A stretch of DNA of 64,000 nt from Limosilactobacillus reuteri (GTDB taxonomy: Bacteria > Bacillota > Bacilli > Lactobacillales > Lactobacillaceae). Below, piece after piece: positions 1-64,000 of the stretch. Numbering within the stretch: position 1 is the stretch's first letter; every line of letters starts with the position of its first letter. The translations under genes were made by a program, and so were the position numbers. Where the stretch lies: NCBI RefSeq assembly GCF_020784725.1, contig NZ_JAJGTZ010000033.1, forward strand, positions 1-64,000, given 5' to 3'. The notes beneath the pieces were generated by a model that was given only the letters and a program-made list of their open reading frames with translations, was not told the origin of the DNA and did not search any database.

Positions 1-2
1 AA

Positions 3-1382
3 AGTGAGAGTGCATCAACGTCGTTGAGCCAAAGTGAAAGTGCCTCAACTTCACTTAGTCAAAGTGAAAGTGCCTCAACCTCGTTGAGTCAAAGTGAGAG
101 TGCATCAACGTCGTTGAGTCAAAGTGAAAGTGCCTCAACTTCACTTAGCCAGAGTGAAAGTGCGTCAACGTCACTCAGCCAGAGCGAAAGTACTTCGACA
201 TCGTTGAGTCAACGTGAAAGTGCTTCGACATCATTGAGTCAAAGTGAAAGTGCCTCAACTTCACTGAGTCAGAGTGAGAGTGCTTCGACATCCTTAAGTC
301 AAAGCGAGAGTGCCTCAACTTCACTCAGCCAAAGTGAGAGTGCATCAACGTCACTTAGTCAGAGTGAAAGTGTTTCGACATCGTTGAGCCAGAGTGAGAG
401 TGCCTCAACGTCGTTGAGGCAAAGCGAAAGTGCTTCGACATCATTGAGTCAGAGTGAAAGTGCCTCAACGTCGTTGAGTCAACGTGAAAGTGCCTCGACA
501 TCACTTAGTCAGAGTGAAAGTACTTCGACATCGTTGAGTCAAAGTGAAAGTGCTTCGACATCACTTAGCCAAAGTGAGAGTGCATCAACGTCGTTGAGTC
601 AAAGTGAAAGTGCCTCAACTTCACTGAGTCAGAGTGAGAGTGCGTCAACTTCACTCAGCCAGAGTGAAAGTGCCTCAACGTCGTTGAGTCAACGTGAAAG
701 TGCTTCGACATCACTTAGCCAAAGTGAAAGTGCCTCAACTTCACTCAGCCAGAGCGAGAGTGCCTCAACGTTGTTGAGTCAGAGCGAAAGTGCCTCGACA
801 TCATTGAGTCAAAGTGCAAGTGTGTCAACGTCGTTGAGTCAGGGTGCAAGCACATCAGCATCGGTAAGTGCAAGTGCGTCAACGTCGTTAAGTCAAAGTG
901 AGAGTGCCTCCACTTCAGTAAGTGCAAGTGGTTCTATTTCCATTAGTAGTAGTGGATCTATTTCTTTAAATGCTAGTGACAGTACTTCTATGAGTAGTTC
1001 TTCATCTAATGTATTAGAATCTATTAGCGGTAGTCTCTCACCAGTAACGCCATTCCTTGACAATAGTGGATTTACTTCGATGTCAACAATTGGTTCTGGA
1101 AATGGTTCAATTTCGTTGAGCTTGAGTATAACTAACAATGCAAATACTTCTAAGCTTGAAAATGCAAGTGTTTCTGGAACTGATAAGCACATGACTGTTG
1201 ACTTAACTGCTCAAAACTCTGTCGAAAACGGCAATGCGAATAAGCCAAGTCAGCAAAACAAGCGGCTTCCACAGACTGGTAATGCTAGTCAAACAACGGC
1301 TGAATTACTTGGTTTGATGTCATTAGAAGCAGTCTTACTCTTGCTGATTGCTAAGAAGAAAAAGAATAGTGAAGATAAATAA
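3..1382 (+). CDS. Serine-rich repeat surface adhesin, C-terminal part (5' end outside window)
   Basis: The reading frame is open from the first bases, so the true start lies upstream of the window. The visible protein consists of about 28 copies of a ten-residue unit of the form [10 protein letters not shown], then about 60 residues of less regular Ser-rich sequence and a spacer. It ends in an LPQTG sortase motif, a hydrophobic stretch and a KKKK tail, so it should be covalently anchored to peptidoglycan. Such SRR glycoproteins are exported by the accessory SecA2/SecY2 system and O-glycosylated, which is family knowledge; none of those genes is inside this window. The last 120 residues closely match the C-terminus of the complete SRRP at 2561-9223, so the two are tandem paralogues. 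Some repeats carry SQRES or SQSAS variants, showing more divergence than the second gene. Confidence 0.9.
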
Positions 1383-1462
1383 TTTAATTGTCTGAGCTAA
1401 AACTAAAAACAGCTCCTAAGTTGGAATATCCGGATATCTTTCAACTGGTATGGTTGACTAAA

Positions 1463-1498
1463 AATACTTCCTACGAAAATGTAGGGGGTATTTTTTTA
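1463..1498 (+). terminator. Rho-independent terminator after the first SRRP
   Basis: The arms AATACTTCCTAC and GTAGGGGGTATT pair with two G-U pairs around a GAAAAT loop and are followed by a run of T. Just upstream (about 1409-1427) lies a sequence like the 5' arm of the terminator behind the second SRRP (CAGCTCCTAAGTTGGAA), but its 3' arm is missing. The original terminator therefore appears to have been cut by a rearrangement near 1428. Confidence 0.7.
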
Positions 1499-1535
1499 CG
1501 AAAAAATACAATCGGTTCTTCAAAGAGGGAAATTT

Positions 1536-2245
1536 TTAATTGGCAAAACCATAACAAGTTCGTTTTAGAGTTTTTATTTTGTGATTGATGCCTTCTAAAG
1601 GACCATTAGAGTATTCAAACTTAGCGCTATTTAAGACATGTTTTCTGTTTTGACGAAGGGTTTGAATAGCTGTATCATTTCTGTATTGGTAGTCTAAGAT
1701 GGTTGACTCTAATAATTCACTATTGCGTTCGTTTAGGGCTTTCGTGATATCTTTGTAAGTTTGGTATACTTCAGCAAACTTAGAAAATTTACTAGTAATT
1801 AGATCAACAGCATTTTGGCTTGAGCAAAGCGAAAGCCAGCGCTTTGAGACGCTGGCTATGATTTCAGCAATTAGCTGCCTGGATAGTCTTTTACGAGCTA
1901 AAAGCATGATTTGATTTTTGAGGTCATTGGATAGGGCTTGATTTTCTTTGGTTAAATTAGTAATAGCACCAAAAGTAGTATGACATGATTTACATTTATA
2001 ACGTTGTTTACGAAGATCTCATTCATACCTTCTTCCGTTTAACCTAGCTAGTCGTACATAGGGGTTGCGAAAGTCATCCTTATTAACTGGGGAAAAACAC
2101 AGTTCCGGCAACGATTAATCGGATAAGAAAGAGTAGCTGTTATTAGCGTTATATCCTCTTTCACAGGATCATCGTTGTGTTCAGCTTCTTCAACAGAAAT
2201 AATTTTAATTCCAAGAATATTTAGAATAGAATCATTATGGGCCAT
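1536..2245 (-). pseudogene. ISL3-family transposase, internally deleted remnant
   Basis: On the minus strand, 2245-2048 encodes a typical ISL3-type N-terminus (MAHNDSILNILGIK and a CRNC zinc-binding motif). Near 2000 the frame is disturbed and further cysteines appear (YKCKSC). The next readable piece, 1907-1536, carries the ISL3 C-terminal signature (SNGPLEGINHKIKTLKR). Most of the DDE catalytic core between these parts is missing; an intact transposase of this family has about 400-440 residues. The element therefore cannot encode an active transposase. It sits between two tandem SRRP genes and may have mediated, or merely marks, the rearrangement there. Confidence 0.8.
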
Positions 2246-2560
2246 TTGCTTAACCTTTTTTCATGATTTTTGTGGTGAATTGATTGTATAACGAGGGGAC
2301 AGCAAATGTCTCTTTTTTTGTATACACTTTCTGGCATGGAATCTCCATCCATACCAGAAAGTGTATACCTAGATAAATTGATATTTATGAAGATTATCAA
2401 ATGATTATGTGAGAAAAAGCAGAGGCTTAAAAAATTAATAAATTTTTTATTGAAATAAAAGTTGAAATTCGTTTATTTTGAGAAGAAGTGGGTGTACAAT
2501 CAATGGTGAAAAATACTAACAATTGTTTATAGGTAGATAATTTATAGAGGTGGTTTATCT
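2246..2560. other. Intergenic region upstream of the complete SRRP
   Basis: The first 120 bases are the end of the ISL3 remnant with a repeated hairpin (listed separately). The rest is AT-rich and contains no gene. A plausible extended -10 (TACAAT, 2495-2500) and a ribosome binding site AGAGGTGG (2546-2553), seven bases before the ATG at 2561, fit the start of the SRRP gene. No convincing -35 box is visible at the right distance. Confidence 0.5.
2281..2368. repeat. Dispersed hairpin repeat, copy 1
   Basis: About 88 bases that recur at 35554-35638. Both copies run from TGATTGTNTAAC through a T-rich stretch into a block of 32 matching bases (GGAATCTCCATCCATACCAG followed by AAAGTGTAT). In this copy the arms TATACACTTTCTGG and CCAGAAAGTGTATA form a perfect 14-bp stem. 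In copy 2 the left arm has decayed. Its position next to an ISL3 transposase wreck suggests an IS end or a small mobile relic. Confidence 0.65.
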
Positions 2561-5500
2561 ATGGCGAAAAACAATAAAAAACAAGAAGATAAGAGTAAGG
2601 TAAAATTATATAAAACCAAACATGGTTGGTTTAGTTCCTTGACACGTTTCTTTAAAATGTTATCATTTCGAAGAAAACAGGAAGTTAAACCAACAAACTT
2701 TCAGGATTTAGATTCTTTAAAAAATGCTAATGTTTCGGATGCAAAGGATGCCTATAAAAAGGGAGCTGCAACTGTTGCAACATTGCTTGGGATCGGGGCA
2801 ACAGGCGCAGCTAACCCGACAGAAGCACATGCGGCAACGACGACAGTTGACCAAAGCTCTCAAGTAATTGGTTCTGGCTCAACGTCTACTTCGACATCGG
2901 GTAGTACATCGACTAGTCAATCCAATACTTCCACGAGTACATCAACGGCTAGTACTTCAAGCGTCAACTCTGGTTCAACATCTACTAGTACTTCAATATC
3001 AGGGAGTAGTACATCAACTAGCAAATCGAATGGCTCGACCAGTATATCGACTGCTAGTACATCAACCAGTCAGTCAAACGCTTCTATAAGTGAGTCAACA
3101 ACAAGTAATTCTGTTAGCTCTTCAACCGCATCTTCTACAGGTGCACAATCAGTTTCAACGGGAATGAATGAATCGCTTACTAGTGATAATACTTCCCTGT
3201 CTCTGGAGAATGGCATTGAGCCTGTTGCTAATGAAGCTTCTAATAATACTGCATTTTCTGCAAATCAAAGTCTTTCATTACGGACAACGACTGAGAATAT
3301 TACTAATGGGACGATTGCACTATTTAATTCTAGCTTTATTCAAACCACTGAAGAAAATACAGCTGAAGTAAGTAATGGCACTGAATTTCAAAATGCCCTT
3401 AATAATTCAAACATCAGCGTTATTCGGCTAACAGCTGACATTGATTTAGGTCAGTCTGGAATGGGTGATCTCGAAATTCCACCTCGTGATCTTACTATTG
3501 ATGGGGGAAACCATTCTCTTAATTTAGGCAATAACTGTATTTGGCTAAACGCTTCCACGGGTATGAAGACCACGACAACGGTTAAATCCCTTAATCTTTA
3601 TACCGCTAATGAGCGTGGTGGCTTTGCCCTTACTGATTCAGGAGCTGAGACGCTAATCTATGATAATGTCCATGCTACTGGTGGGGCTGCCGTTTTCGCA
3701 GATACTTATTCTTCTAGCGGTTATTTAAAGATCTTTGAAATTCAAGGTCATACAACAATTGATGGAGTCAGCTCATACCAATATAATGGCAATACTTATT
3801 CAACCAGTTCTGCTGATTTTGTTGGGTACAGCACCTTAATTTATGGTGGAAATAACTTGGTTATTGATGATAATGCCAGTTTAGTTATTAATAACAGTAT
3901 GTCTCCATATGACGTTGCAATGTTAGCCAATAATGGAGAGCATGCGGTAATAGTTGGTGAAAATGCGACATTAACAATTAATAATACTTATAGCTATTCC
4001 GGGGGCCAAATTTGGAATAATGTTGGTAATATTGCCCTAACTAATCAAGAAGGTAAGTTTATTGCTGGCGTAAATTCGCATATCAACTTGCACACTAGTG
4101 GAACGAATGTTTACTTTGCTGATGGCTGTGATAATAACACTGTTAACTTTGAACAAGGGACTAATACCACATTTTCTGGTAACCGTAACTTCTACTTTGG
4201 TGGCTCCGATAATACTATTAATATTAATGATCCAGCTCATGTGATTTTAAATACAACAACTGGTACTACTTATTCTTCAAATTCTACAAATGTTACGATA
4301 AACGCTAATGATACTAACGTGATTGTAACAAATGATAGAACAACAATAGAATCGAATTACTTTGCAAATAATCAAAGTACTGTTAATGGTACCAGTTATA
4401 CAATTGGCGCCACTACTGGTGAACAAAATAGTGGAAATGCACCAGTTCAAATGGTAATGGCAGATATTAATCAGAATGGAACCACCAGAGTTGAATATAC
4501 CAGTGGTTCAGAACATTCAGAAAGTATATCTCATTCGGTAAGTGCATCAGAAAGTACTTCTACATCAATTAAAGACAGCATTTCAAATAGTACAAGTCGA
4601 TCAGTATCAACATCGCTCAGTCAAAGTGAGAGTGTATCAACGTCACTTAGCCAGAGTGCCTCAAGCTCGCTTAGTCAGAGTGAGAGCGCCTCGACATCCT
4701 TAAGTCAAAGCGAAAGTGCCTCGACCTCACTCAGTCAGAGCGAGAGTGCATCAACCTCATTGAGTCAAAGTGAAAGCGCATCGACCTCACTTAGCCAAAG
4801 CGAAAGTGCTTCGACATCCTTAAGTCAAAGCGAAAGTGCGTCAACCTCATTGAGTCAGAGTGAGAGTGCTTCGACATCGTTAAGTCAAAGTGAGAGTGCA
4901 TCAACGTCACTGAGTCAGAGCGAAAGTGCCTCAACATCGTTGAGCCAAAGTGAAAGTGCATCAACATCATTGAGTCAAAGTGAAAGTGCCTCAACTTCAC
5001 TCAGCCAGAGCGAAAGTGCGTCAACCTCATTGAGTCAGAGTGAGAGTGCCTCAACCTCATTGAGTCAAAGTGAAAGTGCGTCAACATCATTGAGTCAAAG
5101 TGAAAGTGCGTCAACCTCATTGAGTCAAAGTGAAAGTGCGTCAACCTCATTGAGTCAGAGTGAAAGTGCATCAACTTCACTCAGCCAAAGTGAGAGTGCA
5201 TCAACGTCACTGAGTCAGAGCGAAAGTGCATCAACGTCGTTGAGTCAAAGTGAGAGTGCATCAACATCGTTGAGCCAAAGTGAAAGTGCCTCGACCTCGC
5301 TTAGTCAAAGCGAGAGTGCCTCAACATCGTTGAGCCAAAGTGAAAGTGCGTCAACTTCACTCAGCCAAAGCGAAAGTGCGTCAACTTCACTCAGCCAAAG
5401 CGAAAGTGCGTCAACTTCACTCAGCCAAAGTGAAAGTGCGTCAACTTCACTTAGTCAAAGTGAAAGTGCCTCAACCTCATTGAGTCAGAGTGAAAGTGCC

Positions 5501-8500
5501 TCAACTTCGCTCAGCCAAAGTGAGAGTGCATCAACGTCACTGAGTCAGAGCGAAAGTGCCTCGACATCGTTAAGTCAAAGTGAGAGTGCATCAACGTCAC
5601 TTAGTCAAAGTGAAAGTGCCTCAACATCGTTGAGCCAAAGTGAAAGTGCATCAACTTCACTCAGTCAAAGTGAAAGTACTTCGACATCCTTAAGTCAAAG
5701 CGAAAGTGCCTCGACCTCACTTAGTCAAAGTGAAAGTGCATCAACTTCACTCAGCCAGAGCGAAAGTACTTCGACCTCGTTGAGTCAAAGTGAAAGTGCC
5801 TCGACCTCACTTAGCCAAAGCGAGAGTGCCTCAACTTCACTCAGTCAGAGTGAAAGTGCGTCAACGTCACTTAGCCAAAGTGAGAGTGCATCAACTTCAC
5901 TCAGCCAAAGCGAAAGTGCCTCGACATCACTGAGTCAAAGTGAAAGTGCCTCGACCTCGTTGAGTCAAAGTGAAAGTGCCTCAACGTCACTTAGTCAGAG
6001 TGAAAGTGCTTCGACATCCTTAAGTCAAAGTGAGAGTGCATCAACTTCACTCAGCCAGAGCGAAAGTACTTCGACCTCGTTGAGTCAAAGTGAAAGCGCC
6101 TCGACCTCACTTAGCCAAAGCGAAAGTGCCTCAACCTCATTGAGTCAGAGTGAGAGTGCCTCAACTTCACTCAGTCAAAGTGAAAGTACTTCGACATCAT
6201 TGAGTCAAAGTGAGAGTGCCTCGACCTCGCTTAGCCAAAGTGAAAGTGCTTCGACATCGTTGAGCCAAAGTGAGAGTACTTCGACATCCTTAAGTCAGAG
6301 CGAAAGTACTTCGACATCGTTGAGTCAACGTGAAAGCGCCTCGACCTCACTTAGCCAAAGCGAGAGTGCATCAACATCGTTGAGCCAAAGTGAAAGTGCA
6401 TCAACTTCACTCAGTCAGAGTGAAAGTGCATCAACGTCGCTTAGTCAAAGCGAGAGTGCCTCGACCTCGTTGAGTCAAAGTGAAAGTGCTTCGACCTCGT
6501 TGAGTCAAAGTGAGAGTGCTTCGACATCCTTAAGTCAAAGCGAAAGTGCCTCGACCTCACTCAGTCAGAGCGAGAGTGCCTCAACCTCATTGAGTCAGAG
6601 TGAGAGTGCCTCAACCTCATTGAGTCAGAGTGAGAGTGCCTCAACTTCACTCAGCCAGAGCGAAAGTACTTCGACATCATTGAGCCAAAGTGAAAGTGCC
6701 TCGACATCACTTAGCCAAAGTGAAAGTGCCTCAACCTCATTGAGTCAGAGTGAGAGTGCATCAACATCGTTGAGCCAAAGTGAAAGTGCCTCGACATCAC
6801 TTAGCCAAAGTGAAAGTGCCTCAACTTCACTCAGTCAAAGTGAAAGTACTTCGACATCATTGAGTCAAAGTGAGAGTGCCTCGACCTCGCTTAGCCAAAG
6901 TGAGAGTGCTTCGACATCCTTAAGTCAGAGCGAAAGTACTTCGACCTCGTTGAGTCAAAGTGAAAGCGCCTCGACCTCACTCAGTCAGAGCGAGAGTGCA
7001 TCAACATCGTTGAGCCAAAGTGAAAGTGCATCAACTTCACTCAGTCAGAGTGAAAGTGCATCAACGTCGCTTAGTCAAAGCGAGAGTGCCTCGACCTCAC
7101 TCAGTCAGAGCGAGAGTGCATCAACATCACTTAGCCAAAGTGAAAGTGCATCAACGTCGTTGAGTCAAAGTGAAAGTGCGTCAACGTCACTTAGTCAGAG
7201 TGAAAGTGCATCAACATCACTTAGTCAGAGTGAAAGTGCATCAACATCACTTAGCCAAAGTGAAAGCGCATCAACCTCACTCAGCCAAAGCGAAAGTGCC
7301 TCGACCTCACTGAGTCAGAGTGAGAGTGCCTCGACATCACTTAGCCAAAGTGAAAGTGCGTCAACGTCGTTGAGTCAAAGTGAAAGTGCGTCAACCTCAT
7401 TGAGTCAGAGTGAGAGTGCATCAACCTCGTTGAGCCAAAGTGAAAGTGCCTCAACCTCGTTGAGTCAAAGTGAGAGTGCATCAACTTCACTGAGTCAGAG
7501 TGAAAGTGCATCAACGTCACTCAGCCAAAGTGAGAGTGCTTCTACATCCTTAAGTCAGAGTGAAAGTGCATCAACGTCGCTTAGTCAAAGCGAGAGTGCC
7601 TCGACATCGTTGAGCCAAAGTGAAAGTGCATCAACTTCACTCAGTCAAAGTGAGAGTGCCTCAACCTCATTGAGTCAGAGTGAGAGTGCGTCAACGTCGT
7701 TGAGTCAAAGCGAAAGTGCCTCAACCTCATTGAGTCAGAGTGAGAGTGCATCAACTTCGCTTAGCCAAAGTGAAAGTGCTTCGACATCGTTGAGCCAAAG
7801 TGAGAGTGCTTCGACATCCTTAAGTCAGAGCGAAAGTACTTCGACCTCGTTGAGTCAAAGTGAAAGCGCCTCGACCTCACTCAGTCAGAGTGAAAGTGCA
7901 TCAACGTCACTCAGCCAAAGTGAGAGTGCTTCTACATCCTTAAGTCAGAGTGAAAGTGCATCAACGTCGCTTAGTCAAAGCGAGAGTGCCTCGACCTCGT
8001 TGAGTCAAAGTGAAAGTGCTTCGACCTCGTTGAGTCAAAGTAAGAGTGCTTCGACATCCTTAAGTCAAAGCGAAAGTGCCTCGACCTCACTCAGTCAGAG
8101 CGAGAGTGCCTCAACCTCATTGAGTCAGAGTGAGAGTGCCTCAACTTCACTCAGCCAGAGCGAAAGTACTTCGACATCATTGAGCCAAAGTGAAAGTGCG
8201 TCAACGTCGTTGAGTCAAAGTGAAAGTGCGTCAACCTCATTGAGTCAGAGTGAGAGTGCCTCAACGTCGTTGAGCCAAAGTGAAAGTGCATCAACCTCGT
8301 TGAGTCAAAGTGAGAGTGCATCAACTTCACTGAGTCAGAGTGAAAGCGCATCAACGTCGTTGAGCCAAAGTGAAAGTGCATCAACGTCACTCAGTCAAAG
8401 CGAAAGTGCCTCAACCTCATTGAGTCAGAGTGAAAGTGCATCAACGTCACTCAGCCAAAGTGAGAGTGCTTCTACATCCTTAAGTCAAAGCGAAAGTGCA

Positions 8501-9223
8501 TCAACATCGTTGAGTCAAAGTGAGAGTGCCTCGACATCACTTAGCCAAAGTGAAAGTACTTCAACTTCACTCAGTCAAAGCACCTCGGCTTCATTAAGCA
8601 CCAGCGAATCAGTTTCCGCTTCAATCAGTGGCTCAACTAGTGATTCGGCAGTAAACCCACACCCAGATAACCCGTCTGAGTCAATTAGCGATTCAGTATC
8701 AATGTCGATTAGTACGAGTGAATCGATTTCAGTAAGCTCAAGTACATCCGCTTCGACAAGTGCTAGTCTTTCACCTTCAACAAGTGGAAGCACCTCGATT
8801 AATCCTAGTGAAAGTACTTCAACTTCAATTAGTAATTCTTCATCGATAAATGGATCAGAATCTACTAGCGGTAGTCAATCGCCAGTAACACCATTCCCAG
8901 ATAACAGTGGCTCTGGTTCAATGTCGACGAATGGGTCTGGAAACGGCTCAGCTTCATTGAGTTTGAGTATTACTAACAGTACGAATGCTTCCGGTCTTGA
9001 AAATACAAATGCATCTGTTGCTGATAAGCACACAACTGTTGACTTAACTGCCCAAAACTCAGTTGAAAACAGTAATGTAAATAAGACCAGTCAGCAAAAC
9101 AAGAAGCTTCCACAAACTGGTAATGCTAGTCAAACAACGGCTGAATTGCTTGGCCTGATGTCATTAGAAGCAGTCTTACTCTTGTTAATGGCGAAGAAGA
9201 AAAAGCACAACGAAGATAAATAA
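2561..9223 (+). CDS. Serine-rich repeat glycoprotein adhesin with beta-solenoid binding region
   Basis: This is a 2220-residue cell-wall adhesin. Residues 1-92 form a long KxYKxGKxW-type signal ([12 protein letters not shown], then a hydrophobic stretch ending in AHAA), which directs export through SecA2/SecY2. Residues about 95-210 are a short first Ser-rich region. Residues about 270-640 are a non-repetitive domain rich in N, T and G with solenoid-like rungs ([27 protein letters not shown]), resembling the pectin-lyase-like binding region of L. reuteri SRRPs. Residues about 680-2010 are some 130 decapeptides of the form [11 protein letters not shown] Ser-rich spacer and LPQTG plus a membrane tail end the protein. 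The RBS AGAGGTGG fits the ATG start. The function is adhesion to host mucosa or biofilm matrix; the ligand cannot be read from the sequence. The C-terminus is nearly identical to the SRRP at the window start. Confidence 0.95.
4600..8580 (+). repeat. 30-bp tandem coding repeat, about 132 units
   Basis: The unit is 30 bases encoding [10 protein letters not shown]. The protein is almost invariant (A/T at one position, rare K or R), while synonymous codons vary (GAA/GAG, TCA/TCG, TTG/CTC/CTT/TTA). Codon variants recur in multi-unit blocks: the rare TCTACATCC form occurs near 7530, 7920 and 8460, each within the same neighbours. The block from 6481 recurs at 8011, offset by 1530 bases or 51 units. 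This indicates growth by block duplication. Confidence 0.95.
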
Positions 9224-9236
9224 TTAGGTGCACACA

Positions 9237-9287
9237 AAAAGCAGCCCCTAAGCTGGAAATTCCAACTTAGGAGCTGCTTCTTTTTTG
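9237..9287. terminator. Bidirectional terminator between SRRP and pepD
   Basis: The arms GCAGCCCCTAAGCTGGAA and CCAACTTAGGAGCTGC form a long stem, with T-runs on both strands. It serves the SRRP gene and the convergent dipeptidase gene, whose stop codon lies at 9290. Confidence 0.85.
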
Positions 9288-9289
9288 TC

Positions 9290-10693
9290 TTACAGATTCT
9301 CATCCGTATTAAAATTTAATTCACAATAATCAGTCATCTTCGTAATTAGTTCAAGGCTTAATTTCTTGTAGGCATTCAATGTATCGGTGGCATAACCGTC
9401 ACTTTGCCGCGTTAAGAAGGTTGCTCGTGCTTCTCCTTTGAGGCTTGGGAGGCGACGATCAGTTTCGGCAATCATCTTAATGGCCGCGGCGTTTCGTTCC
9501 TTTTGTACGTCTCGTAATAATGGAAGAAAATCGTGCAGGTGGCTGTCAACTAGCACACTGGCATGCTTGAAAATCCAGTAAGCAGAGTTGAGCTGGGCCG
9601 GCAGCTTCCCACGCTTGTAAGGAGCTGGCGTATCAGTAATACCGTTGAAGAATGGCACATAGGTACTTTCGGCAGCGACCCCCATTGCTAACCAGTGAAT
9701 ATTGGCACCCGGCCGGTTCATCTGTAAAATATGTGACTCTTGGGTCTTTGCTAAACTAATTGGCCGATACTTATGAGCGTGTTCACCGTGACCAAGGGGA
9801 TCGAATTCAGTTCCCTCATAATGGTTACTGAGATAGTTTTGGGCATCAAAAATCGATAACTTATGATCCGGTTTCATGATAAATGGCAATTCGGTTGATT
9901 CTGGTGTCTCATCCGTTGCTTGCTGGGGGCTAAACATTTGGTGACCAACCCATACCCGCGGTTCAGAATAAATCGCGTCTGACCGATCAGCAGTCCCAAA
10001 GATCTTGCGGAAGTTAAAACTCGCTGGATCTGGGTTCAAGTCGTGCTTCTCAACGAATTCTTGAATTCCCGGATGGAACATAAAATTATTCGGATCATTA
10101 AAGTCGATTTCTTGAATTGCCAGTTGGTTGGCAACCACCGCATATGCATCATCTGGAATCCGTTGCGCAACCCAGTAGTGACCTGCACCGGTTTCAAAGT
10201 ACCAAGCCTCGTCATTGTCAGCGAAAAGTACCCCGTTCGTTTCACCGGTTCCATACTTCGCAATCAAGTTACCGAGACGTTGAACTCCTTCACGTGCCGT
10301 CTTAACATATGGCAGAACCACAGTGATCATCGCTTCTTCATTTAACCCATTTTCAACAAGCGGATCATAACCCAAGACGAGAGGATTAGAATAAGCACTT
10401 TCAGTTGCACTCATTGCCACATCATATTCATTAATCCCGTCTTCTTCAAATAAACCATCTTTATCTGTCCATTCAGGAGTAGCCGTATACCGAGCGCTTT
10501 CTTCTGGCAAGTCCAGCTCTAAACGGGTATCCTTAGAGATGAAGTGGCTAGGCATTTCCCCACGCTGGTGAACAACCATGTGCTTAGGCCATGCAGCTTT
10601 AGCATCTTCATTTCGACCGATCATGATCGTGCCGTCGATACTAGCGTCCTTTCCAATTAATATACTTGTACATGCAGTTAATTTATTCCCCAT
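9290..10693 (-). CDS. pepD: C69-family dipeptidase (PepD-like)
   Basis: This 467-residue cytoplasmic peptidase cleaves dipeptides during the use of milk- or host-derived peptides. The family is an N-terminal nucleophile hydrolase with a catalytic cysteine near the N-terminus, here Cys8 in LTACTSILIG. The typical GRNEDA motif follows at about residues 26-31, and AMSATES and GVLFADNDEAWYFETG are further family hallmarks. The length matches the family (about 470). The ATG at 10693 has an AAAGGAGA ribosome binding site 11 bases upstream. It is a single gene, divergent from the antiporter gene and convergent with the SRRP. The family is certain; the exact dipeptide preference is not visible. Confidence 0.92.
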   Translation of the reverse strand: MGNKLTACTSILIGKDASIDGTIMIGRNEDAKAAWPKHMVVHQRGEMPSHFISKDTRLELDLPEESARYTATPEWTDKDGLFEEDGINEYDVAMSATESAYSNPLVLGYDPLVENGLNEEAMITVVLPYVKTAREGVQRLGNLIAKYGTGETNGVLFADNDEAWYFETGAGHYWVAQRIPDDAYAVVANQLAIQEIDFNDPNNFMFHPGIQEFVEKHDLNPDPASFNFRKIFGTADRSDAIYSEPRVWVGHQMFSPQQATDETPESTELPFIMKPDHKLSIFDAQNYLSNHYEGTEFDPLGHGEHAHKYRPISLAKTQESHILQMNRPGANIHWLAMGVAAESTYVPFFNGITDTPAPYKRGKLPAQLNSAYWIFKHASVLVDSHLHDFLPLLRDVQKERNAAAIKMIAETDRRLPSLKGEARATFLTRQSDGYATDTLNAYKKLSLELITKMTDYCELNFNTDENL

Positions 10694-10791
10694 AGATAAT
10701 AAATTCTCCTTTTGTGTAATATATTAATTGTACCGCGAACCATGATTTAAGTCGATTTAGTTAGAATATTTTAATTTCAAGTTAAGAAGTA

Positions 10792-10797
10792 TATAAT
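10792..10797 (+). promoter_or_regulatory. -10 box for the antiporter gene
   Basis: A perfect TATAAT lies 33 bases before the ATG at 10831. The -35 region 17 bases upstream (TTTTAA) is poor. Confidence 0.5.
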
Positions 10798-10830
10798 ATT
10801 GCTGTATAAAATAGGAAAGGAGAAAGAAAT

Positions 10831-12660
10831 ATGCAACAATTATCACTGTTAATCGTTATGTTAGCGGCGTTAATTATTCCTATTATTATGGCGCGGTTTA
10901 AAGTTTCTTCAATTCCGACCGCCATTGCTGAAATTATTACGGGAATTATCCTTGGGAAAAGTTTTTTAAATATCGTTAACCCCAATTGGACATTGAATTT
11001 CTTATCATCGTTGGGGGTTATTATGTTGATGTTTTTGTCCGGGATGGAGATTAATTTTGACCTGTTCCGGAAAACACCCGGAAAAAAGCGTGATAGTAAA
11101 TCGCCCGTAATTATGGCTTCACAGGCATTTGGCCTCATTGTTATTTCTTCATTTGTGTTTGCTTTAATTATTAGCCGTTTGCACTTATTTAGCGATATTT
11201 TGTTAGCGACAATTATTTTTTCAACCATCGCGCTCGGCGTTGTTATCGCAACATTAAAGGAAAAGGATATTTTACAAAAGCCAGTGGGACAGACCCTATT
11301 ATTGACAGCGGTACTAGGAGAAGTGGTCCCGATGCTCGCATTGACCTTCTATGCATCTATTAATGGGGGCAATGCCAAGCGATTAGGCTTAATTGTTTTT
11401 CTTTTCTTGGCAGCCTTTTTCCTCTTGAGGCGTTTTAAGCAACCGTTTATTTGGTTTAATAAAATTTCCAAATCAACCACTCAACTTGATATTCGGTTAG
11501 CTTTCTTCTTGATATTTACCTTAGTAACAATTGCCGAAACGGTGGGGGCAGAAAATATCCTGGGGGCCTTCTTAGCTGGGATGGTCATGAAACTACTTGA
11601 ACCAAGTGAAGCAACTGAAGACCGTTTAAACTCAATTGGTTATGGTTTTCTGATCCCGTTCTTCTTTATCATGACAGGTGACCGCCTTGACTTGAAGAAT
11701 TTATTTGCTAACCACCAAGCGCTAGCCCTCATTCCGATTTTGGTCATCGGCTTTTTACTTGCTAAATTGCCAACCATGTTCATTTATCGGCGGCGTTTTA
11801 AGCCTCGCAATTCATTTGCCGGCAGCTTTTTAGTAGCGACAACGATTACCTTGGTATTACCAACCTTGCAAGTTGCGCGAAATTTGCATGCAATTACTAG
11901 TGCGCAATCTGATGCCTTTACATTGGCCGCAGTAATTGTCTGTATCATTGCGCCAATCGTCTTTAATTCAATGTATAAGCTTGAAAAATCCGATTTGATC
12001 AAGCAAAAAGTTAATTTTATGGGGACCAATACCTTAACTGTTCCGATCTCTCAGCAATTATATAAGAATTGGTATGACGTGCGGATGGTTACAGATAATG
12101 AAAATAACTTCAAGACATATAATAGTCAGGTAAAGCATTTAGAATATCTGCCTACCCTTGATGCGGAGGCTCTGGAGCAAGGAGGATACTTTGATTGTGA
12201 TATTGTTGTTGTTGGGTTCTTAAATGATCATAAGTCAGCGCGTTTAGCTCAGATCGCCAAAGAACATGGAGTAAAACGGGTTATTGCCAGCCAAAACAAT
12301 CCGCGGTTGGACCCGAAAGATATTAGTATGCTCCGTGAAAAAGGGATTGAAATCTTTAATAGTTTCAATGTTCAAAGCAGTGTCTTGCGGGCGTTGATTG
12401 AGTCACCATTGATCTTGCGGATGCTGACCGATACCGAAGCTGGACTATATGAAGCAACCGTTCTTAATTCACGTTATACTGGGCGTGAACTGCATACATT
12501 GCCATTTGTTAATGACATTACGATTAGTCGGATCTTCCGGAATCACAAGCCAATCGACCCGCATGGTGATACGATTATCGAGTATGGTGATCATATCCTC
12601 TTTACTGGGGACCGGAAAGCAGCTGAAAGAGTTCGCGAGGCTTTACGCGGCGTTAATTAA
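10831..12660 (+). CDS. CPA2-family monovalent cation:proton antiporter with TrkA-type domain
   Basis: This 609-residue membrane protein exchanges K+ or Na+ for protons. Residues 1 to about 385 contain 11-13 hydrophobic segments with the Na_H_Exchanger pattern (GIILGKSFLNIV, LFLSGMEINFDLF, ENILGAFLAGMV). Residues about 395-520 form a Rossmann-like RCK/TrkA-N region with a worn glycine motif (DIVVVGFLNDHKSARLA). Residues about 530-605 fit TrkA-C (YTGRELHTL, GDHILFTGD). The RBS AGGAAAGGAG precedes the ATG. It appears monocistronic. A role in pH and potassium homeostasis follows from the family; the transported ion is not determined. Confidence 0.88.
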   Translation: MQQLSLLIVMLAALIIPIIMARFKVSSIPTAIAEIITGIILGKSFLNIVNPNWTLNFLSSLGVIMLMFLSGMEINFDLFRKTPGKKRDSKSPVIMASQAFGLIVISSFVFALIISRLHLFSDILLATIIFSTIALGVVIATLKEKDILQKPVGQTLLLTAVLGEVVPMLALTFYASINGGNAKRLGLIVFLFLAAFFLLRRFKQPFIWFNKISKSTTQLDIRLAFFLIFTLVTIAETVGAENILGAFLAGMVMKLLEPSEATEDRLNSIGYGFLIPFFFIMTGDRLDLKNLFANHQALALIPILVIGFLLAKLPTMFIYRRRFKPRNSFAGSFLVATTITLVLPTLQVARNLHAITSAQSDAFTLAAVIVCIIAPIVFNSMYKLEKSDLIKQKVNFMGTNTLTVPISQQLYKNWYDVRMVTDNENNFKTYNSQVKHLEYLPTLDAEALEQGGYFDCDIVVVGFLNDHKSARLAQIAKEHGVKRVIASQNNPRLDPKDISMLREKGIEIFNSFNVQSSVLRALIESPLILRMLTDTEAGLYEATVLNSRYTGRELHTLPFVNDITISRIFRNHKPIDPHGDTIIEYGDHILFTGDRKAAERVREALRGVN

Positions 12661-12739
12661 AATATTTTTCGTCAATGTAATTGCCGGAAAAGCGCTCTTA
12701 TGGTAAGATTTTAAATGAATTTAGAAGGAGGCACGGATT

Positions 12740-12925
12740 ATGCCATTAGTTCATATTGACTTAATTGAAGGCCGGACCGATGAGCAATTAAAAGCTCTCG
12801 TAAAGGATGTTACAGCAGCAATTTCAAAGAATGCCAATGTTCCTGCCGAACGGGTGCATATCGTGTTGAATGAGATGCGCAAAGACCGCTATAGTGTAGC
12901 TGGTAAGATGGTCAGCGACAAGTAA
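12740..12925 (+). CDS. 4-oxalocrotonate tautomerase family protein
   Basis: This 61-residue protein has the size of a 4-OT monomer. After removal of Met it starts with Pro, the catalytic base of the family (MPLVHIDLIEGRT). The C-terminal part VHIVLNEMRKDRYSVAGK includes residues typical of the family. RBS GAAGGAGG lies 5-10 bases before the ATG. Such small tautomerases are common in lactobacilli, where the substrate is unknown; an aromatic degradation pathway is not evident here. Located between the antiporter and glpK, with its own terminator. Confidence 0.88.
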   Translation: MPLVHIDLIEGRTDEQLKALVKDVTAAISKNANVPAERVHIVLNEMRKDRYSVAGKMVSDK

Positions 12926-12934
12926 CAACAAGAG

Positions 12935-12979
12935 AGTCATCGGGGGAGGCAGTTCAGTCTTTGCACGGTGGCTTTTTTG
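12935..12979 (+). terminator. Likely terminator after the tautomerase gene
   Basis: AGTCATCG (12935-12942) pairs with CGGTGGCT (12966-12973) using two G-U pairs. The loop is large and is followed by TTTTTTG. It is weaker than the other terminators in the window. Confidence 0.5.
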
Positions 12980-12999
12980 TATGATCTAAAATCCATCAA

Positions 13000-13026
13000 G
13001 TTTCTACCTATATAATAGGAAGAAAC
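13000..13026. promoter_or_regulatory. Palindrome over the glpK -10 box
   Basis: GTTTCT-A-CCTAT (13000-13011) is mirrored by ATAGG-A-AGAAAC (13015-13026) around ATA. The TATAAT -10 box (13011-13016) is inside it. Its placement suggests an operator for a repressor of glpK; the regulator is not identified. Confidence 0.6.
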
Positions 13027-13059
13027 TGCTCGCAAGTAGTAGCGAAAGGATGAATATAA

Positions 13060-14562
<1,503 letters not shown>

Positions 14563-14615
14563 CTAAAACCACCGATCACCATTCAACAAACTAATATAAA
14601 AGGAAAATGAGAGAA

Positions 14616-15119
14616 ATGAAAATGAAAACACCGGTTCAGATGACTGATGATTTGGCGCACTTTATTAAGGAAACCCGGGAAGACACGGCTTTCCCTCATG
14701 AATCACTCTATGTTGATTTGTTAGAACAGTGGAAAGTGTTAAGTCGTTACCAACTAGAATACGCTGATAAGGAAAGCAAACGCCTCTACAATGCGTACTG
14801 GAACTCCATGTCACACTGGTATAAGATTTTTGACAAAGAACGGGAACATTTATTAGAACCAACCGCTTTGCCAAGTGAGGAGTTAATGGACTTTTACTCG
14901 GGGCTGATTGAAGATCTCATGGATCATGTTCTTAGTCTGGTACCACCATCGCCCCATTCGACGATTATTAAACTAACTGACTTCCGCGTCTTATTGAGTA
15001 ATGAGTTACAAAAGATTACTCAACTCGACCTCGGAATTCAAGGCCCAATTGACTTTGCGATGATCATGGATTATTGGAAGATGTTGGGTGAAAGTTTTGA
15101 CCGCGAAAAGATCAAGTAA
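14616..15119 (+). CDS. Conserved hypothetical protein, 167 aa
   Basis: I do not recognise this protein. It is soluble and mostly helical, rich in acidic and aromatic residues (YWNSMSHWYKIFDKERE), with no signal peptide or membrane segment. AAAAGGA at 14598-14604 is ideally spaced for the ATG at 14616 (MKTPVQMTDD after MKMK), while the ATG at 14607 is too close. It lies 50 bases behind glpK on the same strand with no terminator between, so it may be co-transcribed with glpK. A strong terminator follows. No function can be assigned. Confidence 0.75.
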   Translation: MKMKTPVQMTDDLAHFIKETREDTAFPHESLYVDLLEQWKVLSRYQLEYADKESKRLYNAYWNSMSHWYKIFDKEREHLLEPTALPSEELMDFYSGLIEDLMDHVLSLVPPSPHSTIIKLTDFRVLLSNELQKITQLDLGIQGPIDFAMIMDYWKMLGESFDREKIK

Positions 15120-15127
15120 GAGAATAG

Positions 15128-15166
15128 AAAAAACAGGTCTGGAGCAATCCAGACCTGTTTTTTAAT
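15128..15166. terminator. Strong bidirectional terminator
   Basis: AACAGGTCTGGA and TCCAGACCTGTT form a perfect 12-bp stem with GCAA loop, with A-run before and T-run after. It ends the glpK unit and also the convergent minus-strand gene. Confidence 0.9.
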
Positions 15167-15398
15167 TAATCCATTTTTGCAAGTAGTCAATCAATACTTT
15201 CGCGTCTTCTTTTGTCAGTGCAAAAGTATTATCATGGCTGATATTATCAAAATCAATATTTGACACCAGCATTTGCAGCTCAGGTTCGTCAGCGTTCTGA
15301 TAAATACTAAGTTCATTAACGCACTCATCATCACGATCTTCGCCATCATATTTAATATGAAGCCACTTAGCTTGCTGATCAATTTCATGTTTTTCCAC
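15162..15398 (-). CDS. Small acidic hypothetical protein, 78 aa
   Basis: I do not recognise this protein. It is strongly acidic (KYDGEDRDDECVNELS) and ends in a helix (KEDAKVLIDYLQKWIN). The start is GTG with a GAGGTGAG ribosome binding site directly upstream, which decides the frame over the overlapping ATG frame. It lies ten bases behind the sigma-factor-like gene on the same strand, so the two probably form an operon. It could be a small partner or regulator of that gene; this is only inferred from position. Confidence 0.7.
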   Translation of the reverse strand: MEKHEIDQQAKWLHIKYDGEDRDDECVNELSIYQNADEPELQMLVSNIDFDNISHDNTFALTKEDAKVLIDYLQKWIN

Positions 15399-15407
15399 AT
15401 TCTCACC

Positions 15408-15983
15408 TCAAAACTCTCCTTTCATTTTAGCACGAAGCTGGTGGGCACGGGTAATTACTCCGCGCCGCCATTGCGAAACGGCTGCCCGGCTGACACCATA
15501 CTCATCCGCAATCTGTCGGTCACTTAAATGGTGGTTGAGTTTGGCGATCAAATACCGTTGTTGAATGTGGGGACAGTGATGATAGAGGTAGTTAAGAAAG
15601 TCACTATTTTCTAGATGGGCAAATGGCGCGGTCGCTGAATGGTCGACCATTATATTGTCAAAGTCATGATCATCTTCTTCGTTATCGAGGGTGTAATTAA
15701 AAAGAAAACACTCAAGTTGTTGCCGGCGTAACCGATCCAGTAACCGCCAGCGCATTCGTTGGTAAGCAAAGCACATTAAGTCCCGTTCGTTTTCGACCTC
15801 ATCTTTCTCCTGTAAAAAGTCAGCGTAGGCCTGAGCAAAGATAATCGAAGCATCTTGGACAAAATCATCATAGTCATCTCGGCGTGGTGAGATCCCGAGA
15901 CTCTTCAATACTCCATGGACAATCGTGATCCGCTTATCACTCATCAGAAAAGTTAAACCGTCAGAAATTTTTTGGTAATTCAT
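15408..15983 (-). CDS. Sigma-70-like factor, SigH/ComX type
   Basis: This protein of about 191 residues looks like an alternative sigma factor of the SigH/ComX kind of lactobacilli. An N-terminal part resembles region 2 (DDFVQDASIIFAQAY, then FAYQRMRWRLLDRLRRQ). The C-terminal part has a region 4-like helix-turn-helix (LSDRQIADEYGVSRAAVSQWRRG). It lacks region 1 and is shorter than a housekeeping factor. AAAGGA lies 11 bases before the ATG at 15983, which I prefer; an ATG at 15995 would sit directly against that site. It is divergent from a ComK-like gene, suggesting a competence or DNA-uptake regulatory pair. The sigma assignment is fairly sure; the regulon is inference. Confidence 0.75.
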   Translation of the reverse strand: MNYQKISDGLTFLMSDKRITIVHGVLKSLGISPRRDDYDDFVQDASIIFAQAYADFLQEKDEVENERDLMCFAYQRMRWRLLDRLRRQQLECFLFNYTLDNEEDDHDFDNIMVDHSATAPFAHLENSDFLNYLYHHCPHIQQRYLIAKLNHHLSDRQIADEYGVSRAAVSQWRRGVITRAHQLRAKMKGEF

Positions 15984-16009
15984 TGTTGAGAACATCCTTT
16001 GTAAATATT

Positions 16010-16025
16010 CTCAAGAGCTCTTGAG
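16010..16025. promoter_or_regulatory. Perfect 16-bp palindrome upstream of the sigma-like gene
   Basis: CTCAAGAGCTCTTGAG lies 27 bases before the sigma gene start, in its promoter or leader. It may be a binding site for a dimeric regulator. The regulator is unknown. Confidence 0.4.
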
Positions 16026-16097
16026 TACCGTTAACTTACCAAAAAATCTATTGTCTTAGCGAACGATAAAATAGCGTAAAAGTGTTCTAAAAAGACG

Positions 16098-16126
16098 TTG
16101 ACAGGGCGGATTTATCCCAGTATCTT
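16098..16126 (+). promoter_or_regulatory. Promoter of the ComK-like gene
   Basis: A perfect TTGACA (16098-16103) is followed after 17 bases by TATCTT (16121-16126). The start codon is 75 bases further on, leaving a leader of about 68 bases. Confidence 0.7.
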
Positions 16127-16138
16127 AATATTCAAGTT

Positions 16139-16177
16139 AAAAGTGAATCGTTTTACAGCGAATTTTCACTTTTTTAA
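16139..16177 (+). promoter_or_regulatory. Hairpin in the leader of the ComK-like gene
   Basis: AAAAGTGAATCG and CGAATTTTCACTTTT can pair with a small bulge and are followed by T residues. It could act as an attenuator. The left arm also contains AAAA-N8-TTTT, similar to but not identical in spacing with the B. subtilis ComK box (AAAA-N5-TTTT). Confidence 0.45.
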
Positions 16178-16200
16178 GACTTGTTTGGAGGGAGATAATT

Positions 16201-16923
16201 GTGGTTCGTAAAATTATTGATATGAGCATGCTAGATAAACTACAAATTGATGGGGAGGTTGCAAACTATCTAGTTCAGTGGGATAACACTTTGTTGCTAA
16301 CGGCTTACGATCAAAATCGGACGTTTGTTTTAACCGCGGATGGGGAACAGTTGCTTATTCGGGAGCAGTTGAAAGATGTTCTTAGTCGTTTTGCACAGGC
16401 AAATCTAATTTATGAGTATGAAATGGAAGTGCATTTCGCCAAGGTTGGTTGCCAAACACGGGGGTATGTGGCCGGTCACCAGCGGTTAGTGCCAACTTGT
16501 GGATCATCAAATGCCCAGGTTATTTATTACATGGTCCATTTGATGGAAAGTGCTAGTGAGTTAGAGAGTGATAAGAGAGTAGAAATGATCATGAATGGAC
16601 GAGAAGGAGACAAATATCATGTTCAAATTGCTACCTCTGAGCGCACTTTTCGGCGAATTGTAAGTGCCGCTGATGAAGTTGCTAATGACCAGCTTTCCCT
16701 CTTTGAATACTGGATGTATCGCCTTGGAAAGATGAAAAGGGAGATCTTCGAACGAACCTATTTTGGTGATTATTGCGTTTACACGAAGCTTCGTAAGCTG
16801 GCACTCAATCTTTCTATCCAAACAGTTTTACATATTCTAAATAAGGCTCATAAGAAGGTATACGGTGAAGAAACGCCAGCTGAACTTGTTAAAGAAGTGA
16901 AGCGGGTGATAAATAAATTTTGA
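16201..16923 (+). CDS. ComK-like competence regulator
   Basis: This 240-residue protein resembles the ComK transcription factor family. The central part RLVPTCGSSNAQVIYYMVHL corresponds in pattern to the conserved PT...P.CG.....H region of ComK. The later MNGREGDKYHVQIATSERTFRR matches the NGK....V....F..Q..R pattern. It is about 50 residues longer than B. subtilis ComK, with extra N- and C-terminal helices. The start is GTG with a very good RBS (GGAGGGAG). It is divergent from a sigma-factor-like gene and has its own promoter and leader hairpin. In lactobacilli ComK homologues occur beside a SigH/ComX-type system, but natural competence is rarely demonstrated. Similarity was judged by eye, so the family call is moderate. 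Confidence 0.55.
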   Translation: MVRKIIDMSMLDKLQIDGEVANYLVQWDNTLLLTAYDQNRTFVLTADGEQLLIREQLKDVLSRFAQANLIYEYEMEVHFAKVGCQTRGYVAGHQRLVPTCGSSNAQVIYYMVHLMESASELESDKRVEMIMNGREGDKYHVQIATSERTFRRIVSAADEVANDQLSLFEYWMYRLGKMKREIFERTYFGDYCVYTKLRKLALNLSIQTVLHILNKAHKKVYGEETPAELVKEVKRVINKF

Positions 16924-17030
16924 TGGAGAAATTATCATAAAAATGCACAATCAATAAACATTAGTCCATTAGCTTGTTATAATAGGTGGTGAAGAGGAGT
17001 AGCTATAAGTAATAGAATGGAGCATTTTTT

Positions 17031-17429
17031 ATGACTGAAAAGAAAGATGAGTGTGGCGTAAAATACACACTAGATGTTTTAGAAGATCGATGGCAACCAC
17101 GGATTATCTTTTGGTTAGGCTTTCGGCCATTTACCGTTGAGGAATTACATCAATTGCTACCAGATTTAACAGATGTTGCTCTTAAAGAGGAAATAACATC
17201 CTTGCAGAACTTGCGAATTGTTAATCCAGTTCTTGATGAAGAAAATAAGTATTCATTGACCGATGATGGTAATGACTTGCGTAACATGATCTTAACCATG
17301 AGTGTCTGGGGTCGGCAGCAAATGGATGACTCTGCTAACCGGGTTTCCACGCAGATTGTTGAGCCGGAAAAAGATGCCAGTATGTCAGAGCTGATAAAGT
17401 ATAACGAACAATTGAATAAGTATATGTAA
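17031..17429 (+). CDS. HxlR-type winged-helix transcriptional regulator
   Basis: The protein has 132 residues. The N-terminus (CGVKYTLDVLEDRWQPRIIFWL) follows the HxlR pattern of a Cys followed by a helix and a K/R-W-x-P motif. The winged helix continues through FTVEELHQLLPDLTDVALKEEITSLQNLRIV and YSLTDDGNDL. HxlR proteins bind DNA as dimers, often sensing redox or electrophiles through the N-terminal Cys (Cys8 here). There is no obvious target gene next to it; it lies alone between the ComK-like gene and the EPS operon. Substitution of the usual YxLT/G residues suggests a diverged member. Confidence 0.8.
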   Translation: MTEKKDECGVKYTLDVLEDRWQPRIIFWLGFRPFTVEELHQLLPDLTDVALKEEITSLQNLRIVNPVLDEENKYSLTDDGNDLRNMILTMSVWGRQQMDDSANRVSTQIVEPEKDASMSELIKYNEQLNKYM

Positions 17430-17437
17430 TTAGAAGG

Positions 17438-17469
17438 GTGCCTAAGAAAAATTTCTTGGGCACTTTTTA
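17438..17469 (+). terminator. Terminator after the HxlR regulator
   Basis: GTGCCTAAGAAA pairs with TTTCTTGGGCAC and is followed by TTTTTATT. It separates the regulator from the EPS locus. Confidence 0.85.
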
Positions 17470-17825
17470 TTAGGCAAAATAGCAAAATTTGAAGTTTGTA
17501 ACTAAATTGAAATAAACAGGTGGTTAACAATCGGCATTCGCTATTGGCCCGCTAAAAGGCTGATATAATCACAAGGAGAGCGATAAGGGATTTAATGATT
17601 TGTCAAAAGTGTGAAAAAGTTATGAAATTCTTCCTTGACTATCGATGGTACATTCTTAATAATGGATTAAGTAATTATAAAATTTGATTGGCTGACAACT
17701 GATAGTGAAAAAGCTCGCAACTTGTTATTTACCATTGTTAGTGTAGGTTTCCAGTAATGTAACTTGTTGCACTAGTGGACTTTTTTAGGTTGAAGCTGTC
17801 AGTCACGGTATGGGAGAAATTTTTT
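17470..17825 (+). promoter_or_regulatory. EPS operon upstream region with two promoters
   Basis: No gene lies in these 356 bases. An extended -10 box TGATATAAT (17561-17569) and a second promoter TTGACT-N17-AATAAT (17635-17663) both point toward the EPS genes. Transcripts would have untranslated leaders of about 250 and 155 bases. I see no known riboswitch motif in the leader. Confidence 0.6.
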
Positions 17826-18821
17826 ATGTCAGACGAAAATAATCGACCCTTGAATAATGATGATGATGCTATGCAACGACAACAACATCATCACCACAGA
17901 CATCATCGGCGTCACCGGGGATGGAAAATCTTCTGGTCAGTCGTTGGTGTTTTAGTATTGATTGCGTTGTTTTTTGCGGGAATGGCATGGCATAATCTGA
18001 AGTCAACGACCGATGATATGTATAGTAGCGCAGGTGCTACCAAGTCCCGAGATGCACAAAAGGTGCTTGATCAAAAGAAGCCCGTTTCAATCCTCCTATT
18101 AGGAACTGATACCGGGGCGCTTGGTCGAGATTATAAGGGTCGGACGGATACGATCATGGTAATGACCTTGAATCCAAAGACGAAGACGACCACGATTGTT
18201 AGTCTTCCCCGGGATATGAAGGTTAACTTACCGGGTTATCCGCAATATTCACCAGCAAAGATCAATGCTGCTTATACTTATGGGGGAGTCAAGGAATCAA
18301 TTAATACGATTCAAGACCACTTCGATATTCCAATTGACTACTATGTGTTAGTTAACATGGGTGGTTTGGAAAAGGCAATCAACCAAGTCGGTGGGGTTGA
18401 TGTAAAGTCACCATTGACGTTTGATTATGAAGGCTATCACTTTGAAAAGGATGAGACCTACCATATGAACGGAAAAAAGGCCCTTCAATTCAGTCGGATG
18501 CGGTATGATGATCCAGACGGTGACTATGGTCGGCAACAACGGCAACGGTTAGTAATCACTGCTTTGCTTAAGAAGTCCGTTTCATATAAGATGGTCCTTA
18601 ACCGGTCATTCTTACGGTCAGTATCTGATAACTCACAAACCGATTTGACCTTCAATGATATGATGCGGTTAGCGCAAAGCTATCGTGATACGAACGAACA
18701 CATCGCTCAAGATCATGCGCAAGGGCGAGGGCAAAATGAAGACGGTCAAGCCTTTGAAGTGGTGCCAACGAGCGAGCAACAACGGATCACTAATTTATTA
18801 CAAAATAGTCTAAAAAATTAA
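17826..18821 (+). CDS. LytR-CpsA-Psr (LCP) family glycopolymer ligase
   Basis: This 331-residue membrane-anchored enzyme attaches polysaccharide from its lipid carrier to peptidoglycan. After a cytoplasmic tail rich in His and Arg (HHHHRHHRRHRG) comes one membrane helix (about residues 36-58). An extracellular LCP domain follows, with conserved motifs LLLGTDTGALGRDYKGRTDTI, SLPRDMKV and FSRMRYDDPDGDYGRQQRQR, the last containing the Arg residues that bind pyrophosphate. I prefer the ATG at 17826 with GGGAG nine bases upstream; an upstream in-frame start at 17775 has no RBS. It is the first gene of the EPS operon, where lactobacilli commonly carry an LCP gene. Confidence 0.92.
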   Translation: MSDENNRPLNNDDDAMQRQQHHHHRHHRRHRGWKIFWSVVGVLVLIALFFAGMAWHNLKSTTDDMYSSAGATKSRDAQKVLDQKKPVSILLLGTDTGALGRDYKGRTDTIMVMTLNPKTKTTTIVSLPRDMKVNLPGYPQYSPAKINAAYTYGGVKESINTIQDHFDIPIDYYVLVNMGGLEKAINQVGGVDVKSPLTFDYEGYHFEKDETYHMNGKKALQFSRMRYDDPDGDYGRQQRQRLVITALLKKSVSYKMVLNRSFLRSVSDNSQTDLTFNDMMRLAQSYRDTNEHIAQDHAQGRGQNEDGQAFEVVPTSEQQRITNLLQNSLKN

Positions 18822-18840
18822 TACATGAGGAGTAGAAGTC

Positions 18841-19716
18841 GTGAATAGTTCACAACAAACAGCGAATAATACAATTGATTTGCATCGGTTAATGATGCTC
18901 TGTCGTAAACATATTAAGATGTTAATTATCTGGACATTACTAGCCGGAGTGCTGGGATATGTCGTCGCACAGTTCGTCGTGGTACCAAAGTATACCGCAA
19001 CGACAGAAATCTTGGTTAACCAAAAGCATGAAAATAACGATAATGGTCAGGCCTATAATAATCAGCAAGCGGATATCCAAATGATTAATACCTACAAGGA
19101 TATCATTACTAACCAAGTGATTCTGAGTAAGGCAAGTAAGCAACTTAAGAATCCAGTTCGTGTTATTAAACCTGCACAAAAAGCAGTTTATCGGACTAAT
19201 GCGGATGGTACACGGAAGTTGATCAAGGAAGCCCAACCGGCAGTCGTTGAACGTGGTGGTAAAAGCTATAACCTTTCAACTAATGAATTGAAGAAGGCTA
19301 TCAGTGTGCAAACTCAACAAAATTCACAGGTCTTCTCCCTCCAAGTTAAAACCGATGATCCACAAGAATCGGCAGTAGTTGCTAATACCGTTGCTAATGT
19401 CTTCAAGCAACAAATCAAGAAGATCATGAGTGTGAACAACGTAACAATAGTTTCACGGGCAAGTATGCCAGACGAACCATCATTCCCTAATAAGAAGTTA
19501 TTCGCCTTGGCTGGAGCGGTCTTAGGTTTGATTCTCAGTTTCTTATACATCCTGCTCGGCGACTTAATGGATACCAGTGTGCATGATGATGATTACCTCA
19601 CGAATGAACTAGGCTTAACTAATCTTGGCCATGTGAACCATATTGAGATGAGTCGAGACTTTAAAGTTAATAATCAAGAAAGTCGGCGCCAAAATAACGG
19701 TAATCGACGGGTTTAA
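18841..19716 (+). CDS. Polysaccharide chain-length regulator / BY-kinase activator
   Basis: This 291-residue membrane protein belongs to the Wzz/YveK/CapA group, which activates the tyrosine kinase encoded next and controls EPS chain length. It has a membrane helix at about residues 25-45, an extracellular domain (residues 50-220, VPKYTATTEILVNQK at its start) and a second helix at about 222-242 preceded by the proline-containing PDEPSFPNKK. The start is GTG with a GAGGAG RBS. It lies 19 bases after the LCP gene and 12 bases before the kinase. Gene order matches epsA-B-C of lactobacilli. Confidence 0.92.
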   Translation: MNSSQQTANNTIDLHRLMMLCRKHIKMLIIWTLLAGVLGYVVAQFVVVPKYTATTEILVNQKHENNDNGQAYNNQQADIQMINTYKDIITNQVILSKASKQLKNPVRVIKPAQKAVYRTNADGTRKLIKEAQPAVVERGGKSYNLSTNELKKAISVQTQQNSQVFSLQVKTDDPQESAVVANTVANVFKQQIKKIMSVNNVTIVSRASMPDEPSFPNKKLFALAGAVLGLILSFLYILLGDLMDTSVHDDDYLTNELGLTNLGHVNHIEMSRDFKVNNQESRRQNNGNRRV

Positions 19717-19728
19717 GGAGGAGAGAAT

Positions 19729-20478
19729 ATGTCATTATTTCATCGAACACAACAACAATCAACAGATACCATGGATAATGGGGCCAAATTGATTACTGTT
19801 GCTCACCCGAAGAGCCCAATTTCTGAACAGTTCCGGACGATTCGGACCAACATTAACTTCATGGCGATCGATAAGCCGATCAAGACTTTAGCGATGACCT
19901 CAGCTAACGTGAGTGAAGGTAAGTCTACCGTAACGGATAACGTTGCCGTAGTATGGGCACAAACAGGACAAAGAGTATTATTAATTGATTCGGATTTACG
20001 GCGCCCAACCCTTCACGCCACTTTTAACAAGAGTAATCAACACGGGTTAACGACGATCCTAACTAGCGGTACTAATTCCGTTGATTTACGCGAAATTATT
20101 CAACCAAGTGGCGTTGATAACCTTGATATCTTAACAGCCGGTCCCATTCCACCTAATCCAGCAGAACTTTTGAATTCACAACGGATGAAAACGTTACTGG
20201 ATACGGTTAAAGGCATTTACGATATGGTCATTGTGGATGTGCCACCAATGTTAGAAGTTACCGATACGCAAATCCTTTCACGTCACCTGGATGCAGTTGT
20301 TTTAGTTGTGAAACAAGGACAAACTCAGAAGTTAGCCGTTAAGCGGGCCGTTGAATTATTGAACTTAGCACATGCTAATTTACTGGGTTACGTAATGAAT
20401 GATGTTAATGCCGATGGCGATGCTGCTTATGGTTATGGATATGGTTACGGCTACGGTTACGGAGAGGATAATAAATAA
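19729..20478 (+). CDS. Bacterial tyrosine kinase (BY-kinase) of EPS synthesis
   Basis: This 249-residue cytoplasmic P-loop kinase autophosphorylates on C-terminal tyrosines and regulates polymerisation. Walker A (SEGKST, about residues 63-68), Walker A' (LLIDSDLRRPT) and Walker B (MVIVDVPP) are all present, as is the SPISEQFRTIRTN motif that contacts the activator. The tail is a striking run of GY pairs (five or six tyrosines before EDNK), the autophosphorylation cluster. RBS AAGGAGGAG precedes the ATG. The cognate phosphatase is not in the operon; a candidate lies at 55442-56218. Confidence 0.95.
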   Translation: MSLFHRTQQQSTDTMDNGAKLITVAHPKSPISEQFRTIRTNINFMAIDKPIKTLAMTSANVSEGKSTVTDNVAVVWAQTGQRVLLIDSDLRRPTLHATFNKSNQHGLTTILTSGTNSVDLREIIQPSGVDNLDILTAGPIPPNPAELLNSQRMKTLLDTVKGIYDMVIVDVPPMLEVTDTQILSRHLDAVVLVVKQGQTQKLAVKRAVELLNLAHANLLGYVMNDVNADGDAAYGYGYGYGYGYGEDNK

Positions 20479-20500
20479 AAAATAATGGGGGGTGAAATTA

Positions 20501-21151
20501 TTGGAAAGCAAAGTTGCTTTACTAAATCGAGATAAAATAAAATCACGTTTTATTTATCATGGTATCAAGCGGGTATTTGACCTTTTGGCAGCTACTTGTG
20601 GAATTATAATCTTGAGTCCCTTAATGCTTATTATTGCGCTTTTAATAAAATCTGAAGATCACGGACCGGTTTTTTATAAGCAAAAGCGGATTGGACAAAA
20701 TGGTAAAGCATTTGAGATGTATAAATTTCGTTCCATGTTTGTGAATGCTGATCAAATGTTAGCTGAGCTTAAAGAACAGAATGATGTTGAAGGACCAATG
20801 TTTAAAATGAAAGATGACCCACGGATAACGCAAATTGGTCATTTTATCCGTAAACATAGTTTAGATGAATTACCGCAATTTTTAAATGTAATTAAAGGTA
20901 ATATGAGTTTGGTTGGTCCACGACCACCATTACCTTCCGAAGTTGCTGAATACAGTGATTATGATAAACAGCGATTATATGTGATTCCTGGTTGTACTGG
21001 TTTGTGGCAGGCAACTGAAAGAAATGAAGTAGGATTTAATGAAATGGTTCAGTTAGATATTCAATATATTCAAAAAGCTAGTTTTATTTTTGATTTATGG
21101 ATCATTTGGAAAACTGTAGTAGTAATGTTTAAACCTAATGAATCATATTAA
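20501..21151 (+). CDS. Undecaprenyl-phosphate sugar phosphotransferase (priming transferase)
   Basis: The 216-residue enzyme transfers a sugar 1-phosphate, usually Gal or Glc, onto undecaprenyl phosphate to begin the EPS repeat unit. It has a membrane segment at about residues 25-50 and the bacterial sugar transferase motifs YKFRSM, RKHSLDELPQFLNV, SLVGPRPPLP and PGCTGLWQ. I prefer the TTG at 20501, six bases after the RBS GGGGGGTGA; a GTG at 20492 lies inside that RBS. It is the last gene of the conserved head of the operon; a hairpin follows directly. Which sugar is used cannot be told. Confidence 0.93.
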   Translation: MESKVALLNRDKIKSRFIYHGIKRVFDLLAATCGIIILSPLMLIIALLIKSEDHGPVFYKQKRIGQNGKAFEMYKFRSMFVNADQMLAELKEQNDVEGPMFKMKDDPRITQIGHFIRKHSLDELPQFLNVIKGNMSLVGPRPPLPSEVAEYSDYDKQRLYVIPGCTGLWQATERNEVGFNEMVQLDIQYIQKASFIFDLWIIWKTVVVMFKPNESY

Positions 21152-21154
21152 CTA

Positions 21155-21192
21155 AAATGGTAATGAAGTTTAGATTCATTACCATTTATTTT
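21155..21192 (+). terminator. Terminator or attenuator inside the EPS operon
   Basis: AAATGGTAATGAA and TTCATTACCATTT form a perfect 13-bp stem with a 7-base loop, followed by ATTTTT. It separates the conserved regulatory and priming genes from the AT-rich variable genes. Confidence 0.8.
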
Positions 21193-21206
21193 TAGAGGTG
21201 ATAATT

Positions 21207-21656
21207 ATGAAAGTTTGTTTGGTAGGATCAAGCGGTGGACACTTAACGCATTTATATATGTTAAAACCGTTCTGGGAAAATAAAAAAAGGTTTTGGGTGA
21301 CTTTTGATAAAGAAGACGCTCAGAGTAAATTGAAAAAAGAGAAAAAATACTTCTGTTATTATCCTACAAATAGAAATCTTAAGAATCTAATCAGAAATAC
21401 TTTTTTAGCTATTAAGGTCTTAAAAAAAGAGAAGCCTGATTTGATAATTTCTAGTGGAGCAGCAGTTGCAGTGCCGTTTTTTTATATTGGTAAATTAATG
21501 GGTGCTAAATTAGTTTATATAGAGGTTTTTGATAGATATAATAAACCAACATTGACAGGACGACTAGTTTATCCTATTGTTGATAAATTTATAGTTCAGT
21601 GGGACGAAGAAAAGAAAGTATATCCTAAGGCAATTAATTTGGGCAGTATATTTTAA
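21207..21656 (+). CDS. Alg14-like glycosyltransferase membrane subunit
   Basis: This 149-residue protein corresponds to the EpsF/CpsF/Alg14 family, which anchors its partner to the membrane and forms a two-part GT1-fold transferase. It begins with the typical CLVGSSGGHLTHL, has a hydrophobic region around AVPFFYIGKLMGAKLVYIE, and ends in VQWDEEKKVYPKAINLGSIF, characteristic of the family. The ATG at 21207 is six bases behind RBS AGAGGTG; a GTG at 21198 overlaps the RBS. The partner gene follows after 13 bases. The pair probably adds the second sugar, often Gal, to the lipid-linked unit. Confidence 0.9.
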   Translation: MKVCLVGSSGGHLTHLYMLKPFWENKKRFWVTFDKEDAQSKLKKEKKYFCYYPTNRNLKNLIRNTFLAIKVLKKEKPDLIISSGAAVAVPFFYIGKLMGAKLVYIEVFDRYNKPTLTGRLVYPIVDKFIVQWDEEKKVYPKAINLGSIF

Positions 21657-21669
21657 GAGGTATTTATAA

Positions 21670-22167
21670 ATGATTTTTGTTACAGTTGGAACTCATGAGC
21701 AATCTTTTAATAGGCTTTTAGAAGAAATTGACAAGCTAGTTGAAAAATCTTTTATTGAAGAGAAGGTAGTTGTACAGACAGGATATAGCAGCTATATACC
21801 AAAAAATTGTGAATATCACAAATTTCTTTCGCTACATGAAATGGAACAAAAGCTAAAAGAAGCGAGAATAGTTATAACACATGGAGGACCTGCTAGTTTT
21901 ATAGCATCATTGCAAATTGGAAAGATTCCGATTGTGGTTCCTCGACAAGAAAAATATGGTGAACACATAAATAATCACCAAGTAGAGTTCGTGAAATTAA
22001 TAGATGAAAAGATGAATAATATTATTCCAGTTTATGATATTTGCACACTAAAAGACAAAATATTGAATTATGATAAAATTTCAAATTCTGATATTAATAC
22101 GATTAAGTCAAATAATGCTCAATTTATTAAGAAATTTGAAGAGATAGTAGATAGTCTTTTTGCTTAA
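21670..22167 (+). CDS. Alg13-like glycosyltransferase catalytic subunit
   Basis: The 165-residue protein is the C-terminal, nucleotide-sugar-binding half of a split GT28-type transferase (EpsG/CpsG/Alg13). It begins with the typical IFVTVGTHEQSFNRL and carries the HGGPASFIASLQIGKIPIVVPR motif, which binds the UDP-sugar, followed by EHINNHQ. It works together with the Alg14-like protein encoded just before. RBS AGAGG lies eight bases ahead of the ATG. Confidence 0.92.
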   Translation: MIFVTVGTHEQSFNRLLEEIDKLVEKSFIEEKVVVQTGYSSYIPKNCEYHKFLSLHEMEQKLKEARIVITHGGPASFIASLQIGKIPIVVPRQEKYGEHINNHQVEFVKLIDEKMNNIIPVYDICTLKDKILNYDKISNSDINTIKSNNAQFIKKFEEIVDSLFA

Positions 22168-22184
22168 CAATTGGGGGATTAATT

Positions 22185-24149
22185 TTGAAAAAAATAAAAG
22201 AATACATAAAAGAAAAAAAAGATAGTGGAGCTATGCCAAGGTTAGGTGAATTAATACATTCTATTGAAAATTACTCCTATATATCTTTTGACATTTTTGA
22301 TACTTTATTAAAGAGAAATGTAAGAAATCCTGCAGATATTTTCAGCTTGATTCAAATTAAAATTGGTGATTTAGAAGATAACTTTAAGGAAAAGCGAATA
22401 GAAGCAGAAAAAAGGGCACGTGAAAAAAATAATAATGAGATTACTTTAAAAGAGATTTATGACAATTATGATGCAACAGAACCGGTAAAAGAAAAGTTAA
22501 AAATAGCAGAGTTGAGCACTGAAAAGGCATGCTTAATTGCTAATCCATATATGCTTGAATTCTTTAATTATTGTAAAGCACATAAAAATGTTTACATTAT
22601 ATCGGATATGTATTTACCAAAATCATTTATAGAGAATGTTCTAAAGCAAAATGGAATTACGGGTTATAAGAAACTATATGTTTCTTGTGAAGAAGGAAAA
22701 ACTAAAAGTAATGGATCACTATTTGATTTATATATAAAGCAAGAAGCAATTAATCCTCAAGAAGCAATTCATATTGGGGATTCATGGAAATCCGATTATA
22801 GAGAGCCAAAAAGAAAGGGTTTATCAGCACTGCATATTCCTCGTATCGTAAAAGACGATTCTGATGTTTTTAAAGGTACACAAATTAACCTTAATTATCT
22901 TAATGCATCAATCAATAATAGAACAAAAGTAAATGCAGATCCTTATTTTAGATTTGGATATCAAAAATTTGGGCCATTTTTGTGGGGATACGCTAAATGG
23001 ATTCATGATATGCTGAAAAAAGCGAATATTAAGAAAGTGTACTTTTTTTCAAGAGATGGTTTTATTATGATGAAAGCCTTTAATTTGCTTTATAAAAAAG
23101 AAGATATAGAAGTACACTATTTGGAAGTTTCGAGACGAAGTTTGAGAGTTCCAATTTTACATTTCAATCATAGTTTTGAAACTATTATGGGAATGGTTTC
23201 ACCATCGAAAATGATTTCATTAGTTTCAATCTTTGACTGTGTTGGGTTGGACATAAATAATTATAATGATCTTTTAAAAAAATATGGTTTCAATAAAAAT
23301 GAATTTTTTGATAGAAAAACAATTCTTAATAATTCAGCTTTACGTAAACTATATGATGATCTTTCTCAAGATATAGAGAATAAATCTAATGAAGAATATA
23401 CAGAACTAGTTAAGTATTTAAGGCAAGAAAATGTAAAAGGAAAATTTGGGATTGTTGATATTGGCTGGTCTGGTGGAATGCAAAGATTTCTTACAGAAAC
23501 ATTGGATCAATTAAAAATTACCAATGATATATATGGGTATTATATTGGTGTTGCAAATTACTATATTAGAAATGTAAAAGTAATTCCTAACTTAAACTTG
23601 AATGGCTATCTATTTGATTTTAAAAATAATAAGAATGCTAAAGATAAAAGAAGTAGTTTTGTTGGTTTGTTTGAAACCCTTTTTCTGGAACAAGCTGGTT
23701 CTGTAAAAAATTATGCAATGGAAAATGATAAAGTAGTTGCTAAGAGAGAAAACTATGAATACGTTATAGATGGTAAAGAGACGAGAGAACTTAGGTCGGT
23801 ACGTCAAGTTCAAAAAGGAGCATTACAATTTGTAGAAGATGCAAAACATGACGAAATTTTAAATCTTTTGCTTAATTATAGTGCTGACGAGTTATTTGAA
23901 GGATTACGAAATACAGGGCAAAATCCTAAGAAAGAAGATATAGAACTCTTTAGCGAATTTCGCTTCTTTGATGAGGGAAAAACAGGAAGGTTAGCAAATC
24001 CTAGAAAATTAATTTACTATGTATTCAATCCCCAAGAATTCAAGAGAGATTTTTTGTTATCTCGTTGGAAAACTGGATTTATGAAAAAAATGTTAAAACT
24101 TAATCTGCCATATCAGCAATTATATTTATGGTTATTACAATTTAAATAA
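22185..24149 (+). CDS. HAD-superfamily protein of the EPS cluster, 654 aa
   Basis: The N-terminal 240 residues form a HAD hydrolase-like domain with the DxD motif in SFDIFDTL (Asp36, Asp39), YIISDMYLP and HIGDSWKSDY. The rest (residues 250-654) is a second domain I cannot name, with KKVYFFSRDGFIMMKAF and FGIVDIGWSGGMQRFL as its most distinctive stretches. The overall architecture matches large HAD proteins (COG5610-type) often found in polysaccharide clusters, where a role in transferring or removing a phosphate-linked substituent is suspected but not established. The start is TTG, with GGGGGA eight bases before it. It is very AT-rich like its neighbours. Confidence 0.75.
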   Translation: MKKIKEYIKEKKDSGAMPRLGELIHSIENYSYISFDIFDTLLKRNVRNPADIFSLIQIKIGDLEDNFKEKRIEAEKRAREKNNNEITLKEIYDNYDATEPVKEKLKIAELSTEKACLIANPYMLEFFNYCKAHKNVYIISDMYLPKSFIENVLKQNGITGYKKLYVSCEEGKTKSNGSLFDLYIKQEAINPQEAIHIGDSWKSDYREPKRKGLSALHIPRIVKDDSDVFKGTQINLNYLNASINNRTKVNADPYFRFGYQKFGPFLWGYAKWIHDMLKKANIKKVYFFSRDGFIMMKAFNLLYKKEDIEVHYLEVSRRSLRVPILHFNHSFETIMGMVSPSKMISLVSIFDCVGLDINNYNDLLKKYGFNKNEFFDRKTILNNSALRKLYDDLSQDIENKSNEEYTELVKYLRQENVKGKFGIVDIGWSGGMQRFLTETLDQLKITNDIYGYYIGVANYYIRNVKVIPNLNLNGYLFDFKNNKNAKDKRSSFVGLFETLFLEQAGSVKNYAMENDKVVAKRENYEYVIDGKETRELRSVRQVQKGALQFVEDAKHDEILNLLLNYSADELFEGLRNTGQNPKKEDIELFSEFRFFDEGKTGRLANPRKLIYYVFNPQEFKRDFLLSRWKTGFMKKMLKLNLPYQQLYLWLLQFK

Positions 24150-24160
24150 GGATGTTTTTT

Positions 24161-25264
24161 ATGAAAAAAAGAATATTAGTAATTGGGTTAACTGAACGAA
24201 TGGGTGGAGTAGAAACATTTATTTATAATACAACAAAATTTTCTAACCAAAATAAATACGAATATGATTTTCTTGTTCACGGAACAGACCATACAGTTTT
24301 TCAAAATGAAATAACTGAATTTTATAATGGGAAAAATCACTTTTACTTTATTCCTAGTTTTAAGAAGAGCCCTATTCAAGCAATAAAGGCGTTATTTTCA
24401 TTTTATAAAAAAAACGGTAATAAGTATGACTTTGTCCATTTAGAAACGGGAGCAGCCTCAGAAGTTGTTTATGTTTTTCCTTTCTGCCTTTTTAACCGAT
24501 TTAAATTAATTTCTCATAGCCATAATGGAGGAGGTTATTCTCCAGTCATTAATTCTTTATTTAGACCAATAATTAACTTAAGTTCTTCCATTCGTTTGGC
24601 ATGTTCTGCAGAGGCTTCCAATTGGTTATTTGGTTCAAACAATATTGATAAAGTTAAAATTATTAATAATGGTATAGACACAAATCGTTTCAAGTTTAAT
24701 GCAGTAGCCAGAAAAAGGATAAGGGATCAATACCATATTAATGAAAATACCTTTGTCATTGGACATATTGGTCGATTTTCCGAACAGAAAAATCATAAAT
24801 TTATTATCGAAATTTTTTCAGAAATAAAAAAGGTAAGGCCAAATTCAAAGTTAATGTTAATAGGTGTTGGAGAGTTACAACCTTCTATAAAGAAATTAGT
24901 GAAGTCATTAAAATTAAATACAGATGTTATTTTTTGTAATCTGAAGTCAAATACTCAAGACTACTATAGCACATTTGATGTGTTTTTAATGCCGTCTCTT
25001 TATGAAGGATTACCAGTTGTCGGAATTGAGGCTCAGTCTGAAGGTTTGCCTTGTTTTTTCTCTTCTAAGATTTCAAATTTAATAAAAATAACTGATAATG
25101 CTAATATCCTTCTTTTAACTGATAGTGCAGAAAAATGGGCTAGTGAGATTGTATTATCATCTGCTTCAATAGAAAATCGAAAGGATTACGCAGGAATAGT
25201 TAAGGAAAAGGGCTTTTCTATTGAGTCAACCGTAAGAGAACTAGAAAAAACTTATGAAGCATAA
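24161..25264 (+). CDS. Family 4 glycosyltransferase
   Basis: The 367-residue GT-B enzyme uses a nucleotide-sugar donor. It begins with ILVIGLTERMGGVETF, typical of the N-domain. It has a C-domain with INNGIDTNRF, IGHIGRFSEQKNH and LYEGLPVVGIEAQSEGLP, where the E-x7-E pair of family GT4 is visible. I prefer the ATG at 24161, eight bases behind AAGGA. It should add one sugar of the EPS repeat unit on the cytoplasmic side. The gene is followed by 1.2 kb of debris, and the downstream EPS genes continue after this. Confidence 0.9.
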   Translation: MKKRILVIGLTERMGGVETFIYNTTKFSNQNKYEYDFLVHGTDHTVFQNEITEFYNGKNHFYFIPSFKKSPIQAIKALFSFYKKNGNKYDFVHLETGAASEVVYVFPFCLFNRFKLISHSHNGGGYSPVINSLFRPIINLSSSIRLACSAEASNWLFGSNNIDKVKIINNGIDTNRFKFNAVARKRIRDQYHINENTFVIGHIGRFSEQKNHKFIIEIFSEIKKVRPNSKLMLIGVGELQPSIKKLVKSLKLNTDVIFCNLKSNTQDYYSTFDVFLMPSLYEGLPVVGIEAQSEGLPCFFSSKISNLIKITDNANILLLTDSAEKWASEIVLSSASIENRKDYAGIVKEKGFSIESTVRELEKTYEA

Positions 25265-26460
25265 ATTTGAAAAAATACGAGTAAGTAGCATTCCAAAAAT
25301 AGATGTATGAAAAAATCTAAACTTGATTTTAAGAGTTAGGTAACTTGAAAACTTTGGCCTTGGGTAAAACATACGGTCTCCTTAAGCACAAATACTTGTT
25401 TAAGCAAGATGTGACAAACTGCGATAAGTAAATGACAAGCGATTGTAATAGTTGACTTTTTGTTGGTCACTACATTCCTTCAATATAAAAGTATTTATTA
25501 CTATAATATTCAAAATTCTTTTTGGAAGGAACGATAGTATGGATAAGGCTAACTAAAAGAGGCTTGATATTAACCAACCTTAGTGATTTTAGTTGAATGC
25601 TTCTTATTAGCTTGCTCGTCATTATAAAGGAAAGAGTAGTCAGAAATTCTTGATGTGATTTAGATTGTTTGACAGAAAGTCACAGCACAAAAGTGTGCTT
25701 GTAATTAAGTTACACCTTATTAGTTAGGTATAATCTTGTCTTTCATTGAACTAATAAAAATTTCTTTCATACTATACTAGTAATCCGTAAGTTAGACTAA
25801 GTTAAGCAGTTTTAATAACAATGTTTTGATAGTAAGAATTAAAGTATAAGGTTTATGTGGTAACGAAATAAGTCATGGGATTGCCGAATTTTTAGCAGTA
25901 AAATAAAATCGTTGGTTATTAAATTATGTTTGAAGAGATTATCAATTTATTTAGCGTTCTTCTTGAAAAGTTTTGAATGAGTTACGCAAGTATTATAAAA
26001 CCTTTCAAAGACACTAAAAGTAGAAATTTAGTATTTACCGGTTGATTCCAAGTATACATTGAAACAGGAATAAAGCTCTAACTACTTTTGAATGAACTGG
26101 AGTTCTTTAGTGAAAGTAGAAAAGCGATAACGTGAGTAACATTGTAACAACCATCAGTAGTTGCAATAATAGCTACCACAAAAGTTTTGTGAACGTTAAT
26201 TCCACAGCAATTAGGTTTATTAGCCTCCTTGAGAACCGAGAAGAGTCGATAAGTGGGACCACGAAGCCTTAAGTTTATACGTTCAAAATTGCAATTAATT
26301 GAGATTGAAAAGCTGGGCTACGCATAATTATTCAAGGCTACGAGATGAAGTCATGTATTTAAGCCCTTCTCAATGTTAAGTTTACGAAAAACTCCCGACA
26401 AGATGTCACTTTCATAATGGACTTGTGTCTTGAGCAGCTAGCGAAAGGAATGTTTATAAA
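25265..26460. other. Gene-free gap within the EPS cluster
   Basis: Nothing here is intact. Most of it is the IS110 wreck described separately. The final 200 bases before the next glycosyltransferase gene hold no recognised element apart from the RBS GCGAAAGGA at 26440-26448. Confidence 0.6.
25340..26230 (-). pseudogene. IS110-family transposase wreck
   Basis: No open frame survives, but minus-strand translation recovers an IS110 transposase in pieces. From about 26215 down comes CCGINVHKTFVVAIIATTDG, matching the family's N-terminal GIDVHK block. Next is YRFSTFTKELQ, then VYLESTGKYW around 26045. Near 25590-25520 is KPLLV with surrounding family residues, and near 25450-25380 KSQLLQSL matching the C-terminal KKAIIAI region. 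The catalytic Asp of GIDV is replaced by Asn, and many stops and frameshifts interrupt it. It is an old insertion inside the EPS cluster. Confidence 0.7.
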
Positions 26461-27477
26461 ATGGATAAAATAAGTATTGTGGTGCCGGTTTATAATGTAA
26501 AACAATATTTAAAAAGATGCGTAAGGAGTATTGAAAACCAAACTTATAGAAACTTAGAAATTATTTTAGTAGATGATGGATCTACAGATGGAAGTAGCGA
26601 AATTTGTGATAGTTTTACCGATAAGAGAATCAAAGTCATTCATAAGCCTAATGAAGGATTAGGACTATCCCGTAACGTTGGAATTAAAGAAGCAACTGGG
26701 AAGTATATTACTTTTGTAGATAGTGATGATTACATTGATAAAACTATGATATCTAATCTTTATAGTGAGATGATTAAAAATCATGCTGATACCTGTATCG
26801 GAGGATTTAAAAGAGTTTTTAAAAATAAAATAATTTCATATGCGAATCCTTTAGCAGGAAAAACGTTTGAGTATCCGCAAATTGTAAAAGAAGTACTTGC
26901 AAAAATGATGGGAAAAGCAAGTAGCATTGATGATCATATAGAAATGTCAGTTTGGAAAGTTTTATTTACACTTTCCGTCATTAAGAAAAGCAATATAAAA
27001 TTCCCATCAGAAAGAGAATTTATAAGTGAGGATATTATTTTTGATACAGAGTATTATACAAAATGTAAAAAAGTTTGTATGAGTTCTGATACAGGTTACA
27101 ACTATTGTGACAATAATGACTCATTAACTACTAGCTATAATCCTAACAGATTTGAATTACAGGTGAAATTATTTAAGGAATTACAAAAAAGAACAATTGA
27201 ATTATCAATATATCCTTTTGTGGAGCAAAGGCTATATAATATGTTAATTGCTAATTCCAGATACTGTATCAAATTAGAACAAAAATTCTTACATATAAGA
27301 AAGGATACCTTGAAAAGAATTCTATTTATATGCTCGAATAGCACCCTACAGTATGCTTTGATTAGGTATAAGGTTAATGAGAAAAAAAGCTCAAAACTAA
27401 TTAATAAATTAATAAAAAAGCGACGTGTTACGTCACTTTACTATATTATGTGGATAAAAAACACGTTTAATATTTAA
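26461..27477 (+). CDS. Family 2 glycosyltransferase
   Basis: The 338-residue enzyme has the GT-A fold of family GT2. It opens with ISIVVPVYNVKQYLKRCV, has DDGSTDGS near residue 40, and the metal-binding FVDSDDYID near residue 90. The C-terminal half (residues 200-338) is less conserved, rich in Lys, and probably sits against the membrane or the acceptor. It is the first EPS gene behind the IS110 debris and would add another sugar of the repeat unit. Donor and linkage are not readable. Confidence 0.92.
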   Translation: MDKISIVVPVYNVKQYLKRCVRSIENQTYRNLEIILVDDGSTDGSSEICDSFTDKRIKVIHKPNEGLGLSRNVGIKEATGKYITFVDSDDYIDKTMISNLYSEMIKNHADTCIGGFKRVFKNKIISYANPLAGKTFEYPQIVKEVLAKMMGKASSIDDHIEMSVWKVLFTLSVIKKSNIKFPSEREFISEDIIFDTEYYTKCKKVCMSSDTGYNYCDNNDSLTTSYNPNRFELQVKLFKELQKRTIELSIYPFVEQRLYNMLIANSRYCIKLEQKFLHIRKDTLKRILFICSNSTLQYALIRYKVNEKKSSKLINKLIKKRRVTSLYYIMWIKNTFNI

Positions 27478-27493
27478 AGGGTGGTGAGGGCAT

Positions 27494-28627
27494 TTGCTAA
27501 TAACTAAAGAGAAATTACCTGCTATGTTATTTTTTATTGTATCCGAAATTATGTACAGTTTTGAATTGACATATCTAAAACTACCAAGTGCTTTTTATAA
27601 TGTATTACTATGTGTAACATTTATTCTTTTCGTTGTGTCTTTTCTTCAATCACAGTGGGACATGAGTAAATTAATTAAAGTAGGAATTATGTTATTGATT
27701 GGACTTGGAGTATATCTTTCATCAAAGGAATCATTGTATCTAATGCTTTTATTCTCAGCTATAGTAATGAATAATTTATCGTATAAAGAAGCTGTAAAAA
27801 CTATATTTGTTACGCGATTAGTTATGACTTTATTAATTATTCTTTTTTCAATAGTGGGAATTATACCTTTAAATAAGATGGTAGTATCAAAAGGTATTTT
27901 TGGGTCAGCACTAGGATATGGATTAGGTTATATTCATCCTAATAATTTAGCTCAGGCTATTTTTGTATTGTGCAGTTTATATTTGTGCATAAACTATGAC
28001 TCAATAAAAAAAAGAAAACTTGTAGTTATATTATTAATAGATGCTATTAGTTATGAAGTAACAAAATCAAAAACATCATGTATAATTTTACTAATTATTT
28101 GCATGTTATTGTTTTTAAATAACGACTTTACTAGTAAGATTATAAAAAAATTTACAATGCCTTACTTATCAATAGTGATCGGTCTTTCAATTTTTGGCCC
28201 AATGCTCTACACATTCTCAACTGGTAAGTTACAATCTATTGTATATTCATTAAATGGTTACTTAAATGGAAGATTTGTAAATGCAAGTAATATGTTCATA
28301 AGCTTTCCTATAACATTATTTGGGAAAATTATAAACTTAGATTATCTTCAAAGAATGTATGGATACAATGTTATCGACAATGGATATGTTTTTTTACTAT
28401 TTGATTATGGGATTATCGGATTTTTATTAATTGTTTTTTTATATTTTTACTCTATCAGAAAATTAATACAAAAGAATCTAAATGTTTTTGTATTAATAAT
28501 TGTCGGTTTTCTTTCTCTTGGAATGATGGAAAATGTAATTAGAGCAATGTTTATGAACTTTACAATGATATTCTGGTATGAATTTATTAATTCACAAAGA
28601 AATAACATGTTTGAGGAAAAATTATGA
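27494..28627 (+). CDS. EPS polymerase (Wzy-like)
   Basis: This 377-residue integral membrane protein has about ten hydrophobic helices with a larger loop in the second half. The motif GYIHPNNLAQAIF in the middle is typical of lactobacillar EPS polymerases. Such proteins join repeat units on the outer face of the membrane. The start is TTG, behind a GGTGGTGAGGG RBS. It overlaps the next gene by ATGA, indicating translational coupling. Wzy proteins have low sequence similarity, so the call rests on topology and position. Confidence 0.78.
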   Translation: MLITKEKLPAMLFFIVSEIMYSFELTYLKLPSAFYNVLLCVTFILFVVSFLQSQWDMSKLIKVGIMLLIGLGVYLSSKESLYLMLLFSAIVMNNLSYKEAVKTIFVTRLVMTLLIILFSIVGIIPLNKMVVSKGIFGSALGYGLGYIHPNNLAQAIFVLCSLYLCINYDSIKKRKLVVILLIDAISYEVTKSKTSCIILLIICMLLFLNNDFTSKIIKKFTMPYLSIVIGLSIFGPMLYTFSTGKLQSIVYSLNGYLNGRFVNASNMFISFPITLFGKIINLDYLQRMYGYNVIDNGYVFLLFDYGIIGFLLIVFLYFYSIRKLIQKNLNVFVLIIVGFLSLGMMENVIRAMFMNFTMIFWYEFINSQRNNMFEEKL

Positions 28628-29166
28628 AAAAAAATATGATATATAAAGATAATAACTTTTTTAATGAGATACCTTTAAAAAGAAGAATCAAGCTCCATAT
28701 AGTTAATGATCATTGGGTAGTAATAAAAAGATATTTTATTTTATTAAGAAAAGCTGAGTATTATAATCAAAAAAAAACGTTTATAAACAGAATAATGTCT
28801 TTATGGTTTACAAGAAGAAAAAATAGACTAGGAATAAAATTAGGTTTTTATATTCCTATAAATACTACAGATCCAGGTATCACTGTATGGCATAACGGAA
28901 CAGTAGTAATAAATGGAGATGCACATATAGGTACCGGATGTATTTTTCATGGTAATAATTGTATTGGTAATAATGGTAAAGATTTAAAAGCACCAATTAT
29001 AGGTAATAATGTTGAACTAGGAGTAGGTGCTTCTATTATTGGTGGAGTGAAAATAGCTAATAATGTTAAAATTGGAGCTGGAGCTGTAGTTCTATCTTCT
29101 TGTGAGGAAGAAGGAGTAACTTTAGTAGGGATTCCTGCTAGAAAAATTGGTGGTGAGAAAAAATGA
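28624..29166 (+). CDS. Hexapeptide-repeat acyltransferase (serine acetyltransferase-like)
   Basis: The 180-residue protein has a basic helical N-terminus (residues 1-75) and then a left-handed beta-helix built from hexapeptide repeats (ITVWHNGTVVING, IGTGCIFHGNNCIG, APIIGNNVELGVGASIIG, VKIGAGAVVLSS). His in WHNG or FHGN may be catalytic. It probably O-acetylates a sugar of the EPS unit. It overlaps both neighbours by four bases (ATGA). Confidence 0.85.
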   Translation: MKKNMIYKDNNFFNEIPLKRRIKLHIVNDHWVVIKRYFILLRKAEYYNQKKTFINRIMSLWFTRRKNRLGIKLGFYIPINTTDPGITVWHNGTVVINGDAHIGTGCIFHGNNCIGNNGKDLKAPIIGNNVELGVGASIIGGVKIANNVKIGAGAVVLSSCEEEGVTLVGIPARKIGGEKK

Positions 29167-29897
29167 TTCCTAGAAAAATTCATTTCATTTGGTTAGGCGG
29201 AGGAAATTTAGATAAACAATCTTTAATATGCATTAATTCTGCAAAAAGAATTTTATCTAATTATCAAATAATTATCTGGACAGAGAAAAAGCTTGATCTT
29301 GAAAAGATTGCAAATGAGAATAGATTTTTAAGAGAATGCCTAAAAAGGAAACTTTGGGCATTTGTTTCAGACTATTTGAGATTATACGTACTTTACCATT
29401 ATGGGGGAATATATTTAGATACGGATGTGCAAATTATAAAACCATTTAATAAAGAGATGCTTTCTAAAAGCTTTTTTGCAGGTCTTGAAGATAGAGATTT
29501 TGTAGGTACTGGAATAATAGGAGCGGAAAAAAATAGTCAAATAATTCAAAGACTCTTAGAATTTTATGAAAAAGAAATATGGAAAGTAAATTATTTCAAC
29601 AATCCAATTATATTTAAGCATGTGTTAAAACAGATTAATAAATCAGAATATAATGCTAAAATATATTCTCAAGAATATTTCTCGCCATATGCACCAAGAA
29701 AAAATAACCTTTTTGTTAAAGTCACAAATAATACAACTACGATTCATTGGTATAATGCTAATTGGGGTATGAGTAGAAAAGGATATGTTTTTCTACAAAC
29801 AAAACATTACAATAATTTTTTTATAAAAGAATTACAAATTTTAAAAAAGAATGTTGGATATTATAGGAAAAAATTTTTTAAGGGGGATACTGTGTGA
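29163..29897 (+). CDS. GT32-type glycosyltransferase
   Basis: The 244-residue enzyme begins with IPRKIHFIWLGGG, the hallmark of the Gly_transf_sug/GT32 family. The DxD metal site is in LYHYGGIYLDTDVQ (about residues 80-93), and a conserved C-terminal HWYNANW occurs. Family members use UDP-Gal, UDP-Glc or GDP-Man; the donor here is unknown. It is translationally coupled to both neighbours and should build the EPS repeat unit. Confidence 0.9.
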   Translation: MIPRKIHFIWLGGGNLDKQSLICINSAKRILSNYQIIIWTEKKLDLEKIANENRFLRECLKRKLWAFVSDYLRLYVLYHYGGIYLDTDVQIIKPFNKEMLSKSFFAGLEDRDFVGTGIIGAEKNSQIIQRLLEFYEKEIWKVNYFNNPIIFKHVLKQINKSEYNAKIYSQEYFSPYAPRKNNLFVKVTNNTTTIHWYNANWGMSRKGYVFLQTKHYNNFFIKELQILKKNVGYYRKKFFKGDTV

Positions 29898-31297
29898 AAA
29901 AATATATATATTTGATAAAAAATATGGGCCTATTAACGATAAGTAGTTTTGGATCGAAACTACTTAGTTTTTTTCTTGTGCCATTATATACAAGTATATT
30001 AACCACCAAGGACTATGGTATTTATGATGTCTTTAATACCACGATTATGCTATTAATACCAATATTAACTTCTGGAATGTTGGAAGCAGTACTTCGTTTT
30101 CCTCTAACTGATAAAAAAAATAAAAATGAAATATATCTTATAGGAGCCAAGCACTTGCTTCGAGGTTTTATCATTCTTGTATTAATTTATTTAGTTAATT
30201 ATTTTTTTTCGGTTAGTATTATCCTAAAACAATATGGAATATTATTCTTGGCTATGTATTTTACTGCTGCAGCATCTCAATTATTGCAAAATTATGCACG
30301 AGGAATCGAAATGGTCGCAGCGCTAGCAATTTCAGGAATTATAGGAGCAGTTACTGTAATAGCTTTGAACATTTGGTTTCTTATATTCCTTAAGTGGGGA
30401 TTAGTAGGATATTTCCTTGCTAATATAGTCGGAATGCTTTTAACGACAATTTATTTACTTTTTGCGCTTAGCGTATGGAAAATTAATCCCTTTAAGAAAA
30501 TTACAAATAAAAAGCTTGAAAAGTCTATGATAGACTACGCCATTCCCACTATAGCTAATTCGATTAGTTGGTGGGTAAATAATGCAGCAGATAGATATAT
30601 AATTATTGGACTATTTGGGTTAGCAACTAATGGTATTTATTCTGTAAGTTATAAAATTCCTTCTATTATGACAGTATTTCAGAATATATTTAATCAAGCT
30701 TGGTCTATTTCAGCTGTTCAAGAATTTGATCCGAATGATAGCAAAGGATTTTACAAAAATATTTATAGGATGACTAATTTTTTTATGGTTATAGTATGTT
30801 CTGGCTTGATTTTAACTACAAAGATTTTTGCTAAGATTTTGTATCAAGGTCAGTTTTATACTGCTTGGAAATATGTGCCTTTTTTATTAATATCTGTACT
30901 TTTCGGATCACTAGTTGGGGTTCTAAGCGGGGTTTTTGTTGCTGTAAAAGATAGTAAAAGATTGGGCGTAAGTACGGTAATCGGTGCTTTTATAAATATT
31001 GTCAGTGGTGTACTATTATCACTGATATTTGGACCAATCGGAGCAGCACTAGGAACTACACTTTCATATGTAGTTGTTTGGATAATAAGGTTAATTGATA
31101 TTAGAAAGTATATGCATTTATCTATTAATTTATGTCGTGATATTTGTACTTATATATTACTTTTTATTCAAGCATTATGTATTTTATTTACTAAAAGTAC
31201 AATGACAACATATTTACTACAGACTATTTTTTTCTTTATAATTCTTATTACTAATTATGAAGAAGTTAGAACCCTTCTTAAGAAAATCAAGCATTAA
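29894..31297 (+). CDS. EPS repeat-unit flippase (Wzx-like)
   Basis: The 467-residue MOP-superfamily protein has about 12-14 membrane helices. It starts with GLLTISSFGSKLLSFFLVPLYTSIL, characteristic of polysaccharide exporters, and contains YAIPTIANSISWWVNNAADRYII, another family block. It moves lipid-linked repeat units across the membrane. The start is GTG and overlaps the previous stop codon. It is the last intact variable gene before a decayed stretch. Confidence 0.92.
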   Translation: MKKYIYLIKNMGLLTISSFGSKLLSFFLVPLYTSILTTKDYGIYDVFNTTIMLLIPILTSGMLEAVLRFPLTDKKNKNEIYLIGAKHLLRGFIILVLIYLVNYFFSVSIILKQYGILFLAMYFTAAASQLLQNYARGIEMVAALAISGIIGAVTVIALNIWFLIFLKWGLVGYFLANIVGMLLTTIYLLFALSVWKINPFKKITNKKLEKSMIDYAIPTIANSISWWVNNAADRYIIIGLFGLATNGIYSVSYKIPSIMTVFQNIFNQAWSISAVQEFDPNDSKGFYKNIYRMTNFFMVIVCSGLILTTKIFAKILYQGQFYTAWKYVPFLLISVLFGSLVGVLSGVFVAVKDSKRLGVSTVIGAFINIVSGVLLSLIFGPIGAALGTTLSYVVVWIIRLIDIRKYMHLSINLCRDICTYILLFIQALCILFTKSTMTTYLLQTIFFFIILITNYEEVRTLLKKIKH

Positions 31298-33009
<1,712 letters not shown>

Positions 33010-33017
33010 GAAATAAA

Positions 33018-33063
33018 AAGAGTCGTGTTATTCCCGAATTTAAGGAATGCACGACTCTTATTT
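33018..33063 (+). terminator. Terminator after rmlB
   Basis: AAGAGTCGTG and CACGACTCTT pair, with an inner TTCC/GGAA stem, and are followed by ATTTTA. Confidence 0.8.
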
Positions 33064-33150
33064 TAAAGGACAACAGAAGATTAGGATATTGAGAACTGTT
33101 GCCAAGTATTGATTATATCATCAATTTTAAGTAAATAACGAAAATTTTAA

Positions 33151-33954
33151 TTTAACGGTCAACAATTACTGAACTTGCTAAATAAACATGAAATTGTATA
33201 TAATTTTAAGCGGCCTGATATCACTGATCAAATCGTTGTAAATTAGAAGATTAGCGCCCTTAAGCCGGAAGTGAGCTATCATTGTGCTGCTTATACCGCC
33301 GTTGATAACGCAGAAGATGTTGCCAAAGACCTCAATTGGCAAGTAAACGCCGATGGTACGCGCAATGTTGCTGAGACCGCTAAAAGAGTTGGTGCTAAGA
33401 TGGTTTACATCAGTACCGATTATGTCTTTGATGGGACTAATAAAGGCGAGTATGAAGTTGATGCGCCCACTAATCCACGAAATGAATATGGTAAAGCTAA
33501 ACTTGCCGGTGAAAAAGTAATCCAAGAAACCCTAGCTGATTACTACATCATTCGCACATCCTGGGTCTTTGGTAAATACGGTAAGAATTTTGTCTACACG
33601 ATGCTCCGCCATGCCAAAGACCATGATCAGCTCACCGTCGTTAACGATCAGTTTGGTCGCCCAACATGGACTAAAACGCTGGCCGAATTTATGACGTACT
33701 TAGTCGATCATGATCAGCCATTCGGTACCTACCAGCTATCTAATGAAAATAGTTGTTCCTGGTATGAATTCGCTACCGAGATCTTAAAGGATCAAGATGT
33801 TGAAGTCGCTCCCGTTGATTCTTCAGCATATCCGGCCAAAGCTTACCGCCCTCGCCATTCAATTATGAGCTTGGAGAAGGCAGAGAATACTGGTTTTGAG
33901 ATTATGGATTGGCAGACTGCGTTAGGTGAGTTTATGGGGGAGATTGAAGAGTAG
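33151..33954 (+). pseudogene. rmlD: dTDP-4-dehydrorhamnose reductase, truncated and interrupted
   Basis: Reading the frame of the open part (from 33271) backwards gives NGQQLLNLLNKHEIVYNF then PDITDQIVVN, a TAG stop near 33244, and KISALKPEVSYHCAAYTAVD. This is clearly an RmlD N-terminus that has lost its start, most of the Rossmann glycine loop (the usual ITGANGQLG is reduced to NGQ), and has gained an in-frame stop. The remaining 228 residues (STDYVFDG, YGKAKLAGE, RTSWVFGKYG) are well preserved, so the damage is recent. Without the nucleotide-binding loop a product starting at 33271 should be inactive. An intact rmlABCD set is probably elsewhere in the genome. Confidence 0.85.
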
Positions 33955-33960
33955 AGCGAA

Positions 33961-33986
33961 AACCGGCTTGGACGCCGGTTTTTTGT
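33961..33986 (+). terminator. Terminator after the rmlD remnant
   Basis: AACCGGC and GCCGGTT pair around TTGGAC, followed by TTTTGTG. Confidence 0.85.
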
Positions 33987-34058
33987 GTGATATTGTTATA
34001 TAGTTAATAAATGAATAAGTAAATGTAATTTTACTTCCTATGTGGAGGAGTATATTTT

Positions 34059-35543
34059 ATGTATATTAAAGCAATGAAAATTCAAAATTTTAAGTCATTT
34101 AAGGGTGCATTACCCTGGTTTGAATTTACAACAGGTATTAATTATATTGTAGGAAATAATAATGCCGGAAAGACAACAATTTTTAAAGCACTTGAATTTT
34201 TAATACATGGTGGAAATAAATCAGAAGTACTTTGTAATTCTTGTGAAAATAACGAAGATGTTATGGTTGAAGTATTAATTGATGACGTATCTGAATCACA
34301 AGAGGCAAGTTTGAAGAAATATAATAAATATATTAATAATGGGGAATTAAGATTAAAACGTTCTTCAAAAGAAGAAACAATAGAACAAAATGGGAAAAAT
34401 GTTACTTTAACTATTAGAAAAATTCAAATTTGGAATGAAACCAAACAACAGTATGAAAATCCAACGGGATTTGATACAGCAATACGAAAACTAATTGATA
34501 TTAGTCCTATTTATGCAGATATGCACAATGAAGACTATCAAGATTTTGGTACTACTAAAATTACAGGGAAAATAGTTAGGGCTGTTACTCAAAATTTTCA
34601 AAAGAGTGATGACTATCTAACTTTAAAAGAAAATTATCAGCGTGTCTTTGGCAAAGAAGGAATTCAAAGGTATTTAGATGATACTGAAACTTTACTTAGC
34701 AACCTAATTACCGATCAATTTGGCAATTCTAAAGTGAATTTTAGTTTTGAATTTCCAGAAGTAAATTCTTTGTTAAAACAAGGACAAATAAACGTTACTG
34801 AAAATAATAGCACTACTAGTTTAGCAGAAAAGGGAAATGGTTTACAAAGAGCTCTGGCTTTGGCCTTAATACAGGTATATGCTGATATGAACGCTAAAGA
34901 TGATAATTCACCATATTTTATTGATGAGCCGGAAATATATTTACATCCACTGGCTCAAGATAAACTACTTAATTCATTTAAAAAACTAGCATCAGAAGGT
35001 AATCAAATCTTTATAACAACTCACTCACCCTATATAATTCGTCACTTTAATAGTAAAAAAGATTCACTAATAATAATTAAGATGAATAAAAATTGTCAAA
35101 AGAATATCCAGTATCAAAATGAATTACTCTTTAGTAATCCTTCTATTGGTGAAATAAGTTACGTAGCGTTTGGAGTACCTACAGTTGATTTCCATCAGAG
35201 ATTATTTACTAAGATCTATATTCATTGGGTTATGAATAGGGATACGGAGGTTAAAGCAACTATTCCGAATTTTGAAGAAGAGTATTTAAAAAGATTAACA
35301 TATATTAGCTCTAATCATCCTTTTATAGAACGTTATGTTAATACTATTAATCCTAGTAAAAAGAAGAGTGTAGAGAACGGTGGATGGGTTCCCAAGGAGA
35401 ATCATACTTTACCATATATCATCAGAAATGAAATTGACCATCCTGAGGTATTGGAACAAGGCAAAAATACATGGAATGAAGAAAATCTACGTCAATCAAT
35501 TGAGGATATGTTGCAAATTATAAAAAATGAAAACATTCAGTAA
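34059..35543 (+). CDS. Stand-alone ABC-type ATPase with C-terminal HEPN-like motif
   Basis: This is a 494-residue SMC/OLD-like ATPase. Walker A is GNNNAGKTT (about residues 31-39). An ABC-signature-like stretch SLAEKGNGLQRALALALI is near 260, Walker B PYFIDEPEIYLHP near 286, and the H-loop TTHSPYIIRHF near 322. No TOPRIM nuclease follows, in contrast to OLD proteins. Instead, the C-terminal part contains LPYIIRNEIDHPE (about 448-460). This RNxxxH pattern is the catalytic signature of HEPN ribonucleases and recurs in phage-defence ATPases. I infer an abortive-infection-type effector carried on one polypeptide. It has GTGGAGGAG RBS, stands alone and is AT-rich compared with rmlB. Confidence 0.7.
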   Translation: MYIKAMKIQNFKSFKGALPWFEFTTGINYIVGNNNAGKTTIFKALEFLIHGGNKSEVLCNSCENNEDVMVEVLIDDVSESQEASLKKYNKYINNGELRLKRSSKEETIEQNGKNVTLTIRKIQIWNETKQQYENPTGFDTAIRKLIDISPIYADMHNEDYQDFGTTKITGKIVRAVTQNFQKSDDYLTLKENYQRVFGKEGIQRYLDDTETLLSNLITDQFGNSKVNFSFEFPEVNSLLKQGQINVTENNSTTSLAEKGNGLQRALALALIQVYADMNAKDDNSPYFIDEPEIYLHPLAQDKLLNSFKKLASEGNQIFITTHSPYIIRHFNSKKDSLIIIKMNKNCQKNIQYQNELLFSNPSIGEISYVAFGVPTVDFHQRLFTKIYIHWVMNRDTEVKATIPNFEEEYLKRLTYISSNHPFIERYVNTINPSKKKSVENGGWVPKENHTLPYIIRNEIDHPEVLEQGKNTWNEENLRQSIEDMLQIIKNENIQ

Positions 35544-35553
35544 ACTTAATGAT

Positions 35554-35638
35554 TGATTGTGTAACACAGGACTAACAAATATCCTTTTTTGTATAAAAAA
35601 TCTGGCGTGGAATCTCCATCCATACCAGAAAGTGTATC
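35554..35638. repeat. Dispersed hairpin repeat, copy 2
   Basis: It matches 2281-2368. The right half with GGAATCTCCATCCATACCAG is identical for 32 bases, the left half is diverged and the outer stem is lost. No transposase lies beside this copy. Confidence 0.6.
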
Positions 35639-35650
35639 ATAATTTACTAA

Positions 35651-35692
35651 GCAGCTTGTGCCTGGACTTTGGCATGAGCTGTTTATTTATTT
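35651..35692 (+). terminator. Terminator-like hairpin
   Basis: AGCAGCTTGTGCC and GGCATGAGCTGTT pair with G-U pairs around TGGACTTT, followed by TATTTATTTC. It may end the ATPase gene. Confidence 0.5.
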
Positions 35693-35699
35693 CTTATCT

Positions 35700-35713
35700 A
35701 GAAAGCGCTTGCA
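35700..35713. promoter_or_regulatory. CcpA binding site (cre)
   Basis: AGAAAGCGCTTGCA matches the cre consensus (TGWAANCGNTNWCA) at all but the first base. It overlaps the -35 element of the following promoter, so catabolite repression of the cluster is expected. Confidence 0.7.
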
Positions 35714-35754
35714 AAAATAGTGATTAGTGTTAATATGTACTTGAGTACTCAAGT
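35709..35754 (+). promoter_or_regulatory. Promoter and operator of the GntR cluster
   Basis: TTGCAA (35709-35714) and TAATAT (35731-35736) are 16 bases apart. Directly behind lies the perfect palindrome ACTTGAGTACTCAAGT (35739-35754), at the expected transcription start, a likely operator for the GntR protein encoded next. Confidence 0.65.
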
Positions 35755-35770
35755 GGTAAGGATGAGAAAA

Positions 35771-36454
35771 ATGTATTTAGATAGAAATAGTAATTTGCGT
35801 GCGCAAATAGTTTCAGCAATTCAAAATGATATTTTTACAAATAGGAAGGTTGGAGATAAGCTGCCTTCAGAAGCAGAATATGCGTCAGCTTTTAATGTTA
35901 CTAGATCGACTGTTCAAAAAGCTCTCAAGGATCTTGAACAGATGAATCTTATAGAAAAAATTCAAGGTAAAGGATCTTTTGTTCATCAAACAAAACCTCA
36001 TGTAAAATTATTTAATTTCAAAGGTTTTACCGACTATGCTCATCAAATTGGAGCAGAGGCAGTAAATAAGATTATTTCAGCTAAGGTTAATAAGGATCAA
36101 TATATTCTTCGGCGGTTACGATTGATTAAAACTGATCAAAGCTTAACCCCGATGACACTTGATGAATCAATTATTAGTTTAAAAAAGTTTCCTGGATTAG
36201 ATAAGTATGATTTTTCAAAGCAATCATTATATGAGGTAATTCGACAAGAATACAAGACTTATCCTTCAACTTCATCTCTTCGAATGACAGCAATTTCTGC
36301 TAATAAAGAAGAAGCAAAATTGCTTGATTGTAGTGAAAAAGCAGCTTTATTACAGGCTGAAGGAATCGTTCATGATCAAAGTGGTGAAGTTGTTGAAAAC
36401 GTTAAGGTTATTTACAGTAATTATGCAGAATTTGATTTAACACTTGGTATGTAG
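35771..36454 (+). CDS. GntR/HutC-type transcriptional regulator
   Basis: The 227-residue repressor has an N-terminal winged helix (residues 5-70: NLRAQIVSAIQNDIF, KLPSEAEYASAFNVTRSTVQKALKDLE) and a C-terminal UTRA effector domain (residues 85-227, YILRRLRLIKTDQ, LYEVIRQEY). I choose the ATG at 35771, eight bases behind AAGGA; longer in-frame starts would overlap the promoter and palindrome. It heads a four-gene cluster with a glycohydrolase, permease and kinase and probably represses it in response to the substrate or product. Its counterpart in the enterobacterial yeg cluster is YegW. Confidence 0.9.
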   Translation: MYLDRNSNLRAQIVSAIQNDIFTNRKVGDKLPSEAEYASAFNVTRSTVQKALKDLEQMNLIEKIQGKGSFVHQTKPHVKLFNFKGFTDYAHQIGAEAVNKIISAKVNKDQYILRRLRLIKTDQSLTPMTLDESIISLKKFPGLDKYDFSKQSLYEVIRQEYKTYPSTSSLRMTAISANKEEAKLLDCSEKAALLQAEGIVHDQSGEVVENVKVIYSNYAEFDLTLGM

Positions 36455-36468
36455 GGAAGTGCATAGTG

Positions 36469-37467
36469 ATGAGAAATAAAGATAAAATTTTAGGTGCATT
36501 ATATGGCCAAGCAATTGGTGATGCAATGGGAATGCCTACCGAATTATGGCCAATCCAAAAAATTCAAGCAAAATTTGGTAAAAATATTACAACCTTTTTA
36601 GATGGAACAGAAGATAATGACATTGCAATTAACTTCAAGGCTGGAGAGTATACAGATGATACTAATCAGGCATTCGCTATCCTAGATGCCCTAATTGAGA
36701 CTGATTGGCAACCAAACACGAAAGTGCTTGTTAAACATATTATGCAGTGGGCTGACCGTGTTGGGGCGTGGACTAATAATATTTTAGGACCAAGTAGCAA
36801 AGCGGCTCTTACCTTGGTTAAGGAAGGGAAAGATCCTTCTGAAGTTACAAAATCAGCATTAACAAATGGGTGCGGAATGCGTATTTCACCGATTGGGACA
36901 CTATATACTCCAGAACAACTTGACGACCTCATTCAAATGGTTTATGAGGTTACTAAGATTACCCATTCTAGTGATGTTGCAATTAGTGGTGCAGCAATGA
37001 TTGCTGGTGCAGTAACGGCTGCTGTTGCTGATTACAGCTGGGATGAAATTATTGAATATGCGGAGAAAGCCAATAACGCTGGATTTAAATTGGGAGCACC
37101 AACTTGGGCAGCTCACAATAAAGAACGCTTAGAAATAGGTTTATCACTTGCAAAAAAGTATGAGGGTAATGATGAAGCATTTAGCCGAGCAATTTACGAT
37201 ACTGTGGGAACAGGGACGATGATTTCTGAGAGTATTCCTGCCGCTGTTGCAATTGCTTATTATGCAAAAGATGTAAAGAAGAGTGCGATTATCTGTACTA
37301 ATTTAGGTGGTGATACTGATACGATCGGAGCAATGGCAACTGCAATTTGTGGTGCTAAAAATGGTGCTAGTGCTATCCCGGAAGAATGGAAGAAATTAAT
37401 TGATAGTAAAAACCCACAACATAATATAAAGGAATTTGCTAATAAGATTGCTGCTTTTAACGCTTGA
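36469..37467 (+). CDS. ADP-ribosylglycohydrolase-family protein
   Basis: The 332-residue protein has the DraG fold. Metal-binding motifs are visible: GALYGQAIGDAMGMP (residues 9-23), EYTDDTNQ (60-67) and NLGGDTDTIGA (near 280). In a cluster with a GntR regulator, a permease and a PfkB kinase, it more likely cleaves an N-glycosidic bond of an imported nucleoside-like compound than reverses protein ADP-ribosylation. This follows the E. coli/Salmonella yegTUVW arrangement, where YegU is the same family. GGGAAG provides the RBS for the ATG at 36469. Confidence 0.88.
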   Translation: MRNKDKILGALYGQAIGDAMGMPTELWPIQKIQAKFGKNITTFLDGTEDNDIAINFKAGEYTDDTNQAFAILDALIETDWQPNTKVLVKHIMQWADRVGAWTNNILGPSSKAALTLVKEGKDPSEVTKSALTNGCGMRISPIGTLYTPEQLDDLIQMVYEVTKITHSSDVAISGAAMIAGAVTAAVADYSWDEIIEYAEKANNAGFKLGAPTWAAHNKERLEIGLSLAKKYEGNDEAFSRAIYDTVGTGTMISESIPAAVAIAYYAKDVKKSAIICTNLGGDTDTIGAMATAICGAKNGASAIPEEWKKLIDSKNPQHNIKEFANKIAAFNA

Positions 37468-37491
37468 TGTAGAATACGGGGTGTGATTCTA

Positions 37492-38865
37492 ATGGATAAT
37501 GATTTTGTTAAAGTTCCCGAAAAAGATAAAACATTAAGTCCTGGTAAACTATTCTATAATTGGTTTGCCGCTAATATTGGGATTATGGGATTTGTTTATG
37601 GTGCAATCATAGTTAGTTATCATTTATCATTCTGGCAGTCAATTTCCGCGGCCCTAATTGGTGCATTGACATTTGCTATCCCAGGATGGGTAGCAATGAT
37701 TGGTCGTCGCGAAGGTGTAACAACTTTTAAAATGAGTCGGGCAGCCTTTGGAACTTATGGTAATAAGATTCCGAACTTTATGGCCTGGTTAAATATGGTC
37801 GGTTGGTTAGCCGTTAATGTTATTACTGGGACACTTCTGTTTTCCGCTATGTTAAAAACAATTAAAATTCCACAAACTGTTTTTGCAAAGTTTATTTGTT
37901 TAGTGATTTTTGCGGGATTAGTTATTCTATCAGGTGTTTTTAAGGAAGACACATTAGCCAAAATTCAAACATGGTTAAGTTGGATTTTTGGTGCATTAAC
38001 ACTTGTAATGTTAATTATGTTTCTGATGAATGCTAATTGGCATGAAGCATTTACGATGAAATCAGGTAGTTGGTTAACAGGATGGTTGCCAGCTGTAGCA
38101 TTTATTGCTGCTGGTTCAAGCATTTCATGGTCGATGGCTGCTGCTGATTGGGGCGCTTATGTACGGCCTAATACTAGACTATCAGCAACGTTTTGGAATA
38201 CCACGTTAGGAGCAGCCACGCCTCTGTTTATTCTGATGGCTGGTGGAGTTTTACTTAGTACAATTTCTCCAAGCTTGGCTACTGCTAGTGACCCATATCA
38301 AGTAATGTATAATGCTATTCCTGGCTGGTTTGGATTTTTGTACTTCTTAGTAGCTGCGGGTGGTATTATTCCACAATGCTTAGTATCATTTCGTTCAGCT
38401 CGAATCAATCTTTCGACAATTGGGATTGAGGTCAGTCAAAAAACATCGCTCACTATTCATGCCTTAATTATTATTGTAATTTCTGTTTATGTTTTATTCA
38501 TTTCAGGTAACTTTTTAACTAACTTTGAATTGTTCCTGAACTTCTTAGGAATTTGTTTAGCCTCATGGGTAGCAATTTTCTTAGTTGATAATGTTATTTA
38601 CCGTCATGATGGATATGATGTCTTTTTGATGAAGGAAGATTCTCCTGTTCATTATAATTGGCCAGGAATTATTTCGTGGATTATTGCAACCGTCTTTGGG
38701 TTCTTATTTACTTCTAATGCCGCTTATAGAGGGCCATTTGCATATGGTATCTTTGAAAATAATAGTAGTTTGGCTGTTTTCGTTTCGGGAATTGCCGCTA
38801 TTGTTGTAATGTTTGTGATTTCTCTATTTGTAAAGAAAGATAAGACAGGGGATGAAACTGCATGA
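37492..38865 (+). CDS. NCS1-family permease (purine/cytosine/allantoin type)
   Basis: The 457-residue protein has about 12 membrane helices and the NCS1 layout. It contains PGKLFYNWFAANIGIMGFVYG at the start, GWVAMIGRREGVTTFKMSRAAFGTYG in the first loop, and SISWSMAAADWGAYVRPNT around helix 6, all typical. It should import a nucleobase, nucleoside or similar ring compound with a cation. I choose the ATG at 37492 behind GGGGTG. It stands where yegT, an MFS nucleoside carrier, stands in enterobacteria. It overlaps the kinase gene by ATGA. Confidence 0.9.
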   Translation: MDNDFVKVPEKDKTLSPGKLFYNWFAANIGIMGFVYGAIIVSYHLSFWQSISAALIGALTFAIPGWVAMIGRREGVTTFKMSRAAFGTYGNKIPNFMAWLNMVGWLAVNVITGTLLFSAMLKTIKIPQTVFAKFICLVIFAGLVILSGVFKEDTLAKIQTWLSWIFGALTLVMLIMFLMNANWHEAFTMKSGSWLTGWLPAVAFIAAGSSISWSMAAADWGAYVRPNTRLSATFWNTTLGAATPLFILMAGGVLLSTISPSLATASDPYQVMYNAIPGWFGFLYFLVAAGGIIPQCLVSFRSARINLSTIGIEVSQKTSLTIHALIIIVISVYVLFISGNFLTNFELFLNFLGICLASWVAIFLVDNVIYRHDGYDVFLMKEDSPVHYNWPGIISWIIATVFGFLFTSNAAYRGPFAYGIFENNSSLAVFVSGIAAIVVMFVISLFVKKDKTGDETA

Positions 38866-39743
38866 ACAAGAAAAGCTTAATAATTGGCGCTGCATTTGTT
38901 GATGTAATTATGGATGTTCCTAATATACCTACATCTGGTGGAGATATTACTGCTGATTTTAAATCTAATGATGTTGGTGGTTGTGCTTTTAATGTTTATG
39001 GTGCAATTAAACATTCTCTTGGAAAAGGTAGTGCTGATTTATTTGTCCCCATTGGTAATGGTCAATATGCACAAATTGTCCAAAAAGTAATGGAAAAACG
39101 TTCTATTCCAGTTTTATTACGTGATCAAAGAAAGGATAATGGTTGGGATCTTTGTTTGATCGAGCCGTCTGGTGAAAGAACTTTTATTACTGTTTCAGGA
39201 ATTGAACAGTGCTGGAAAGATGAGTGGTTTGATAAGATTAATTTAGGTGATTATGATTACTTTTATTTAAGTGGTTATGAGATTGAGGATGAACAAGCTG
39301 CTAAGGTTATCTTGAGCAATTTAAGTAAACGTAATAAAGGATCATATCTTTTATTTGATGCTTCTCCCCGTATTAGTCATATTAGTAAGAATATTTTATC
39401 TAAAATTTTGAAAGCGAATACAATAGTGAATGCTAATCAAGATGAGATTGGTTATTTAAGCAATAAAGATACTTTAGAAGAACAATCTGCAGATATTTAT
39501 AATAAAACCCATGCTCCTGTAATGATTACTTTGGGAGCAAAGGGAACCTATCTATATGATAAGCATGGTGGTCGATTAATCCCCGGCGAAAAAGTGAAGG
39601 TCGTAAATACTATTGGTGCAGGTGATACCCATTGCGGTGGTGTAATCGCCGGTTTGCAAAAAGAAATGAGTATTGACCAGGCTGTATCGCTTAGTAACGC
39701 ATTGTCAGCCAAGGTTATTCAACAAGAAGCAGGAAGTTTGTAG
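38862..39743 (+). CDS. PfkB-family carbohydrate/nucleoside kinase
   Basis: The 293-residue kinase of the ribokinase family has the N-terminal GGCAFNVYGAIKHSLG motif, the ANQDEIGYL substrate lid region, and the catalytic NTIGAGDTHCGGVIAGL near residue 250 (Asp of GAGD). It should phosphorylate the sugar or nucleoside delivered by the permease and the glycohydrolase. It resembles YegV in context. The gene is translationally coupled to the permease by ATGA. The substrate is unknown; ribose or pseudouridine-like substrates are possible. Confidence 0.88.
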   Translation: MNKKSLIIGAAFVDVIMDVPNIPTSGGDITADFKSNDVGGCAFNVYGAIKHSLGKGSADLFVPIGNGQYAQIVQKVMEKRSIPVLLRDQRKDNGWDLCLIEPSGERTFITVSGIEQCWKDEWFDKINLGDYDYFYLSGYEIEDEQAAKVILSNLSKRNKGSYLLFDASPRISHISKNILSKILKANTIVNANQDEIGYLSNKDTLEEQSADIYNKTHAPVMITLGAKGTYLYDKHGGRLIPGEKVKVVNTIGAGDTHCGGVIAGLQKEMSIDQAVSLSNALSAKVIQQEAGSL

Positions 39744-39752
39744 TTAATGTAA

Positions 39753-39799
39753 GAAGTCTTCAATTATTAGGGAATACTCTAGGAATTGAAGACTTTTTA
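39753..39799 (+). terminator. Terminator of the GntR cluster
   Basis: AAGTCTTCAATT and AATTGAAGACTT form a perfect 12-bp stem followed by TTTAA. Confidence 0.85.
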
Positions 39800-39890
39800 A
39801 CTGCAACCTTCTGAACGTACGTTTGAGATAGGATAGAATTGGAAATATATTTTTGAAAAAGGGGGAATTGCTGACAAAAATGAAGGAGTA

Positions 39891-40478
39891 ATGAACATTT
39901 CAATACCAATGGCAAATGCTTTTATTCGTTTAAGAAGTGGTAATAGAGAGAATAAAATTATGCCACTGCGTGATATTAAAGCACGTATTAATTTTTCGAT
40001 AACAGAGGAGCAGAAAAAATCAACGGGTATATGTTGTTTTATGTATCTGCCGCTATCTAAATTTGATTGTAAAAAAGAAGAAAATATAATAAGAGCATCA
40101 TTTGGTAAGAAATTACGTGAACATATTTTGAATTTCCTCAACAGTACTGAAGACGAAAAAGGAAAAAAGTGTGAAATAATGATGGTAGATAGCGTAGATC
40201 TAATTGAATTATTAGCTAATAATAAATTAGCGTATGGTCCTGTTTATTATTATGATAAAACAATTGATTTTATAAATACTAAAAATTTTTCACCAGTTTT
40301 TTGTAAGAGTAGTATTTTTAGCAATCAATCAGAATTTCGTGTTGTTACTAAACTTCCTGATGGTAAGGAAAGTATTAATTTATCCATTGGTCATCTTAAT
40401 AGTGGAGTTATATTGGATCGAGATAGATTGGAAGATTATGAGATAGGATTTGGGAGTGTTGTTAATAATAGAAATTAA
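39891..40478 (+). CDS. Hypothetical protein, 195 aa, probably N-terminally truncated
   Basis: I do not recognise this protein with certainty. A stretch near the C-terminus (CKSSIFSNQSEFRVVTKL, about residues 143-160) resembles the F..Q.EFR motif of abortive-infection-like or DUF2971-like proteins. Coding-like sequence continues upstream of the ATG at 39891 in the same frame (WKYIFEKGGIADKNEGV) to a TAG at 39834 without any usable start. The gene has therefore probably lost its 5' part. AAGGAG lies only a few bases before the ATG. It may be non-functional. Confidence 0.45.
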   Translation: MNISIPMANAFIRLRSGNRENKIMPLRDIKARINFSITEEQKKSTGICCFMYLPLSKFDCKKEENIIRASFGKKLREHILNFLNSTEDEKGKKCEIMMVDSVDLIELLANNKLAYGPVYYYDKTIDFINTKNFSPVFCKSSIFSNQSEFRVVTKLPDGKESINLSIGHLNSGVILDRDRLEDYEIGFGSVVNNRN

Positions 40479-40493
40479 AGCATTCTCACAAAA

Positions 40494-40527
40494 ATGTAAT
40501 TACTTTTTTAATTACAAATGATATAAT
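40494..40527 (+). promoter_or_regulatory. mazEF promoter with palindromic operator
   Basis: GTAATTA and TAATTAC flank CTTTTT (about 40496-40515), just upstream of an extended -10 box TGATATAAT (40519-40527). The palindrome covers the -35 region, as expected for autoregulation by a MazE-MazF complex. Confidence 0.65.
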
Positions 40528-40557
40528 AAAAGAAAGTTGATGATAGGATGTGAGTAT

Positions 40558-40806
40558 ATGGATACTACAAAAGCTAGAATTCAAGGAAATGCAGTGGTAG
40601 TAACAATCCCTAAGTCGCTAGGTGTTGAGCCCGGTACAGAATATCGGTTTAGTAAAGAATCTGATGGTTCATTGAAATTAACACCAACTAAAAAGGTACC
40701 CGAAACCATGGCTGAACTTTTTAAGGGATGGCATGGTAAATACGAAACACCAACTGATTTGCAAGATTGGGATAGCCATGATCCAGAAGGTGAAGAGTTG
40801 TGGTAA
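40558..40806 (+). CDS. mazE: MazE-like antitoxin (AbrB fold)
   Basis: The 82-residue protein begins with a swapped-hairpin AbrB domain (KARIQGNAVVVTIPKSLGVEPG, residues 4-25) that binds DNA. An acidic C-terminal tail (WDSHDPEGEELW) should wrap the toxin. I choose the ATG at 40558 behind GATAGGATG; the upstream ATG at 40537 is inside the leader. It overlaps the toxin gene by seven bases. It should neutralise the toxin and repress the operon. Confidence 0.88.
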   Translation: MDTTKARIQGNAVVVTIPKSLGVEPGTEYRFSKESDGSLKLTPTKKVPETMAELFKGWHGKYETPTDLQDWDSHDPEGEELW

Positions 40807-41156
40807 AGACGAATGAAGCTACTAAACTAAAGCGAGGAAGTATTATTTATATTAACTTTGATCCTTCGGCAGGAGCAGAAATTCAAAAGCGTCGCCCAGC
40901 TGTGGTAATTAGTAATGATATTCTTTCGGAAACTTCACCTTTTGCATGGGTAGTTCCTATTTCGCATGGCACTTTTAATGGTGAAGACTATCCTTTACAC
41001 GTCCAATTAGATAATCGCACACAGACAAATGGAACGGTTTATGTTGAGCAATTAAAATCGTTTGACTTTCATCAACGCAAATGGCAATTTGTAGAAACAA
41101 TACCGGCTGATTTGTTTGCAGAAATCCAGAAAAAGGTTCAATTAGTGATTAAATGA
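40800..41156 (+). CDS. mazF: MazF-like mRNA interferase toxin
   Basis: The 118-residue toxin has the PemK/MazF fold. RGSIIYINFDPSAGAEIQKRRPAVVIS at the N-terminus carries the conserved catalytic Arg region. VVPISHGTF and TNGTVYVEQLKSFDF follow the family pattern. The start is GTG, overlapping mazE, so both are translated together. The enzyme cleaves mRNA at short sequences; the specificity cannot be read. A defective copy of its 3' half lies at 46613-46792. Confidence 0.92.
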   Translation: MVKTNEATKLKRGSIIYINFDPSAGAEIQKRRPAVVISNDILSETSPFAWVVPISHGTFNGEDYPLHVQLDNRTQTNGTVYVEQLKSFDFHQRKWQFVETIPADLFAEIQKKVQLVIK

Positions 41157-41680
41157 GGTTATAAGTTTTGTCATGAAATAGGCATCCCTGTATTCTTTTA
41201 TTGAGGATGCCTTTTAATTTATCCAACAAGCAAACAGGACAGGAAACCGTATTTTTATACTTTAGTGGTAACTGCAAACTAGAACTATTTAAATAACTAC
41301 AAATAATTCAAGCATTTTTTGATCATTTACCGAACTGCGAAGACAAGGGGAGGAAGGTTTTATATATTATGGTCAAAAAAGTTCAAGTAAAATTCAGTAA
41401 ATAATAACAGGGTTATGAATTACTATTTTTGGTAACTCATAACCCCAAGTTTTTCAATACGTACTATTATTAATATCTTCAAGACTTGTTGAGTGTGTAA
41501 GCAGGGCCCAAATTAGTATCTTAAAGTAATAGGAATATGGCCAATATGCTTCCCGTTTGATTAGTAGTTATGATTGACTGCTTATGTTTAATATACAAAT
41601 TGTTTCAAAACATATGTTTGAATTTGAGAGTAATTACGGTAAAATATTATTGTATTTTATTGAAATAAGGTGGAGTTTAA
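41157..41680. other. Gap between mazF and the McrBC-like cassette
   Basis: No gene is present. It holds the mazF terminator, an isolated hairpin GGGTTATGA/TCATAACCC at about 41410-41444, and a promoter for the cassette (TTGAAT 41618-41623, 16 bases, TAAAAT 41640-41645). Confidence 0.55.
41181..41216 (+). terminator. mazF terminator
   Basis: GGCATCC and GGATGCC pair across a 17-base loop, followed by TTTTAATTT. A near-identical copy lies at 46817-46856. Confidence 0.8.
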
Positions 41681-42766
41681 TTGGAATACAGTGATCAAAA
41701 CTTGGAATTTTTAATAAAAAACATTCCAAATAAATATTTTTTAAATATAGTCAAAGAATCGGGTGGCTTATTAGGATCGCCAACGAAAAATTTAAATACT
41801 CAATATAAAAATTATTTGGTGAATAAAGCCTTAAAGAAAAATGTATCATTAAAAGTAAAGAAAGCAATTATTAATGAAATAACAAGGATAGTTAACGATT
41901 CTAATGACAATGATAATGAAAAATCAAAGTTATTTAGGAATTTAAGTAAAAGTTATTTAGAAAATGATGATAAAAAATTTGAAGATTATAAGCAAAAATA
42001 TCTCCAAATAAAAAAGTATGAATTGAAAAATAAAACTACAGTAATTAAAAGTAATATAGAAAAAACAAACTTAGATAAAATAATTGAAAAGCAAAAACTA
42101 AAAATAAAATCTATAAATGAAAAAGAACAAGCAAATTTAGCAACTATTAAAAAATTAAAAAAAGAGGACGTTCTTCTAAAAAAAGATAATCAAAAGCAAA
42201 AACAATTGATAGCTAAGCAGAAAGAACAAATAATAAACTTACAACAAAAGATAAATAAAATTGAGAGTGAACTGAAACTAAAAAGAAGTGCCGATAATGA
42301 CAATAATTTCACGGAAAAAGAAAATAAACAATTAATGTTAAAAATACATAGTTTAAAGGAAAATATAAGTAGTCTAAGAAAAGAAAATTCATTAATAAAA
42401 GCAGATAGAAACAAATTACAGGGGAAATTAACCGAATTAACTTGTAAGAGGTTTTTATTAATTGGGATGCCTATAGGATTTAAATATGGTTCTATAAAAA
42501 TACCAGTGAATACTGAATTTAAAATAGCAGTTTCTAATAGTGTATATAGTATTTTTAATGATGAACAGATTATAGGTTATTCTTCTATTGAAGATATAAT
42601 TCAGCAATTGAATTATCCAATAGATAAATATACGGGAATAATATTTTTTGATAGTGAAGTAACTCGTAAAGATATTATTGAAATAAGTGAAAAAGTTAAT
42701 AAAAGCAAAATTCAATATGTTCACAATATAAATGAGCTTGAAAATGTATTAAATAACACTAAATAG
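41681..42766 (+). CDS. Coiled-coil protein of the McrBC-like cassette
   Basis: The 361-residue protein starts with TTG behind an AAGGTGGAG RBS. Residues 1-110 are a helical N-terminal region (LEFLIKNIPNKYFLNIVKE). Residues about 120-260 form a long coiled coil rich in K, E, Q and L. Residues about 262-361 form a compact alpha/beta domain (RFLLIGMPIGFKYG, GIIFFDSEVTRKDI, ending IQYVHNINELENVL) resembling small Rossmann-like DUF2325-type domains in layout. I cannot name it. It is 17 bases upstream of the McrB-like gene and probably belongs to the same transcript. It may be a sensor or scaffold that recruits the NTPase and nuclease. This role is inference. Confidence 0.7.
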   Translation: MEYSDQNLEFLIKNIPNKYFLNIVKESGGLLGSPTKNLNTQYKNYLVNKALKKNVSLKVKKAIINEITRIVNDSNDNDNEKSKLFRNLSKSYLENDDKKFEDYKQKYLQIKKYELKNKTTVIKSNIEKTNLDKIIEKQKLKIKSINEKEQANLATIKKLKKEDVLLKKDNQKQKQLIAKQKEQIINLQQKINKIESELKLKRSADNDNNFTEKENKQLMLKIHSLKENISSLRKENSLIKADRNKLQGKLTELTCKRFLLIGMPIGFKYGSIKIPVNTEFKIAVSNSVYSIFNDEQIIGYSSIEDIIQQLNYPIDKYTGIIFFDSEVTRKDIIEISEKVNKSKIQYVHNINELENVLNNTK

Positions 42767-42783
42767 CGAAATGAGGAGTAATA

Positions 42784-44685
42784 ATGAATCAATTATTTAT
42801 TGGTGTATGGAACCATAAGGAAAAAGATGGAACTATTTCAGATGAGGGAGGAGTTTTTACTGATAAGAATAAAAACGTAATGTTTAATTTACAAGTCTTG
42901 AATTCACTGGATAAAGAATATCGAGATAAACAAATTCATGTTTTTCCTAATGAGTTAGCCAAAATGGGCTTTCAAGATAATTATTATGATGATGAAGATA
43001 CTAGGAAGTTAACCTTAAGGCATTATTTAAATGATAAAATTTTTATTTTTAAAATTGATGACAGGGAATTTGATAACCCACATGCTTATGATATAAGAAC
43101 TCATATACGAAATAGTGATTTTTCTGTTAATGATACCTTTGAAGAAGTACCTATATTTTTTGATGATTCTAAAAAATTGAGTGATAAGTTATTAATTGGA
43201 GAGACAATTCGTTCTCGTGCTGTTAATCTAATTAGTGATAAAAAAGATAGTATTAGTTCATTTATGATCTCAAAAGATGAAAATTCGAACTTAATATTGT
43301 TTGAAGATGTTACTGCAATTAATACAGATGGTATAGAGAGTGTTCAATACCAAAAGCCAGATGATAATAACCCAATAACAATCCGAAAAATAACTAATAA
43401 TAGTCAAATGGATAATTATTATTATGATAATGGAGATAGTAGTGATATTAGACATAATATTATGTTTATTCCTACTCGATATTTAAAAGGAGATCAACTG
43501 GATAATTTTGCAACACGTTACTCATTACTTACAGAAAGTAAAGACAATATGGTAGAAAATAGCAAGGTTCAAGATCCTGATTTGCTATTTTTAGATCAAT
43601 TTAATAACGTGCTTAGGTCATCAAAATATCAATTATTACTTGATCAAGATGATATTGTAAAACTTCATACCTCAATTAAATCTAATTTATTAACTATACT
43701 TGCTGGACTTAGTGGTACTGGTAAATCAAGGATAATAAGAGCATATGCTGAGGCTTTAGGTATTGATAAAAACTCAGAGAACCGTTTTAAATTTATATCT
43801 GTTAAACCTTCTTGGCAAGATGATTCCGATTTGTTAGGATTTGCTGATACTATCAGTAATAATTATCGACCGAGTGATACGGGGCTTGTTGACACGTTAA
43901 TTGATGCAAAGAAAAATAGTGATCAAATTTATCTAATTGTTTTAGATGAAATGAATTTATCAAGAATTGAATATTATTTTTCACAGTTCTTATCCGTTTT
44001 AGAAAGAGACAGTGATGAAAGATATTTAACTCTGTACAGTGACTATTTAGAAGCACGCTTATATAATAGTTCAACCTATCATGCCAGAATCATGATTCCA
44101 GAAAATGTAAGATTTATTGGAACAATGAATATAGATGAATCTACTTTTGAACTTTCCGATAAGTTGATAGATAGAGCAAATATTATTGAGCTTAATACGA
44201 TTCCATTTTATGAAATTGAAAATATGAAACTAGAAAATTTAAAGCAAAAACAAGAGGAAAAGAACTGGCATAAATTTCCAGTAAGTCTTTTAAATCACTC
44301 AGCTCATGATATCAAATTGAATACAACTCAATTAAACTTTCTATGGGAGCTCCATGAGGCACTGAATCATGAATTACCTAATATTGGAGTTAGCTGGCGA
44401 AATGTTAAATTTATTGAAAAATTTTTGAATAGATTACCTTCAAACTACTTTAAAAAAATTGATGAAGCATTCGATTGGCAAGTGTCTGAACGTATCTTGA
44501 CTAAATTAAGAGGGACAGATACGATGCTTTCGAATTTAATTTCTTATAATGAAAAAGATCATAAATTAAACGGGAAAATCATTGAGATACTTGATAAGTA
44601 TGCAGATTTATCTCAATTTGAAGTAAGTCGTAAAGTGCTTCAAGTTAAAGTAAGAGAATTGGTTGTGAATGGTTATGCAAGATAA
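42784..44685 (+). CDS. McrB-like AAA+ NTPase
   Basis: The 633-residue protein has a target-binding or recruiting N-terminal half (residues 1-280) that I do not recognise, followed by an McrB-type AAA+ domain. Walker A is AGLSGTGKSRII (about residues 308-319), then KPSWQDDSDLLGF, and Walker B YLIVLDEMNLSRIEYYFS (about 380-397). The McrB-specific block GTMNIDESTFELSDKLIDRANII is near 445. In McrBC the NTPase hydrolyses GTP and drives the McrC nuclease. The nuclease-like partner gene overlaps by 17 bases. The RBS is GAGGAG. The N-terminal half determines what is recognised, so the target could be modified DNA or RNA. Confidence 0.85.
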   Translation: MNQLFIGVWNHKEKDGTISDEGGVFTDKNKNVMFNLQVLNSLDKEYRDKQIHVFPNELAKMGFQDNYYDDEDTRKLTLRHYLNDKIFIFKIDDREFDNPHAYDIRTHIRNSDFSVNDTFEEVPIFFDDSKKLSDKLLIGETIRSRAVNLISDKKDSISSFMISKDENSNLILFEDVTAINTDGIESVQYQKPDDNNPITIRKITNNSQMDNYYYDNGDSSDIRHNIMFIPTRYLKGDQLDNFATRYSLLTESKDNMVENSKVQDPDLLFLDQFNNVLRSSKYQLLLDQDDIVKLHTSIKSNLLTILAGLSGTGKSRIIRAYAEALGIDKNSENRFKFISVKPSWQDDSDLLGFADTISNNYRPSDTGLVDTLIDAKKNSDQIYLIVLDEMNLSRIEYYFSQFLSVLERDSDERYLTLYSDYLEARLYNSSTYHARIMIPENVRFIGTMNIDESTFELSDKLIDRANIIELNTIPFYEIENMKLENLKQKQEEKNWHKFPVSLLNHSAHDIKLNTTQLNFLWELHEALNHELPNIGVSWRNVKFIEKFLNRLPSNYFKKIDEAFDWQVSERILTKLRGTDTMLSNLISYNEKDHKLNGKIIEILDKYADLSQFEVSRKVLQVKVRELVVNGYAR

Positions 44686-46399
44686 TATTTTTTTGATAAA
44701 TAAAAGTTATAAAAGAAAAATATTTGAGTTTAGCATTGATGAACTTAATAATAATTTTCAAGAAATATTTGAAAATTCAGAATGGGAGTTAATATTTCAT
44801 GCACCTGAAGGTAGTAAATTATATATGGATGGACTCGATCTTATCCACGATGAACGTATCGTGAAAGATGCTAATGGAATATATATTACACCAAGTGATG
44901 ATCCTTATTATATCTATAACCATAACGAAAATGAGAATAAATATTTGCCAGGTCTTTATCGATTAAAATTAGTGAATCAATCAACCGTAAAATATAGTTG
45001 GCTTAAAATAAAGCCTAAATTTTTAACGGAAAATTTATTAGAAGTTATGAAGCAAGATGTTGAAAATACAGTCAAAGGATTAGCACGTTCATTCCATGCA
45101 AATACTAATGGAAGCCTTTCAAATTATTCTTCTTTTTTAACATTTGAGGAGATTGAAGCTTTAACTATATTAAATAATAGTTATAAAGATTTTAATTTAA
45201 ATACTTACTTTTTATCTCATTCACCAAGGGTAAGAGCTGGATCATATTATCATTGGACTAGAAATAAGAAAAGGAATTTAGATAACAAATCGATAAAAAA
45301 AATGAGTATTAAAAAGTATGATAAAGAATTATACCTTAAAGATTTTCATGCTACAGTTGATATTTCAGAAAATAGAGTTTTGAAAAGATTGCTGTTAGAA
45401 ATATTACAAGTGATAATGAATGTCAAAAAGAGTATAGGGAAAATTCCTAAAAATTTGATGAGTTCAGATCTAAAAAAAGATTTTACATTACTTCAAAAAT
45501 ATTCATCTAAGTTAAATTATTTATTAAAGGAAGGATGGCTTCGGAAAGTTCAAATAGTTCAAAAAGAAAGGGGAATTAGTAATGCATATTTAGATTATCG
45601 ATATATATTTTTTAAGGACTTGAATTGGAAACTAAAGCATATTTCTAATTTTCAACCGCAATTTAGCAGACAATATCAGTATTACTGGCATCGAACAGAT
45701 CTTTTATATGAAATCTGGGGATATATTAAAGTTATTGAAGCTCTTAAGAGTCTTGGATTTACTCCAGTAAAAGGATGGATTTTTGATAATGTTGATTTGG
45801 ATTTTCAAGAACTTAAGCCTGGAACTTGTGTTGAAATGAAAACCAATGGTATGTATAAGCATTTTATGTACCTAAAAATCAAGTATGATGATGAAGTTCT
45901 TCCTGAAGAAGAGGAGAAAGTTACGCTTTCAAATCCACTATGGCATAGTAGCCCTCATAATAGACCCGATATTAGAATTGAAATCTATGATAAAAACATG
46001 ATTTTTCAATCTACAATTATCTTGGATACTAAATATAGACGATTAAAGAATATGAATAATTTTGGGAAAGCTGGAATAGTAGAGCAACTCAATGCATACC
46101 GCTACCAACTTTTAAGCCCTTATCCTTTTAGGGCTGATAGTTACCAAAAATATAATTTATTTCATAGAAAAAATGAAGATCATCAAGTTATAGATGTAGC
46201 TGCTTTATATCCAGGAGAACTTAATGATCAAGAAGAGGTTCTGAGTGAATTAAAAACTAAAAGTACAAAATCTATTGTATTAAATCCAAGGTTTCCTAAT
46301 AACAGTTTATTGAAGAAATTTCTAAAAGAAAGTTTTAATCAGCAAGAAGAAACTTTTGAACAATTTGAAAAATGGGATGAATTCCTTAAAGATTTTTAA
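44669..46399 (+). CDS. McrC-like DUF2357 / PD-(D/E)xK nuclease
   Basis: The 576-residue protein has a DUF2357-type N-terminal and central region (residues 1-400, SPRVRAGSYYHWTRN, TVDISENRVLKRLLLEIL) and a C-terminal nuclease domain. The PD-(D/E)xK active site is readable as RPDIRIEIYD followed by IILDTKYRR (near residue 455), with the Asp and the Asp-Lys pair in place. AGIVEQLNAYRYQL is the following helix. It is the effector of the cassette, stimulated by the McrB-like NTPase. It starts inside the end of that gene, so the two are co-translated. Confidence 0.85.
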   Translation: MVMQDNIFLINKSYKRKIFEFSIDELNNNFQEIFENSEWELIFHAPEGSKLYMDGLDLIHDERIVKDANGIYITPSDDPYYIYNHNENENKYLPGLYRLKLVNQSTVKYSWLKIKPKFLTENLLEVMKQDVENTVKGLARSFHANTNGSLSNYSSFLTFEEIEALTILNNSYKDFNLNTYFLSHSPRVRAGSYYHWTRNKKRNLDNKSIKKMSIKKYDKELYLKDFHATVDISENRVLKRLLLEILQVIMNVKKSIGKIPKNLMSSDLKKDFTLLQKYSSKLNYLLKEGWLRKVQIVQKERGISNAYLDYRYIFFKDLNWKLKHISNFQPQFSRQYQYYWHRTDLLYEIWGYIKVIEALKSLGFTPVKGWIFDNVDLDFQELKPGTCVEMKTNGMYKHFMYLKIKYDDEVLPEEEEKVTLSNPLWHSSPHNRPDIRIEIYDKNMIFQSTIILDTKYRRLKNMNNFGKAGIVEQLNAYRYQLLSPYPFRADSYQKYNLFHRKNEDHQVIDVAALYPGELNDQEEVLSELKTKSTKSIVLNPRFPNNSLLKKFLKESFNQQEETFEQFEKWDEFLKDF

Positions 46400-46612
46400 T
46401 TTGATGTCAATAATTAAATAAGTTCTAGATGTAAGTAGGTAATAACAGTATGGATTGAAAAATAGAAGCATGAGTTACCTAAAATGGTATTTAGTAATTC
46501 TATTATTATGGTTTTACAATATTTGGTATTAATATAGAAATATTACTTGCTATACCAATATCAGCTATTGTAGAGTCCAGAAAGTATGAACGGTGCCCAT
46601 TTGTATGGCCTT

Positions 46613-46856
46613 AAGGGTGAAGACTATCCTTTACACGTTCAATTAGATAATCGCACATAGACAAATGGAACAGTTTATGTTGAACAATTAAAGGCATTTG
46701 ACTTTCATCAACGCAAATGGCAATTTGTAGAAACAATGCCGGCTGATTTGTTTGAAGAAATCCAGAAAAAGGTTCAATTAGTGATTAAATGAGGTTATAA
46801 GTTTTGTCATGAAACAGGCATCCCCGTATTCTTCTAGAGTGAGGATGCCTTTTAAT
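46613..46856 (+). pseudogene. mazF 3' fragment with terminator (second copy)
   Basis: This stretch closely matches 40980-41216, covering the last 59 codons of mazF and its terminator. It lacks the first half of the gene and carries a TAG in place of CAG (HIDKW-type region, codon for Gln in NRTQTNG). It is therefore a non-functional remnant. Together with the intact mazF it flanks the 5.4-kb cassette as a direct repeat. Confidence 0.9.
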
Positions 46857-46955
46857 TTATTCAATTTTTTTGCACAAATTATTGAATTAAAACAGCTAAG
46901 ATCATTTAGCCATCATTTCTAGAATTTGGTACAATAAAATGGCTTTAAAACTTAA

Positions 46956-46998
46956 TGGTCAATCGACGCAAAGTATTACGCTGATTGACCATTTTTTT
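46956..46998 (+). promoter_or_regulatory. Leader hairpin (attenuator-like), copy 1
   Basis: GGTCAATC pairs with GATTGACC; the loop has CGACG and GCT in positions shared with the hairpin at 53374-53402. A seven-T run follows. It looks like a terminator placed in the 5' leader of the gene at 47042. Confidence 0.6.
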
Positions 46999-47041
46999 AT
47001 GGCATGAAATTATTATATTATTTCTTAGAGAGGGAGTAAAA

Positions 47042-47848
47042 ATGAAAAAATACTGGAAATGGCTAGTTTTAATATTAGTGATTATTGTTGTAATTGTTGC
47101 AGGGATGATATTCTATCGTCGTGATAGTAATGGCAAACCGTTTAAGGCAAGCTTAAATCATTCGAAAGTTATGATGACTCCAGATTGGTATGCTAAAGTA
47201 ACTCTTACTGCTAATAAGGGGACTACATACGAAGTTAAAAATAGCAAAAATAAGGTAATCCAAGGGAAATCAGAGACTAAAAATGGTAAAGCTGAAATAA
47301 GATTAAATGATACAGGTAATTACACCGTTATTGCCAAAAGTGATAATGGTCATGTGACCAAGAAGTTACCCGTGAAAGTTAATCATTATAAAGCAGCGCC
47401 AAATAAATGGACAAGTTCAGTAGGACCACTTCGGTTTAAGATTACTAGTGTTGAATATCAAAAGATGAAGAAGAGTGAGGCGAATAAGCCAGATAACAGT
47501 GGTATTGATGAGGCATACAAAGAATTAAATAATCATTATTATCAAGTTAAAGTAAATTACCTAGTAAAGAATAGTAGTAAAAAAGCAGTTAACCCTCAAT
47601 ATACTATTTGGATGCCAGAAGATGATAATGGACAAGAGTTTTCGACAGAAACTCCAAGTCCTGATGGTGGTGCTGTTGATACTATTGTTGGTACAGAAGC
47701 AATTAATCCAGGCAATAGTCGTAGCGGAAGTGTAACAATGTTATCTAATCACAAATTTACTGTTAGGCACCTTAAATTTAGTATTGAAGAAGTTCTTGGA
47801 AATGAAGGCAACCATATTGCTAAAGGTGGAGTAGCAGAATTAAAGTAA
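47042..47848 (+). CDS. Membrane-anchored extracellular protein, DUF4352-like
   Basis: The 268-residue protein has one N-terminal membrane helix (residues 8-28) and no lipobox or cleavage site, so it stays anchored with its C-terminus outside. Residues 35-110 form an Ig-like beta domain (NDTGNYTVIAKSDNG). Residues about 125-268 fit the beta-sandwich of DUF4352-like proteins (YYQVKVNYLVKNSSKKAVNP). The function is unknown. The ATG at 47042 has the RBS AGAGGGAG; an earlier in-frame start at 46985 lies in the leader. The leader contains an attenuator-like hairpin. Confidence 0.75.
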   Translation: MKKYWKWLVLILVIIVVIVAGMIFYRRDSNGKPFKASLNHSKVMMTPDWYAKVTLTANKGTTYEVKNSKNKVIQGKSETKNGKAEIRLNDTGNYTVIAKSDNGHVTKKLPVKVNHYKAAPNKWTSSVGPLRFKITSVEYQKMKKSEANKPDNSGIDEAYKELNNHYYQVKVNYLVKNSSKKAVNPQYTIWMPEDDNGQEFSTETPSPDGGAVDTIVGTEAINPGNSRSGSVTMLSNHKFTVRHLKFSIEEVLGNEGNHIAKGGVAELK

Positions 47849-47900
47849 GTTTTTGAATCGTTAATATTTATTCTAAATTAAAATCACATTAAAAACACCC

Positions 47901-47929
47901 TTGACGAATTCGCCCTCACTCGTTATACT
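47901..47929 (+). promoter_or_regulatory. Promoter of the T-box / mmuM-mmuP transcript
   Basis: TTGACG (47901-47906) and TATACT (47924-47929) with 17 bases between them. Confidence 0.8.
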
Positions 47930-47935
47930 AATCGT

Positions 47936-48222
47936 AATTTATATGAGAATTCGCTGAGATCGAATGAGTAACTAATGATAGATTTATCAGAGAACTGTGG
48001 CTGGTGCAATGCAGTATTTCTAGAGTTAGTGAAGATGGTTCGTGAGCGATTGATCGGTGAATAATTAGCAGATCACGGCGTTGCTACCGTTACCCAAGCT
48101 GCAAATTTATTACTATGAATAAGTTTGTTTGAGTGCAGGATTTTAACTTTCCTGAATTTGGGTGGTACCGCGTATTGATCGTCCCTTGAAAAGACTAGTT
48201 TCTTTTTGAGGGGCTTTTTTAT
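47936..48222 (+). promoter_or_regulatory. T-box leader, probably methionine-specific
   Basis: The T-box sequence GGGTGGTACCGCG is at 48160-48172. Stem I elements AGAGAACTGTGG and CTGGTG are near 47990-48006, and the candidate specifier codon ATG (48035-48037, within GAAGATGG) fits methionine. A terminator CCCTTGAAAAGA/CTTTTTGAGGGG with T-run ends it at about 48184-48220. Uncharged tRNA-Met should allow read-through to the two downstream genes. Confidence 0.9.
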
Positions 48223-48241
48223 TTACGAGGAGGGGATAAAG

Positions 48242-49174
48242 ATGACAAAAATTACGGCAGAATTGAATAAACCATTACTAATTGATGGCGCAATGTCAAC
48301 GGCTTTGGAGCAATTAGGTGCTGATACCAATAACTCATTATGGACGGCGAGTGTTTTAGCTAACCAGCCAGCATTAGTTAAAAAAGTTCACCAGGAATAT
48401 TTTAAAGCGGGTGCCCGGTTAGCGATTACTGATACCTACCAGGCAAATGTTCCGGCATTCATAAAGAACGGTTATTCAAAACAAGAGGCCCATTCATTGA
48501 TTCAGCGAGCAGTCGTCTTGGCTAAAGAAGCGCGTGATGAATATCAGCAGGAAACCGGTATTTATAACTATGTTGCGGGCGCGCTTGGTCCTTATGGCGC
48601 TTATCTTGCCAACGGGAGTGAATATACTGGTGATTATCATCTCAGTACAACCGAATATCAACAATTTCATCGGCCACGATTAACTGATATTTTAACGGTT
48701 GGTGTTGATGTGATCGCGATTGAAACCCAGCCACGCTTAGATGAAGTATTAGCAGAATTGGACCTTGTCAAAGAACTGGCTTCCGATACCCTATGCTATG
48801 TCAGTTTTTCCTTGAAAGATTCCACGTGTTTGCCAGATGGAACACCATTAGCAGTTGCTGCCTGTACCGTTGCGAAGTATCCAAATGTTTTTGCGGTTGG
48901 CGTAAATTGTATTCCATTAGAAGAGGTAACAGCTGCCATTGAGACAATCCATCAGGCAACTGATAAACCGGTTATTGCTTATCCTAATTCAAGTGCGACT
49001 TATGATCCGACAACAAAAACGTGGAGCTATCCCCATGGACGTCGCGGTTTGGTTGATTACTTACCACAATGGCTCGCGGCTGGATTAACAATTGTTGGAG
49101 GATGCTGCACTACTACGCCACAAGATATTGCTGCCTTAGATGAGTACTTGGAAGGAGGAGCCCATCATGACTAA
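48242..49174 (+). CDS. mmuM: Homocysteine S-methyltransferase
   Basis: The 310-residue zinc enzyme transfers a methyl group from S-methylmethionine to homocysteine, giving methionine. Zn-binding cysteines are visible in [10 protein letters not shown] and in the C-terminal [11 protein letters not shown]. The start [15 protein letters not shown] is typical. The ATG at 48242 has GGAGGGG seven bases upstream; the in-frame start at 48206 lies in the terminator of the leader. Controlled by the T-box. It overlaps the permease gene by eight bases. Confidence 0.95.
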
Positions 49175-50570
49175 GAAAACGCATTTAGCTCGTGAAATGA
49201 GTGCTCGTCATATCCAGATGATTGCGCTTGGGGGAGTAATTGGGACCGGCCTATTTCTGAGTTCTGGTTACACGATTCATCAGGCTGGGCCGTTGGGAAC
49301 CGTTATTGCTTATTTGCTTGGTGCTTTAATTGTCTATGCCGTCATGCTATGTTTAGGTGAGCTGAGTGTTGCGATGCCATATACGGGTGCTTTTCATGTT
49401 TACGCCAAAAATCTGATTGGGCCTGCTACTGGATTTACCGTTGCGATCCTTTATTGGTTGACCTGGACGATTGCGATGGGCTCCGAATTTACCGCAGCTG
49501 GCCTAATTATGAAGCGCTGGTTTCCCCAGATTCCGGTTTGGTGGTGGAGCTTGTTATTTATCATTATTATCCTCTTATCTAACATTTTTACTGTCAAAGC
49601 ATTTGCGGAAAGTGAATTTTGGTTTGCGGTGATTAAAGTAGTCGCAATCTGCGCGTTTATTTTGTTAGGGGCTTTAGCAGTAATTGGTCTTATCCCGATT
49701 CAAGGTTATCATCATGCGCCTTTGCTAAATAATTTTACTAAGGATGGCCTATTCCCAGGTGGCTTTAGCGGCTTATTTATGACGATGTTAACGGTTAATT
49801 TTGCTTTCTCTGGGACTGAATTAATCGCCATCACCGCGGGAGAAACTAAGCATCCTGAAAAGACCCTTCCTAAGGCGATCCATACTACTTTATGGCGGCT
49901 AGTGATTTTCTTTGTTGGGAGCATGATTGTTATGGCTTCTTTGATTCCTTATCAAAAGGCGGAGGTAACGCAAAGTCCATTTGTCTACATTTTTAGCCAA
50001 CTTGGAATTCCATATGCTGCTGATTTAATGAATTTTGTCGTCCTCACCGCGATTATCTCTGCCGCTAATTCTGGTCTATACGCATCAACCCGGATGTTAT
50101 GGTCATTAGCTAATGAAGGAACGATTCCGGCTGTTATTGCCAAAACCAATAAGCGCGGGATTCCGGTTTTCGCATTGCTCTTAAGTATGCTTGGTGGGGT
50201 TTTAGCTTTGCTTTCTAGCATCTATGCGGCTGGAACAGTCTATTTAGTCTTGGTTTCTGTTTCTGGATTAGCGGTTGTCTTTGTGTGGATTGCGATTTCC
50301 CTATGTGAACTCATTTTCCGTCGCCGCTTTTTAGCAGCTGGTCACCAGTTAAGTGAGTTAAAGTATCGCACGCCATGGTATCCGATTGTTCCATGGTTTG
50401 CGTTTATTGCTAGCAGCCTTTCTTGTATCTTAATTTGGTTTGATCCGCAACAACGAATTGCCTTGTATTGTACGATTCCCTTTGTAATTGTTTGTTATGC
50501 TGCTTATTATTTACAAACCTTGTGGCGCAAGTATACTACAAAGAAAAAGGTTTCAACAGTTGTTAAATAG
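49167..50570 (+). CDS. mmuP: S-methylmethionine/amino-acid permease
   Basis: The 467-residue APC-superfamily transporter has 12 membrane helices and the family signatures [21 protein letters not shown] at the N-terminus and [28 protein letters not shown] in the middle. The start is the ATG at 49167 behind GGAAGGAGGAG. It is co-transcribed and coupled with mmuM, so S-methylmethionine is its likely substrate. The methionine T-box supports this. Confidence 0.9.
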
Positions 50571-50648
50571 ATGTAAAAAAGCTGTAATTAAAAAATTCAT
50601 AACGTGTAGTAAAATGTACGAGGATAATTTTTAGTTAGGAGATATAAA

Positions 50649-50906
50649 ATGCATTCACTATTTTTACTACAGTTGATTCAAGCAGTCTTAGTAGCAATCC
50701 AATTAGTAATGATCTTCTCAGCTAATAAAGTTAAGCGAGAATGGTTAACGGTTGGCCAGCTTTGTATCGCGGTCGTAATCTTAGCCGACTTATTTTCAGA
50801 ATTGATCTTCTTCAGTTATACAAGTGTCCTTACTGGCTGTGTACTATTCCTCCAGTTATTCTTGCTCCCAATGTTTTGGAAACAGCTAAAGGCATTTGAA
50901 GAATAA
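50649..50906 (+). CDS. Small membrane protein, 85 aa
   Basis: I do not recognise it. It has about three hydrophobic segments (LLQLIQAVLVAIQLVMIF, LCIAVVILADLFSELIFF, VLTGCVLFLQLFLLPMF) and a short C-terminal tail. RBS TTAGGAGA lies six bases ahead of the ATG. It has its own promoter-like TAAAAT upstream and its own terminator, so it is probably expressed alone. Confidence 0.75.
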   Translation: MHSLFLLQLIQAVLVAIQLVMIFSANKVKREWLTVGQLCIAVVILADLFSELIFFSYTSVLTGCVLFLQLFLLPMFWKQLKAFEE

Positions 50907-50924
50907 TATAAATAGGTAGAAATG

Positions 50925-50957
50925 AAAACGCACTTCTTGTGGAAGAGGTGCGTTTTT
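50925..50957 (+). terminator. Terminator after the small membrane protein
   Basis: ACGCACTTCTT and AAGAGGTGCGT pair around GTGG, followed by TTTT. Confidence 0.85.
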
Positions 50958-50993
50958 GGCATTAAATATAGGATGGATAGGAAGAAATGAAAA

Positions 50994-53138
50994 ATGTATA
51001 GAAGAAGTATAGATAATAATACATTAGGAGATCTTACTCCTAAAGATGATTTAGATGTTCCTACATATAAAGAAAAATTAGATAATGCTATAAATAACGA
51101 TGATTTAAATGTAGGAATAATAGGACCATATGGAATTGGAAAAAGTTCAATATTGAAGAGTTATTTAAAACAGCGTGAAAATGAATATCCTTTTTTCATA
51201 AGACTTTATAATTTATTAGTAGGAAAAATAAGGACAAAAACTTTTAATTTTAATTTTTTTAGAAAAATCCTTGATTATGAATACATATCTATTTCTAATT
51301 TTATTAATTTAAATAAAAATCAAGAAGAAATAACAAATGACTTACAAAGAATTATAATAAATTATTTATTATCAGATAAAGAACCTGCTAACTATTCAAA
51401 ATCAAGATTATTCAGAATTGGACGTTATGGATCTATAGTTAAATTTTTGGTAATTATTTTATTATCGCTTTATGTAATTGAAAAATTATTCGTTAAACAA
51501 ATTTTAGAACTAGTAAATAATATGTGGAGTATAGTTTTTATATTATTAATTTTTTATGTAGTATTTTCTTGGAAAATTTACGATAGTATAAGCGGAAAAC
51601 AGATAAAAAGTATTAAGGAAAGCTATAATGTTGGAGGATTAAAGACTGAAGTTGAATTAGCTAATAATAAAAATGTTGATTTGTTTTTGCTATTTAATGA
51701 TGAACTTAGATATTATTTTAAAAAATCTCATAAAAAAATAATTGTTTTTGAAGATCTAGATCGGTTTGCATCACCATTGATTTTTCAAAGATTACATGAA
51801 CTTAACGATAGGATCAATCAGGGTTTAATAAATAAAGTTGTTTTTATATACGAGTTGGATGATTCAGTATTCACAAACGATAGTAAGGATTATTTAGCTC
51901 AAGCCGAAGTAAGAAATAAATTTTTTGACACGAGTATATCTATCCCTCCTAATAGAAATTTGAAATCAACATTCTCGTTTTTTGAAGAAGAAGGATCTAA
52001 AAGTTCAGTGCTTTGTAGTAATTTATCATCTTTAGAGCCAATTATAAGAGCAATTTCGTATTTTATTATGGATATGAGAACAATTAAAACAATAATTGCA
52101 GATTTTGATCTAGTATTTAAAAATTTAAAAAGAGAAAATATTGAAATTGATTGTAAAAAATTATTTGGAATTATAGTTTATAAAAATTTATTTTTTTCTG
52201 ACTACAATAAAACAAGTATAAAAGAATCTAAACTTGAGAAATTTTGTAGTCTACAAGTAAAAATAAGGAAAAGACTAGTAGCAATCAAAGCTGCCGAAAA
52301 AATAACAATAGCAGAATTTGAGAAATTTGAAAATGATTATCTAAATTGGAATTTAGATAGAGTTATTTCAGAACTGAATGCTAAAGAGAGCAATTATTTG
52401 TCAAACAGTGATAAAAAATTAATAAAGTTCTTTTTAGAAGGAAACGAAATTATTCGCTATTTGACGATTAATAATTTACTTGATTATGAAGCTTATAGCT
52501 ACTTATCACCTTTGGATTATTTTAATAACTTAGATTCTACAGATATAAAATTTGTCAGAAAAGTATTAAACAAGAAAGTGCCAGGATTTAAAAATCTATG
52601 TGTTGATACGCATGATGAATATAACGTAACAATGGCATTAGATAAAGCTAATGCGAATTTTTCTTATGCACGTTCCGTTAGTCTACCGAGGTATTTAATA
52701 AGTACAGGTGATACAAAGAATATTGAAAGAGCATATTCAATTATAGAGCAAGCAGTTGAAGATAATGACTACCTCTATCTAAATAATATATTGTTTGTTG
52801 ATTACGAGAATTTTGTTTTCAAATGGTTACTTAATAATCATTTGAAAATATTCAATTATATTACTAAAGATTTTTGTAATTCTATTTCTATTAATAAAAT
52901 TATTAAATATCTAAATGAAAATAGTGAGAAAACTGCAAAAAGATTATTTCATGTTATTGAAACCAATGGAATAATAGATGAATTAGAATTTAAAAAACAA
53001 TTAGTAAATTTTCTGCAAGAAAATACGAATGGGAATTCACGTTTTATTTTAGAAAATTTTAATCATAAATATGATGATCTTTCTTTTATTAAAGATGAAA
53101 AGATTAAAAACGAACTAATCAAATATGGATGGAATTAA
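50994..53138 (+). CDS. YobI/KAP-like membrane-embedded P-loop ATPase
   Basis: The 714-residue protein begins with LTPKDDLDVPTYKEKLDNAI, like YobI. Walker A is GPYGIGKSSIL (about residues 44-54). Two membrane helices lie at about 150-175 and 180-200 within the P-loop domain, a feature of KAP NTPases. Walker B follows in KIIVFEDLDRFASPLIFQRL (about 247-266), then VFIYELDDSVF and NKFFDTSISIPP. The rest (residues 330-714) is helical and unrecognised. B. subtilis YobI is about 1200 residues, so this version is shorter. The KAP family includes the phage-exclusion protein PifA, so a defence role is possible. It stands alone and is strongly AT-rich, suggesting transfer. Confidence 0.78.
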   Translation: MYRRSIDNNTLGDLTPKDDLDVPTYKEKLDNAINNDDLNVGIIGPYGIGKSSILKSYLKQRENEYPFFIRLYNLLVGKIRTKTFNFNFFRKILDYEYISISNFINLNKNQEEITNDLQRIIINYLLSDKEPANYSKSRLFRIGRYGSIVKFLVIILLSLYVIEKLFVKQILELVNNMWSIVFILLIFYVVFSWKIYDSISGKQIKSIKESYNVGGLKTEVELANNKNVDLFLLFNDELRYYFKKSHKKIIVFEDLDRFASPLIFQRLHELNDRINQGLINKVVFIYELDDSVFTNDSKDYLAQAEVRNKFFDTSISIPPNRNLKSTFSFFEEEGSKSSVLCSNLSSLEPIIRAISYFIMDMRTIKTIIADFDLVFKNLKRENIEIDCKKLFGIIVYKNLFFSDYNKTSIKESKLEKFCSLQVKIRKRLVAIKAAEKITIAEFEKFENDYLNWNLDRVISELNAKESNYLSNSDKKLIKFFLEGNEIIRYLTINNLLDYEAYSYLSPLDYFNNLDSTDIKFVRKVLNKKVPGFKNLCVDTHDEYNVTMALDKANANFSYARSVSLPRYLISTGDTKNIERAYSIIEQAVEDNDYLYLNNILFVDYENFVFKWLLNNHLKIFNYITKDFCNSISINKIIKYLNENSEKTAKRLFHVIETNGIIDELEFKKQLVNFLQENTNGNSRFILENFNHKYDDLSFIKDEKIKNELIKYGWN

Positions 53139-53439
53139 ATGATAATGGAATAATAAGCACACTTACTACTTTAGATATATGGGTTTCAAATAAGAATAAT
53201 TGTTTTAGCGATTAGAATAAAAAATGTAAAGAGAAAACAAAAGATTATATTTAAACATAGTGGATTTAATAAATTAGATTAACCATTTTTTCTTGTTTAC
53301 TAGTTATCCAGGATATTTACCAGAACATTCACGAAAGTAGTATAAAGTATGCTAAAATGATAAAGATTATTAAGACCAATCAACGTTATGCGCTGACTGG
53401 CCTTTTGTAATTTTAAATATAATTAAGTGGGTTTTATTT
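53139..53439. other. Gap upstream of the LPxTG protein
   Basis: No gene is present. An extended -10 TGCTAAAAT (53350-53358) and a leader hairpin at 53374-53402 precede the LPxTG gene. A few in-frame stops follow the ATPase gene and the sequence is otherwise featureless. Confidence 0.5.
53374..53406 (+). promoter_or_regulatory. Leader hairpin (attenuator-like), copy 2
   Basis: CCAATCA (53376-53382) pairs with TGACTGG (53394-53400) with one mismatch, followed by CCTTTTG. The order CAATC-ACG ... GCTGA-TG is shared with the hairpin at 46956-46998, and both start about 15 bases after the expected transcription start. Confidence 0.5.
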
Positions 53440-55353
53440 ATGAAGAAAAGTAAATTAAAGAAGAGTTTAGCAACAACTGCGACGGTGATGGCTGTTACAA
53501 CGGGGGTGACGGCCATTAGTAATTCCGCCAAAGCTGAGACAGTACAAAATAGTAAAAATACTATTCAACAAACACTGCTTGATGCGAACCAACAAGCTCA
53601 GCAAAATGTTTGTGTAGCCCAAGACGCGGTTAATAAAGCAAATACAGACGTAGCAACCGCAAATAATGACCTTAATATTGCTAATCAAAATTTGGTAGAC
53701 GCGGATCAAAATGTTGATCTAAATAAGAATCAAGTTAAACAGACGAAAGAGCAATTATCATCTCTTGAGCAAACGAAAGAAAATGCTCAACAAGTTTTAA
53801 CTAACGCTCATGATGAATATTATGAACTATTGAAACAACCAGTTAATATTTCATACACGGCATTTTCTGGTGGTGGATTGAGCGTTTATGAAGGATCAAT
53901 GCTTGATTATATTGCTTATGATAATCAAGGAAACCTAATTTCTAAGAATCAAGCGTATGAAAATCTCCTTGCGAATGACTATCAAGGAAACATTGATTTA
54001 TTGAAAAAGATTATTGCCAAAAACGAGAGAACCATTAATTACCTGAAAATGGGTAGACCATTTGAAGATAATATTAGGAATCTTGAGCAAGCAAGATTAA
54101 CGGTAAAAGAAGAACTAGAAGAATTATATAAACTTGCAGCAGCGCAAAGAGAGGGAAAATATTATAAGCCTAAAGATGGTATCGGGTTGGTAAATATCGA
54201 TTCATACGGTTTATCGTATTCTTATAGTTCCGCTAATTATAATGAATGGTATGATGTTGACAAAATTGATCATACAAAGAACTTAATTGAAAATCACGAG
54301 GAAGCTCTAAATAAAATTCAACAAAGATTAGCCGAATTACATAATAAAATGCAGTCGGCTGTTGAAAGGGCCGAAAAAACCTCCATTGCTGCTCAAGAAT
54401 TACTTCAAAAGTTAGAGCAGATTTCACAACCGCTTATTACTGCTACTCAACAAATTAAAGATGCCGAAAGTGCAATGTCACAAGCTAAACAAAATCTTGC
54501 GCTCCAAGAAGAACTACTTACTCAGGCCAAAGATAAGCGCAATGTGATGCAATCCCAAGCAATCAATGCGCAAATGAAGCTCTTACAAGCCATGCTCAAT
54601 AAGACAAATTCACAAGAAAAGTTAGCGTCAGCAAAAGAGAAACTTTCTACACAAACTGATGCCTTAAAGTATAGTTCGCTAATCACTCTTGAACCACTAA
54701 CTGTTGCGCCAGGAGTAACTCCTGCTCCTAAAGTTACGACAGCGATTGCGGTTGCAAATGATGATCATCAGAATAAAGCTGTTATTACTTTGCCCGGCGA
54801 TGAACAAGAAAATAAGCTACCCCAGGGAACAAAGGTAGTGTGGAAAGATGATGCTAAAGTTGCGGCCGACCTTCAACGTCCCGGAAAGCATACTGAAGAT
54901 GTCTTAATTGTTTTTCCTGATGGATCGGTAATTTTAACTAGCGAGCAAGTTACTGTTTCCGCAACAGAAAAACAGGCAGACGCTGATAAAAATACTTCGC
55001 CTGTACAAGAAACGGTTGATATTGCCCAAGAAAATAGTATGCGTGCGAATGAGGTTCCTGCCCAGATAGTAGAAGTTGAAGTTAATGATGATAATCAAAC
55101 CTCAGCACCAGAAATATTGGTGACTCCGCAAACCAAGCAAAATACCGTCCAACCAAACGGAGTAATAAAAGATCAGGCAGCTCTGAATAACATTGCCCAG
55201 CCTTCATTAGCTAAGTCTTTTGAGAATAAGACAACAAATAATGTTTTGCCACGAACCGGGGAGGAATCTTCACTTCCGATTATTGCTCTCGGCGCCGTTA
55301 TTGGTTTAGTAGGAATTGGTGCAACTCTCAAACGGTACGAACAAGTCTTATAA
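53440..55353 (+). CDS. LPxTG-anchored coiled-coil surface protein (SEC10/PgrA-like)
   Basis: The 637-residue protein has a signal peptide (residues 1-33, cleavage after SAKA), a long alanine- and glutamine-rich coiled coil (about 40-130 and 275-420, many QQA, ANQ and KEQL units), and between them a globular insert (NISYTAFSGGGLSVYEGSMLDYI). Residues about 440-508 resemble a Rib-type domain (LPQGTKVVWKDD, PGKHTEDVLIVFPDGS). A spacer and LPRTGEE with a hydrophobic helix end it. The layout matches the SEC10/PgrA surface exclusion group. Its likely role is cell-surface adhesion or aggregation. Expression may be tuned by the leader hairpin. Confidence 0.85.
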   Translation: MKKSKLKKSLATTATVMAVTTGVTAISNSAKAETVQNSKNTIQQTLLDANQQAQQNVCVAQDAVNKANTDVATANNDLNIANQNLVDADQNVDLNKNQVKQTKEQLSSLEQTKENAQQVLTNAHDEYYELLKQPVNISYTAFSGGGLSVYEGSMLDYIAYDNQGNLISKNQAYENLLANDYQGNIDLLKKIIAKNERTINYLKMGRPFEDNIRNLEQARLTVKEELEELYKLAAAQREGKYYKPKDGIGLVNIDSYGLSYSYSSANYNEWYDVDKIDHTKNLIENHEEALNKIQQRLAELHNKMQSAVERAEKTSIAAQELLQKLEQISQPLITATQQIKDAESAMSQAKQNLALQEELLTQAKDKRNVMQSQAINAQMKLLQAMLNKTNSQEKLASAKEKLSTQTDALKYSSLITLEPLTVAPGVTPAPKVTTAIAVANDDHQNKAVITLPGDEQENKLPQGTKVVWKDDAKVAADLQRPGKHTEDVLIVFPDGSVILTSEQVTVSATEKQADADKNTSPVQETVDIAQENSMRANEVPAQIVEVEVNDDNQTSAPEILVTPQTKQNTVQPNGVIKDQAALNNIAQPSLAKSFENKTTNNVLPRTGEESSLPIIALGAVIGLVGIGATLKRYEQVL

Positions 55354-55441
55354 TCTGTGAAGTTTTGTCCTAAGTCCCTATAAAATCCTGCTATAACTTG
55401 CTATACTTAAAATATTAATATGTGAAAAAGGGATGAAAAGA

Positions 55442-56218
55442 ATGGTAATGGTCGATTTGCATTGTCACCTTCTGCCAGGGATTGATGATGGTTCAAAAAG
55501 TATGGAGATTTCATTGCGACTTGCAAAAGAAGCAACAGAAAACGGGGTTACCCATGCACTTTTGACTCCTCATCATATGAACGGGCACTATGTAAACCAT
55601 AAACAAGACGTTTTAGCGCGAACAAAAGGATTTCAAGAAGAGCTGGAGAAAAATAATATTCCATTAACTGTCTTTCCGGGACAAGAAGTGCGGATTAATG
55701 GTCAGTTAATTGAAGCTCTTGATAATGACGATATTCTATTCGCTGATGAGAGTGGAAAGTACATGATGCTGGAATTTCCAGACAATGATGTGCCTCATTA
55801 CACTAACCAGATGATTTTTAATCTTCAACAACGGGGGATTACGCCAGTCGTTGTTCACCCTGAACGGAATACCAAGATCATGGCTGAACCAGATTTGCTT
55901 TATCAAATGTTAGAAAAAGGGTGCCTGTCACAAATTACTGCTAGTTCCTATGTTGGTACATTTGGTAAAAAAGTCGAAAAATTCAGTAAAAACCTAATTG
56001 CGGCTGGTCAAGGATATATCTTTGCTTCTGATGCTCATGACCTTCCAGGACGGAAATATGAAATGCGGCAAGCCTTTGAAAAATTTTCACATGAATTTGG
56101 CGCTGACGTTGCTCAAGAATATCAAGATAACGCGCGAGCCATCATAAACGGAGATGAAATTGGTCGTCATCAGATTAAGAAGGTTCAGCAACGTAAGAAA
56201 TTGTTTGGGTTGTTTTAA
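55442..56218 (+). CDS. PHP-family protein-tyrosine phosphatase (CpsB/YwqE type)
   Basis: The 258-residue manganese-dependent phosphatase removes phosphate from the tyrosine cluster of BY-kinases. Metal ligands are visible in VDLHCHLLPGIDDGS, LLTPHHMNG, FPGQEVRI, VVVHPERN and FASDAHDLPG. I choose the ATG at 55442, eight bases behind AAAGGGA. In most lactobacilli this gene lies within the EPS operon next to the kinase; here it is a single gene about 35 kb away. It should still act on the kinase at 19729-20478. Confidence 0.93.
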   Translation: MVMVDLHCHLLPGIDDGSKSMEISLRLAKEATENGVTHALLTPHHMNGHYVNHKQDVLARTKGFQEELEKNNIPLTVFPGQEVRINGQLIEALDNDDILFADESGKYMMLEFPDNDVPHYTNQMIFNLQQRGITPVVVHPERNTKIMAEPDLLYQMLEKGCLSQITASSYVGTFGKKVEKFSKNLIAAGQGYIFASDAHDLPGRKYEMRQAFEKFSHEFGADVAQEYQDNARAIINGDEIGRHQIKKVQQRKKLFGLF

Positions 56219-56235
56219 AAAGCTAAGATTAGTTC

Positions 56236-56345
56236 AGAGACTGTGACATAAATCAAGTTACTTTTATAAAAGACAAATAGCGTAGTACAACAATGGTCTC
56301 CATCGCTCGGTAAACCGAACATTGGAGGCCTATTATTGCTTGCGG
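56236..56345. repeat. Dispersed non-coding repeat, copy 1
   Basis: Starts with CTGTGACATAAATCAAGTT, continues AGTACAACAATGGTCT and ATCGCTCGGTAAA. It aligns over about 100 bases with 61832-61945. No open frame is shared. Confidence 0.6.
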
Positions 56346-56367
56346 GGATCGAAAGAGGGATAAATTG

Positions 56368-57270
56368 ATGGCGTTATATTTTACAGACGTTTTTTCAGGA
56401 AGTGCCGACTGGATCGTGACTGACCCTCATGCACAAGGCACGATTGTTAAAGTATCACAAGGGACAAGCTATCTAAATCCAAAGTACCAATACCAATATT
56501 CGTTGGCAAAGAATGCGGGGCGGCTTTTAGGACTCTACCATTATGCTGGTGGTGGCAACCCAATCGCGGAAGCAAATTATTTCTTATCGCATATTCAAGA
56601 TAAGCTTGGACAGGCAGTTTTAGCCGTTGATTGGGAACAATATCAAAATGCTGCCTGGGGTGATACGACTTGGGTACAGCAATTTGTTGATGAAATTCAC
56701 CGCCAAACGGGGATATGGCCATTGATCTATGTTCAAGAATCAGCAATTTGGCAAGTTGCAAATTGTGTTAGTGATTGTGGCCTTTGGGTAGCCAAGTATG
56801 CTTCGATGGACTGGCATTCGTGGACAGTTCCGGCAATGACAGTTAATACGAGTCCATGGCAGACATATACTCTTTGGCAATTCGCGGGGGATGATGAGGA
56901 CCGCTCAATTGCAACTGTTGATCGTAAGGGCTGGGAGTGCCTTGCTAATCCAACTGGTCAAGTTGATGTTAAGCCAACCCTGACACAAAATGATTCGTCA
57001 ACGTGGACAGATTCCTTGGGCGATGAGTGGCACCGTGAAAAGGGACGTTTTATCACGGATCGCATTCTTGATTTACACTGGGGTGCACTGCCGACATCTT
57101 CTGTGATTGCGACCTTGCCAGTTGGCTCTGTCATTGATTATGATGCCTGGTCACGTCATAATGGCTATGTTTGGTTACGCCAGCCCCGCGCAGATGGTCA
57201 ATATGGCTATCTTCCATGCCGAAACGCTGATAGTAATGAGGCATTTGGTAAGTTTGAACCACTTAGTTAA
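56368..57270 (+). CDS. GH25 lysozyme with SH3b domain
   Basis: The 300-residue muramidase has an N-terminal GH25 domain (residues 1-195), with Asp and Glu of the active site in AVLAVDWEQY and YHYAGG typical of the fold. The C-terminal part (about 205-295) is an SH3b cell-wall-binding domain (GRFITDRILDLHWGALPTSS, DGQYGYLPCR). It has no signal peptide, as in phage endolysins, yet no holin or phage genes are near, so release may follow lysis or an unknown path. The ATG at 56368 sits nine bases behind GAGGGA. Confidence 0.9.
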   Translation: MALYFTDVFSGSADWIVTDPHAQGTIVKVSQGTSYLNPKYQYQYSLAKNAGRLLGLYHYAGGGNPIAEANYFLSHIQDKLGQAVLAVDWEQYQNAAWGDTTWVQQFVDEIHRQTGIWPLIYVQESAIWQVANCVSDCGLWVAKYASMDWHSWTVPAMTVNTSPWQTYTLWQFAGDDEDRSIATVDRKGWECLANPTGQVDVKPTLTQNDSSTWTDSLGDEWHREKGRFITDRILDLHWGALPTSSVIATLPVGSVIDYDAWSRHNGYVWLRQPRADGQYGYLPCRNADSNEAFGKFEPLS

Positions 57271-57303
57271 GAAGCTAGTTCCACGTATTATTCGTGAAAA
57301 AAG

Positions 57304-57342
57304 GTGAGGCTGGGAGAAAAAGTTTTCTCCCAGCCTCACTTC
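57304..57342. terminator. Strong terminator behind the lysozyme
   Basis: GTGAGGCTGGGAGAAAA and TTTTCTCCCAGCCTCAC form a perfect 17-bp stem with an AG loop. The sequence is of a type widespread in lactobacilli. Confidence 0.85.
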
Positions 57343-57374
57343 TGTAAAATTTAAAATTTTAAGTGGATTTAACG

Positions 57375-57394
57375 ATTTTTTGCGTATATATAAT
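57375..57394 (+). promoter_or_regulatory. Promoter of sbcDC
   Basis: ATTTTTTGCGTATATATAAT includes a TATAAT -10 box (57389-57394 region). The motif TTTTT-N-CGTATATAT is shared with the two promoters at 61702-61740 and 62086-62122. Confidence 0.55.
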
Positions 57395-57423
57395 ATTAGA
57401 GACACTATTTTCAGGAGGAATTT

Positions 57424-58542
57424 ATGCGTTTTTTACATACGGCTGATTGGCATATTGGCAAGACCTTAAACGATTTTAGCTTGCTTGATGATCAGCTAGC
57501 AACCTTTAAGCAGATTGAAGCAATTGCCAAAGACCAGCAAGTTGATGCGATAGTGATTGCAGGGGATTTATATGATCGGTCCGTGCCCAATGAAACAGCG
57601 GTTAAGCTCTTAAACCAGATGCTACAAGACTTAAACTTGACTGATCATTTTCCTTTACTGGCAATCAGTGGGAACCATGACTCAGCGGTCCGTTTAAGTA
57701 CGGGGACCGATTGGTTTGCTTACCAGTCATTTTTCTTAAATACTAACATTAATGATGCTTTTACCCCGGTCACAATCAAGGATACCCAATTTTTCTTATT
57801 GCCATTCTTTGGGATTCAAGAAGTTCGCAACTATTTTAATGATGCCAAGATTAAAAATGTCAATGATGCGATGGCGCGGATTACAACTGAGATGGAAAAG
57901 CATTTTGCTCCTGATAAAAGGCATGTCCTCGTCGCCCATTTCTTTGCGGCTGGAAGTAAGCGAACGGCGGATTCTGAAACTTTGATTGAGGTTGGGGGAT
58001 TGAGTGCAGTTACAACAGATGTTTTAGCTCCCTTTGATTATGTTGCTCTTGGCCACCTTCATAACCGCAATGCTTTAAATGACAAAAAGGTTAAGTATAG
58101 TGGCTCACCAATGAAGTTTTCGGTATCGGAAGCCAAGCAAGAAAAAGGCGTTTGGATTGTTGATACAGCACCTTTTAAGGCCGAATGGGTTCCGCTATCG
58201 CCAGTTCATGATATTCACCTTTTGAAAGGGAGTTTTGCTGAATTGGCTACAAAACCTGAAGAAGCATTACGGGAAGATTTTTATGACATTGAATTGACCG
58301 ACCAAGAACGAATCCCCGATGTGCTAAACAAGTTACGCGAATATTATCCGAAGATTGTCAGCCTTCACCGGACACATCAGGCTAAGCAGGTTCAACTCAA
58401 CCTTAGTAAAAAGCGTGCTCAGGAATCGCCCCTTGATTTGCTTGTGGATTTTTATTCCCAAACGATGGGAAATGATTTAACTGACCGCCAAAAGAAGTGG
58501 GCAGAAAAGGCCTTAACTCAAATTATGAAAGGGGAGGAATAG
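57424..58542 (+). CDS. sbcD: Exonuclease subunit SbcD
   Basis: The 372-residue nuclease has the metallophosphoesterase motifs HTADWHIGK, GDLYDR, GNHDSAVR, VAHFFAAG and LGHLHNR. With SbcC it forms the Mre11-Rad50-like complex that opens DNA hairpins and processes double-strand breaks. RBS TTTCAGGAGGAA precedes the ATG. sbcC starts one base after its stop codon. Confidence 0.96.
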   Translation: MRFLHTADWHIGKTLNDFSLLDDQLATFKQIEAIAKDQQVDAIVIAGDLYDRSVPNETAVKLLNQMLQDLNLTDHFPLLAISGNHDSAVRLSTGTDWFAYQSFFLNTNINDAFTPVTIKDTQFFLLPFFGIQEVRNYFNDAKIKNVNDAMARITTEMEKHFAPDKRHVLVAHFFAAGSKRTADSETLIEVGGLSAVTTDVLAPFDYVALGHLHNRNALNDKKVKYSGSPMKFSVSEAKQEKGVWIVDTAPFKAEWVPLSPVHDIHLLKGSFAELATKPEEALREDFYDIELTDQERIPDVLNKLREYYPKIVSLHRTHQAKQVQLNLSKKRAQESPLDLLVDFYSQTMGNDLTDRQKKWAEKALTQIMKGEE

Positions 58543-58543
58543 G

Positions 58544-61500
58544 ATGCGTCCATTAACGATTGAACTACATTACTTTGGGCCGTATGAGCATCAAGTGATT
58601 GACTTTACGCAGTTCACAGATCGTTCCCTATTTCTGGTAGCAGGGAATACTGGTGCGGGGAAAACCACGATTTTTGATGCAATGTGTTATGCACTTTTTG
58701 GTCAAACAACCAATGATCGTGATCGGTCCGCTGCTGCTTTACGTTCTGATTTTGCACCAGCTGATCAAGAAACAATGGTGAAGTTTACCTTTGAACACCA
58801 AGACCTTAAATATCAAATTATGCGTCGTCCTAAACAGGTTTTGAAAGGACGTCGTGGCAATTTAGTTGAACATAATCAAGCCGTTGATCTTATTTACCCG
58901 CTTGAAAGTGATCATCCCCACGAAATCATTAAGATCAAGGAAGCAGACACATTCATTACTGACTTACTCAACTTGACCCGGGATCAATTTAAGCAGATTG
59001 TCCTTCTCCCTCAAGGAAAGTTTCGGCAGTTTCTTGATTCAGATAGCAATACTAAGGAAGCTCTTCTACGGGACCTCTTTAATACGTCACGTTATGAGCA
59101 GTGGGCAACGCAACTAAAAAATGATTTGCGTGAACAGAAGAAGTCATTGATGACTCAAGAAACAAAGCTTCAATCATTAAAGGAAACAGTAACCGCGATT
59201 GATGCACAATTAACAACTAAAGAATGGTTAGCAGAAACAAAAAATTACTTAGCCCGACTAAAGGCTAATCTTGAACGTTTGGGTGATGATGAGCAGCAAC
59301 AACAAAAGAAAGTTGATCAGCTTGATGCCCAACTTCATACTGAGCAAGAGTTGAAGAAGAATATTGAGGCGTTGGCTGAACTTGTCAAGGCTGGAGAAAG
59401 ACTTCAAGCTCAAGCGGAAAAGATCCAAGAAACAAAGCAGCAAGTAAAAGTCCTTGACTGGTACCAAGAACACCAGACAGAATATCAACGGTGGAAAGAT
59501 GGCGAAAAGCGTCTCCAAAAATTAACAGCGGACAATAAAATTCTCCATGAAGACCTGCTCAGCTTTCAAAAGCAACAACAAACAATTGAAATCGACCTCC
59601 AACAAACGAGCAAGCAGCAAGAAGAGATTGATCAGCTTCAAACAGAAGTCGCTGACTTGACGAATAAACTACCATTATTCGATGATCGAGATAACCTAAG
59701 ATCAACTATCGATGAACTACAAACAAACTTAAAACAGCGGGAAAAACAGCAAGCTGCTTCCCAGAAGAAGTTGCAAGACGCTCAACAGCAATTGACGGTT
59801 GTTACTAATAATTTAAAAGAGCATGAAAACTTAGGTGAGGTTCAAGTTCATATAGCAAAACAAGAAGTCCTTCAGGAAAAATTAACGACTGCTGGGAAAG
59901 ATTTAAAGCAATTAGAAACAAAACTTTCATCTGAAAAGGAAAATTGCGCGAAATTAGAGCAAAAGCAGGGGGATGCTGAAAATCTTGTTCAAAAATCGCA
60001 AGGTGAGTTGGATGACTTAAATGATCGCTTTGCCCGTCACCAAATTGCTATTCTTGCTCAAAAATTAAAGCCTGCCACCCCTTGCCCAATTTGTGGATCG
60101 CTTGACCATCCCCATCCAGCAAGCTTATCAGATGATGGTGAATTAGTAACGGAAGCACAAGTTAAAGCGGCAACCGTTAAAGTTCAACAAAACCGTAGTA
60201 CGCTTGACCAGTTAGGAGAGCAAGTTCGCCAAAGCGTTGCCAAAATTGCGGACTTAACGACACAGGTAGAAACTCAGCAGACAAATTTAGCTGAACTGTT
60301 AGGGGATGATGAATTGCCGCAGGATTGGGAAGGACAAATCGAAAATCAGGCTCAAAAACTAGCACAAATGAAGACTGATCTTGCTAAAATAGAACAACAG
60401 GTTAAAGAATGGCGCCAAGAAGAGGAAAAATTGCAACAGGAAACCAAGTCCTCTCAGGAAGAACTAGTTAAAATAGACGAAAGTGTGAACCACTACAAAC
60501 AGGACTTAATTGCCAAGCAGACTATTCTGAAAGAAAAAACAGCTTCTTTACCAGCAAAATTTCCTACTAAAGAAGCTGCTGACAAGCAAATTCGAACTGA
60601 TCAACTAAAGATCGAAGCCTTTAATAACCAGCTTGAGTCATTGCAACAACAACGACAAGAAAATGCCGAAAAATTAGCAGGGACAAATAGTCGGATTGAT
60701 CAGACTAAAGAAGAACTTGCCACCCAAACGACGCAACAGGGTAACTTACACCAATATCTTGTGAACCTTTTAGCACAATATGATGTCCAACTTAATTGGA
60801 ATTTCTGGCAAGAAGCTAGTGAACAAGTATCAACGTTGTCATCATTACGTGAACAAGTGACGACCTTTGAGAGTCAAGTCCAGGATAATCAGTCCCAACA
60901 AGAGCGGTTGACTAAAGCCATCAATAACCATTCCATGCCAGATGTTGCGTCAACGCAGACAAAACTTAATGCTGAGCGTGAACAACTTCGGCAATATCAG
61001 CAAGAAATTGGTCAGTTAACTGCTCAGTATAAGCAATTAGAAGAAACGGATCAAAAGATTATTAAGGTAGTCGAAAAAGCCGGCAAACTTGACCAAGAAA
61101 TTAATGAATTACAAACATTAACAGACGTTGTGACCGGAAATACCGAAAACCACGTTAGCTTAGAACGGTATGTATTACAGGCATACTTTCAAGATGTCTT
61201 AGTAGCAGCCAATGTTCAGTTAGATCGATTAACTAATGGTCGCTACCAGTTTGAATTAGCAACTGAAAGTCATGGGACTGGTGCCAAGTGGAGTGGACTT
61301 GAGGTTAATGTATATGATGATAATGCTGGGAGAACGCGAAGTGCCCGAACACTTTCTGGTGGTGAAAGTTTTATGGCCTCCCTTGCCCTTGCTTTAGCTC
61401 TTTGTCAGATTGTCCAAGAGCAAAGCGGGGGGATTAAGATTGATGCGCTCTTTATCGATGAAGGATTCGGTTCCCTTGATCAGCAAGCTCTTGCAGATGC

Positions 61501-61645
61501 TCTTCATTCCCTTCAAGAACTCGAAGGCCACCGGATGATTGGGATTATCAGTCATATCACTGAACTGGAAGAGCAAATTCCAGATCAGTTAATTGTTCGA
61601 TCAAGAAATGGCCGTAGTTATGTCGCATACCAGCATGAAATATAA
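58544..61645 (+). CDS. sbcC: ATPase subunit SbcC
   Basis: The 1033-residue SMC-like ATPase has Walker A GNTGAGKTTIFDAM (about residues 35-48). A long coiled coil is split by the zinc hook CPICGSLDHPHPA (about residue 517). The ABC signature LSGGESFMASLALALAL is near 935 and Walker B DALFIDEGFGSLD near 968. It binds SbcD and holds DNA ends. The order and one-base spacing with sbcD are typical of the operon. Confidence 0.96.
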   Translation: MRPLTIELHYFGPYEHQVIDFTQFTDRSLFLVAGNTGAGKTTIFDAMCYALFGQTTNDRDRSAAALRSDFAPADQETMVKFTFEHQDLKYQIMRRPKQVLKGRRGNLVEHNQAVDLIYPLESDHPHEIIKIKEADTFITDLLNLTRDQFKQIVLLPQGKFRQFLDSDSNTKEALLRDLFNTSRYEQWATQLKNDLREQKKSLMTQETKLQSLKETVTAIDAQLTTKEWLAETKNYLARLKANLERLGDDEQQQQKKVDQLDAQLHTEQELKKNIEALAELVKAGERLQAQAEKIQETKQQVKVLDWYQEHQTEYQRWKDGEKRLQKLTADNKILHEDLLSFQKQQQTIEIDLQQTSKQQEEIDQLQTEVADLTNKLPLFDDRDNLRSTIDELQTNLKQREKQQAASQKKLQDAQQQLTVVTNNLKEHENLGEVQVHIAKQEVLQEKLTTAGKDLKQLETKLSSEKENCAKLEQKQGDAENLVQKSQGELDDLNDRFARHQIAILAQKLKPATPCPICGSLDHPHPASLSDDGELVTEAQVKAATVKVQQNRSTLDQLGEQVRQSVAKIADLTTQVETQQTNLAELLGDDELPQDWEGQIENQAQKLAQMKTDLAKIEQQVKEWRQEEEKLQQETKSSQEELVKIDESVNHYKQDLIAKQTILKEKTASLPAKFPTKEAADKQIRTDQLKIEAFNNQLESLQQQRQENAEKLAGTNSRIDQTKEELATQTTQQGNLHQYLVNLLAQYDVQLNWNFWQEASEQVSTLSSLREQVTTFESQVQDNQSQQERLTKAINNHSMPDVASTQTKLNAEREQLRQYQQEIGQLTAQYKQLEETDQKIIKVVEKAGKLDQEINELQTLTDVVTGNTENHVSLERYVLQAYFQDVLVAANVQLDRLTNGRYQFELATESHGTGAKWSGLEVNVYDDNAGRTRSARTLSGGESFMASLALALALCQIVQEQSGGIKIDALFIDEGFGSLDQQALADALHSLQELEGHRMIGIISHITELEEQIPDQLIVRSRNGRSYVAYQHEI

Positions 61646-61701
61646 GCTTAGAACAGAATTTAAATTTGTGATGATGAAATTAGATAAAAAACTTTAAAAA
61701 T

Positions 61702-61740
61702 AAAAAGTGCAAAAATTAGTTTTTTTCGTATATATATTTA
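61702..61740 (+). promoter_or_regulatory. Promoter-like element, copy 1
   Basis: AAAAAGTGCAAA is followed by a T-run and CGTATATATATTTA. TGCAAA (61708-61713) and TATATA (61731-61736), 17 bases apart, could act as -35 and -10. It agrees closely with copy 2 at 62086-62122. Confidence 0.5.
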
Positions 61741-61760
61741 TAGGGGAGGTGATTTGCGAG

Positions 61761-61847
61761 ATGAAGACTTGTTCGTTCATAGACTCCTTTCCCCATTATT
61801 TGCTGTCTTCGTCTGCAATCATTTCTCTAATGGGAGCTGTGACATGA
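61761..61847 (+). CDS. Possible 28-aa peptide
   Basis: ATG at 61761 with a very strong RBS (GGGGAGGTGA) eight bases upstream gives a peptide beginning MKTCSFIDSFPHYLLSSS and ending in MGAVT. It starts about 20 bases after a promoter-like element. No family is recognised, and the dispersed repeat overlaps its end. The strong RBS is the main argument for translation; it could also be a leader RNA. Confidence 0.35.
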   Translation: MKTCSFIDSFPHYLLSSSAIISLMGAVT

Positions 61848-61945
61848 GCCAAGTTGCTTTCATAGACGAGATGACAGCGCAGTACAACAATAGTCTAGCA
61901 TCGCTTGGCAAAGCTGTTGGTGACTATTGATATTTGCGTGGCCTC
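61832..61945. repeat. Dispersed non-coding repeat, copy 2
   Basis: It starts GAGCTGTGACATGAGCCAAG and continues AGTACAACAATAGTCT and ATCGCTTGGCAAA. It aligns with 56236-56345. Confidence 0.6.
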
Positions 61946-62025
61946 CAAAGGCTAGGTTCGCGTCAAAAAACGAAGTAACAGGTGCTTTCTGTCTTGCTCT
62001 CTTTCTTCTCCCACAAATCTTAATG

Positions 62026-62083
62026 TAAAGATCTCTTATCTGCTCTTTTACGGACCACCAGATAGGAGATCTTTATTTTTTAA
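62026..62083 (+). terminator. Terminator of the first small unit
   Basis: AAAGATCTCTTATCTG and CAGATAGGAGATCTTT form a stem of 16 positions with one mismatch, followed by ATTTTTTA. Confidence 0.8.
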
Positions 62084-62085
62084 AT

Positions 62086-62122
62086 AAAAAGTGCAAATGT
62101 TATCTTTTTACGTATATATTTA
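62086..62122 (+). promoter_or_regulatory. Promoter-like element, copy 2
   Basis: AAAAAGTGCAAATG is followed by CTTTTTACGTATATATTTA. TGCAAA (62092-62097) and TATATT (62115-62120) have a 17-base spacer, as in copy 1. Confidence 0.5.
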
Positions 62123-62228
62123 AGTGAAGGCCTAAAAATGCATTTAATGCTCTTTAACTCCATATTATCTTCCACAGTCTAATAGGCCTTCACTTCAAAA
62201 GCTAGGAAATTCTTCTTAGCTTTTTCTT
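62121..62228 (+). ncRNA. Possible small structured RNA
   Basis: AAGTGAAGGCCTA (62121-62134) pairs perfectly with TAGGCCTTCACTT (about 62183-62196), closing a 50-base loop. A second hairpin AAAAGCTA/TAGCTTTTT (62197-62226) with T-run acts as terminator. It lies directly behind promoter element copy 2. A 14-codon ORF (MHLMLFNSILSSTV, 62138-62182) is inside the loop and may be incidental. Confidence 0.45.
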
Positions 62229-62279
62229 ATAAACAAAAAGTCATTATTGTGGGGAGGGCAATAATGACTTTGAAATTAT

Positions 62280-62975
62280 TTATCTTAATGATTTGCGGTA
62301 TCCAGCGGCTTGCGCTTCTGCTTCTGAGTTGAAATAGACCGCATTTGCTGAATTCATATGATAGTCTTGCTGATCAGGCGTATGGTAGATTTTTGAACGA
62401 GCATTACCAACGATTACACCGGCTTGGTCAGTTTTCATATCACCGTTATTCGATGGTGCAGTTGAACTACTGCTCGTATTAACTGATGAACTTTCCTCGC
62501 TACTGCTGCTCGATGATATTTCTGAAGCTGATTCGCTTTCAATAACTGGTTTTACATAAGTAGTATTAGTAACAGTAAAACTTGTTTTGGCACTTTTATC
62601 ATCATCATTAGTGGCGGTAATATCAAAACGACACTTTTTGGTACTGGTAGCAAGCTTTAGACTCTTACTAAAATTACCATTATCATCGGCTTCGACAGTA
62701 TAGCGACCGTTGTTTCCACCATGCTTTACAATTTTAATCGTTGCATTGGTTTCAGTCTTTCCTGAAAAAGTGACAGATCCGTCTGCTTCAGTATCAATCT
62801 TAATCCCTTTGCTTGTAGCTTGCGCATTCTTACCGTCTGGGATATTAATGGTGAGCGGTAAATTACTGGCAAGTACTGAGTGTTGGTTAATTGGAATAAT
62901 AAATAAACATATTCCAGCAAAAAAGCTAGTAAATATTGTTGCTAGTTTTCTCACAGTCCCCTTCCCCATATTCAT
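62280..62975 (-). CDS. Secreted protein with Ser-rich linker and C-terminal repeat-type domain
   Basis: The 231-residue protein has a signal peptide (residues 1-37, cleavage after SVLAS). An Ig-like beta domain follows (about 40-138, SGKTETNATIKIVKHGG, ADDNGNFSKSL), like adhesion-type Ig domains. A linker rich in Ser and Glu spans about 147-175. The C-terminus (VIVGNARSKIYHTPDQQDYHMNSAN ... SEAEAQAAGYR, in short segments) matches the small YHxP...F.SEAEAQAAGYR domain found in secreted nucleases and surface proteins of lactobacilli. It has no sorting motif, so it is released or bound to the wall non-covalently. Function unknown. Confidence 0.8.
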   Translation of the reverse strand: MNMGKGTVRKLATIFTSFFAGICLFIIPINQHSVLASNLPLTINIPDGKNAQATSKGIKIDTEADGSVTFSGKTETNATIKIVKHGGNNGRYTVEADDNGNFSKSLKLATSTKKCRFDITATNDDDKSAKTSFTVTNTTYVKPVIESESASEISSSSSSEESSSVNTSSSSTAPSNNGDMKTDQAGVIVGNARSKIYHTPDQQDYHMNSANAVYFNSEAEAQAAGYRKSLR

Positions 62976-63155
62976 TAATAGTTGTTTTCCCCTGTAAGAT
63001 CATATCATATAAAAGGTGATTTAAAAAGTTAATCTAATCTACTTGTATGCCCTTACAAAGTGATTGAAATTGATATAAAAATTAACTTTTGGTCATGATA
63101 AAATTAAAACAACTTTTAAGCTATTGTCCATTGTATATTTATAGAGGAGTTTTTT

Positions 63156-64000
63156 ATGAAGAATAATAGTTCAAAATATTGTTTATTGTTAGGGACAGCG
63201 CTGTTAGGATTATATTTCCAAGCTAATAGTGTTCATGCGGATACAACTGATATAACAGTTAATGGGGAGACTACTCATAGCAATGTTACGCCAATGGTTC
63301 AGACTAATAAGGATGAGGCAAGTACACCACAAACAACTACTGATTGGTCTGACCCGTCCAAATATCAAAATGACATTCCAGTTCAGATTTTAGGGATCAA
63401 TGACTTGCATGGTGGGTTAGAAACGACTGGATCAGCTACGATTGGAGATAAGACTTATTCGAATGCCGGAACAGCTGCACGCTTAGCTGGTAACCTTGAT
63501 GCGGCAGAAGAAAGTTTTAAGAATGCTAATCCAACGGGAACTTCAATTCGGGTAGAAGCCGGAGATATGGTCGGGGCCTCTCCAGCAAATTCTGCCCTTC
63601 TTCAGGACGAATCAACCATGCATGCTTTAGACGCAATGCATTTTGAAATAGGAACTTTAGGAAACCATGAGTTCGATGAAGGTTTAGCTGAGTATATGCG
63701 GATTGTTAATGGTGGTGAACCTACTAAACAATATAATGAAGCTGAGATGGCCTATCCTCATGTGAAAACAGGGATTAATATTATTACCGCCAATGTTGTG
63801 AATAAATCTGATGGTCAGATCCCATTTGGCATGCAACCCTACTTGATTAAAGAAATTCATACTAGTGATGGTAAAGTTGCCCGGATCGGATTTGTTGGGA
63901 TTGAAACTACTTCCCTACCAATTTTAACCTTATACGATAATTACAAAGATTATAATGTTTTAGATGAGGCTGAAACAATTGCAAAATATGATCGAATTTT
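63156..64000 (+). CDS. Secreted 5'-nucleotidase-family metallophosphatase (3' end outside window)
   Basis: The open frame starts at ATG 63156 behind ATAGAGGAG and runs off the window end; 281 residues are visible. A signal peptide (residues 1-28, cleavage after VHA) is followed by a Thr/Ser-rich spacer and the catalytic metallophosphoesterase domain. Motifs visible are ILGINDLHGGLE (about residues 85-96), VEAGDMVGASPANSALLQDE and GTLGNHEFDEGL. Family members (UshA/5'-nucleotidase) hydrolyse extracellular nucleotides and UDP-sugars. In Gram-positives they are often LPxTG-anchored; the C-terminus is not visible here. Confidence 0.93.
   Translation, partial: MKNNSSKYCLLLGTALLGLYFQANSVHADTTDITVNGETTHSNVTPMVQTNKDEASTPQTTTDWSDPSKYQNDIPVQILGINDLHGGLETTGSATIGDKTYSNAGTAARLAGNLDAAEESFKNANPTGTSIRVEAGDMVGASPANSALLQDESTMHALDAMHFEIGTLGNHEFDEGLAEYMRIVNGGEPTKQYNEAEMAYPHVKTGINIITANVVNKSDGQIPFGMQPYLIKEIHTSDGKVARIGFVGIETTSLPILTLYDNYKDYNVLDEAETIAKYDRI

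Follow-up and report, generated by a model that had tools for sequence, protein, structure and literature searches.

In the 64,000-nucleotide stretch of Limosilactobacillus reuteri DNA analysed here (the window), three consecutive genes very probably constitute a Type I-B CoCoNuT operon, cnuA-cnuB-cnuC (probability about 0.85), an assignment made by features of the predicted proteins and their structural models and not by placement among labelled members of the class. The trio is intact and belongs to a predicted defence class that has already been described; its architecture itself is not new.

Type I-B CoCoNuTs were described by Bell et al. 2024 (eLife 13:RP94800, PMC11090510). There, CnuA is a separate coiled-coil protein with a PYD/CARD-like helical N-domain and a receiver-like (REC) C-domain; CnuB/McrB has an NxD motif, no coiled coil, an N-terminal CSD and often a YTH-like domain; and CnuC/McrC combines an N-terminal Ig-like domain with DUF2357 and PD-(D/E)xK. 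The subtype occurs mainly in Bacillota, its published reference sequences being TKH01449.1, GED20858.1 and GED20857.1, and in the other Type I CoCoNuT subtypes the coiled coil is fused to CnuB (PMC11090510). The initial annotation had recognised a CoCoNuT-type McrBC relative with a dedicated coiled-coil partner, which stands, but had called the architecture incompletely described, which does not, the exact trio being the Type I-B CoCoNuT of the same paper (PMC11090510).

Layout and conservation of the operon

The three ORFs all lie on one strand:

41681..42766, + strand: cnuA-like gene (gene 1), 361 aa, TTG start; product with a helical N-domain (residues 5-94), a coiled coil (97-254) and a C-terminal alpha/beta domain (256-359), by AlphaFold2 and a COILS-type score
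42767..42783, + strand: cnuA/cnuB gap, 17 bases
42784..44685, + strand: cnuB-like gene (gene 2), 633 aa; product with a beta-rich N-terminal region (residues ~1-235), then an AAA+ domain of the McrB type carrying Walker A (GLSGTGKS, lysine K314), Walker B (LDE) and the NxD motif N449-I-D451-E
44669..44685, + strand: cnuB/cnuC overlap, 17 bases
44669..46399, + strand: cnuC-like gene (gene 3), 576 aa; product with DUF2357 and a PD-(D/E)xK nuclease domain, in which P433-D434, D453-T-K455 and Q473 are intact

The coordinates and spacing of the cassette, a 17-base gap and then a 17-base overlap, agree with those first annotated (ORF list). By eye, the gap contains a Shine-Dalgarno-like GAGGAG 5′ of the cnuB ATG. 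The cnuC ATG spans the AAT-GGT codons of cnuB. The single promoter claimed for the trio is not established: positions 41150-46900 contain 39 sigma-70-like matches, no excess over the shuffle mean of 38.5.

Searches with gene 2 by itself in genome contigs and with gene 1 by itself in plasmids and phages found nothing; a gene 2 profile was needed, and the best 80 of the 501 relatives that it identified supplied the genome loci compared below. An upstream ORF is present in 74 of these 80 relatives, and in 70 of the 80 it lies within -150..+30 nt. At least 70 coiled-coil residues were scored in 65 of the 74 upstream ORFs, against 9 of 74 shuffled sequences; the co-occurrence of a coiled-coil gene with the McrBC pair is borne out, the gene standing beside McrB in most of the 80 relatives. 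The same gene order is recurrent across Bacillota, and the cluster is above chance. The relatives' proteins are similar in length to those of the window, and the "small" version announced initially is not distinctive.

The 17-base cnuB/cnuC overlap is near-invariant. In 76 of 81 loci (80 relatives and the window), an ORF at least 250 codons long starts exactly there (75 from ATG, one from GTG), and the cnuC ATG within it is conserved at the DNA level, as judged from codon counts over related sequences, which are not independent events. In a GTPase tree built from a quick search without the sequences labelled by Bell et al., the window falls with all 80 relatives into an 89-row starred clade, ten other rows standing apart (SH-aLRT 99); its nearest named relatives are Lactobacillaceae.

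The CnuB-CnuC pair

That the second gene encodes an McrB-type AAA+ NTPase is confirmed by several comparisons. Pfam identified AAA_5 (E 6.5e-5; 23.4 bits versus a cutoff of 22), and three of the seven hits of the gene 2 profile among PDB sequences were McrB structures (best E 1.5e-4), the remaining ones being UvrA and RsgA P-loops. Foldseek with the gene 2 model returned the McrB structure 6hz4, which we take to be the E. coli protein, at rank 2 (E 8.8e-8), as well as T. gammatolerans McrB (6ut3/6ut5), amid many dynein and MCM AAA+ matches; all 50 fold matches listed are AAA+. Gene 2 contains 0 coiled-coil residues and no long helix N-terminal to the AAA+ domain. The NxD motif, with three-residue spacing and no insertion, occurs in all 76 aligned CnuB rows (75 of the 76 complete ORFs of the relatives plus the window; L078, discussed below, was left out), the next residue being E in 73 and D in three.

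Neither CSD nor YTH was detected in CnuB with Pfam (25 N-terminal pieces) or among PDB sequences; the N-terminal piece of gene 2 had no Pfam match at E up to 0.1, and gene 2 itself had 12 at E up to 1, none of them DUF3578. Gene 2 also matches the PADLOC model PDC-M26A (E 2.9e-41). We rejected PDC-M26 as a name for the system: the partner PDC-M26B (857 positions) is unmatched in the genome, and the control genomes yielded none either.

Gene 3 gave DUF2357 (1.9e-6) and PDDEXK_7 (9.5e-6) in Pfam, both over the cutoff, and it is, as initially annotated, a DUF2357 protein with an intact PD...DxK site (P433, D434, D453, K455). Among 61 CnuC members (60 of the relatives' 74 CnuC ORFs plus the window), DUF2357 was found in 50 and PDDEXK_7 in 53; P-D and K are kept in every row, and position 453 is D in 40 and E in 21. 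Among PDB sequences, no McrC structure was recovered with the CnuC profile.

An ordinary McrBC system that cuts DNA (Type IV restriction), to which gene 1 would add an accessory structural protein without a specific role, could account for the retention of the PD-(D/E)xK residues across these 61 rows and for the four of 80 relatives that lack CnuA (L015, L020, L077 and L084), two of which, L015 and L020, sit in the window's own 8-row clade of the GTPase tree. We nevertheless consider it unlikely: the motif is NxD in place of NxxD, Pfam found no recognised DNA-reading domain in CnuB, and CnuA is kept in most relatives and probably fused to CnuB in L078, where a single 870-aa ORF encodes a complete CnuB together with a coiled coil (163-250) and additional N-terminal residues. 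For a Type I-B CoCoNuT, RNA is a predicted, possible target; since the PD-(D/E)xK site is intact, DNA is possible too.

Genomic context and spread

Relatives of the trio are patchily distributed, occurring in 19 of 397 genomes of the family (E 1e-30 or better), and some are carried on plasmids, including lactococcal and lactobacillus ones, among them the Lactococcus p275A relative L007. Two plasmid copies adjoin an Abi-annotated or type I restriction gene, and one close relative has an IS-damaged copy. The nearest flanking ORFs of the relatives (133 of 141, eight having been dropped under a 50,000-residue limit) belong mostly to metabolic Pfam families, among the 25 families listed. PADLOC matches to them are scattered, with at most two members per family among the 25 of 62 families listed, in a search run without a control set, and the neighbour genes do not clearly stand out as defence genes.

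The metabolic surroundings and the few PADLOC matches among the 133 ORFs would suit a stress-response module that does not act in anti-phage defence, as Bell et al. proposed for Pseudo-Type I-B (PMC11090510). The patchy presence, the plasmid carriage, twice beside an Abi-annotated or type I restriction gene, the IS-damaged copy and the fast divergence of CnuA make such a module quite improbable, and an anti-phage role for the trio is plausible.

Gene 1 and the kinship of CnuA

The coiled coil and the C-terminal alpha/beta domain first noticed in gene 1 are both present. The COILS-type score, controlled with shuffled sequences, places the coiled coil at residues 135-257, and the AlphaFold2 model has long helices at 97-204 and 211-254 in this region. 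In the N-domain, helices are predicted at 5-14, 17-26, 40-50, 56-73 and 78-94 (residues 71-100 with low confidence); in the C-domain, five strands alternate with helices, compatible with a receiver (REC). No Pfam family scored above cutoff on gene 1, and Foldseek with its model gave no significant fold match (best E 0.068). In the window CnuA, the first strand of the C-domain is not followed by an acidic pair, and the acidic position behind the fourth strand reads D/N/N across three congeners. If CnuA is a receiver, it thus seems to lack the phospho-site, for which these are presumably the usual residues.

Gene 1 is strongly diverged and is linked to other CnuA-position proteins by profile-profile comparison only. 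CnuA is the fastest-diverging protein of the trio, by pair counts among related sequences that are not independent events. In a MAFFT alignment, gene 1 is 10-22% identical to other CnuA-position proteins; the CnuA set analysed comprised the window and 66 ORFs that had been filtered for gaps, coiled coil and completeness. Leave-out HMMs, one built from 70 other CnuA C-domains and one from 70 other N-domains, missed the window and G077 (even at E 1000 and at E up to 100, respectively), yet both recovered the true relative L089 left among decoys; the N-domain HMM did not single out L078.

Profile-profile comparison connected the window-genus C-domain with lactic-acid-bacterial C-domains (78%, E 1.8e-5, 94 columns) and the window-genus N-domain with L013/L017 (72%, E 3.4e-5), 12 domain-mismatched controls all staying at or below 0.9%. 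Lactic-acid-bacterial domains were in turn linked to those of Bacillaceae (73% C, 71% N), and Bacillaceae domains to those of Paenibacillaceae (99%). Direct comparisons were weak for the window-genus C-domain with Bacillaceae (0.3%), Lachnospiraceae (2.8%) and L013/L017 (3.6%), and the N-domain reached 0.6% with Paenibacillaceae. A new McrBC subtype apart from Type I-B, with a gene 1 like CnuA in layout only and not homologous to it, would agree with the low identity, the missing Foldseek match and the failure of HMMs that find L089, but is rendered very improbable by both domain links, the chain leading to Paenibacillaceae and the position of the window CnuB inside the clade of these operons.

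Proposed mechanism

By analogy with McrBC and the CoCoNuT paper, CnuB would form a GTP-hydrolysing AAA+ hexamer, and CnuC would dock on its ring via DUF2357, stimulate hydrolysis and bring the cutting PD-(D/E)xK domain. The CnuA coiled coil would take the place of the CnuB-fused coiled coil of other Type I subtypes, and CnuA may act as a sensor or scaffold, an arm by which the ring is presented with a signal of infection; to this role we would give slightly less than even odds. Activation would lead to cleavage of RNA, DNA or both, by which the phage is restricted or the cell stopped. A more elaborate proposal, tentative and rather doubtful, is that CnuA is a fast-evolving, interchangeable sensor arm of the McrB ring, whose coiled coil was split off CnuB to diversify against phage signals, the C-domain being a degenerate Rossmann-like binding domain and no phospho-receiver, and the fixed 17-base overlap locking the ring:nuclease ratio.

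Beyond the known class, the near-invariant overlap, the fastest divergence in CnuA and one probable CnuA-CnuB fusion are small additions, which, with the lack of a visible phospho-site, lead to testable predictions on CnuA. With the window, an intact example of this predicted defence class is at hand from a lactic acid bacterium, and relatives on lactococcal and lactobacillus plasmids could be transferred and tested in laboratories.

Comparison with known systems

With the PADLOC candidate PDC-M26, the locus shares the gene 2 match, whereas neither gene 1 nor gene 3 matches any PDC-M26 model. E. coli K-12 McrBC likewise pairs an AAA+ GTPase (fold match 6hz4) with a DUF2357-PD-DxK partner, but the window has NxD instead of NxxD, shows no Pfam match to DUF3578 (the ADAM/DUF3578 DNA-binding domain) in gene 2 and includes an extra coiled-coil gene. 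Pseudo-Type I-B CoCoNuTs have a close CnuB/CnuC pair (PMC11090510) but are defined by CnuA loss, and the window has an adjacent CnuA (41681-42766). From Type I-B CoCoNuT nothing decisive separates the window. Its CnuA has no visible phospho-site; the two have in common a separate coiled-coil gene with a helical N-domain and an alpha/beta C-domain, followed by an NxD McrB homologue without coiled coil and a DUF2357-PD-(D/E)xK McrC homologue, in Bacillota.

An intact operon with the features of a Type I-B CoCoNuT

By the features tested, the three-gene cassette of Limosilactobacillus reuteri is a real, intact instance of a described subtype, the Type I-B CoCoNuT, with genes 1, 2 and 3 being cnuA-, cnuB- and cnuC-like. 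The subtype is defined by such a layout, mainly from Bacillota, in the accessible text of Bell et al. 2024 (PMC11090510), so that the initial annotation's view of an incompletely described architecture does not stand. The tight spacing that it described was recovered in full: all three ORFs are on the + strand; 17 bases separate genes 1 and 2, and genes 2 and 3 overlap by 17 bases. The single promoter that it placed in front of them was not borne out, since sigma-70-like sites (39, versus 38.5 in shuffled sequences) occur at chance level.

Features of the cassette and its flanks
40537-41156, intact toxin-antitoxin-like gene pair
40975-41226, direct repeat of the toxin's 3′ part, upstream copy
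41401-41472, inverted repeat, left arm
41681-42766, + strand, gene 1 (cnuA-like)
42784-44685, + strand, gene 2 (cnuB-like)
44669-46399, + strand, gene 3 (cnuC-like)
46440-46509, inverted repeat, right arm
46611-46864, direct repeat of the toxin's 3′ part, downstream copy

Pfam matched AAA_5 in gene 2 and, above cutoff, DUF2357 and PDDEXK_7 in gene 3; gene 1 gave no match above cutoff. The AlphaFold2 model of the gene 1 product (mean pLDDT 86, pTM 0.49, from an input alignment of low identity) begins with five helices (residues 5-94; confidence is low over 71-100), continues as a long coiled coil interrupted near 205-210, and ends in a domain at 256-359 in which helices alternate with five strands (ten-residue blocks at 84-97). 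With this model, Foldseek returned nothing at E 0.001 or better, the best match (0.068) being a DHFR. The gene 2 model (mean pLDDT 87.9) shows a beta-rich N-terminal region followed by an AAA+ domain, and the protein has no coiled-coil residues; in its fold search, McrB structures appear alongside dynein and MCM hits with comparable E-values, and its profile likewise matches McrB structures. All 76 of 76 aligned rows carry NxD as their GTPase motif; according to the accessible text of PMC11090510, no NxD McrB GTPase had been characterised. In gene 3, P-D and K are kept in all 61 rows, the residue before xK being D in 40 and E in 21; a search of PDB sequences with its profile returned no McrC.

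Relatives and the coiled-coil partner

Searching genome contigs with the gene 2 profile yielded 501 relatives, of which the best 80 were used. Among these 80, a same-strand upstream ORF of at least 100 aa is present in 74, and 70 have one within −150 to +30 nt. At least 70 coiled-coil residues are predicted in 65 of the 74 upstream ORFs, versus 9 of 74 after one shuffle, which upholds the proposal of a dedicated coiled-coil partner; at the same loci, two CnuB and three CnuC proteins reach that number. The six relatives without such an ORF comprise four with cnuB at or near a contig end (L029, L063, L071, L074), a fusion candidate (L078) and one true lack (L015). The nine ORFs below 70 residues include L033 (65) and L090 (48), two cut by a contig end (L043, L048), one at an assembly gap (L089), one with the coiled coil inside CnuB (L083), and three that are another kind of gene (L020, L077, L084). 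At L020 (2287-5179), a close relative that lacks CnuA, cnuB is directly preceded by three ORFs, one helicase-like (by eye) and the others of 236 and 221 aa.

Five relatives are on plasmids, in Lactococcus, Companilactobacillus, Lactiplantibacillus, Pontibacillus and Priestia, always in the order hypothetical-protein gene, gene 2 relative, gene 3 relative. The gene 2 relative is annotated as an AAA ATPase in four and the gene 3 relative as a nuclease or DUF2357 protein in four, the remaining one being hypothetical in each case. The cnuB GTPase domain on a contig labelled as a Methanobrevibacter MAG (L027) is nearly identical to that of Lactococcus plasmid p275A; this assignment is probably contamination.

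In the genus, gene 2 occurs in 4 of 50 genomes: that of the window, G077 with a complete trio, G322 with a trio whose gene 2 has its first 28 residues in another frame, and G045. In G045 the trio is damaged: gene 2 is split by transposase-like ORFs, read as IS3-type, gene 3 is in two ORFs, and gene 1 was not found within the 11 kb searched. In the family, the gene 2 profile matches 39 of 397 genomes at E 0.001, 19 of them at 1e-30 or better and the other 20 weakly; the gene 1 sequence itself, searched against 301 family genomes, matched only those of the window and G077.

Kinship and divergence of CnuA

Leave-out HMMs of 70 other C-domains (against 1062 decoys) and of 70 N-domains both failed to find the window and G077 proteins, and both recovered L089, a genuine relative that had remained in the decoy set (E 6.1e-15 and 3.1e-26, respectively). 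In profile-profile comparisons, the C-domain of the window's genus scored 78% with lactic acid bacteria (E 1.8e-5, 94 columns), 50% with Paenibacillaceae and 41% with all others, and weakly with L013/L017 (3.6%), Lachnospiraceae (2.8%) and Bacillaceae (0.3%). The N-domain scored 72% with L013/L017 (E 3.4e-5) and 25% with lactic acid bacteria, and weakly with all others (5.9%), Bacillaceae (1.2%), Paenibacillaceae (0.6%) and Lachnospiraceae (0.4%); 12 domain-mismatched controls all stayed at or below 0.9%. As the links to the strongest groups are moderate and the other groups add little, the putative kinship of gene 1 to CnuA rests on these links together with position and layout.

We compared the C-domain with what we take to be the residues of the usual receiver phospho-site. 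The acidic pair after strand 1 is absent, and the residue following strand 4 is D, N and N in the three congeners, so that phospho-regulation through this site looks unlikely in the window's clade.

Conservation is lower in CnuA than in CnuB in all 124 pairs compared, and lower than in CnuC in 118 of them; these pairs, in which CnuB is 50-99% identical, are not independent.

The cnuB/cnuC overlap

In 76 of the 81 loci (the window and 80 relatives), a start codon followed by a long ORF sets the overlap at exactly 17 bases; L014, L020, L084, L085 and L066 are exceptions, L066 being truncated at its contig end. The cnuC ATG lies across two cnuB codons that encode Tyr-Gly (39), Asn-Gly (28) or His-Gly (10). 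The first of these codons ends in T in 76 of the 77 related sequences and in C in one; about 56 T endings would be expected, as 74.7% of Tyr/Asn/His codons elsewhere in the same cnuB genes end in T. Since the amino acid varies and ATGG is constant, the start codon itself appears to be under selection, suggesting translational coupling.

A candidate CnuA-CnuB fusion

At L078 (Metalysinibacillus, 4387-6999), one ORF of 870 aa starts with an N-terminal extension of about 160 residues, followed by a coiled coil at 163-250 and a complete CnuB from about residue 256, leaving no space for the CnuA alpha/beta domain. Against CnuA N-domains of the nearest group, hhalign gave the extra part a moderate 48% (E 1.9e-4, 116 columns), versus at most 0.5% for ordinary CnuB starts as controls; the N-domain HMM fails to single out L078. 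A phmmer match to the CnuA of L049 (E 1.8e-4, from a single query out of 73) counts for little, as ordinary CnuB proteins (L067, L068, L057) matched as well or nearly so. The ORF is probably a CnuA-CnuB fusion without the CnuA C-domain and, if real, supports contact of CnuA with CnuB. In L083, the coiled coil is at 133-231 of CnuB, in which a CnuA N-domain is not detectable.

Genomic setting

The cassette lies between the intact toxin-antitoxin-like pair, presumably mazEF with mazF as the toxin gene, and a broken copy of the toxin's 3′ part. The two copies of this part, the upstream one belonging to the intact pair and the downstream one a remnant, are about 93-94% identical (237 of 254 columns) and look like an insertion or duplication scar. 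An inverted repeat (75% over 72 columns) lies near both cassette ends. In the close relative G045, the flanks are 88-95% identical and the damaged trio occupies the same chromosomal neighbourhood, with the trio itself only about 76% identical. Such a setting is consistent with a mobile or rapidly changing locus. The relatives' nearest neighbour genes give no clear pointer to defence.

The left inverted-repeat arm is itself a hairpin, with one weak further copy in the genome (75%), and a dispersed repeat of about 55 bp (46510-46564) has three more copies elsewhere (86-89%). An ORF of 2220 aa occupies 2561-9223.

Comparison with E. coli McrBC

No experimental test of Type I-B came to light in the literature found on CoCoNuTs, including that from 2023 on and mostly outside subscription journals. 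The genes, their motifs, the models and their conservation are matters of observation. Complex formation, signal, substrate and outcome are what we infer. By analogy with E. coli McrBC, as introduced in PMC11090510, CnuB should form a GTPase ring, on which CnuC should dock via DUF2357 and then cut. CnuA would most likely extend from the ring, as a sensor or scaffold.
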